Positions 1-40,777 of a stretch of 40,777 nt of DNA are shown one piece after another. Position 1 is the first letter of the stretch. Each line of letters opens with the position of its first letter. The stretch is taken from assembly GCA_025458675.1 (NCBI GenBank), contig JALORY010000005.1:1-40777 (forward strand), written 5' to 3'. The notes under the pieces are model-generated. The model worked only from the letters and a program-made list of their open reading frames with translations, did not search any database and was not told the DNA's origin. Position numbers and translations under genes: made by a program. The DNA comes from Gammaproteobacteria bacterium. GTDB taxonomy: Bacteria; Pseudomonadota; Gammaproteobacteria; Chromatiales; Chromatiaceae.

Positions 1-869
<869 letters not shown>

Positions 870-874
870 GGTCC

Positions 875-1564
875 TCACTCCTCGCGCGCCGCCGGCGCGA
901 GGACGGCCGGCACCGCGTTGTCCATCGGCTGGTAGAGCTCCTCGATCGCCCGTTGCATCGCGTAGGCCGATGGTCCCGACCGCGGCAGCTCCGCTTCCCA
1001 CAGGGCGGGGCGGACCGCGTTGCGCCAGACCAGGGTGCCGTGGCGCCCGTCGAAGGCCGCGGTCTCGAGCGGCGCGGCCGGGCGAGTGACCACGCCCGCG
1101 AGGGCGGTCAGCGTCTTGCCGGTCACGCCGGCGCAGTCCGGCGCGGCGTCGAGCAGCAGGACGCCGTCGGCGCCGGCGTCGCGCGCCAGCGCCACGAGCT
1201 CGCTGCGCAGCGGCGCCGGCGGACGGTCACCGGCACTCGCCGCGCGCTGCCACTCCGCCAGTCCGCGGGCCAGGCGGAGCGTCGCGTCGCTGCGCGGCGG
1301 CCGCACGATGTCGTAACCCTTCCAGTCGCGGACGAACAGGACGGCCGACTGGTCGAGCCGCGGCGCCATGTCCGGCCACTGGCAGCTCCCTGGCGCGTAG
1401 GTGACCGGCAGCACCAGGAGGCGGCGCAGCGGGCCGACGCCGCCGGCCGCGGCGGGTACGGCGGCTGTTCCGGCTGCGGGTGCTTCGCGACCCGTGCCGC
1501 AGGCGGCGAGGGCGGCAGCGAGGAGGGCGGCGAGGGCGAGTCGGATCGGTCGCACGTTGCTCAC
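875..1564 (-). CDS. Putative lipoprotein of unknown function
   Basis: In-frame C-terminal part of ORF 875..2308; GTG start VSNVRPIRLALAALLAAALAACGTG (lipobox LAAC) overlapping the upstream stop (GTGA). Confidence 0.72.
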   Translation of the reverse strand: MSNVRPIRLALAALLAAALAACGTGREAPAAGTAAVPAAAGGVGPLRRLLVLPVTYAPGSCQWPDMAPRLDQSAVLFVRDWKGYDIVRPPRSDATLRLARGLAEWQRAASAGDRPPAPLRSELVALARDAGADGVLLLDAAPDCAGVTGKTLTALAGVVTRPAAPLETAAFDGRHGTLVWRNAVRPALWEAELPRSGPSAYAMQRAIEELYQPMDNAVPAVLAPAAREE

Positions 1565-2379
1565 TCCGTCCAGGCGACGGCCGGCAGGCGGCGCGTCGTC
1601 ATGGCGGCCAGCACCTGCGCGGTGTCGAGGATCGCCTCGCGCAACCGTTGGCCGTCGTTTTCCGCGAACTCCTTCATGGTCGCGCACCGCGGGGGCGGGG
1701 CGTCGGTGCTGCGTCGCCAGGGCGTGAGCAGGAGCGGGTCGCGCAGCAGCTCGGTGCCCTCGTGGCTCACCGTCAGCTCGGCGTCGACGACGACGCAGAT
1801 CGCGCAGTTCGCGCAGGTGCCGCTGCGCGGCGCGAGGCCGAAGGTGCGGATCGTGACCGTCACGTTTGCTGGCGGGCCCTCGCCCCCCGCGGGCGCGGCA
1901 CGCCGCACCAGGGCCGACCGCAGCTGCGACGGCAGGTCGACTTCCTGCAGGGTGCGCACGATGGTGTTCTGGTAGCGCCGCTCGTAGAGCTCGAGGCCCG
2001 TGGCGGCCGGCACCAGCAGCGAGCCGAGCGCGATCGTGCCCGCGTAGAGGGGTGGCGCCGCGGCGGCCAGCGCCGTGGCGATGGCGCCGGCGCCCTCGAG
2101 CGTGCGCTTCTCCTCGACCATCTTCTCCCGGCTGCGGTCCACCGGCCCCAGGTCGGGGCCGGCCGCCGCGCGCACCGCGACGGACACCGGCAGGGCGGGG
2201 AGCTCTGGCGAGCGCTCGAGACGCCGCACCGGCACGCGCTCGATCTCGGACGCGGGGTCGCGGGGCTGGTAGCCGGCCGGGGTGCCCGACTCCGGCGTAC
2301 TCCCGCAACCGGCGAGCAGGACGCCCGCGAGCAGCGCCGCGCCGGCCGCGGCGATCGGAGAGGGGGGCGGGGAGGACAT
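1561..2379 (-). CDS. Putative lipoprotein of unknown function
   Basis: MSSPPPSPIAAAGAALLAGVLLAGCGS lipobox (LAGC); overlaps the next gene by 4 bp. Confidence 0.75.
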   Translation of the reverse strand: MSSPPPSPIAAAGAALLAGVLLAGCGSTPESGTPAGYQPRDPASEIERVPVRRLERSPELPALPVSVAVRAAAGPDLGPVDRSREKMVEEKRTLEGAGAIATALAAAAPPLYAGTIALGSLLVPAATGLELYERRYQNTIVRTLQEVDLPSQLRSALVRRAAPAGGEGPPANVTVTIRTFGLAPRSGTCANCAICVVVDAELTVSHEGTELLRDPLLLTPWRRSTDAPPPRCATMKEFAENDGQRLREAILDTAQVLAAMTTRRLPAVAWTE

Positions 2380-2504
2380 GGCGATCCGGCTCTGCTTCCG
2401 AGGAAAAACCGCAACTTACCCAGGGTATCCGTCCGTCGTCTTGACGGCCGGCAATCGCCCGCCACGTCGCCAGCTTGCGGCGGCGGGCCGGCAGAGGCGA
2501 AATC

Positions 2505-2510
2505 TATACT
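2505..2510 (+). promoter_or_regulatory. Candidate -10 element (TATACT) upstream of the AKR/DUF362/LarC gene set
   Basis: TATACT about 55 bp before ATG 2565; no convincing -35 at optimal spacing. Confidence 0.25.
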
Positions 2511-2564
2511 CAATCGGCGCGGGCGGCACGATCGTGGCGCCCGCCAGTCGATCCGGAGGGCCCC

Positions 2565-3770
2565 ATGAAGCGCCGCCAGTTCCTCAAGACCTCGCTCCTT
2601 GCCCCCGCCGCGGTCGCGGTGTCCCCGGCGCCGGCGCGGGCAGCACCCGAGAAGGCTCGCGTCGAGCAGTACCGCGTGCTCGGCCGGACCGGCATGCGGA
2701 TCAGCGATATCTCGTTCGGCGCCGGCCAGGTGCCCTCGGCCTCGCTGGTGCTGCGCGCCGTCGACCAGGGCGTGAACTACTTCGACACGGCGCCCGACTA
2801 CGGACAGAGCGAGGCGATCATCGGCGAGGCGCTCGCCAAGCTCGGGGCGCGGCGCGAGCAGGTCCACGTCGCCTCGAAGTTCTGCCGGCCGGTGGGCTAC
2901 GAGGAAGGGGTGAGCCACCTGCAGCTCGGCGCGACGAAGGCCGACTACAAGTCGGCGGTCGAAGGCAGCCTCAAGCGCCTGCAGACCGCGTACCTCGACG
3001 CGGTCTTCGTCCACGCGATCGGGGGCGTCAACGACTACGAGAAGGAGCGGCGCCGGCTGCTCGACGAGGCGATGCTCTCGGCCTTTCAGGAGCTCAGGCA
3101 GGAGGGCAAGGTGCGCTGGCTCGCGGTCTCGTCCCACGGGCCCTACCACATGGAGCGTCTGCTGACGGACGCGGTCGGCTCCGGGCACTTCGACTACGTC
3201 ATGCCCGCGTTCAACTTCGTCAAGTTCCCCAAGGTGCCGGAGGTGCTCAGACTGGCGAGGGAGCGCAATGTCGGCGTCGTGGCGATGAAGACGCTCGCTG
3301 GCGCGAAGGACGCCGGGGTGCTCGGCCCGCAGGACGTGCCCTTCGAGCAGGCGGCGTTCAAGTGGGTGCTGAAGCACCCGGAGGTCGCGGGGCTCGTCGT
3401 GACGATGAAGCGCGTCAGCGACCTCGACCTGTTCCTGCCGGCTTCGGGGGCGCCGTTCACGGCGGCCGACCAGCGGGTGCTCGACCGCTATGCCGCCGCC
3501 TTCGGCACCGACTACTGCCGCACCGGCTGCAGCGACTGCGAGCCGGCCTGCCCGGCGGGGGTGCCGGTCGCGTCCGTGCTGCGTTTCCAGATGTACTTCA
3601 CCGACTACGGCGACCAGAAGCGGGCGATGGCCGAGTACGCGGCGCTCGAGCGCAAGGCCGACGTCTGCCTCGGCTGCGAACCGTCGCCCTGCAATGCGGC
3701 CTGCCCGCACGGCGTGCCCGTGGCGGCCAAGCTGCACGCCGCGCACCGCGACCTCGGGACGCGGGTCTGA
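2565..3770 (+). CDS. Tat-signal aldo/keto reductase with C-terminal Fe-S-type cysteine clusters
   Basis: MKRRQFLKTSLLAPAAVAV Tat-like signal; AKR motifs GRTGMRISDISFGAG, GVNYFDTAPDYGQSE; C-terminal CRTGCSDCEPACPAGVPV and CLGCEPSPCNAACPHGVPV. Confidence 0.9.
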   Translation: MKRRQFLKTSLLAPAAVAVSPAPARAAPEKARVEQYRVLGRTGMRISDISFGAGQVPSASLVLRAVDQGVNYFDTAPDYGQSEAIIGEALAKLGARREQVHVASKFCRPVGYEEGVSHLQLGATKADYKSAVEGSLKRLQTAYLDAVFVHAIGGVNDYEKERRRLLDEAMLSAFQELRQEGKVRWLAVSSHGPYHMERLLTDAVGSGHFDYVMPAFNFVKFPKVPEVLRLARERNVGVVAMKTLAGAKDAGVLGPQDVPFEQAAFKWVLKHPEVAGLVVTMKRVSDLDLFLPASGAPFTAADQRVLDRYAAAFGTDYCRTGCSDCEPACPAGVPVASVLRFQMYFTDYGDQKRAMAEYAALERKADVCLGCEPSPCNAACPHGVPVAAKLHAAHRDLGTRV

Positions 3771-3773
3771 GCC

Positions 3774-4727
3774 ATGGCGGAACCGCGGCCGGCCCCGGCG
3801 GTCGCACGCGCCGCGCTGCTCGTGTTCCCGCCCCTGCTGGCGGCGGGGCTGTGGTGGCAGGCGCAGCACCACGACGCGGGGCTCGTCGCGTTCGAGGGCG
3901 CGCGCACGGAAGCGCAGGACCCGCTCGTGGCACGCCTGCCCGAGACCCTCGCCGGCCTGCCGAAGGCGGGCGTGCCGCGCCACTATCGGCGCGACAACCT
4001 CTACGAGTACGTGAACGGCCATGCGGAGTACTACCTCTCCGCCGGGTTCGAGGGGCTGCTCGTCGTGGAGTACGGGGCCGACTCCCAGGGCCAGCCGCTG
4101 CTCGTCGCCAACCTCTGGGACATGGGCCGGCCGCTGCACGCGCTGGGCGTGTTGATGGACGAGGCGGGCCCGCAGGCGGCCGCCCGCGTCGCCGACCCGC
4201 CCGTGCTCGAGACGGCCAAGGGGCTCTCGTTCGCGCACGGTGCACGCTACGTGCAGCTGACGCGTTTTGCCGAGGGCGTCGACCTGAACGCCGCCACGTC
4301 GGGGCTGCGTCCGGCGCTCGGCAAGGGGGAGGGCGGCGGCCTGGCCGAGATCGCCTTTCCCGACTTCGGCGCCGCGCTTGCGACCCGCTTCGTCAAGGAG
4401 GGCTACCGCGGCTACGACGCGCTCGCCAACGTGGTCGAACGGCGCTTTGCGCGAGACGGCGGCGAGCTGACGGCCTTCGTGGTCGAGGCGGCGCCGGCGA
4501 AGGTGGCGGAGGTGCAGCGCGCGCTGCTCGCCTTTCTCGCGACGGAGGGCATACCGCACCGCCCGGTGACGGCAGGCGCGGTCACGCTGCACCACGTGGA
4601 GGACCGCTATGAGGGCGAGTGGTTCTTCGCGGCCGGCGGGGGCCGGCTCGTCGGCGCCTTTGCGCCGCCCGACGACGCGCTCGCGCAGGCCGTCGCGGCC
4701 CACTTGCAGGCGGAGGTGAAACCGTGA
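3774..4727 (+). CDS. DUF6599-like protein with N-terminal membrane/signal segment
   Basis: DNLYEYVNGHAEYYLSAGFEGLLVVEYG is typical of the family; follows the AKR stop by 3 bp. Confidence 0.7.
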   Translation: MAEPRPAPAVARAALLVFPPLLAAGLWWQAQHHDAGLVAFEGARTEAQDPLVARLPETLAGLPKAGVPRHYRRDNLYEYVNGHAEYYLSAGFEGLLVVEYGADSQGQPLLVANLWDMGRPLHALGVLMDEAGPQAAARVADPPVLETAKGLSFAHGARYVQLTRFAEGVDLNAATSGLRPALGKGEGGGLAEIAFPDFGAALATRFVKEGYRGYDALANVVERRFARDGGELTAFVVEAAPAKVAEVQRALLAFLATEGIPHRPVTAGAVTLHHVEDRYEGEWFFAAGGGRLVGAFAPPDDALAQAVAAHLQAEVKP

Positions 4728-5743
4728 CCTCGGGCGAACGACCGAAGCGCCGCTCGCAGCACGGCCGGCAGGCGCGGCCGCTCACGCGCCGCGAGTTCCT
4801 GCTCGAGATGGGAGCGCTCGCCGGTGTCGCGGCAGGCGCCGGCGCCCTCGCCTGGCTCGCCTACAGCGACGAGCCGGTGCGCCGCGAGGAAGAGGTCGTG
4901 CACCGGCTGCCGGACTTCCGCGTGCCGGCCTCGACCATGCACCCGCTGCTGGCGGTCGTGCACGGCACACAGCCGGAGGCGATGGTGCGCGAGGCAGTCG
5001 GCCGTCTCGGTGGCATCGGGCGTTTCGTGCAGAAGGGCGAGCGCGTTCTGGTGAAGCCCAACGTCGGCTGGGACCGTCAACCCGAACAGGCGGCGAACAC
5101 CAACCCCGAGGTGGTCGGCGCGGTCGTCGCGCTGTGCCGCGAGGCGGGCGCCTCGACGGTGTGGGTGAGTGACGTCTCGCTCAACGACCCTGCCCGTTCC
5201 TTCGCGCGCTCGGGCATCCGGGCCGCGGCCCAGGGGGCCGGGGCCGAGGTGCGCCTGCCCGGCGCGAACGACTTCTTCGCCACCGACATGGGCGGCAGCC
5301 TGCTGCGCGTGTGGCCGGTGTCGCGCTTCTTCCACGAGGTGGATCGCGTCATCAACGTGCCGATCGTCAAGCACCACTCGCTCTGCGGGTGCACGCTGGC
5401 GATGAAGAACTGGTACGGCGTGCTCGGCGGGCGGCGCAACCAGCTGCACCAGGACATCCACACGTCCATCGTCGACCTCGCGCACGCGGTGCGCCCGACG
5501 CTCACGGTCATGGACGCCATCCGCGTGCTCAAGCGCAACGGACCGACCGGCGGCAGCCTCGACGACGTCGCGATCGAGAACACGATCGTCGCGGGGCTGG
5601 ACGAAGTCGCGATCGATTCCTGGAGCCTGCAACTCCTCGGCCTCACGCCCGACAAGGTGCGCTACCTCGCGATGGGGCAGGAGCGTGGCCTCGGCGTGGT
5701 CGACTGGCGCTCGCTCAACTGGGTCGAGAGCCAGGTGGGCTGA
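4724..5743 (+). CDS. DUF362 domain protein with Tat-like signal
   Basis: GTG start overlapping the previous stop; LTRREFLLEMGALAGVAAGAGAL Tat-like segment; VLVKPNVGWD and VKHHSLCGCTLAMKNWYGVLGG motifs. Confidence 0.88.
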   Translation: MTSGERPKRRSQHGRQARPLTRREFLLEMGALAGVAAGAGALAWLAYSDEPVRREEEVVHRLPDFRVPASTMHPLLAVVHGTQPEAMVREAVGRLGGIGRFVQKGERVLVKPNVGWDRQPEQAANTNPEVVGAVVALCREAGASTVWVSDVSLNDPARSFARSGIRAAAQGAGAEVRLPGANDFFATDMGGSLLRVWPVSRFFHEVDRVINVPIVKHHSLCGCTLAMKNWYGVLGGRRNQLHQDIHTSIVDLAHAVRPTLTVMDAIRVLKRNGPTGGSLDDVAIENTIVAGLDEVAIDSWSLQLLGLTPDKVRYLAMGQERGLGVVDWRSLNWVESQVG

Positions 5744-5747
5744 GCCC

Positions 5748-7274
5748 GTGCGACTGATCCCGCTCAAGCTCCGCACCCTGCGCCGCTGGTGGGCGGTGTT
5801 CTTCCTCGCCCTGTTCCTGTTCCTGCTCGTCGTCACCGACTACCACCGCATGCAGGGCTGGCAGACCTCGCTGCTGCTCGAGCTCGACCCGCTCACCGCG
5901 CTCGGCGGCCTGCTCACCAGCGGCACGGTCTACAAGGGCCTCGCGCTCGCGCTGATCGTCCTCGTGCCGACGCTGGTCTTCGGACGCTTCTTCTGCTCCT
6001 GGGTCTGCCCGCTCGGCATCATGAACCAGATCGCCGGCCGGCTCTTCAGCCGCCGGCGGCCGGCGCAGGAGCAGGAGCAGAACGCCTACCGGCCGGTCTT
6101 CGCGCTCAAGTACTACCTCCTGACCGCGCTGCTCGTCCTCGCCCTGTGGGGGTCGCTGCAGATCGGCCTGCTCGACCCGATCGCGCTCACCGTGCGCTCG
6201 TTCACCGCGGCGGTGCTGCCGGCGCTCGACCGGGTCGGCGCGCCGGTGCACCTGCACCCGCCGGTGTTCTGGGGCGGCGCGCTGATCGCGGGGCTCTTCC
6301 TCGCGATCATCGTGGCGAACCGCTACATGCCGCGCTTCTTCTGCCGCGTGCTCTGCCCCCTCGGCGCGCTGCTCGGCGTGCTGTCGCGGCGCGCCCCGTT
6401 CCGCATCCAGCGGGACCTCGACAAGTGCACCGACTGCAACAAGTGCCTGCGGCACTGCCAGGGGGCCTGCGACCCGCACCGCGAGCTGCGCGTCGCGGAG
6501 TGTCACGTCTGCATGAACTGCCTCGAGGACTGCCCGGAGGACGCGCTGCACTACGGCCTCGCGACGCCGCGCAGCTCCGCGCACCGGCCGATAGACGTCA
6601 GCCGTCGGCGCCTGGTCGAGACGGCGATCGGCACGGCCGTGGCCTTCCCGATGCTGCGCAGCTCGGTCTCCGCGAGCACGGTGCCCACCGCGCCCGTGAT
6701 CCGGCCGCCGGGCTCGCTCGCCGAGGTGGAATTCCTCGGCCGCTGCATCAAGTGTGCGGCCTGCATGCGCGTCTGTCCCACCAACGTGCTGCAGCCCGCG
6801 CTGCTCGAGGCCGGCATCGAGGGGCTGTGGACTCCCGTGCTCGTCAATCGCGTCGGCTGGTGCGAGCAGTACTGCGTGCTCTGCGGCCAGGTGTGCCCGA
6901 CGGGCGCGATCCGCCGCATCACTGTCGCCGAGAAGAGCGGCCAGCCGCCCCACGCGCAGCCGATCCGCCTCGGCACGGCGTTCTACGACCACGGCCGCTG
7001 CCTGCCCTGGGCGATGCACGTGCCCTGCATCGTCTGCGAGGAGATGTGCCCGACTTCGCCCAAGGCGATCTGGTACGAGGTGGCGCAGGTACCCGGCCGC
7101 GACGGGAAGCCGATCGAGCTCAAGCGACCCTATGTCGAGCCGAAGCTCTGCATCGGCTGCGGCATCTGCGAGAACAAGTGTCCGGTCGAGGACCTGCCGG
7201 CGATCCGCGTGAGCTCGGTCGGCGAGACGCGCTCCTCGACCAACCAGATGCTGCTCAAGGGCTCGTCCGGCTGA
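5748..7274 (+). CDS. NapH/NosR-type membrane 4Fe-4S polyferredoxin
   Basis: About four N-terminal TM segments, FFCSWVCPLG and FFCRVLCPLG, then ferredoxin motifs CTDCNKCLRHCQGACDP, CHVCMNCLEDCP, CIKCAACMRVCP, CVLCGQVCP, CIVCEEMCP, CIGCGICENKCP. Confidence 0.92.
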   Translation: MRLIPLKLRTLRRWWAVFFLALFLFLLVVTDYHRMQGWQTSLLLELDPLTALGGLLTSGTVYKGLALALIVLVPTLVFGRFFCSWVCPLGIMNQIAGRLFSRRRPAQEQEQNAYRPVFALKYYLLTALLVLALWGSLQIGLLDPIALTVRSFTAAVLPALDRVGAPVHLHPPVFWGGALIAGLFLAIIVANRYMPRFFCRVLCPLGALLGVLSRRAPFRIQRDLDKCTDCNKCLRHCQGACDPHRELRVAECHVCMNCLEDCPEDALHYGLATPRSSAHRPIDVSRRRLVETAIGTAVAFPMLRSSVSASTVPTAPVIRPPGSLAEVEFLGRCIKCAACMRVCPTNVLQPALLEAGIEGLWTPVLVNRVGWCEQYCVLCGQVCPTGAIRRITVAEKSGQPPHAQPIRLGTAFYDHGRCLPWAMHVPCIVCEEMCPTSPKAIWYEVAQVPGRDGKPIELKRPYVEPKLCIGCGICENKCPVEDLPAIRVSSVGETRSSTNQMLLKGSSG

Positions 7275-7297
7275 CGCGGTATCGGGGGCGACACGAC

Positions 7298-8476
7298 GTG
7301 AGCAAAGGACTGCACCTGCAACTCGACCCGGTGGGCGGCATCGCCGGCGACATGGTGTGCGCGGCGCTGCTCGACGCCTTTCCCGAGCGCCTCGACGGCC
7401 TGCGCGCGACGGTCGCCGCCCTCGAGCCCCCTGCCGGCTGGGCGATCGAGCTCGACGAGGTCGCCGAGCCGATCCGTGGCCACCGGTTCCGCGTCGTCCT
7501 GCCCGGCCGTCCCGACCACCGCCACCGCCACTGGCGGGACATCCGCGCGCTGCTCGAGGAGCGGCTCGACGATGCCGCCGTGCGCGCTCGGGCGCTCGCG
7601 ATCTTTTCCCGCCTCGCCGAGGCGGAGGCGCGCGTGCACGGCGTCGCGGTCGACGCGGTCGAGTTCCACGAGGTCGGCGACTGGGACTCGATCATCGACA
7701 TCGTCGGCGCCGCCCAGCTCCTCGAGGGGCTCGACGTGGTCTCCGCCAGCTGCGGCGCGCTGCCGCTCGGGGGCGGCACCGTGCGTACGGCGCACGGCGA
7801 GCTGCCGGTCCCTGCGCCGGCGACGCTCGCCCTGCTCGCGGGCTTTGCCTGGCAGGACGACGGGATCGGCGGCGAGCGCGTGACACCGACCGGGGCGGCG
7901 ATTCTCGCCGCGCTCGCGCCGTCGCCGGTGATGCCCGCAGGGACGCTGCGCGCGACCGGTGTCGGCTACGGGACGCGTCGGCTCGGCGGCAAGCCCAACT
8001 GCCTGCGCGTGCTCTGCCTCGAGCGCGCCTCCGCGGGGATCGCAACCGAGACGTTGCTCGCGCTCGCGTTCGAGGTCGACGACCAGGCCGCAGAGGACCT
8101 CGCCGACGCGCTCGAACGGCTGCGCGGCGTCGTCGGCGTGGTCGACGTGCAGGTGGTCGCGTCGCTCGGCAAGCGGGGCCGCCTCGTGCAGGGCGTGCGC
8201 GCGCTGCTGCACCCGGCGGCGCTGGGCGGGGCGATCGACCGTTGCCTGCGCGACACCACGACCATCGGCCTGCGCTGGCACGCGGTCGAGCGCGTCGTGC
8301 TCGCGCGTCGCCTCGTCGAGGTCGAGGTCGAGGGGCGGCGGATGCAGGTGAAGGTCGTGGATCGCCCGGGCGGCGCGACCGCGAAGGTCGAGAGCCGCTC
8401 GCTCGCCGACGTGGCGGACGAGGCCGAGCGACGCCGCCTGCGCCGGCTCGCCGAGGCCGCCGCGCTGCGCGGCTGA
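7298..8476 (+). CDS. larC: Nickel-pincer cofactor biosynthesis protein LarC (DUF111)
   Basis: From GTG 7298: LQLDPVGGIAGDMVCAALLDAFPE, EFHEVGDWDSIIDIVGAAQLLEGL, GTVRTAHGELPVPAPATLALL, TPTGAAILAAL, GVGYGTR. Confidence 0.93.
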   Translation: MSKGLHLQLDPVGGIAGDMVCAALLDAFPERLDGLRATVAALEPPAGWAIELDEVAEPIRGHRFRVVLPGRPDHRHRHWRDIRALLEERLDDAAVRARALAIFSRLAEAEARVHGVAVDAVEFHEVGDWDSIIDIVGAAQLLEGLDVVSASCGALPLGGGTVRTAHGELPVPAPATLALLAGFAWQDDGIGGERVTPTGAAILAALAPSPVMPAGTLRATGVGYGTRRLGGKPNCLRVLCLERASAGIATETLLALAFEVDDQAAEDLADALERLRGVVGVVDVQVVASLGKRGRLVQGVRALLHPAALGGAIDRCLRDTTTIGLRWHAVERVVLARRLVEVEVEGRRMQVKVVDRPGGATAKVESRSLADVADEAERRRLRRLAEAAALRG

Positions 8477-8607
8477 CCCGTGTCCGGCCCGCGTCAAGCC
8501 ACCCCGGCAATTTGCGGAGGCCGGTCCCACGGGCCGGGGCGTATGATCACCGCCGAGCGCGCCGGCCGCCGTCCCGGCGGCGGCGCTCCATTCGTCCGGG
8601 GAGGGCT

Positions 8608-9414
8608 GTGCACGTGTCAGGATCGTTTCGAGGGGTCGCAGGCTGGGGGCTTGGTTTCGTGCTGGCGGGTGCCGTGCTGGCCACGGGCTGCGGGTCGCTC
8701 GAGTCGACGGTGCTCGGCAGCGGCGCCAGCGTGACGGCGAGCGACCCGGCGCGCCTGACCCGCTCGGGCTTCCTGTCGGACTACGGGCGGCTCGCGCCGG
8801 TGGACTGGGCCCAGGGCATCCAGTGCTGGCGTGCCCCGGGGCTGGACGCGAGGAAGTACGACAAGGTGCTGATCGCGCGGATGACGGTCACGCTCAAACC
8901 GGGCCAGGAGCACGGCATCGACCCGTCCGATCTCAAGGCCCTGACCGACTACTTCCACGCATCGCTCGTGAAGGCGCTGAGCCCGCAGATGAAGGTGGTG
9001 GACAAGCCCGGCCGCGGCGTGCTCGTCCTGCGCATCGCGCTGACGAACCTCGCGCCGACGGGCATCGCCGAGAGCGTGACGGGTACCGTCGTGCCTTACG
9101 CCTTCATCGCCGAGGCGGGCTCGGGCGTCGCCACGGGCCGGCCCGCCGGATCCACCCCTTACATGGGCGAGACCGGCATGGAGATGCAGTTCCGCGACGG
9201 GGAGACGAACAAGGTCCTCGGCGAGTGCCGGGACACCGAGATCGGTCGCAAGTACGCGGCGGACCTGGACTCGAACGCGGTGGGCGCCGCCCAGACCTGG
9301 GCGAGCGGCTACCTCAACTCGTTCCAGAGCTGGGCCTACGCGCGGAACGCGTTCGACAAGTGGGCGGCGCTCACCGCGAAGCGGATCGCGGCGTTGCGCG
9401 GCGTCTCGCCGTAG
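8608..9414 (+). CDS. DUF3313-like lipoprotein
   Basis: Signal peptide with lipobox LATGC; RLTRSGFLSDYGRLAP motif typical of DUF3313; C-terminal part of ORF 7357..9414. Confidence 0.75.
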   Translation: MHVSGSFRGVAGWGLGFVLAGAVLATGCGSLESTVLGSGASVTASDPARLTRSGFLSDYGRLAPVDWAQGIQCWRAPGLDARKYDKVLIARMTVTLKPGQEHGIDPSDLKALTDYFHASLVKALSPQMKVVDKPGRGVLVLRIALTNLAPTGIAESVTGTVVPYAFIAEAGSGVATGRPAGSTPYMGETGMEMQFRDGETNKVLGECRDTEIGRKYAADLDSNAVGAAQTWASGYLNSFQSWAYARNAFDKWAALTAKRIAALRGVSP

Positions 9415-9475
9415 CCGGACCGGGGGCCCGCGCCGTGCCACGCACCCCAGGCCGCCACGCAACAGGAGCCTAGCC

Positions 9476-9790
9476 ATGCGCCGCCGTCTGCTCTTCACGC
9501 TCGCGCTCGCCCCGCTCGCTGCGCTCGCTCAGTCGGGCCAGTCGCTTCAGTTCCAGGAGGCCCCGCCGCCGCCCGGCAACCTCAACCTCTCGGTGTCGGA
9601 GTCCCAGCTCGTCGAGCGGGACCTGGGTCAGGGGAAGGGCCTGGGCAACGAGTGCCAGGCCATGCTGCAGCAGCTGGACGGGATGAAGTACGAGCCGTTG
9701 CGCCGCGACGCGCTCTGGCAGCGCTACCAGAACGAGTGCCAGTCCGGCCTCAATGGCGCGCCGCGCTACGTGCCCCCGATGCCCCAGTGA
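9476..9790 (+). CDS. Small secreted hypothetical protein
   Basis: MRRRLLFTLALAPLAALAQSGQ signal peptide; two mature cysteines. Confidence 0.65.
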   Translation: MRRRLLFTLALAPLAALAQSGQSLQFQEAPPPPGNLNLSVSESQLVERDLGQGKGLGNECQAMLQQLDGMKYEPLRRDALWQRYQNECQSGLNGAPRYVPPMPQ

Positions 9791-9800
9791 CGCGGACGCG

Positions 9801-9831
9801 CGGGGAGCAGGGGCGCCGCCCCCGCTCCCCG
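9801..9831 (+). terminator. Stem-loop, candidate terminator
   Basis: CGGGGAGCAGGGGC-gcc-GCCCCCGCTCCCCG (13/14 paired) after the stop at 9790, followed by GTCTTT. Confidence 0.55.
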
Positions 9832-9865
9832 GTCTTTCGGGCCAACTACCGCCGCCTGCCCGCCG

Positions 9866-10264
9866 TCACGGGCAGCCCATGGTCGCCTTCATCTCCTTCA
9901 TGCGGCCGGCCTGCACTCCGGTGGCGAGGCCCTTCGCCTTCTCCTTGTCACCCGCGTAGATGGCGGGGACGATCTCGTTCTCGCGGGTCGCCTTGAAGGC
10001 GTCCCACACCGGCTTGAAGGCGTTCGCCTTCGCCGCGTCGGGTCCGCTCGCCATCGCGGCGAGCTCCGCGTCCACCGCCTTGCTGGCCGCCTGTATCTTC
10101 GCCTTGTAGCCGTCGAACTTGGTGGCGTCCGCCTCGCCGAGCAGCGCGACGAGCTGGGTGCGGGCCTCGCCGAGATTGGTGCAGACGTCCGCCGGGCCGG
10201 CGGCCCCTGCGATGCCGGCGGAGAGCAGTGCGGCGGCCGCCGCGAGCGTCGGGATGTGCTTCAT
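9866..10264 (-). CDS. Secreted helical hypothetical protein
   Basis: MKHIPTLAAAAALLSAGIAGAA signal peptide; Ala/Lys-rich helical mature region; no CxxCH. Confidence 0.65.
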   Translation of the reverse strand: MKHIPTLAAAAALLSAGIAGAAGPADVCTNLGEARTQLVALLGEADATKFDGYKAKIQAASKAVDAELAAMASGPDAAKANAFKPVWDAFKATRENEIVPAIYAGDKEKAKGLATGVQAGRMKEMKATMGCP

Positions 10265-10427
10265 GTCGCGATCCTCCTGGGGTCGGGTGGGGTGCCCCGC
10301 GGGCGCCGGTCGGACGCCCGCGGGGATCGACCATGCTTAGGATCCGGCCGACGGCGCGCCACGGGAGCCGTCAAGAATCCGCATCGTCGGCGCCACGCTG
10401 CGTGCCGGCACCGGCGTGCCGGCGGGG

Positions 10428-11030
10428 TCACTGCCCGCGCGGGGTGCGACGCAGGGCTTCCCGGTTGAGGGCCAGCCACTGCAGGGCGATCAGCGGCCAC
10501 GCCGAGTCGATCGCCCCGTCGCGCAGCAGCGCAAGCGCCTGCGCCGCCTCGACGCGGCGGACGCGGATGTCCTCGCCCTCGTCGGCGAGACCGGCGTGTG
10601 GCTGCGCCGTGCCGGCGTCCACGAGGCCGCAGTACAGGTGGGTGGTCTCGTTCGAACGGTGCGGGCTGGTGTAGAAGCGGCCGACGGGGACGAGTTGCGT
10701 CACCCGGCAGCCGGTCTCCTCGAGGCACTCGCGGCGCGCCACGTCCTCGGGCCGCTCGCCTCGCTCGATGCGGCCGGCGACGATCTCGAGCAGCCAGGCG
10801 TCCGGTCCCCGCTCGATCGCCCCCACCCGGAACTGCTCGATCAGCACGACCTCGTCGCGATCCGGGTCGTAGGGCAGCAGCGCCGCGACGTCGGCGCTGA
10901 CGAGCCGCTCGCGGACGAGCGGGCGGCTCAGCCCGCCGGCGTAGAGGCTGTGCCGGAGCTTGAGTCGCTCGAGCCGGAAGAAGCCGTCGAACGCCGTCTC
11001 GGCGTGCAGCAGTTCGATCGTCTTGGTCAT
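10428..11030 (-). CDS. nudF: Nudix hydrolase, ADP-ribose pyrophosphatase-like
   Basis: Nudix box GRIERGERPEDVARRECLEETG within MTKTIELLHAETAFDGFFRLERLKLRHSLYAGG... Confidence 0.88.
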   Translation of the reverse strand: MTKTIELLHAETAFDGFFRLERLKLRHSLYAGGLSRPLVRERLVSADVAALLPYDPDRDEVVLIEQFRVGAIERGPDAWLLEIVAGRIERGERPEDVARRECLEETGCRVTQLVPVGRFYTSPHRSNETTHLYCGLVDAGTAQPHAGLADEGEDIRVRRVEAAQALALLRDGAIDSAWPLIALQWLALNREALRRTPRGQ

Positions 11031-11177
11031 CGGGAGCCCCCGGGTGTCCCCGTTCCTTGCGCTGTCGCGCGGATGCTGCGGAAGATAACGGGCACGCGAG
11101 CGGATTGGCCAAGCCGTTTCGTGGGTGCGCCGCGCGAGCAGCGGCGCCCGGCGTGCTGCGCTACGTAGATACACTGA

Positions 11178-11570
11178 GTGGATACACGCATGGCCGGTCG
11201 CGCCGCCGCGCGCTATTTTTCCCTGCGCCGTCAGGCACGTCCGCATGCGGCGGGCCGCGCGGCGATGCCGCAGGGGGCCGAAGTGACACAGGACCGGATC
11301 GACTCGCTGGATCCCCGTCTTCCCGACGCAGCCGCGCCGTCCGAATGCCGCGTCTGCGGGGCGGTCCTCAGCACGTTCGCCATGCTCGCCGGGACGGTGG
11401 CGTTCTCGCTGATCGTCGTCAGCGCCCACTTCGACCTGACGCCGGCTGTCGCCTTCACCGTCGGGTTGCCCATCGCCGTGGGGGTGCTGGCCCTGCTCTC
11501 GTTGGCCCGCACCGCACTGCGGGTCACCCGCGGCGAGGCCGGTGCCGGCCGGAGCCTGCGCTCGTCCTGA
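11178..11570 (+). CDS. Small two-TM hypothetical membrane protein
   Basis: CRVCG motif followed by two hydrophobic segments; start uncertain. Confidence 0.5.
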   Translation: MDTRMAGRAAARYFSLRRQARPHAAGRAAMPQGAEVTQDRIDSLDPRLPDAAAPSECRVCGAVLSTFAMLAGTVAFSLIVVSAHFDLTPAVAFTVGLPIAVGVLALLSLARTALRVTRGEAGAGRSLRSS

Positions 11571-11657
11571 AGCTGCCGGGCTCCGCGGGCCCGCCTGCCT
11601 AAACCCCGTCAACTGCGTGCTCGGCGCGTCGGCCACGGCGAGGCCATAATCGGCGTC

Positions 11658-12470
11658 GTGCGTGCCGAAGCCTCCGCTCCCGTTTCCGTCCTCGCGGCGC
11701 TGCTGCGCGAGCTCGCGCCGGTGCGCGTGGCGGTGAGTGGCGGCGTGGACAGCATGACGCTCGCGCTGGTCGCCGGCCGGGAGCTCGCTGACGCCGTGGA
11801 GGTGGTGCACGCCGCCTCCCCCGCGGTGCCCGCCGAGGCGACCGCCCGGGTGCGCGCCGTCGGGGCCGCCGAGGGCTGGCGGGTGCACGTGATCGACGCG
11901 GGCGAGTTCGCTGACGAGGCCTATCTCGCCAACCCTTACGACCGCTGCTTTCACTGCAAGAGCCACCTCTATCGCGCGATGGCCCGGCTCGGCGGCGGCC
12001 TCCTGCTGTCGGGCGCCAACACCGACGACCTCGACGACTATCGCCCCGGCCTCGCGGCCGCGCGGGACCACGGCGTGCGCCACCCGTTCGTCGAGTGCGG
12101 TATCGACAAGTCCGGGGTGCGGGCCCTCTGCGCGAGCCTCGGCTACCGCGACATCGCGGCGCTGCCCGCGGCGCCCTGCCTGTCCAGCCGGATCGAGACG
12201 GGGCTGCGCATCGAGCCCGGGACGCTGGCGTTCGTGCACGCGGTGGAGTCGGCGCTGCGCGAAGGTCCGGGACCCCTGGTCGTCCGTTGCCGCGTCCGGC
12301 GCGACGGCGTCGTGGTCGAACTGGACGAGGCCGCCCTGCAGTCACTGCGCGCCGGCGACGAAGAGGGGTGGCGGCAGCGGATCGCCGCGCTTGCCGCAGC
12401 CAACGGGCTCGCGCCGGAGATCCGCTTCGAGCCCTACCGCCGGGGGAGTGCGTTTGTCGCAGCCAGCTGA
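11658..12470 (+). CDS. larE: LarE-type ATP-dependent sulfurtransferase (PP-loop)
   Basis: PP-loop AVSGGVDSMTLALVA; NPYDRCFHCKSHLY; GANTDDLDDYRPG; APCLSSRIETG. Confidence 0.92.
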   Translation: MRAEASAPVSVLAALLRELAPVRVAVSGGVDSMTLALVAGRELADAVEVVHAASPAVPAEATARVRAVGAAEGWRVHVIDAGEFADEAYLANPYDRCFHCKSHLYRAMARLGGGLLLSGANTDDLDDYRPGLAAARDHGVRHPFVECGIDKSGVRALCASLGYRDIAALPAAPCLSSRIETGLRIEPGTLAFVHAVESALREGPGPLVVRCRVRRDGVVVELDEAALQSLRAGDEEGWRQRIAALAAANGLAPEIRFEPYRRGSAFVAAS

Positions 12471-13158
12471 ACCGGGATCGCAGGTCGTGATCGACTTCGC
12501 GCGCGGGGCGCGGATCGGCCTCGAGGAGGCCGTCTACTGCGCGCACAAGCATTCGGCGCAGATCGAGCACGTGCTCGCCGAGCACGACGCGCGGGGTCGT
12601 CCCTGTCTGCTGACGCGCCTGTCCCCCCAGCAGCACGCGGCCCTGGACGGTGCCTGGCACGCGCGGCTCGACTACGAGCCGGTCTCGCGCACCGCCTTCT
12701 ACCGCGCCGTGCCGGCGCCCGCGGGACCGCCGCAGGTCGCCATCGTCAGCGGGGGGAGCTCCGACGCCCCCGTGTGCGGCGAGGCGGCGCGCACGCTCGC
12801 GTTCCACGGCGTCGCCAGCCGGCGTTTCGAGGACGTCGGCGTGGCCGGGTTGTGGCGACTGATGGACCGGATCGAGGAGATCCGCGCCCACCCCGTCGTG
12901 ATCGCGGTCGCGGGCATGGAGGGCGCGCTGTTCAGCGTGCTCGGCGGGCTCGTCGGCAGCGTCGTCATCGCCGTGCCGAGCTCGGTCGGCTACGGCGTGG
13001 CCGCGGCCGGCGAGCTGAGCCTCAGGTCCGCGCTCGCGAGCTGCGCCCCGGGCATCGTCACGGTCAACATCGACAACGGCTACGGCGCCGCCTGCGCCGC
13101 CCTGCGGGCGCTCGCCGTGGCCCGCGCGACACTGCCAGTCGGTGCGATCCCCGGCTGA
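12448..13158 (+). CDS. larB: LarB, nickel-pincer cofactor biosynthesis (AIR carboxylase-like)
   Basis: VAIVSGGSSDAPVCGEAARTLAFHG, VIAVAGMEGALFSVLGGLV, VIAVPSSVGYG, CAPGIVTVNIDNGYGAACAAL; overlaps larE by 23 bp (start GTG 12448 or TTG 12454). Confidence 0.93.
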   Translation: MRLSQPAEPGSQVVIDFARGARIGLEEAVYCAHKHSAQIEHVLAEHDARGRPCLLTRLSPQQHAALDGAWHARLDYEPVSRTAFYRAVPAPAGPPQVAIVSGGSSDAPVCGEAARTLAFHGVASRRFEDVGVAGLWRLMDRIEEIRAHPVVIAVAGMEGALFSVLGGLVGSVVIAVPSSVGYGVAAAGELSLRSALASCAPGIVTVNIDNGYGAACAALRALAVARATLPVGAIPG

Positions 13159-13160
13159 CC

Positions 13161-13182
13161 GTCGCGGGGCCCGTTCCGCGAC
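13161..13182. terminator. Short inverted repeat between convergent genes
   Basis: GTCGCGG-ggcccgtt-CCGCGAC between larB (ends 13158) and the DsrC-like gene (ends 13187); no T-tract. Confidence 0.35.
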
Positions 13183-13186
13183 CCCG

Positions 13187-13527
13187 TCAGAGCGAGCGGC
13201 AGAGGTAGTCCGGCAGGCCCGCGATCCGGCACGCCTGCTCGCAGCCGCCGTCCGGGAAGAGCCGGCCGATCGCCTCGCCGGCCGACGTGCGCTCCCGGCC
13301 CAGCGATTCGCCGAGCGCCCGGTACATGGCGCGGGCCGGCGGCGGGATCAGGTGCCCGCAGTAGAAGTCGCGCAGGAAGCGGATGACTGCCCAGTGGCCG
13401 GCCTGCAGCTGCAGGCCCTCCTCCTCCGCAAGGCCGCGCGCCACCTCGTCGTCCCAGGCCCAGAAATCGGCCATGAACCCCATGTGATTGAAGTCGAGCT
13501 GCCGCCCTCGCACCTGCATCGGGACCA
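13187..13527 (-). CDS. DsrC/TusE-like sulfur-relay protein, divergent C-terminus
   Basis: GLQLQAGHWAVIRFLRDFYCGHLIPPPARAMYRALGE and C-terminal GGCEQACRIAGLPDYLCRSL; ATG 13527 preceded by GAGGAGG. Confidence 0.85.
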
Positions 13528-13776
13528 TCACACTCCTCCTCTGTCGTTGTCGTCGGCCGGCGGCGCCGAACTGCGGACCGCGGCACCACGGCGCTTCGGC
13601 CGGAACCTGCGAACCGTTAGCAGTCCGGGGCCGGGGCGTGAGCCGGTTCACGGTTTCCGGGACGTCGACGAGGTCCGGGCCGAGAGCGGGACCGGCAGAC
13701 TCCCTGGCGGCGGGTGCTATCCAGCAGGGGGGCGGTCGCGGCACAATACCGCCCCTGTCTTCGGGGGATACCGGCC

Positions 13777-14436
13777 GTGCGCGCCTGGATATACGACAGG
13801 GCCTTCTCCGGCCTGACGACCAACTGGTACCGCGAGGTGCTCAAGCGGCTGCCGCGCGGGGCCCGGCTGCTCGACGTGGGCATCGGCACCGGCGCGTCGC
13901 TCGCGCGCAGCGCGCAACTGGTGCGCGAGCGCCGGCTGCACGTCGTCGGCCTGGACATCGACGACACCTACCTGCGGCGCTGCCGCCAGCGCCTGGCCGA
14001 CGCCGGCCTCGCCCGCCACGTCACGGTGAAGCTCGAGTCCGTCTACGACCACCACGACGGCCCCTACGACGCGGTCTACTTCAGCGCCAGCTTCATGCTG
14101 CTGCCCGAGCCCGTGCGGGCGCTGCGGCATGTCTCGCGGCTGCTCGCTCCCGGCGGGCGCGTCTACTTCACCCAGACGATCCACGCCAAGAAGTCGCCGG
14201 TGATGGAGCGGCTCAAGCCGCTGCTGCACCGGATCACGACCATCCACTTCGGCCGGGTGACGTACGAGGAGGAGTTCGTCGCCGCGATCCGCCAGGCCGG
14301 CCTGCAGGTCGACGAGTGGCAGACCCTCGGGCGGGCGAGCAACCTGCGCTTCTGCCTGGCGACGGCCAAGCGGCCCCAGACGCGGCCCGTGGACGTCGCG
14401 GTGGGCGTTCCGGCCGCACGGCTCGCCGTCGGCTAG
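13777..14436 (+). CDS. Class I SAM-dependent methyltransferase
   Basis: LLDVGIGTGASLARSA, VVGLDIDDTYLRRCRQRL, LLPEPVRALRHVSRLLAPGGRVYFTQT. Confidence 0.85.
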   Translation: MRAWIYDRAFSGLTTNWYREVLKRLPRGARLLDVGIGTGASLARSAQLVRERRLHVVGLDIDDTYLRRCRQRLADAGLARHVTVKLESVYDHHDGPYDAVYFSASFMLLPEPVRALRHVSRLLAPGGRVYFTQTIHAKKSPVMERLKPLLHRITTIHFGRVTYEEEFVAAIRQAGLQVDEWQTLGRASNLRFCLATAKRPQTRPVDVAVGVPAARLAVG

Positions 14437-14443
14437 CCGGCCC

Positions 14444-14953
14444 TCACTTCAGCTGCCCGGCGTCGAGGTCCTTCAGGAGCTGCGGCGTGACGTCGTCGTG
14501 GCGGACCACGCGTGTGCCCTTGTGGTCGCGCAGAAATTCCTCGGCCTCCGCCCGCGTCGCGAAGGGCACCAGCTCGTGGCCCATCGGCCCGAGGGTGTCT
14601 GACCCGATCACGTACCAGGCGTCCCTGGCGGCGATCCGCGTGACGCCGTAGTACTCGGTGACGCCGACGGCGGCGATGTCCTCGGCCCGGTGGCCGGGCG
14701 CCCAGCGCGGCAGGTCCAGCAGGTACTTGTACAGATCCTTGGCGCCATCGAAGTGGTGCGCGTGACCGTCCCGGTAGAGCACGGTCGCGATCCAGTCCGG
14801 GTAGCGCGCCACGAACATGCCGCAGACGGGGCAGGTGTCGCGCTCGCCGGGGCCCGGCAGGTCCAGGGCGAGGGCAGGCCCCGCCAGCGCGAGGCCCAGA
14901 AGAAGGGCGCCCGCCGCGCGGCGGGCGCCCTCGAGCGTCGGGCGCGAGAGCAC
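14444..14953 (-). CDS. NosL-family copper-chaperone-like protein
   Basis: Signal peptide then RDTCPVCGMFVARYPDWIATVLYRDGHAHHFDGAKDLYKYLL, typical NosL. Confidence 0.88.
   Translation of the reverse strand: MLSRPTLEGARRAAGALLLGLALAGPALALDLPGPGERDTCPVCGMFVARYPDWIATVLYRDGHAHHFDGAKDLYKYLLDLPRWAPGHRAEDIAAVGVTEYYGVTRIAARDAWYVIGSDTLGPMGHELVPFATRAEAEEFLRDHKGTRVVRHDDVTPQLLKDLDAGQLK
14905..14930. repeat. 26-bp perfect palindrome GGGCGCCCGCCGCGCGGCGGGCGCCC
   Basis: Left half is the reverse complement of the right half; lies in the signal-peptide codons of the NosL gene, followed on the coding strand by TTCTTCT. Confidence 0.9.
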
Positions 14954-14958
14954 GTGCC

Positions 14959-15585
14959 TCAGCTCTTGCCTTCCATCATCTTGGCGCGCTTCTCCGCCCG
15001 CTTCTTGCGGATCATCAGCGTGTCGTCGGCCATGCTCGCATACGCAGCCTTGAGCGCCGCGTCGAAGTTGCCGAGCTCGCCGCCGTTCTCCTTCTGCGCT
15101 GCCTCGGCCACCGCCTTGCTGCCGAAGGCCTTCTTGCTCCGTGCCGTCATCACGCCGGGCAGCTTGGAGCCGATCAGGTAGGTGGCCTCGTCGACGTTGA
15201 CCAGCGGTTTTATCTCGGCGGCCGCGCCGAAGTCCGCCGCGTAGATCGCCTTCGGCCCGCGGTCGAGGTTGATGGCCAGGCTGATCGCCGCGCAGTGCAG
15301 CGAGCAGGTGCCATCGGCGAGGTCGTCGGCGTACTGCACGAGGTGCCGGCTGTGGTGGTACTGCTTGCGGTCCATGCCGCAGTAGGGGCACTTCGGGTAC
15401 TTCGCGAGCTCGTCCTTGAGCGGCTCCGGGTCGGGCTTGGTCTTGGGCACGAACTGCATCGGCGTGCCGTCGCCCTCGCAGGCGGCGTGCGCGGTGCTGC
15501 CCTGGGTGACCGCGAAGCCGGCCAGGCTGCCGACCGCGAGCAGCTTCAGCGCGTGACGGCGGTCGAGGTGGGTGTTGTCGCTCAT
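14959..15585 (-). CDS. Second NosL-related secreted protein
   Basis: MSDNTHLDRRHALKLLAVGSLAGFAVTQ signal; KCPYCGMDRKQYHHSRHLVQYADDLADGTCSLHCAAISLAI. Confidence 0.82.
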   Translation of the reverse strand: MSDNTHLDRRHALKLLAVGSLAGFAVTQGSTAHAACEGDGTPMQFVPKTKPDPEPLKDELAKYPKCPYCGMDRKQYHHSRHLVQYADDLADGTCSLHCAAISLAINLDRGPKAIYAADFGAAAEIKPLVNVDEATYLIGSKLPGVMTARSKKAFGSKAVAEAAQKENGGELGNFDAALKAAYASMADDTLMIRKKRAEKRAKMMEGKS

Positions 15586-15732
15586 CTCTACTGCTCCTGA
15601 GTGGGGAAACGCGGGTCCGTCGGACCTGGTGCGTCAGATACAACGCGCAGCGGGCCTCCGCCCTTGATGGGGAGCAAGCACGCCGGCTCTGGACGCCAAC
15701 CGGCGGTAGAAATGGGGCATTTCACACAGTCG

Positions 15733-16404
15733 TCAGCCGGCGAGGCCGCGCATGACGTCGTAGAAGACGAGGCCCTCGTAAAGTGTCCAGAGGCCGAGCG
15801 CCACGACGACGGCGCCGGCGACGTGCCGCGCTCGGCCGCAGGCCCGGTTGCCGAGCGCGCCGGAGAGCAGGCTGACGCCGAGCATCGCCGGCACGGTGCC
15901 GAGGCCGAAGGCCAGCATCAGGGCAGACGCCCGCGTCGGGCTCGCGGTCGCCGCCGCCTTGATCGCGACCGAGAAGACGAGGCTGCAGGGAACCAGCCCG
16001 TTCCCGACGCCGGCGAGGGCGTAGCGCCAGAGGTCCGGGCGTCCCGGCTTCGCAGAAGCGGGGCCGGGTACGGCCGCACAGCGTGCCGGTGCCGAGGCCC
16101 CGAGCACGCCGGCCAGCCCCAGACCGAGGACGACGATCACCAGGCCGGCGACGATCATCAGAAGGCCCTGCGCCTTGCCGAAGCCACCGACCTGCACGAT
16201 CACCTGGCCGAGCGCGGCGCCCGCCACGCCGAGGGCGACGTAGGTCGACACGCGCGCGCCGTGGTAGACGGCGGCGGGCAGGCCGCGCTGCGCGAGGCCC
16301 TGGTGCAGGAACAGCCCGCCCGCGAGGCCGGTGCACATGCCGAGGCAGTGCGGCGCGCCGGCGAGGCCGGCGGTGAAGGCGAGCAGCAGACCGGGCTCGC
16401 TCAC
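15733..16404 (-). CDS. SafE/UreH-like membrane protein
   Basis: LAFTAGLAGAPHCLGMCTGLAGG and ALAGVGNGLVPCSLVF motifs; multiple TM segments. Confidence 0.85.
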   Translation of the reverse strand: MSEPGLLLAFTAGLAGAPHCLGMCTGLAGGLFLHQGLAQRGLPAAVYHGARVSTYVALGVAGAALGQVIVQVGGFGKAQGLLMIVAGLVIVVLGLGLAGVLGASAPARCAAVPGPASAKPGRPDLWRYALAGVGNGLVPCSLVFSVAIKAAATASPTRASALMLAFGLGTVPAMLGVSLLSGALGNRACGRARHVAGAVVVALGLWTLYEGLVFYDVMRGLAG

Positions 16405-16925
16405 AGCAGGTCCGCGACGATGCGCTCGAAGACCTCGGGCGTGGACTCGCCGAGCACCTTCGCCCGCAGCCGGCCCTCGCGGTCGATGAAGAACGTGGTG
16501 GGCAGGCCGATCACGCCGTAGCGGCGGCTGACGCGCCCGTCCACGTCGAGCAGCGTCTCGTAGCTGACGCCGAGGCGGCGCACGAAGCGCTCCGCGGTCG
16601 CCGGGTCCTGGCGCACGTTCACCGCCAGGATGCGCAGCCCCCGGTCCCGGTACTTGCGGTACACCGGCTCGAGCTGGGTCATCTCGCTCTCGCAGAAGGG
16701 GCACCAGTCGGCCCAGAAGCGCAGCGCGACCACCTCGCCGCGTGCCTGGGCGGGGAACTCCACGGGGCGGTGCGCGAGGTCGTCGAGCGTGAACGACGGC
16801 ACTACCGCGCCGGTCTCGAGCTTCGGTATGGCGTCGCCGCAGCTGCCCAGGGCGAGCAGGAGCGCGACAAGGCACGCGCGCAGCGACGCGGTCACCACGC
16901 GACTCGCACCGGCCGGTACCCCCAC
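16401..16925 (-). CDS. TlpA/ResA-like thioredoxin-fold protein
   Basis: ALRFWADWCPFCESEMTQLEPVYRKY (CPFC), YGVIGLPTTFFIDREG; N-terminal Cys after hydrophobic segment. Confidence 0.9.
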   Translation of the reverse strand: MGVPAGASRVVTASLRACLVALLLALGSCGDAIPKLETGAVVPSFTLDDLAHRPVEFPAQARGEVVALRFWADWCPFCESEMTQLEPVYRKYRDRGLRILAVNVRQDPATAERFVRRLGVSYETLLDVDGRVSRRYGVIGLPTTFFIDREGRLRAKVLGESTPEVFERIVADLL

Positions 16926-16938
16926 GGGCTGCCTCCCT

Positions 16939-17946
16939 CTACCACCAGACGCCCACCATCGTGAGCCCGGACCGGAGGATCGTCCAGGCGGCGACCGCGT
17001 AGAAGAGCCCGAAGCCGGCGAGCGCGAGCCACGTCAGGCGCCGCGTCTCCCCCGGCACCGCGGCGGCGAGGCTGGGCACGCCGCGCCAGGGCGCCACGGC
17101 GGCCGCGCCCAGCGCCAGGGCAGCCCCGGCGAACAGCGGCAGGTAGAGCCAGTAGCCGACGTGGTCGTGGCCCGCCTTGAGCACGCAGAAGGGACAGTGG
17201 TGGTGCGGGTGCTCGTAGACGTAGAGGGCGATCAGCGAGACCACGGCCGCCAGCGCGACCAGGAAGGCGGCGAGCGCGCTGCCGCCGAAGACCCAGCCGC
17301 CGGAGCCGCGGCGCAGCAGCCACGCGCCGCTGCCCGCGACCAGCACGCCGCTCGCGCCCAGTGCGACCGCGGCGTCGCGCGGCGCGGTGCCGGCGACCTC
17401 GCCGGCCACGCCAGCCGAGTCGGGCGAGAACAGCGCCCCGCAGCACGACGTGATCACGTCCGGCTGCAGGTTGAGGAAGTAGAGCGCCTGCACGACGGCG
17501 CCGGCGGCCACCAGGGGGACGATGCCGAGCAGCAGGCCGTACTTCACCCGGATGAGCGGGTAGTCCCAGCCCTGGTTGTCGAGGCGGTTCAGCGTGAGCC
17601 ACACCGCCCCGGCGAAGAACGCAGCGATCTGGAGGAACAGGGTCGGCCAGCCCCAGCGGTTCACGTTGAGCACGCCGGTCGCGCACATCGCGCCGACGAA
17701 CTGCGTGTGCATCGCCTCGGCGTTGTACACGAACAGCAGCAGCGACAGGGCCTCGGCCCCGCAGCAGAAGGCGACGAGCGTGGCGATCAGGTAGGTGCGG
17801 CGCTCGAGGCGCAGCTGCCGCTCGCTGCCGCTCGTGATGTCCCAGTGCCGCAGCACGCGGACGGCGAAGGCGGCGGCGAGCGTCATGAGCAGGGTCACGA
17901 CCGCGGAGACTGCGAGCAGGGCGAGGACCGCGGGGTTCAGCAGCAC
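16939..17946 (-). CDS. Polytopic membrane protein with paired cysteines, unknown function
   Basis: Many TM segments; AFCCGAEAL, TSCCGALFS, YEHPHHHCPFCVLKAGHDHVGY. Confidence 0.8.
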   Translation of the reverse strand: MLLNPAVLALLAVSAVVTLLMTLAAAFAVRVLRHWDITSGSERQLRLERRTYLIATLVAFCCGAEALSLLLFVYNAEAMHTQFVGAMCATGVLNVNRWGWPTLFLQIAAFFAGAVWLTLNRLDNQGWDYPLIRVKYGLLLGIVPLVAAGAVVQALYFLNLQPDVITSCCGALFSPDSAGVAGEVAGTAPRDAAVALGASGVLVAGSGAWLLRRGSGGWVFGGSALAAFLVALAAVVSLIALYVYEHPHHHCPFCVLKAGHDHVGYWLYLPLFAGAALALGAAAVAPWRGVPSLAAAVPGETRRLTWLALAGFGLFYAVAAWTILRSGLTMVGVWW

Positions 17947-17947
17947 G

Positions 17948-18622
17948 CTAGCCTCCGGCCAGGCGCCCGTCGCGCATCTCCACGACGCGGTCGACGACGG
18001 GGCTGTCGTAGACCTCGGGGTCGTGGCTCGACAGCAGCACCGTCTTCCCCGCCGCCCGGAGGTCCCCGACGATCCCCATGAAGTCGCGCGACAGCTGGGT
18101 GTCGAGATTGGCCGTCGGCTCGTCGGCGACGAGCACGCGCGGATCGTTGACCAGCGCCCGGCAGATGGCGGTGCGCTGCGCCTCGCCGCCGGACAGCCAC
18201 TCGACGCGATAGCCCGCCTTGGCCGCGAGGCCGAACTGCGCGAGCAGGTCGTGGGCGCGGGCCTCGAGGCGCCGGCGCGGGCCGCCGAGCGGATAGGCCG
18301 GCAGCATCACGTTCTCGAGGACCGTGACGCCCTTGATCAGGTTGAACTGCTGGAAGATGAACCCGAAGGTCCCGCGCCGCACCGCGGTGAGGAAGCGTTC
18401 GGGCAGGCCCGACAGCAGCTGCGTCTCGAACAGGATCCGGCCCGCGGTGGGCCGCGACAGGCAGCCGATCATCGACAGCAACGTGGTCTTGCCCGAGCCG
18501 CTCGGACCCTTGAGCACCGTGACGCGGTTCGCGTCGACGGTGAGGCTCACGCCGCGGATCGCCCAGAACTCGTTCGGGCGCCCCTGATTGAAGGCCTTGC
18601 GGACGTCGACGAGCTCGATCAT
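17948..18622 (-). CDS. ABC transporter ATP-binding protein, LolD/MacB-like
   Basis: Walker A GPSGSGKTTL, signature LSGGEAQR, Walker B VLVADEPTANLD. Confidence 0.93.
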   Translation of the reverse strand: MIELVDVRKAFNQGRPNEFWAIRGVSLTVDANRVTVLKGPSGSGKTTLLSMIGCLSRPTAGRILFETQLLSGLPERFLTAVRRGTFGFIFQQFNLIKGVTVLENVMLPAYPLGGPRRRLEARAHDLLAQFGLAAKAGYRVEWLSGGEAQRTAICRALVNDPRVLVADEPTANLDTQLSRDFMGIVGDLRAAGKTVLLSSHDPEVYDSPVVDRVVEMRDGRLAGG

Positions 18623-19755
18623 CAGCGCATCACCGTGTCCGGGTCGGTGATCGCCGCGCGCCAGATCGGCACGATGGTGGCGACGGTGTAGGGAAAGACG
18701 GTGAAGAAGAACAGCGTCGCGAGCTGCAGCCCGTCCACCGTGGGCACGAGCGCGAAGCGGGGGTAGAGGACCGCCCAGCCCTTGAGCACGGGCTCGAAGA
18801 GCGCCGCGTCGGCGAGGAAAACGTGCGCGTAGGCGGCGAGATAGCCGAGCAGGAAGGCGGTGAGCGAGACGATCGCGCCCTCCCAGAACTTCATGCGGAT
18901 GACGTCGCTCGTCTCCCAGCCGATCGCCTTGAGTATGCCGATCTCCCGGCGTTCCTCCGCCGACAGCCCCGAGGCCTTGTCCCAGGCGAACACGACGAAG
19001 GCGAGGATGGCGCCCAGCAGCAGCACCGCCACCACGCCTTGGCGCCAGTTGAAGATCGCGTCGTAGGTCCGCAGCACCTCATCGCGCAGGATCGGCCGGG
19101 TGTCGGGCAGCAGCAGCGTGAGCTTCTCGGCGACCTTGCGCACCTCCTGCGCGTTGCGCACGCGCAGCGCGACGTCGGTGTACTGCCCCGCGGGGATGCC
19201 GAAGAAGGCGCGGAAGAAGGGCTCCGCGACCAGCACGAGGTCGCTGCTCACCAGCTCCGAGCGGGCGTCGAGCAGTCCTGCGACGCGCAGCGTGTGCGCC
19301 TTGCCGTCGCTGCCGCGCAGGGTGAGGTAGTCGCCGGCCGAGAGGCCGCGCGTGCGGGCGATGCCGGCGCCGATGATCGCGTCGCCCGGTGCGATCTCGC
19401 GGTCGGGCGGCACCATGAGCGTGTAGTTCGCCTTCACGGCCGGGTCGTAGAAGTAGCCCCACAGGCGTCCGGCCTTGGTCTGCACCCCGCGCACCTGGCC
19501 GATCCGGGCGATGTGCTCCTCGCCGATCAGGTCGTGCCGCCCGGCGACCATGCGCTGCAGCACGATCTCGGGAGCGCCGGCGAGCACGTGCGCCGCCTCG
19601 TGGCGCAGCGCGTGCGTGTAGAGCATGACCGAGGCGAGCGCGAACACGATGAGCGCGTAGACCAGCAGCAGCCCGAGATTCTTCGCGCGGCGTCGCAGCA
19701 GCGACGCGAGCGTGAAGTCAATCAGGTACTTCTGTCGCTGCAGCCAGATCGGCAT
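18622..19755 (-). CDS. ABC transporter permease, FtsX/MacB-like
   Basis: N-terminal TM, large extracytoplasmic region, C-terminal TMs with EERREIGILKAIGWETSDVIRMKFWEG. Confidence 0.9.
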   Translation of the reverse strand: MPIWLQRQKYLIDFTLASLLRRRAKNLGLLLVYALIVFALASVMLYTHALRHEAAHVLAGAPEIVLQRMVAGRHDLIGEEHIARIGQVRGVQTKAGRLWGYFYDPAVKANYTLMVPPDREIAPGDAIIGAGIARTRGLSAGDYLTLRGSDGKAHTLRVAGLLDARSELVSSDLVLVAEPFFRAFFGIPAGQYTDVALRVRNAQEVRKVAEKLTLLLPDTRPILRDEVLRTYDAIFNWRQGVVAVLLLGAILAFVVFAWDKASGLSAEERREIGILKAIGWETSDVIRMKFWEGAIVSLTAFLLGYLAAYAHVFLADAALFEPVLKGWAVLYPRFALVPTVDGLQLATLFFFTVFPYTVATIVPIWRAAITDPDTVMR

Positions 19756-20050
19756 GGCGGGTCGGGAACAGATGCGCGGGCGGCGCGAGCAGGCTGCCGC
19801 TCGGAAAGTGCTCGAAGGCGAGGGGGTGATCCTGGAAGGCGGTGTGCAGGTCTGCCTGGGAGAGGTGTCGCGTGTAGCGCGCCTCGGTGAACAGGGCGAG
19901 GTCGGTGAGACCGAGCTCCTGCACCAATGCTGCGCTCGTGGCCAACCGCGGCGAGGCCTCGTGCGAGCGCAGCGTCGCGTCCACGAAGGTCAGCGCCGTG
20001 GCGAGCGCCAGCACGGCCATCAGCCAGAGGAAACGGTCGGTGCGGGACAT
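19718..20050 (-). CDS. Small membrane-anchored hypothetical protein of the NosL/ABC cluster
   Basis: MSRTDRFLWLMAVLALATALTFVDA anchor; overlaps the permease start by 38 bp. Confidence 0.55.
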   Translation of the reverse strand: MSRTDRFLWLMAVLALATALTFVDATLRSHEASPRLATSAALVQELGLTDLALFTEARYTRHLSQADLHTAFQDHPLAFEHFPSGSLLAPPAHLFPTRHADLAAATEVPD

Positions 20051-20192
20051 CGAGAGGCGGTCGCCGGTCTCGGAAGCGGAATTGGGCCATTCTCCCGGCG
20101 CACTCCCGGTGCCACATTGATGCACCGCAAGGCCCCATGGGCGGTGCGGGCCGGCGAGCATTAAGATGACCCCACGGATTCTGTGCCGACCC

Positions 20193-20897
20193 ATGCGCCT
20201 CGACCGGTTGTTGAGCCACGTCGCGGGACTGACCCGGTCCCAGGCCCAGCGCGCCGTCCGCGCCGGGCGCGTCGCCGTCGACGGCGCACTGGCCGAAGAC
20301 CCCGCCTGCAAGCTGGGGGACGGGGCAGAGGTCCTGCTCGACGGCGTTCCGGTGGCGAAGCGCGCGCCGCGCTACCTCATGCTCCACAAGCCGGCGGGCT
20401 GCGTCTGCGCGACGACCGACGGCCGGCACCCCACGGTGCTCGACCTGCTGCCCGAGGCCGAGCGGGGCGGCCTCCACGTGGTCGGACGGCTCGACCTCGA
20501 CGTCACCGGCCTCGTGCTGCTGACCGACGACGGGGCCTGGTCGCACCGTGTCACGGCACCCCGGCGCAAGTGCCCGAAGACCTACCTCGCCGGCCTCGCC
20601 GAGGCCATCGACGACGCGGCGCTCGACGCCCTGCGCCGCGGGGTGCGGCTGCGCGGCGAGGAGGAGGACACGCGGGCGGCCGCCATCGAGCGCCTGGCCC
20701 CCGACCACGTGCGCGTCACCGTGACCGAGGGCCGGTACCACCAGGTCAAGCGCATGTTCGCCGCCGTGGGCAACCGGGTGCTGACCCTGCGCCGCGAGCA
20801 GGTCGGGCCGGTTGCCCTGGATCCGGCCCTCGCGCCGGGGGCGTGGCGCGCGCTGACGGCCGACGAGGTCGCGGGGCTGCGTGCCTGCGGGGCCTGA
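20193..20897 (+). CDS. rsuA: 16S rRNA pseudouridine synthase RsuA-like
   Basis: S4-like N-terminus; YLMLHKPAGCVCATTD, VVGRLDLDVTGLVLLTDDG, TEGRYHQVKRMFAAVGNRVLTLRREQVG. Confidence 0.93.
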   Translation: MRLDRLLSHVAGLTRSQAQRAVRAGRVAVDGALAEDPACKLGDGAEVLLDGVPVAKRAPRYLMLHKPAGCVCATTDGRHPTVLDLLPEAERGGLHVVGRLDLDVTGLVLLTDDGAWSHRVTAPRRKCPKTYLAGLAEAIDDAALDALRRGVRLRGEEEDTRAAAIERLAPDHVRVTVTEGRYHQVKRMFAAVGNRVLTLRREQVGPVALDPALAPGAWRALTADEVAGLRACGA

Positions 20898-20986
20898 GCC
20901 CGGCGCCGGGGCAGCGGAAAGATGCGGGTCATGGGGGCTGGGGTATGATGCGCGGCCATTCGCGCCCGCCCCGGAGAAGCCGCCCC

Positions 20987-21787
20987 GTGCACCCCCTCGA
21001 GCTCCGCCGCCCCTTTCGCCTGCTGCAGATCACGGACACGCACTTCTGCGAGCGGCCCGGCGACATCCTCGCAAGCCGCGTCGACACCGACGCGAGCCTG
21101 CGGCGCGTGCTCGATACGCTCCACTATCACGAGCACGGCTGCGACGACGTGATCGTCACCGGAGACCTCGCGCAGGACCCGACCGAGTCGGCCTACCTGC
21201 GGCTGCGGCAGACCCTGAACGCCTACCCCTTCAGCTTCCACTGCCTGCCGGGCAATCACGACGACGCCGACCTGCTCCTGCGCACGCTGCCGGGCGGCAA
21301 CGTCGCCTGCCCCAAGGTACTGGTGCGCCACGACTGGGTCCTGCTGCTGCTCGACAGCTCTGTCCTGAACGAGCCATGGGGACACCTCGCGGCGGAGGAG
21401 CTCGCCCTGGTGGACGAGACGCTGTCGCGCCACCCGGCGCCGCACGCGCTCGTCTTCTTCCACCACCACCCGGTGCCGGTCGGCAGCCCCTGGATCGATC
21501 GCATCGCCCTGCGCAACGCCGACGCGCTGTTCGCCACGCTGGACCGTCACGCCGCCAAGGTGCGCGGCGTCGTCTTCGGCCACGTGCACCAGGAGTTCGC
21601 GGCCGAGCGTGCGGGCGTGCGGCTGCTCGGTGCGCCGGCGACCTGCATCCAGTTCGCGACTCGCACCGAGCGCCTCGAGCTGGACTCGTTGCCGCCCGGC
21701 TACCGCTGGCTGGATCTGCACGCTGACGGCCGGATCGAGACCGGCGTGTGCTTCCTCGAGGACGAGGCGCTGCGCGCCACGGCCTGA
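20987..21787 (+). CDS. cpdA: Metallophosphoesterase, CpdA-like cAMP phosphodiesterase
   Basis: LLQITDTHF, VIVTGDLAQD, LPGNHDD, FFHHHPVPVG, GHVHQEF. Confidence 0.88.
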   Translation: MHPLELRRPFRLLQITDTHFCERPGDILASRVDTDASLRRVLDTLHYHEHGCDDVIVTGDLAQDPTESAYLRLRQTLNAYPFSFHCLPGNHDDADLLLRTLPGGNVACPKVLVRHDWVLLLLDSSVLNEPWGHLAAEELALVDETLSRHPAPHALVFFHHHPVPVGSPWIDRIALRNADALFATLDRHAAKVRGVVFGHVHQEFAAERAGVRLLGAPATCIQFATRTERLELDSLPPGYRWLDLHADGRIETGVCFLEDEALRATA

Positions 21788-21841
21788 TCGCCGGACACGA
21801 GGGCGCATGCGCCCGCGCGGCGGCAGGCGTAAATTGATCGC

Positions 21842-22642
21842 GTGATGGACGCCTCGCCTGCCATTCGCACCCTCCCGGCCCGGGCGACGCTCGTCGCGCA
21901 CCGGCTCGACCTGCGCCGGCTGCAGCAGGTCCAGCCGCTCGCGACGACCCCGCTGACGGTCGAAGTCGCAGGGGGGGGTGTGGCGATGCTCTTCCGCTTC
22001 GGGGCCGTCGTGTTCTTCGGCGTCGCACCGATGGAGGAGGCGTCCTTCCTCGAGAAGCTCGCGCCCTTCGCGGTGGAGCCGCTCACCCAGCCCGAGGTCG
22101 AGGCGCTGGATATCGTGGTCGACCCGGGCCGCCCCGAGGGCCTCGACCAGTCCGGCCTCTACCTGCCCGACGCCGACCTGCCGCGCCTGCAGGTGGTCGC
22201 GGACATCCTCGCCAAGAGCGTGCTGCTCGCGGAGCAGGAGGCGCGCGTCGCGAGCGCCTTCGACCGCGTCGAGCCGCTCGCCGAGCAGCTCCAGCGCGGC
22301 GGCCGCGGCACGGGCAGCAACGTCGAGCTGACCCGTCACATCGGCGAGATCCTGCTGATCCAGCACCGAACGGTCGGCCGCGCCGAGGTGGGCGACAAGC
22401 CCGACATCCTCTGGGAGCGCACCGACCTCGAGCGGCTCTTCCAGCGCCTCGACGCCGAGTACGAGCTCGGCGAACGCCGCCAGGCGCTCGAGCAGAAGCT
22501 CGAGCTGATCGGCGACACGGCGCAGACCCTGCTCGACCTGCTGCACAACCGCCGCAGCCTGCGCGTCGAGTGGTACATCGTCATCCTCATCGTGGTCGAG
22601 ATCGTTCTCACGCTGTATGAGCTCTTCGTCCGCGCGCACTAG
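21842..22642 (+). CDS. RMD1/YagE (DUF155) family protein
   Basis: LADILAKSVLLAEQE-type motif (DILAKSVLLAEQEARV), LIQHRTVGRAEVGDKPDILWERTDLERLF, C-terminal TM. Confidence 0.85.
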   Translation: MMDASPAIRTLPARATLVAHRLDLRRLQQVQPLATTPLTVEVAGGGVAMLFRFGAVVFFGVAPMEEASFLEKLAPFAVEPLTQPEVEALDIVVDPGRPEGLDQSGLYLPDADLPRLQVVADILAKSVLLAEQEARVASAFDRVEPLAEQLQRGGRGTGSNVELTRHIGEILLIQHRTVGRAEVGDKPDILWERTDLERLFQRLDAEYELGERRQALEQKLELIGDTAQTLLDLLHNRRSLRVEWYIVILIVVEIVLTLYELFVRAH

Positions 22643-23774
22643 ACCCGCCACGGCGGTGCCGACCGTCCGGCCCGCCGGTCTCGACGACCTCGACGGCCTC
22701 GTCGAGATCGAGAATCGCTGCTTCGACACCGACCGGCTGTCGCGCCGCAACTTCCGCCACCTCCTCACGCGTGGCCGCGCGGCCACGCTGGTCGCAGAGC
22801 GGGCCGGCGCCGTGCTCGGCTACGTGCTGGTGCTGTTCAGCCACGGCACCTCGATGGCCCGCGTCTACTCGATCGCCGTGGACCCCGCCGCCGCCCGGCG
22901 CGGCGTCGGCGCGCTGCTCATGGGCGCGGCGGAGCAGGCCGCGCGCGATCAGGACTGCAGCGAGCTGCGCCTCGAGGTGCGCAAGGACAACGCCGCCGCC
23001 ATCCGGCTGTACGAGTCCCTGGGCTACCGCCGCTTCGGCGTGCTGGCCGACTACTACGAGGACCACGCGGACGCCGTCCGCTACCACCGCTCGCTCGCCC
23101 CGCAGCTGGGCCTCGGCATGGTGCGCGTGCCCTACTACGCGCAGACGCTCGACTTCACCTGCGGGCCCGCGGCGCTGATGATGGCGATGGGAGCGCACGA
23201 GCCGTCGATGCCGCTCGACCGCAAGCTCGAGCTGCGGCTCTGGCGCGAGGCGACGACGATCTTCATGACCTCGGGGCACGGCGGCTGCGGGCCCTACGGC
23301 CTCGCGCTCGCCGCCCACCACCGCGGCTTCGCCGTCGAGGTCTACGTCAACGCGCGCCGCACGCTGCTGTCGGCCACGGTGCGCAGCCGCGAGAAGCGTG
23401 AAGTCATGCGCCTCGTGCAGGAGGACATGATCGAGGAGCTCGACCGGCTCGGCGTGCCGATCCACCACCGCACCGTGCAGCCCGACGAGCTCGAGCGGCT
23501 GTTCGTGGGGGGCGGCATCCCGCTGGTGCTGATCAGCTCCTACCGGATCTACAAGGAGAAGTTCCCGCACTGGGTGGTGATCACCGGCTTCGAGCAGCGC
23601 TACATCTACATGCACGACCCGTTCGTGGACGAGGAGGAGGGCGAGTCGATCGCCGACTGCATCAACATGCCGGTGCTGCGGCGCGAGTTCGCCGCGATGG
23701 CGCGTTTCGGTCGTGCCAACCTGCGCGCGCTGGTGGTGATCTACCCGAAGTGGACGGAGAAGGCCGGTGGCTGA
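22617..23774 (+). CDS. GNAT acetyltransferase fused to C39-like peptidase (DUF3335-type)
   Basis: RimI-like VYSIAVDPAARRGVGALL-type region and RLYESLGYRRFGVLADYY; then DFTCGPAALMMAMGA, FMTSGHGGCGPYGLALAAHHRGF, HWVVITGF. Confidence 0.9.
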   Translation: MSSSSARTRPATAVPTVRPAGLDDLDGLVEIENRCFDTDRLSRRNFRHLLTRGRAATLVAERAGAVLGYVLVLFSHGTSMARVYSIAVDPAAARRGVGALLMGAAEQAARDQDCSELRLEVRKDNAAAIRLYESLGYRRFGVLADYYEDHADAVRYHRSLAPQLGLGMVRVPYYAQTLDFTCGPAALMMAMGAHEPSMPLDRKLELRLWREATTIFMTSGHGGCGPYGLALAAHHRGFAVEVYVNARRTLLSATVRSREKREVMRLVQEDMIEELDRLGVPIHHRTVQPDELERLFVGGGIPLVLISSYRIYKEKFPHWVVITGFEQRYIYMHDPFVDEEEGESIADCINMPVLRREFAAMARFGRANLRALVVIYPKWTEKAGG

Positions 23775-25224
23775 CGTCGTTGTGCTCGTCGAGAAGGCCG
23801 CGGACTGGCGGCCGGAGTTTCCCGCGGTGCGGCTCGCGACCGCGCGGGAGTACCTGACCGAGCCGAGCTTCGCGGACCGCGGCGGCCTCATGGTGATCAA
23901 CCTGTGCCGCAGCCAGCAGTACCAGAGCACCGGCTACTACTGCTCGCTGCTCGGCGAGGCGCGCGGCCACCGCGTGATCCCCTCGGTGCGAACCGGGCAG
24001 GACCTGCGCCGCCCCGCCGCGTTCGCGCCGCGCTACGGGCTCGACGCCCCGGTCCGCCGCTTCCTCCGGGGCCTCGAGAGCGACCGCTACCGGCTCGAGG
24101 TGTACTTCGGCGACACGACCGAGCCCGCGTTCGAGGATCTCGCGCGCGAGGTGTTCGACACCTTCCGCGCGCCGCTCCTGCGCGTCGAGTTCCGGCGCGA
24201 GGGCAACTGGCGCATCCACGCCGTGCACGTCCAGTCGCTGCACCGGCTGCCCGCATCGGGGCGCGAGGCCTTCGGCGCGGCGCTCTCCAAATACCTCGCC
24301 CGGCGCTGGCGCGAGCCGCCGAGCCCCCGGCGCTACCGCTACGACCTCGCGATCCTGCACGACCCCGAGGAGACGATGCCGCCGTCGAACCGGCGCGCGA
24401 TCAAACGCTTCATCGAAGCGGGGCGGAAGGCGGGCATCGACTCCGAGCTCATCACCCGCCGCGACTTCGCGAAGCTCGCCGAGTTCGACGGCCTGTTCAT
24501 CCGGGTCACGACGCAGGTGAACCACTACAGCTACCGGTTCGCGCGGCGGGCGGAGCGCGAGGGCATGGTCGTGATCGACGACCCGCTCTCGATCCTGCGG
24601 TGCAGCAACAAGGTCTACCTGGCCGAGCTGCTGCGCCGCAACCGCATCCCGACCCCGCCCTCGGTGGTCCTCGCCCCGGGCGGGCTGGACGCGGCCGAAC
24701 AGGTCTGCGGCTATCCGGTGGTGCTCAAGGTGCCGGACGGCTCCTTCTCGCGCGGGGTGTTCAAGGCGGAGAGCCCGCAGCAGCTCGAGGCGAGGGCGCG
24801 CGAGATGTTCGAGCACTCGGAGCTCATCCTGGCGCAGGCCTTCACCTACACGGACTTCGACTGGCGCGTCGGCGTCCTCAACCGCGAGCCGCTCTACGTC
24901 TCGCAGTACTTCATGGCGAAGCGGCACTGGCAGATCGTCAAGCACGGTTCCACCGGCTCGCGGCTGGCGGGCGGCTCGACGACGATGCGGGTGGAGGACG
25001 CGCCGCCCGAGGTGGTGAAGACCGCGCTCAAGGCCGCGAACCTGATCGGCGACGGGTTCTACGGCGTCGACCTCAAGCAGTCGCCCGACGGCACCGTGGT
25101 GGTCATCGAGGTGAACGACAACCCGAGCATCGACGCGGGCGTGGAGGACGAGGTGCTGGGCGACCGGCTCTACGAGCGGGTGATGCAGGAGTTCCTGCGC
25201 CGCCTCAGTGATATTTCTCCGTGA
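23767..25224 (+). CDS. RimK-like ATP-grasp ligase with N-terminal RLAN domain
   Basis: MVINLCRSQQYQSTGYYCSLLGEARGHRVIPSV; ATP-grasp region YPVVLKVPDGSFSRGVFKAES...GVDLKQSPDGTVVVIEVNDNPSIDAG. Confidence 0.92.
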   Translation: MADVVVLVEKAADWRPEFPAVRLATAREYLTEPSFADRGGLMVINLCRSQQYQSTGYYCSLLGEARGHRVIPSVRTGQDLRRPAAFAPRYGLDAPVRRFLRGLESDRYRLEVYFGDTTEPAFEDLAREVFDTFRAPLLRVEFRREGNWRIHAVHVQSLHRLPASGREAFGAALSKYLARRWREPPSPRRYRYDLAILHDPEETMPPSNRRAIKRFIEAGRKAGIDSELITRRDFAKLAEFDGLFIRVTTQVNHYSYRFARRAEREGMVVIDDPLSILRCSNKVYLAELLRRNRIPTPPSVVLAPGGLDAAEQVCGYPVVLKVPDGSFSRGVFKAESPQQLEARAREMFEHSELILAQAFTYTDFDWRVGVLNREPLYVSQYFMAKRHWQIVKHGSTGSRLAGGSTTMRVEDAPPEVVKTALKAANLIGDGFYGVDLKQSPDGTVVVIEVNDNPSIDAGVEDEVLGDRLYERVMQEFLRRLSDISP

Positions 25225-25951
25225 TGACGTGACCGGGCTCGCGGCGCCGGTGCCGCCTGAGCCCGCGTGCCTCGAGCGCCTTGAGCGAGTCGGCGATGAG
25301 CCCGGAGTTGCCGCACACCATGACGTTGGAGGTCTCCGGCGAGAGCGGGAGGCCGGCGCGCTCCTCGAGACGGCCGTCGGCGATGGCGTCGGGAATACGC
25401 CCGGTCAGGGCGAAGTCGGTGGCCTCGCGGCTCACGAAGGGCACGAAGCGGAACTGCCCTGGGTGCGCGGCTTCCAGGGCGCCGAACAGGTCGCGGTAGG
25501 CGAGGTCGGCGGCACGGCGCGCCGCGTGCACCACCACGATCCGTTCGAAGCGCCGCCATGGCGCCTCGGTCCGCAGGATCGAGACGAAGGGCCCCACCCC
25601 CGTGCCGGAGGCGAGCAGCCAGAGGTGCGGTCGGTCGGGCACCTCGGCGAGCGTGAGGAAGCCGTTCGGTTCGGCCACCACCCACAGCCGGTCGCCCGCC
25701 TCCATGGCCGCGAGCCGCGGGGTCAGCGGGCCCTCGGGCACCGTGTTGAAGTGGATCTCGACCAGCGGGTCGGTCGGCGCGTTGACGTAGGAATACGCGC
25801 GCCCGACGCGCTCGCCGTCGATGTCCAGAGCGATCTTGGTGAACTGCCCGGCCTCGAATCCCGCCACCGGCGCGTCGATCCGCACCGAGTAGAGCTCGTC
25901 GTTCCAGCGGATCTTCTCGACCACCTTCCCCTCGACCCAGGTCTGCATCAC
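25205..25951 (-). CDS. fpr: Ferredoxin--NADP reductase
   Basis: GQFTKIALDIDGERVGRAYSYVNAP, WLLASGTGVGPFVSILR, NVMVCGNSGLIADSLKALEARGLRRH; convergent 20-bp overlap with the RLAN gene. Confidence 0.92.
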   Translation of the reverse strand: MMQTWVEGKVVEKIRWNDELYSVRIDAPVAGFEAGQFTKIALDIDGERVGRAYSYVNAPTDPLVEIHFNTVPEGPLTPRLAAMEAGDRLWVVAEPNGFLTLAEVPDRPHLWLLASGTGVGPFVSILRTEAPWRRFERIVVVHAARRAADLAYRDLFGALEAAHPGQFRFVPFVSREATDFALTGRIPDAIADGRLEERAGLPLSPETSNVMVCGNSGLIADSLKALEARGLRRHRRREPGHVITEKYH

Positions 25952-26002
25952 ACGAGCTCCCGCCGAATCAGGCTAGGGGAGATGGGGCCGGGGGCGGCGG
26001 CT

Positions 26003-26473
26003 TCAACCCTGGCCGGCGCGCTCGTCGCCCGCGGCGTCCACGGGGGGCTCGCCGCCCATCGCCGCCACGGCCCAGCCCAGCACCCGCCGCAGGCGCGTGT
26101 TGAGCAGGGCGTGGGCCCGCGCTGCGGTCACCCAGCGGTATTCGTGGTGCTCGGGCCGGCCGAGGTCGGGGTTGATGCCGAGCGTCACGTGCGGGCTCGG
26201 CGTGCGCGCGACGTAGTAGCGTGCGACCTTGCCGTGCGCGTAGGGCTCCGTCTCGCAGAAGCCCTCGCCCCAAGGAAAGTCGAGCTCGCCGATGCCCGCC
26301 TCCTCGCGGGTCTCGCGCAGCGCCGCGTTGAGCGGGCTCTCGCCCTGTTCCACGTGACCCTTCGGGAAGTCCCAGTAACGATAGCTGCGCAGCAGCAGAA
26401 AGCGCGGGCCCAGCGCCGTCTCGCGCACCACGATCACGCCTGCCGACAGGTTGGGGCTCGCGCCGTCGCTCAC
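26003..26473 (-). CDS. Nudix hydrolase
   Basis: FPKGHVEQGESPLNAALRETREEAGI Nudix box; GTG start overlaps upstream stop. Confidence 0.9.
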   Translation of the reverse strand: MSDGASPNLSAGVIVVRETALGPRFLLLRSYRYWDFPKGHVEQGESPLNAALRETREEAGIGELDFPWGEGFCETEPYAHGKVARYYVARTPSPHVTLGINPDLGRPEHHEYRWVTAARAHALLNTRLRRVLGWAVAAMGGEPPVDAAGDERAGQG

Positions 26474-27153
26474 GGCTTGCGGAACCTCAGGAAAAAACTC
26501 TCGCGCAGCAGCGGCTCTTCGCCTGCGTAGCGGAAGCCGGCGAGCTCGACCTCGTGGATCACCTGCTCGCGCCCGGCCCGGACGTGGTGCAGCACCCACG
26601 CGCTCGCGACCTCCGGGTCGCGCCGGAAATCGACGATCACCAGCTCGCCCGCCGGACGGAGCGCCTCGTGGATCGAGCGCAGCATGTCCGCGGGGTGCTC
26701 GAAGTGGTGGTAGGTGTCGGCGACGAAGACGAGGTCCACGCTGCCCGGCGGCAGGAGCGTCGAACGCTGCGTGTTGACGATGCCCTGCACGTTCTGGAGG
26801 CCCAGCGCGCGCGCGCGGTCCTCGATCGCCCGGACGAAGGTCGACGCGACGTCGACCGCGTAGACCCGTCCGCCGGGCGCCACCGCGCGGGCGAACAGCT
26901 CCGTGTAGAGACCCGTGCCGGCGCCGACGTCGGCCACGCGCATCCCGGGCTGCAGCGCCAGCGCCGCCAGCACCGCCTGGCGGCGGTCGTAGAGCTCCCG
27001 GCCAGGCCGCTCGAAGGCCTCGACCCAACGCCCGTGGTCCGGGGAGGCGAACGGTGCGTTGACGTGCGGGTCGGCGCCCGGCGCCATCGCGGCCGCCCGG
27101 CCCGCGGCGAGCAGCAGCGCGAGGAGCGGCAGGATCCGGCAGCGCGAGGTCAT
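26470..27153 (-). CDS. SAM-dependent methyltransferase with signal peptide-like N-terminus
   Basis: MTSRCRILPLLALLLAAGRAAAMAPG, then RVADVGAGTGLYTELFARAV, VDLVFVADTYHHFEHPADMLRSIHEALRPAGELVIVDF. Confidence 0.85.
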   Translation of the reverse strand: MTSRCRILPLLALLLAAGRAAAMAPGADPHVNAPFASPDHGRWVEAFERPGRELYDRRQAVLAALALQPGMRVADVGAGTGLYTELFARAVAPGGRVYAVDVASTFVRAIEDRARALGLQNVQGIVNTQRSTLLPPGSVDLVFVADTYHHFEHPADMLRSIHEALRPAGELVIVDFRRDPEVASAWVLHHVRAGREQVIHEVELAGFRYAGEEPLLRESFFLRFRKP

Positions 27154-27250
27154 GGGCTCGGGTCGGGGCGGAGACGGCGTCGGGTGGCCCGCCATCTATA
27201 CGATGCCGTCGCAGACCTGGCAACGCCGCCCGCACGGGCCGGATCGCCGC

Positions 27251-27982
27251 TCACGACGCCTCCCGCGTGCGGACGATCCCGGCGAAGCGGCGCAGCACCG
27301 ACGCGCTCTCGGGCGTGGGCGGCAGCGCGGCGCACAGCGCGTCGGCGTCGCGCCCGAGGGTCGCGAGCAGCGGCCGGAACAGGTCCACGTAGGCCGGCAT
27401 GATGGCCGCCTCGAATTCCGGGTGGAACTGCACGCCCCAGGCGCTGCCGAGGCGGAAGGCCTGGTGCGCCTCGAGGGCGCTGCGCGCGAGCAGGGTGGCG
27501 CCGGGCGGGAGCCGGCTCGCCGCCTGGCGGTGGCTCACGCAGCCGGGGAACCGCGCCGGCAGGCCGCCGAGGAGCGGGTCGTCGCCGGCGGCGCCGAGCA
27601 GCTCCACGTCGACGACCCCGACCTCGACGCCGTGCGGGCTCCATCCGGCCGCGCCGCCCAGGGCCTGCGCGAGCAGCTGGTGGCCGAAGCAGATGCCGAG
27701 GACAGGCCGCTCCGCGGCCGCGGCGGCGCGCAGCCAGGTCGCGGTCGACTGCATCCAGGGCGTTCTGTCCGTGACCATCGCCGCCGAGCCCGTGACCACG
27801 GCCCCCGCGATCTCTGCGGGCGGGGGCAGCGCCGCGCCCTGGTGCACCGGCACGATCGCCGCCCGCTCGGCGGACCAGCCCATGCCGGCGAGGATCCAGT
27901 CCTCGTAGTCCCCGGCGACGAAGGCGAGGGCCGGCGGCTTGGTCCCGGTCTTGACGATGACGAGTGGCGGTTCGTTGGCCAT
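27251..27982 (-). CDS. Class I glutamine amidotransferase (GMP synthase glutaminase-like)
   Basis: [39 protein letters not shown]. Confidence 0.9.
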
Positions 27983-28124
27983 GGGCGGCGTTTCCGCGGG
28001 GGGAAGACGGGCTCGCAGGGCGGGTCGCCGTCACGCCGGCGTGCTTGAAAAGCGCCGGCCGGACCAGCATCTTACCGCGGCGGCGTGGCCGCATCGCTCA
28101 CGCGTTCAGAGGGCAATTCGCATC

Positions 28125-29012
28125 ATGAAGCGCATCTTCCTGTTCCTTGCCACCAATCTCGCCGTCCTCGCCGTCATCTCGGTGACCTTCCGGCTGCTCG
28201 GCATCGACCGGGCGCTGTCGCAGGGCGGCTACATGGACATGGGCACCTTGCTCGTGTTCTCGGCCGTCATCGGCTTCGCCGGCGCGCTCGTCTCGCTCTT
28301 CTTGTCGAAGACGATGGCCAAGCGCGGCATGGGCGTGCAGATCATCGAGGAGCCGCAGACCGAGGCCGAGCGCTGGCTCGTCGAGACGGTGCGCCGCCAG
28401 GCCAAGGAGGCGGGCATCGGCATGCCCGAGGTCGGCTACTTCGAATCGCCGGACCCGAACGCCTTCGCGACGGGCTGGAACAAGAACAACGCACTGGTCG
28501 CGGTCAGCACCGGCCTTTGGAACAACATGAACCGCGACGAGGTCGAGGCCGTCCTCGGCCACGAGGTCAGCCACGTCGCGAACGGCGACATGGTGACGCT
28601 CGCGCTGATCCAGGGGGTGGTGAACACCTTTGTCGTGTTCCTCGCCCGCATCGTCGGCATGGTGGTGGACAGCTTCCTGCGGCGCGGCGAGGAGAGCAGC
28701 GGCCCCGGCATCGGCTACTTCGTGACGTCGCTGATCGCCGAGCTGGTGCTCGGCGTCCTCGCGTCGGTGATCGTGATGTGGTTCTCCCGCCAGCGCGAGT
28801 TCCGCGCCGACGCGGGCGGTGCGACGCTCGCCGGGCGGCAGAAGATGATCGACGCGCTCAAGGCGCTGCAGCGCGCCCACGACCCGCACAGCCTGCCGTC
28901 CGAGCAGTTCGCCGCCTTCGGCATCTCGGGCGGGGCGGGGCGCTTCGGCAAGCTGTTCATGACGCACCCGCCGCTGGAAGAGCGGATCGCCGCCCTCGAG
29001 CAGGGCCGCTGA
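28125..29012 (+). CDS. htpX: Membrane zinc protease HtpX
   Basis: [61 protein letters not shown]. Confidence 0.97.
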
Positions 29013-29036
29013 CCGGGGGCTGCACCCCGACGAGGG

Positions 29037-29067
29037 CGAAGACGCCGGCCGCGGGCCGGCGTCTTCG
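29037..29067. terminator. Bidirectional hairpin between convergent genes
   Basis: Perfect 14-bp stem CGAAGACGCCGGCC-gcg-GGCCGGCGTCTTCG in the gap between htpX (ends 29012) and the HIT-like gene (ends 29068). Confidence 0.65.
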
Positions 29068-30129
29068 TCAGCGGGGTCGACGGGGCGCGGCCTGGGCGAG
29101 CTCGACGCGCACGTCGTCCGCGTGGAGCCGCTGCAGGTCGTCGACGTCGAAGCAGGTGAAGCCGCCCGCGATCTCGTACCAGGCGAGGCCGCCCACCCAG
29201 GGCGCGTGGCGGACTGCGCCCTGGAAGACGCGCGCGACCAGATAGATCCTGCCCGGGCGGTACAGCAGGTTGTAGGGCCGGTTGGCGGCGTGCAGCGCCT
29301 CGATCGCCCGCCACGCGCGCCCACAGTCGTCGTGCACGTCGCAGGCCGCCGGGTAGACGGCGGCTCCCCCGTTGTGCGCCCAGGCGTGGTCCTCGATCGG
29401 CAGCGGCTCCGGTCGGACGAAGGTCTGGAAGTGCAGGTGGTTGACCGACGCCCCGGCGCCGTAGGCGTTGTAGCCGAGCCCGGCCCCGGGAAGCGACCGT
29501 CCGAGCGTCGCGACGAGCTTCCAGGCGTGCGCGTGGTCGTCCTCCGTCAGCAGCTGCGGTCGCCGCGCGGCCGGCTCCGGCACCCAGATCCCGTGCAGGT
29601 CGACGAAAGGGAACTTGTTGTAGTAGAGGCCGCCCAGCCGCCCGGCCAGTTCCCCTTCCCACAGCAGCTCGCGCCGCAGGAAGGGCTTGTCGAAGTGGAA
29701 GCCGTCGGGGGCGAAGGGGGCGGACACCGCGTCGATGCGCGCGGCGGTTGCCCGTGGCGGGCGGAACGACCGCAGGACGTTGAACTGCAGCTCCCAGGGC
29801 CCGGCTCGCCGATACGCCGTGGTGGGCAGTCCCTCGATGCCGATCGCGGCCAGCTTGAGAAAGACCAGGAGGTCGTCGGGCGGCTCGGCGATCGGCCGCC
29901 CCCGTCGCAAGGCCTCGCGGCAGCGCTCGGCGAGCTCCTCGAAGCGCAGCGCGAGCCGCGGCGCGAGCAGGTGGTGCAGATGCGGGTCGAAGCTCGCGTT
30001 GGCCAGCGCGAGGATGAAGGTGCCGAGACCGGGCTCCGCGATGAGTCGCGCCAGGCCCTCGACGAAGACGGTGCGGAAGCTCTCGGGGCTGCGAAAGGGC
30101 GCCGGCAGCTCGGGCACGCGACGTTCCAC
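29068..30129 (-). CDS. HIT-superfamily nucleotidyltransferase/phosphorylase-like protein
   Basis: ELQFNVLRSFRPPRA; FHFDKPFLRRE; GYNAYGAGASVNHLHFQTFVRPEPLPIE, with HLHFQ like the HIT/GalT active site. Confidence 0.7.
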   Translation of the reverse strand: MERRVPELPAPFRSPESFRTVFVEGLARLIAEPGLGTFILALANASFDPHLHHLLAPRLALRFEELAERCREALRRGRPIAEPPDDLLVFLKLAAIGIEGLPTTAYRRAGPWELQFNVLRSFRPPRATAARIDAVSAPFAPDGFHFDKPFLRRELLWEGELAGRLGGLYYNKFPFVDLHGIWVPEPAARRPQLLTEDDHAHAWKLVATLGRSLPGAGLGYNAYGAGASVNHLHFQTFVRPEPLPIEDHAWAHNGGAAVYPAACDVHDDCGRAWRAIEALHAANRPYNLLYRPGRIYLVARVFQGAVRHAPWVGGLAWYEIAGGFTCFDVDDLQRLHADDVRVELAQAAPRRPR

Positions 30130-30139
30130 GGCGACCTCC

Positions 30140-30340
30140 TCAGAGCCCCATGAAGAGGACCATCGCCTCCTTGGCGATGAACCCGATCATGCCGACGGCG
30201 AGGACGACAAAGAGCATGATCGTGCCGAACTTGCCGGCTTTGGAGTCGCGGGCCAGGCGCCAGATGATGAACAGCATGTAGCCGATCAGCACCCCGCAAC
30301 CGACGTAGAAGGAAATCGCCTCGAACCTCTCGATGTCCAT
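30140..30340 (-). CDS. DUF2788 family small membrane protein
   Basis: MDIERFEAISFYVGCGVLIGYMLFIIWRLARDSKAGKFGTIMLFVVLAVGMIGFIAKE. Confidence 0.85.
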   Translation of the reverse strand: MDIERFEAISFYVGCGVLIGYMLFIIWRLARDSKAGKFGTIMLFVVLAVGMIGFIAKEAMVLFMGL

Positions 30341-30408
30341 GTCGCGTCCCGGGGTAGGCTGGCGCGCGCCGCGCGCGGCGGGACTATAGCCGCCGGCCCG
30401 CGCCTGTG

Positions 30409-30669
30409 TCATGGCCTGGTGCCGTCGTCCTGACCCGGCGGCCCTGGCGGATCGGGCACCGGGTCGTAACCTCCCTCGTGCCAGGGGTGGCAGCGCGCCA
30501 CGCGCCTGAGCCCGAGCCAGAGCCCGCGCAGGGAGCCGTGCTTCTCGATCGCCTCGATCGTGTAGGCGGAGCAGGTCGGAAAGTACCGGCAGTTGTGGCC
30601 GAGGAACGGGCTCACCAGCGCGCTGTAGCCGCGCACGAGGAGCAGCAGAGCGCGCTTCAGCACGTCCAC
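30409..30669 (-). CDS. yidD: Membrane protein insertion efficiency factor YidD
   Basis: [64 protein letters not shown]. Confidence 0.97.
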
Positions 30670-30670
30670 C

Positions 30671-31123
30671 TCACCGCGCCGCTCCGGCGCAGCGGGCGCA
30701 CCGCCCCTGTATCTCCACCACGGGGTGCTCCGCGGCGAACCCGCTTGCGTCGGCCGCCGCGAGGACCGAGCGGCTGACCGCCAGGTCTTCGACCTCGTGC
30801 ACGGCGCCGCAGTCCCGGCAGATCAGGAACTGCCCGGCGTGCAGCTCGCCGGGGTGGTCGCAGCCGACGAAGGCGTGGAGGGTCTCGATCCGGTGCACCA
30901 GGCCGTGGGCCACCAGGAACTCGAGGGCCCGGTAGACGGTTGGCGGGCCGGCGCCGCCGCCCTCGCGGCGCAGTGCGTCGAGCAGCTCGTACGCGCCCAG
31001 CGGCCGGCCCGCGCGCAGCACGAGCTCGAGCACGCGGCGCCGCTGGGCCGTCAACCGCGCCCCGCGTGCGTGGCAGATGGCCTCGGCGCGGTCCAGGGTG
31101 GCGGCGATCTGCGGGCCGTCCAT
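30671..31123 (-). CDS. zur: Fur-family regulator, likely Zur
   Basis: [67 protein letters not shown]; adjacent to znuBCA. Confidence 0.92.
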
Positions 31124-31124
31124 C

Positions 31125-31952
31125 TCAGCCGCTCCCGCGGGGCAGCAGCTGCCGCGCCAGCGTGGAGAGCAGGTAGGCCCCACCGGCGAGGACGATGATG
31201 GTCGGTCCGGCGGGCAGGTCGGGCGCGTACGACAGCGCGAGCCCGGTCGACGTCAGCGCAGCGCCGAGCGCGACGGCGAGCACCATCATGCGGCCGAGCG
31301 TCGCCGCGTACTGCGTGGCGATGGCGGCCGGCAGGGTCAGGAGGGCGATGACCAGGATGAGCCCGACGACGCGGATCAGCAGCACCACGGTCAGTGCCAC
31401 GAGGCAGAGCAGCAGGAGGTACAGGAAGGTCACGGGCAGGCCGCGCAGGCGGGCGAACTCCTCGTCGAAGGCCACCGCGAGCAGCGGCCGGTACAGCGCG
31501 AGCACCGTGCCGACGAGCACCGCGTCGAGCGCCGCCATCAGCCACAGGTCCTCCCGCGGCACCAGCAGGATGTTGCCGAACAGGTAGCTCATGAGGTCCA
31601 CCCCGTAGCCGGGCGTGCGCGCCAGGAACAGCACGCCGACGGCCATTCCGACGGCCCACAGGGCCGAGATCAGGGTGTCCTCGTGCTCGCGGAAGCGCAG
31701 CGTGATCCAGCCGATGACGAGCGCCGACGCGACCGCGGCGAGCAGCGCGCCGAGCATCGGGTCGTGGCCGTAGTAGAGCGCCGCGCCCATGCCGCCGAGG
31801 ACCGTGTGGGCGATGCCGCCGGCGAGGAAGCCGATGCGCTTGACCACGACGTAGGTGCCCATGATCCCGCAGCCGACGCTGGCGAGCAGGCCGGCGGCGA
31901 GGGCGGACTGCAGGAAGCCGTGGCTGGCGAGGGCGCTGAAGAACTCGGTCAC
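31125..31952 (-). CDS. znuB: Zinc ABC transporter permease ZnuB
   Basis: ABC-3-type permease; GCGIMGTYVVVKRIGFLAGGIAHTVLGGMGAALYYG. Confidence 0.95.
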   Translation of the reverse strand: MTEFFSALASHGFLQSALAAGLLASVGCGIMGTYVVVKRIGFLAGGIAHTVLGGMGAALYYGHDPMLGALLAAVASALVIGWITLRFREHEDTLISALWAVGMAVGVLFLARTPGYGVDLMSYLFGNILLVPREDLWLMAALDAVLVGTVLALYRPLLAVAFDEEFARLRGLPVTFLYLLLLCLVALTVVLLIRVVGLILVIALLTLPAAIATQYAATLGRMMVLAVALGAALTSTGLALSYAPDLPAGPTIIVLAGGAYLLSTLARQLLPRGSG

Positions 31953-31959
31953 GGTGCGC

Positions 31960-32694
31960 TCAGTGCGAATGGGAGTGGGCGACGCGGCGGACGTCGCCGC
32001 CGTAGAGGTCGCGGATCACGCCGCCGTCGATCGCCTCCGTGCGGTGGCAGATCAGCGTGCGGTTGAGGCAGGCGACCCGGTGCACGTAGGCGGAGATGAA
32101 GGCGATGTCGTGCGACACGACGAGGATCGTGATGTGCCGGTTGAGTCCGCGTAGCAGGTCGAAGATGTCGCTCTCCACCCGCTGGTCGATGTTCGACGTC
32201 GGCTCGTCGAGGATCAGGATCTTCGGCTCGCAGGCCAGCGCGCGCGCGAGCAGGACCCGCTGCAGTTGTCCGCCGGACAGCGTGCCGATGCGGCGCCCCG
32301 CCAGGTCGGCGACCTCGGTCCGGGTCATCGCCCAGCGCGCCATCTCCCGGTCCCGCGCGCCGTAACCCCCGAGCAGGCGGCGCCGGCCGAGTCGTCCGGT
32401 CAGGACGACCTGTCCGACGGTGACCGGGAAGTCGCGCGCGAAGGCGGGGTACTGCGGCAGGTAGCCGAGCTCGTGGCGCGCTTCGGCCGGCGCGCGGCCG
32501 AGCACGCGCACGCGGCCGGCGGTCGGCTCGAGCAGCCCGAGGATCAGCTTGAGCAGGGTGCTCTTGCCTCCCGCGTTGGGGCCGACGATGCCGAGGAATT
32601 CGCCCTCGGGTACCTCCAGGCTCACGTCCTCGAGCACCCGCGTCGCGCCGTACGCGAACGTCACGCCGTCGAGCGCGATCGCCGACCCGCTCAT
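31960..32694 (-). CDS. znuC: Zinc ABC transporter ATP-binding protein ZnuC
   Basis: [59 protein letters not shown]. Confidence 0.95.
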
Positions 32695-33584
32695 CGGCCC
32701 TGCGCCTCGAGGAGCGCCCGCGCCAGGGCGCGCTTGCTGCCGAAGTAGTCGGTCGCCATCGGATCGAGAACCTCCAGGCGCGCGCCCACCTCGCGGGCCA
32801 GGGCCTCGGCGCTGCGCCGGCTGGTCTGCGGCTGCACGAAGATCACGCGCGTGCGGTCGGCCCGCAGCCGGGTGGCGAGCCCGGCCAGGGCGCGTGCCGC
32901 AGGCTCCTTGCCGTCCTGTTCCACCGCGATCTGCTCGAGACCGTAGTCCGCGGCGAACTGCCCCCAGGCGGGGTGGAAGACGACGAAACGGCGTGGCTCG
33001 AGCGACGCGAGGAGGGCGCGCAGCTCGGCGTCCAGGGCCTCCAGCTCGGCGGCGAGGGCAGTGGCATTCGCCCGGTAGGCCGCGCCGTTGGGCGGGTCGG
33101 CGGCGGCGAAGGCCTCGGCCAGTGGCCCGACCATCGCGCGCACGGCGCGAGGGCTGGTCCACAGGTGGGGGTCCGCGGCGTGGGCGTGATCGGGTCCGGA
33201 GTGATCGTGCGATGCGTGGACGGACCCCGCCGCCGGTTCTGCCGCGGGGCGCCCCAGCGCCGCGCGGGCGTCCACCACGACCATGCGGGGATTCGCGGCG
33301 CGCAGGCGCGGCAGCCAGGCGCGCTCGTAGGGCATGTCCACAGCCCAGAAGACCTGCGCCGCCGCGAGGGCCTCGATCTGCCGTGCGCTCGGCTCGAAGG
33401 TGTGCGGGTCCTGGCTGGGGCTCACGAGCGAGCGGACCTCCACCGTCCCCCCCCCGACGCGCCCGGCGAGCGGCACGAGCGGTGGCACGCTCACGTAGAC
33501 GCGCAGGTCGGCGAAGGCGGGAGCGAAGGCCAGTGCGGCCAGGAGGCCGACGAGCAGGGTGACGGGGTGCCGATGGGGGCGCAT
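32691..33584 (-). CDS. znuA: Zinc ABC transporter substrate-binding protein ZnuA
   Basis: Signal peptide; [19 protein letters not shown]; His-rich loop [42 protein letters not shown]. Confidence 0.95.
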
Positions 33585-33591
33585 GACGGGT

Positions 33592-33609
33592 GCAATCTTA
33601 TAACGTTGC
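33592..33609. promoter_or_regulatory. Candidate Zur operator in the znuA / divergent-gene intergenic region
   Basis: Imperfect 18-bp palindrome GCAATCTTA|TAACGTTGC (7 of 9 pairs), 8 bp upstream of the znuA ATG and 50 bp upstream of the divergent ATG. Confidence 0.6.
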
Positions 33610-33658
33610 CTCGTCGGCGCGGCACCGGGAAGATCGCGGGGCCAGTCCCGAGGCCGCG

Positions 33659-34237
33659 ATGACCACCGGCAGCCTGCTGCTCTTTCCCGCCGATCCCGAC
33701 GCCGACCCGCCGGCGGGCGAGGCCGTATGCGCCACGCTCGGCGTGCTCGGCCTGGTCGGGGCTGCCCTGCCCGAGCCCGCGACCTTTCTGCCCGGCCCGG
33801 AGTTCGCGCGGCACGTCGTGTTCGCCGGCTGCTCGCCGCACCTCGTCCTCGAGCCGCCCGCCGACGGCGGCGCCTACAGCCACGTCCGGGTGCACGGCCC
33901 GCACGCCGCTCCCCGGCTCCTCGCGGGCGACAACGCCACTGCGCCGCGCTGCCCGGCGTGTCGGGCGCGCCTCGACGATTGGCGCGCGCAGCTCGCCGCC
34001 TGGCGGGCGGATCCCGCGGTGCCGGTCGCCTGTGTGGCCTGTGGCCGGACGCACCCGGCGTCGCGTCTCGACTGGCGGGCGAGCGCGGCCGTCGGTCGGC
34101 TGTTCGTCGAGATCGGCAACGTGTTTCCGGGCGAGGCGGTGCCGGGCGAGACGCTGCTCGCGGCGCTGGGGGCGCTGGGCGGCGGCGCCTGGCGCCACGC
34201 GTGGGTCCGCGGCGAGGCCTGGCGCGCGGCTACTTGA
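33659..34237 (+). CDS. Hypothetical protein with zinc-ribbon-like CxxC pair, divergent from znuA
   Basis: CPACRARLDDWRAQLAAWRADPAVPVACVACG; ATG 33659. Confidence 0.75.
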   Translation: MTTGSLLLFPADPDADPPAGEAVCATLGVLGLVGAALPEPATFLPGPEFARHVVFAGCSPHLVLEPPADGGAYSHVRVHGPHAAPRLLAGDNATAPRCPACRARLDDWRAQLAAWRADPAVPVACVACGRTHPASRLDWRASAAVGRLFVEIGNVFPGEAVPGETLLAALGALGGGAWRHAWVRGEAWRAAT

Positions 34238-35534
34238 GGACGCAGCGGTTCTTGCCTGCTCGCTTGGCCTCGTAGAGCGCCGCGTCGGCGCGCTCGAAGG
34301 CCTTCTCCGGGGTGTCGTCGGCGGCGAACTCGGTGATCCCCGCCGATATGGTGAGCTCCACCGGGCGATTGCGGGTGTGCAGGCCGGCCCGCGAGACCGA
34401 CTGCCGCATCTCGTCCGCCACCCGCAGCGCCGCGACCCGCGACGCCCCGATCAGCAGCACCGCGAACTCCTCCCCGCCGTAGCGGGCGATGAAGTCACTC
34501 TGGCGCAGGCGGGCGCGCAGCGCCGAGGCGATGACGTGCAGCGCCTTGTCGCCCGAGGCGTGGCCGAAGCGGTCGTTGATCGACTTGAAGTTGTCGACGT
34601 CGAAGACCGCGAGGCTGAGCTGGCCCTTGAAGCGCCGCCAGCGCGCGTACTCCTGGTGCAGCCGTTCGTCCCAGGCGGTGCGGTTGGCCAGCCCGGTGAC
34701 CTGATCGACCATCGCCAGCTCCTGGACGACCGCCACCTCCTGGCGCAGGCCCTTCGCCTCCGACTCGAGCTGGTCGAGCCGCGCCCGCAGGGCCTTCTCG
34801 GTCTCGCGGGCCTGCTGGTGACGCTGCTCCTCCGCGGCGAGGTGGCTGCCGAGATTCGCCTCGATCACCGCCAGGTGGCGGCCGACGTCCTGCCGGAGCT
34901 CGGCGAGATCCGTCGCGTCGCGCACCGTGTCGTGGATGCCCCGCACCTCCTCGCGCACCACCCGGTCGAGCGCCCTCCCGCCGGCGAGGGACTCGTCGCG
35001 CAGCGTCGAGCCCTTCTGCATGAACGCGTCGAGCTCCTCGAGGCGCGCCGTCAGCTCGGACAGGAACTCCTCGGCGGCGCGCACCTGGTCGCGAGAGTCG
35101 CGCACGGTTTCCGCGATCAGCGCGGTGAGCCGCACCATCACCTCGGCCCAGGCGTTTGCCGGCGCGCCGTCCGCCAGCCTGTCCTTGAGCGTGTCGATCT
35201 CGGTGGCGAGGCTCTCGGGCCAGCGCGTGCTGACCAGGAGGTCGCGCAGCCTCTGATTCGGGGTCTCCTGCCGGGGCGCGTCGCTGCTGCGCAGCACCGC
35301 GTCGGCGACCCGCGTCACCTCCACCTCGATCGCCGCGACGTCGTCGGTCCGCCGGGCGACGTCGCGCAACCGGGCGAGCAGCGGGTCGAGCGTCGGGTCG
35401 AGGCCGGTGGCGGCGGCACACAGGCGCGCGATGATCGACCGCAACGCCTGCGACGCCTCCGCGCTGCGCCGCGCCTCCGCCTTCAGCTCGTCAGCCAGCC
35501 CGTAGGCCTTCGCCTTCCAGTCGTTCGATTCCAT
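34230..35534 (-). CDS. Diguanylate cyclase (GGDEF)
   Basis: DQVTGLANRTAWDERL, VFDVDNFKSINDRFGHASGDKAL, ARYGGEEFAVLL; long coiled-coil N-terminus. Confidence 0.95.
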   Translation of the reverse strand: MESNDWKAKAYGLADELKAEARRSAEASQALRSIIARLCAAATGLDPTLDPLLARLRDVARRTDDVAAIEVEVTRVADAVLRSSDAPRQETPNQRLRDLLVSTRWPESLATEIDTLKDRLADGAPANAWAEVMVRLTALIAETVRDSRDQVRAAEEFLSELTARLEELDAFMQKGSTLRDESLAGGRALDRVVREEVRGIHDTVRDATDLAELRQDVGRHLAVIEANLGSHLAAEEQRHQQARETEKALRARLDQLESEAKGLRQEVAVVQELAMVDQVTGLANRTAWDERLHQEYARWRRFKGQLSLAVFDVDNFKSINDRFGHASGDKALHVIASALRARLRQSDFIARYGGEEFAVLLIGASRVAALRVADEMRQSVSRAGLHTRNRPVELTISAGITEFAADDTPEKAFERADAALYEAKRAGKNRCVLK

Positions 35535-36372
35535 CGCGTGGTCTGTGCAGGCTGCGGTGTGGAAACACCAGATCGACCTCCGGCGGCAGCACGACTTCCA
35601 GGCTGATCGGCAGGTGATCCGAGAGAGAATAGTCGAGTACCCGTGCGTTACGTATGGACAATGCCTCTGAGACGAGGATGTGGTCGATCCGCCGCATGGG
35701 CCGCCAGCTCGGAAAGGTCTTCTGGTCGCAGGCGGGCTCGCGCAGGCCGGTCGTGTGCATCAGGTGCCGCACCTCGCGCGCCTCGCAGCCGCAGTTGAGG
35801 TCGCCCATGACGACCGCGTGCGGGTGGTTGCCGATCAGGTCGGCGACGAAGCGCATCTGCATCTGCCGCGACCGCCGCCCCAGCGAGAGGTGCACGATGC
35901 AGACGCGCAGTCCCGCCCCGGGCGGCCCGAAGTCGGCGAGCATCGCGCCGCGGCCGGGCATGCCGGGGAGCTTGTGCTCGGCGAGGTGGACGGGCCGCAG
36001 GCGCGTGAGCAGGCCGTTGGAGTGCTGCGCGAAGGCGCCGATGTTGCGGTTGATCTGCTGATACCAGTGGGGAAACCCGGCGCGATGGGCGAGGTACTCC
36101 GTCTGTCCGATGAAGCCGCTGCGCAGGCTTCCCGCGTCGACCTCCTGGAGCCCCACGAGGTCGTACCCGGCGCACAGGTCCGCGATGCGGTTCAGGTTGC
36201 GGATGCGCTCCCGGTGCGGGAGCACGTGCTTCCAGCTCTGGACCAGGTAGTCGCGGTACGTGCGGGTGTCGATGCCGGCCTGGATGTTGTAGCTCAGGAT
36301 GCGCAGGCGTCGTGCCGGCGCGGCCATGGGCTCGACCGGGGGCTGCATCGCCGCCTGCGCACCGGTCGTCAC
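35491..36372 (-). CDS. Endonuclease/exonuclease/phosphatase family protein
   Basis: RILSYNIQAGID, LVGLQEVDAGS, VVMGDLNCGC, RRIDHILVSEAL, SLSDHLPISLEV; start GTG 36372 or ATG 36348. Confidence 0.9.
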   Translation of the reverse strand: MTTGAQAAMQPPVEPMAAPARRLRILSYNIQAGIDTRTYRDYLVQSWKHVLPHRERIRNLNRIADLCAGYDLVGLQEVDAGSLRSGFIGQTEYLAHRAGFPHWYQQINRNIGAFAQHSNGLLTRLRPVHLAEHKLPGMPGRGAMLADFGPPGAGLRVCIVHLSLGRRSRQMQMRFVADLIGNHPHAVVMGDLNCGCEAREVRHLMHTTGLREPACDQKTFPSWRPMRRIDHILVSEALSIRNARVLDYSLSDHLPISLEVVLPPEVDLVFPHRSLHRPRDGIERLEGEGLRAG

Positions 36373-37016
36373 TGGGCCGGCGTCGACGGGGCCTGGCGCA
36401 GCCTGCGCGCCTCCTCGATCAGAAAGTCGGCGACCTCGGTCATCTGCTGGTAGCTCGAGAGCCCGTCGCCGTTCTTCCACCGGCCGTCGACCACGAGCTT
36501 GGGGACGCCGTCCACCCGATACCGGTCCGCGAGCTGCACCGCACGCCGGACCTTGGCTGCGACCGCGAAGGAGCCCATCGCCTCGCGGAACTTCGCTTCG
36601 TCCACGCCGAGCTGGCGGACGAAGTCGACCACCGCCTGTTCGTCGGCCATGCGTCGGCGGTCCTGGATGAGCGCGGTGAAGAAGGCGTCTCCGAGGCGCT
36701 TCTCCTCCCCCAGCGCCTCGAGGGCGTAGAACGCGCGCGCCAGCAGCTGGGCGTTCGGGTTGAAGGCAGCGGGCACCTTGGAGAACTCGACGTCCGCCGG
36801 CTTGCGCGCGAGCCACTGCTGGAGGTACGGCTCGAACTGCATGCAGTGCGGGCAGGTCCACATGAAGAATTCGAGCACCTCGATCTTCGAGCCCGGCTCG
36901 GGCGGCGGGGCGTTGGCGATCGGCACGTAGTGCGTCAGCTCCTCGAACTTCGCGGCGCCGGCCGGCGATGCGAGGGCGAGCACGGCGAGGGTGAAGGCGG
37001 CGAAAAGTCGATTCAT
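36369..37016 (-). CDS. dsbA: Thiol:disulfide interchange protein DsbA
   Basis: Signal peptide; FFMWTCPHCMQFEPYL (CPHC); VDGVPKLVVDGRW. Confidence 0.95.
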   Translation of the reverse strand: MNRLFAAFTLAVLALASPAGAAKFEELTHYVPIANAPPPEPGSKIEVLEFFMWTCPHCMQFEPYLQQWLARKPADVEFSKVPAAFNPNAQLLARAFYALEALGEEKRLGDAFFTALIQDRRRMADEQAVVDFVRQLGVDEAKFREAMGSFAVAAKVRRAVQLADRYRVDGVPKLVVDGRWKNGDGLSSYQQMTEVADFLIEEARRLRQAPSTPAQ

Positions 37017-37121
37017 GGGTCTCGCTCCGGGTTGATCCGTCCGGGGCGCCGCGGGGCCACCGGGGCCCGGCCGCGACGAGGCCGCAAGCATAGCGGCTGC
37101 CCCGGGGTTTCACCTAAACGC

Positions 37122-37148
37122 AAAAAGGGGGTGGCGTCGGCCACCCCC
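37122..37148 (-). terminator. Rho-independent terminator of the cytochrome c4 gene
   Basis: Minus strand GGGGGTGGC-cgac-GCCACCCCC followed by TTTTT, about 30 bp past the stop at 37177. Confidence 0.9.
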
Positions 37149-37176
37149 TCGAACGCGCTTCCGGCCGGTCGCCGGA

Positions 37177-37794
37177 CTACTTCATCTGCTGGACGTACGC
37201 GGCGACCGCGGCGATCTCCGCGTCCGTCATCTTGGCCGCCACGCTGCGCATCATCTGGTTGGGGTCGCTGACCCGGGTGCCCGCCTTGAAGTCGTGCAGG
37301 GCCTTCTCGACGTACGGCGCGTGCTGACCGGCGACGCTCGGGAAGTTGGCGGGACCGATGCCGGCGCCGGCGGGTCCGTGGCAGGCCGCGCACGCCGCGA
37401 CCCCGGTCGCGGGGTTGCCGCCGCGGAACAGCTGCTGGCCGACGGTCATCTGCTCGACGGTGCCCGCCTCGCCGGCTTGGCGCTTCTGCGAAGCGAAGTA
37501 GGCGGCGAGATCGGCGAGGTCCTCGTCGGTGCCGATGATCAGGGCCATCGGCGACATCGCGTCGTCCTTGCGATCGCCGGCCTTGAAGGCGCCGATCTGC
37601 TTGGCGATGTAGCTGGGGTGCTGGCCCGCCAGCTTGGGCCAGATCGGGTTCGGGCTGTTGCCGTCCTCGCCGTGGCAGGCGATGCAGCCCAGCGTCGCGG
37701 ACTTCTCTTTGCCTGCCGCGGGGTTGCCTGCCGCCTGCGCGGCGCCGGCCGCGAGGGCGAGGGAAACCGACAGCGTCAGCAACCAATTCTTCAT
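37177..37794 (-). CDS. Diheme cytochrome c4
   Basis: Signal peptide; two heme motifs CIACH and CAACH in tandem cytochrome c domains (WPKLAGQHPSYIAKQI, FPSVAGQHAPYVEKAL). Confidence 0.95.
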   Translation of the reverse strand: MKNWLLTLSVSLALAAGAAQAAGNPAAGKEKSATLGCIACHGEDGNSPNPIWPKLAGQHPSYIAKQIGAFKAGDRKDDAMSPMALIIGTDEDLADLAAYFASQKRQAGEAGTVEQMTVGQQLFRGGNPATGVAACAACHGPAGAGIGPANFPSVAGQHAPYVEKALHDFKAGTRVSDPNQMMRSVAAKMTDAEIAAVAAYVQQMK

Positions 37795-38012
37795 GGTTCG
37801 TCTCCAGACCAGCGGGTGAGGACACCGGGACCGGCCCCGTGTCGGGGCGCACCGGCGCGAGCTGTCGGGTTTCGACCCGGCAGCGCCGGGGGTCCGGCTC
37901 GGGCAAATAACCGCGTTCTTATAAACGAATCGCCCGGAGGCGGTCAAACGGCTGCCTTGTCGCGCAGGCGCCGTGGTTGCTGTAATGCCGCATTCTGCCG
38001 AGGAGGACCCTG

Positions 38013-39467
38013 ATGCTCCTGCAACCCGTGATCCTGTCCGGCGGCTCCGGGACCCGCCTCTGGCCCCTGTCGCGCGAGGCCCACCCGAAGCAGTTCCTGC
38101 CCCTGGTCGGCGACCAGTCCCTGCTCCAGGCCACCGTCGTCCGCCTCGACGGGCTCGCGTCTCCCTCCGGCGCCGTCCCGGTGGCCGACCCGATCGTCGT
38201 CTGCAACGAGCAACACCGCTTCCTCGTCGTCGACCAGCTGGCGGAGCAGGGGCGCCGTGTGGCCGCGCTGATCCTCGAGCCGGTGGGGCGCAACACTGCG
38301 CCCGCGCTCACCTTGGCCGCGCTCGCCGCGACCGCGGGCGGCGCGGACCCGCTGCTCGTCGTGATGCCGGCGGACCACGTGATCGCCGACGGCCACGCGT
38401 TCCGCGAGGCGGTGGTCCGCGGCTGCGCGCTGGCGGCGGAGGACGCGGTGGTCACCTTCGGCATCGTGCCCGACACGCCGGCCACCGGCTTCGGCTATCT
38501 GCGCAAGGGGGTCGCGGACGGGCCGGCATTCCGGCTCGCGGCCTTTGTCGAGAAGCCGGACGAGGAGACCGCGCGGGGCTATCTCGCGAGCGGCGAGTAC
38601 CTCTGGAACAGCGGCATCTTCCTGCTGCGGGCCGGACTCTGGCTGGATCTCCTCGGTCGCTTCCGCCCCGACATCCTTGCCGCCTGCCGCACCGCCTGGG
38701 CGGGGGGCGCGCCGGATCTCGAGTTCGTGCGCGTCGACGTCGACGCCTTCCGCGCCTGTCCGAGCGACTCGATCGACTACGCCGTCATGGAGCCCTACGC
38801 GGCGCAGCCGGACGCCCGGGCCCGCGTCGTTCCGCTCGACGCGGGCTGGTCCGACGTCGGCGCGTGGGCCTCGCTCTGGGAGGTCAGCGAGCACGACGCG
38901 GCGGGCAACGCCGTGCGCGGCGACGTCTACACTCACGGCGCCACCGGCAACCTGATCAACGCCCAGCACCGCATGGTCGCGGCGGTCGGCGTCAAGGACC
39001 TCGTCGTGGTCGAGACAGCCGACGCCGTGCTCGTCGCGGACAAGGCGAAGGCACAGGACGTCAAGGCGGTCACCGAGTTCCTGAAGCTCGCGGGACGCAG
39101 CGAGAACCGGTACCACCGCTGCGTGCACCGCCCGTGGGGCACCTACGAGCCGATCGACAGCGGCGACCGATTCCAGGTCAAGCGCATCACGGTCAAGCCC
39201 GGCGCGTCGCTGTCCCTGCAGATGCACCACCACCGCGCCGAGCACTGGATCGTGGTGCGCGGCACGGCGCGCGTCACGCGCGGCGACGAGGTCTTCCTGC
39301 TCGCGGAGAACCAGTCGACCTACATCCCGCTCGGCGTGAGCCACCGTCTGGAGAACCCGGGCGTGATTCCGCTCGAGCTCATCGAGGTGCAGTCCGGCGC
39401 CTACCTGGGAGAGGACGACATCGTGCGCTTCGAGGACCGCTACCGCCGCGACTCGAAGGACGGCTGA
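38013..39467 (+). CDS. manC: Mannose-1-phosphate guanylyltransferase / mannose-6-phosphate isomerase
   Basis: [91 protein letters not shown]. Confidence 0.97.
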
Positions 39468-39534
39468 GCGGCGGCGCGTACCGCCGGCGGCGCGTTTCCG
39501 CTATCCTGCGCGGCCTTTTTCCGGGAACCTGGCC

Positions 39535-40626
39535 ATGGGCTTCAAGTGCGGCATCGTCGGCCTGCCGAACGTCGGCAAGTCGACCCTCTTCAACGCGCTC
39601 ACGCAGGCGAGCATCGCCGCGGAGAACTACCCGTTCTGCACCATCGACCCGAACGTCGGCGTGGTGATGCTGCCCGACGCGCGGCTCGACGTGATCGCGG
39701 GGATAGTCAGGCCGCAGAAGGTGATCCCGACGACCATGCAGTTCGTCGACATCGCGGGCCTCGTCGCCGGTGCGTCCAAGGGAGAGGGGCTCGGCAACAA
39801 GTTCCTCGCCAACATCCGCGAGACCGACGCGATCTGCCACGTCGTGCGCTGCTTCGAGCACGGCGACGTCGTGCACGTCGCCGGCCGCGTCGACCCGCTC
39901 TCGGACATCGAGGTGATCGACACCGAGCTCGCGCTCGCCGACCTCGAGACCGTCGAAAAGGCGCTCGACCGCGCCGCGCGCGCGGCCAAGGTGGGCGACA
40001 AGAAGGCCCAGGCGCGCAAGGAGCTGCTCGAGCGCGTGCAGGCGCAGCTCGACCAGGGCAAGGCGGTGCGCGGCCTCGCGCTCGGCGAAGAGGACCGCGC
40101 CGAGCTCTACGACCTGCATCTGCTGACCGTCAAGCCGGTGCTCTACGTCGCCAACGTCAACGAGCACGGCTTCGAGGACAACCCGCACCTCGACGCGGTG
40201 CGAGCACACGCGGCGGAGGAAGGCTCCGAGGTCGTACCGGTCTGCGCCGCGCTCGAGGCCGAGATCGCGCAGCTCGACGAGGCCAGCCGAAAGGAGTTCC
40301 TCGCCGACCTCGGACTCGACGAGCCGGGCCTGAACCGCGTGGTGCGCGCCGGCTACCGGCTGCTCGGTCTGCAGACCTACTTCACGGCGGGGCCGAAGGA
40401 GTGCCGCGCGTGGACGATTCCGGTCGGCGCCAAGGCGCCGCAGGCCGCGGCCGTCATCCACACCGACTTCGAGCGCGGGTTCATCCGCGCCGAGGTGATC
40501 GGCTACGACGACTTCGTCGCCTGCAACGGCGAGCAGGGCGCGAAGGAAGCGGGCAAGCTGCGGTCCGAGGGCAAGGAGTACGTCGTCCAGGACGGCGACG
40601 TGGTCCACTTCCGCTTCAACGTGTGA
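39535..40626 (+). CDS. ychF: Redox-regulated ATPase YchF
   Basis: [83 protein letters not shown]-terminal TGS-like domain. Confidence 0.98.
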
Positions 40627-40680
40627 GCACACCGGAAGCAGGGCGGCAGACAGGAGAAAACCCCTGTTATCCGCGGCAGT

Positions 40681-40710
40681 TTGACAGCGCGCGGAAGGCT
40701 CCGCTATCTT
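40681..40710 (+). promoter_or_regulatory. Sigma-70-like promoter for the tRNA
   Basis: TTGACA (40681-40686), 18-bp spacer, TATCTT (40705-40710), 16 bp before the tRNA start. Confidence 0.75.
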
Positions 40711-40726
40711 GCCGCTCCTCGTTTTC

Positions 40727-40777
40727 GGCTACGTAGCTCAGCTGGTTAGAGCGCGGCACTCATAATGCTGAGGTCGG
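40727..40777 (+). tRNA. tRNA-Met (CAU), 3' part cut by window edge
   Basis: GGCTACGTAGCTCAGCTGGTTAGAGCGCGGCACTCATAATGCTGAGGTCGG: acceptor 5' strand, D-arm, anticodon loop CTCATAA. Confidence 0.92.

Follow-up and report, generated by a model that had tools for sequence, protein, structure and literature searches.

The question raised by this locus is why a set of Fe-S redox genes, with products that appear to be directed to the periplasm, should end in larC, and which protein would use the nickel-pincer nucleotide (NPN) cofactor that the lar genes provide. The window, meaning the whole stretch of 40,777 nucleotides that was analyzed here from a Chromatiaceae metagenome-assembled genome (MAG), was searched for gene families, and the distribution, neighborhood, and predicted structure of the operon's products were then compared across genomes.

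Gene content of the window

Five plus-strand genes were found in the order AKR-DUF6599-DUF362-polyferredoxin-LarC, with successive gaps of 3, -4, 4, and 23 bp, as the initial annotation had described (3- to 23-bp gaps or overlaps), and the five families that it had named were each upheld by profile matches. That annotation had recognized larC but missed larE and larB, which lie 3.2 to 4.7 kb downstream of the larC end. Since these two genes are also in the window, the NPN pathway, larBCE, is complete. The features are as follows.

2565..3770, + strand: predicted Tat-signal aldo/keto reductase (AKR) with C-terminal 2x[4Fe-4S] Cys clusters (family and homologue comparison)
3774..4727, + strand: DUF6599 protein (DUF6599 match, 8.1e-13)
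4724..5743, + strand: predicted Tat-signal DUF362 protein with a LarA-like predicted fold, candidate NPN-binding enzyme (H218, K228; H242 a possible Ni ligand) (DUF362 match, 6e-49)
5748..7274, + strand: membrane polyferredoxin with fused NapH-like and NapG-like halves, predicted to connect quinol with periplasmic Fe-S centers (Fer4_5 and other Fer4 domains)
7298..8476, + strand: LarC, nickel-inserting enzyme of NPN synthesis (Ni_insertion match, 1.2e-91)
11658..12470, + strand: LarE, sulfur-inserting enzyme of NPN synthesis (TIGR00268 match, 5.8e-67)
~12439..13158, + strand: LarB, carboxylating enzyme of NPN synthesis; the start position is approximate and overlaps larE (NF033503 match, 1.9e-70)

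The candidate sacrificial Cys of the window LarE is in the motif PCLSSR. Two further regions of the window were noted. A DsrC-family protein and two NosL-domain genes are located near larEB (13187-13744 and 14447-15643 [minus]) and hint at sulfur and copper-enzyme metabolism, and at 22617-25224 a GNAT/C39-like DUF3335 protein adjoins a RimK-like ATP-grasp protein with an RLAN domain, possibly forming a peptide-tag pair.

The DUF362 protein compared to LarA

The window DUF362 protein matched only PF04015 in Pfam (167 bits, against a gathering score of 24) and not the LarA family, PF09861, and PDB sequence searches with it, as a single sequence or as a profile, gave no meaningful match. Its AlphaFold2 model (pLDDT 94) was then compared to the PDB, and all 19 matches at E <= 1e-3 belonged to the LarA family, the next match being unrelated. 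TM-scores to the LarA structures were 0.36 to 0.47, with a large rmsd over the whole chain. DUF362 and LarA (DUF2088) have been placed in the same Pfam clan (PMC11770544).

Of the DUF362 proteins collected, 105 were longer than 250 aa, and all of these keep the motif H-x9-KN. In three profile comparisons, none strong alone, H218 and K228 of the window protein aligned with His174 and Lys184 of LarA, the latter being the Lys that tethers NPN; for the window subfamily alone, hhalign of the close DUF362 alignment versus LarA was not significant (E of 0.24). H242 was invariant among 74 homologues and is spaced at K+14, versus K+16 for the LarA nickel ligand His200. By alignment order, the window DUF362 protein has no recognizable His at the position of the second catalytic His of LarA (His108), which falls in a low-confidence stretch of the profile alignment. 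Three sequences of the DUF362-ferredoxin type have the spacing H-10-K-16/17-H, much like that of LarA, and align to His174, Lys184, and His200 at an E of 2.4e-5; one protein of this type matches PF04015 and, slightly below the cut-off, PF09861 as well. In some DUF362 proteins the H-K-H region is directly followed by a ferredoxin domain, an arrangement that fits an NPN wired to Fe-S clusters.

The window protein also has an RR pair at residues 22-23 (TRREFLL) preceding a hydrophobic helix, which agrees with the twin-arginine (Tat) signal previously predicted for it. Judging from the model and the aligned residues, the DUF362 protein appears to be the likeliest NPN carrier of the operon. The initial annotation had proposed an NPN-carrying enzyme but left the carrier protein unspecified, and the relation between DUF362 and LarA had gone unnoticed.

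Presence and absence of LarA

About 15% of genomes reportedly have larBCE without LarA, and their NPN user has been called unknown and is expected to have a fold distinct from that of LarA (PMC11796402). The initial annotation had allowed that a canonical LarA elsewhere might account for NPN use; a PF09861 search of the window's own genome, a MAG that is 72% complete, gave no match. Among the 18 Magnetococcales genomes with the DUF362/polyferredoxin cassette, none had a LarA match and 16 had LarC, and LarA was found in 1 of the 16 Nitrospirota cassette genomes.

These results bear on the possibility that NPN serves an unlinked protein, such as a LarA encoded in a part of the genome that the MAG does not cover, while the cassette aids cofactor synthesis or repair. 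The incompleteness of the genome would allow this, and many Acidobacteriota with the cassette do have LarA elsewhere in the genome. However, LarA was unmatched not only in the 18 Magnetococcales genomes but also in two near-complete relatives, G186 and G204, and in E. coli NPN can be made with LarB, LarE, and LarC alone (PMC11796402), so an exported helper is not needed. We consider this explanation very unlikely.

Two loci were recorded separately. In G204, which is of the same family as the window genome, a Tat-signal DUF362 gene of another branch is divergent beside larC-larE-larB (L009, 11071-12342), and in G093 the order DUF362-NapGH-AKR is followed by one gene and then, where the contig ends, by the first part of a LarA gene (L013, 75-5290). 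A literature search, with subscription papers and preprints outside its range, returned no paper in which DUF362 is described as an NPN protein, and in the single paper found that has DUF362 and LarC together, DUF362 serves only as a tree outgroup.

Recurrence of lar linkage

A contig scan queried with four DUF362 sequences yielded 80 loci in several phyla. The adjacency of larC to the cassette, which might have been unique to the window genome, recurs in other genomes. Lar-adjacent DUF362/polyferredoxin cassettes were found in Gammaproteobacteria, Magnetococcales, and Acidobacteriota, and both the gene orders and the larC lineages vary. A genome of the same family has DUF362-NapGH-LarC, and G068, a less closely related gammaproteobacterium, carries a NapGH-like gene immediately upstream of LarC and LarE. 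Three Magnetococcales loci (L015, L016, and L022) have the order AKR-DUF6599-DUF362-NapGH-LarC-LarB-LarE. Eight acidobacterial loci have LarE-LarC-LarB-NapGH ahead of two or three DUF362 paralogues, and in two of the eight (L060 and L084) a DUF6599 gene lies in between. Another Tat-signal protein is encoded downstream of the DUF362 genes in these last two operons.

The window DUF362 and the Magnetococcales DUF362 proteins are mostly 60 to 65% identical, whereas the LarC tree, with full support, separates the window LarC and the proteobacterial sequences grouped with it from the Magnetococcales LarC. Inheritance of the cluster as a single block was rejected because the LarC and DUF362 relationships disagree. 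On the DUF362 tree, lar linkage must have changed a minimum of three times along well-supported branches, and taken with the conflicting relationships, this indicates that lar linkage was made, or remade, on more than one occasion.

Co-occurrence of the cassette and LarC

LarC was found in 70 of the 79 cassette genomes (44/50 plus 26/29); the 9 in which the search did not find it are mostly MAGs. Among 185 Gammaproteobacteria, LarC was present in 6 and the window-type DUF362 in 3, all within the LarC set (Fisher p of 2e-5, or 6e-4 without the window's own genome, with kinship ignored). When any PF04015 match was counted, 4 of 5 were in the LarC set, the match in G035 being weak and apparently LarA-like. 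Similarly, 44 of the 45 Nitrospirota genomes with DUF362 had LarC, versus 64 of the 103 without it (148 genomes in all; p of 8e-7, kinship ignored).

The linkage and co-occurrence data could also be read to mean that the cassette works without NPN, as an ordinary Fe-S/quinol redox module, with LarC nearby through anoxic co-expression or shared cluster ancestry. Most cassette loci are without nearby lar genes (the lar genes lie within about 9 kb in only 7 of the 29 loci with wide flanks), and in some cases DUF362 is present although no LarC was detected. Bacteroides ihuae has PF04015 with no LarC found, and the DUF362 family can thus exist without larBCE; in Parabacteroides distasonis, a DUF362-NapGH pair keeps the H and K with zero lar genes in the stretch shown. 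Set against this are the linkage of larC genes of different lineages in different orders, the frequency of LarC among cassette genomes, and the LarA-like predicted fold of DUF362, and we regard a module without NPN as unlikely. Such DUF362 proteins either use another cofactor or show that the H/K motif is unspecific for NPN. We therefore place NPN use by the window branch at slightly better than even, and the wider claim lower.

The AKR, DUF6599, and polyferredoxin proteins

The window AKR gave an Aldo_ket_red match of 2.4e-33 and a weak Fer4 match. As the initial annotation had stated, it carries a putative Tat signal (RR at residues 3-4, KRRQFLK; its Pfam TAT_signal score was slightly below the cut-off) and two Cys clusters, the eight C-terminal Cys forming two quartets (C318/322/325/329 and C368/371/376/380). 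Residues D74, Y79, K105, and H150, the catalytic tetrad by position, were invariant in 19 homologues. The DUF6599 protein has one N-terminal membrane helix and zero Cys, and a fold search with it matched nothing at E <= 1e-3. The polyferredoxin joins NapH-like and NapG-like halves in one chain with an internal SRRRLVETAIGTAVAFP segment and 29 Cys; its domain order resembles NapH plus NapG, and it scored below the NCBIfam equivalog cut-offs for NapG and NapH (89 bits versus 269 and 69 versus 234).

The main rival to DUF362 as the NPN carrier is the AKR itself. An AKR exported by Tat could be the NPN enzyme, with NPN replacing NAD(P)H in the nucleotide site and DUF362 acting as an accessory; soluble NAD(P)H is not generally expected in the periplasm. 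On a plasmid of Burkholderia sp. PAMC 26561 (L235, 6013-11098), larC-larE-larB are followed by an overlapping Tat-signal AKR gene and then a nickel transporter gene, and the annotation of the displayed stretch includes neither LarA nor DUF362; an AKR 90% identical to this one is present in Paraburkholderia PREW-6R. Conversely, acidobacterial lar operons have DUF362 and NapGH while the AKR is missing, making it a non-constant partner; the AKR fold is a TIM barrel, unlike LarA; and the Burkholderia AKR, which shares only 29% identity with the window AKR, is without the C-terminal Fe-S Cys. We judge it quite unlikely that the AKR carries NPN in the window operon. The Burkholderia protein is a second possible non-LarA NPN user, and the occurrence of larCEB with a Tat-AKR in place of DUF362 counts against the generality of the DUF362 reading.

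Proposed mechanism

We favor, with modest confidence, the view that this branch of DUF362 uses NPN and that the operon specifies an exported redox enzyme dependent on that cofactor, together with its electron route. LarB, LarE, and LarC would make NPN in the cytoplasm, where the DUF362 protein, a putative distant relative of LarA, would take it up, probably covalently via K228. H218 would stand in place of the LarA catalytic His174, and a downstream His would be the Ni ligand. The NPN-loaded protein would fold and then be exported by Tat. In the periplasm, NPN would accept or donate a hydride, the substrate perhaps being 2-hydroxyacid-like or another alcohol or ketone, and the NPN site would exchange electrons with the quinone pool via the NapGH polyferredoxin; the Fe-S clusters of the AKR may also take part in this route.

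The initial annotation had explained the grouping by an exported NPN enzyme served by the polyferredoxin. Linkage in three lineages, co-occurrence with LarC, the lack of a LarA match here and in the Magnetococcales, and the LarA-fold similarity of DUF362 are in favor of this proposal; the AKR is not always a member of the set.

A broader and more tentative proposal, which we hold to be somewhat doubtful, is that DUF362 is a second, hitherto unrecognized branch of NPN enzymes that perform net redox chemistry, with the hydride site wired to Fe-S clusters by a fused ferredoxin in some members and by NapGH in the Tat-exported branch. DUF362 might then be the missing user in many genomes that lack larA, those of cyanobacteria and haloarchaea possibly among them. 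Members of the LarA family are the only known NPN users, and because DUF362 is predicted to share their fold, its candidacy as the missing user can be put to the test; the operon names both a candidate family and the residues predicted to hold the cofactor. If the proposal is true, NPN extends from isomerases with hidden redox steps to exported enzymes coupled to electron transfer. Since DUF362 is widespread and its function unknown, a function for one branch would have wide reach.

Comparison with known systems

The closest known systems each share part of this arrangement. The LarA superfamily (DUF2088/PF09861) has the NPN biosynthesis genes LarB, LarE, and LarC in common with the window system. 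The two proteins differ in family (PF09861 versus PF04015) and length (about 425 versus about 340 aa), and the window protein has a predicted Tat signal; its operon, unlike that of LarA, includes a polyferredoxin and an Fe-S AKR. LarA returns its hydride at once, whereas the window DUF362 protein is proposed to trade electrons with the quinone pool. Within PF04015, the window protein is a full-length member with the invariant H and K-N. DUF362-ferredoxin proteins have their own ferredoxin domain, while the window DUF362 is predicted to be exported and has Fe-S centers on partner proteins. The window polyferredoxin resembles the NapGH/MauMN quinol dehydrogenase ferredoxins in having a NapH-like membrane half, a NapG-like Fe-S half, and a predicted periplasmic-enzyme partner, but its halves are fused and its operon is without a nitrate reductase or methylamine dehydrogenase gene. 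Finally, the window system has larBCE without a detected LarA in common with the larA-less NPN systems (PMC11796402), and its candidate NPN user is predicted to be LarA-like in fold rather than distinct from LarA.
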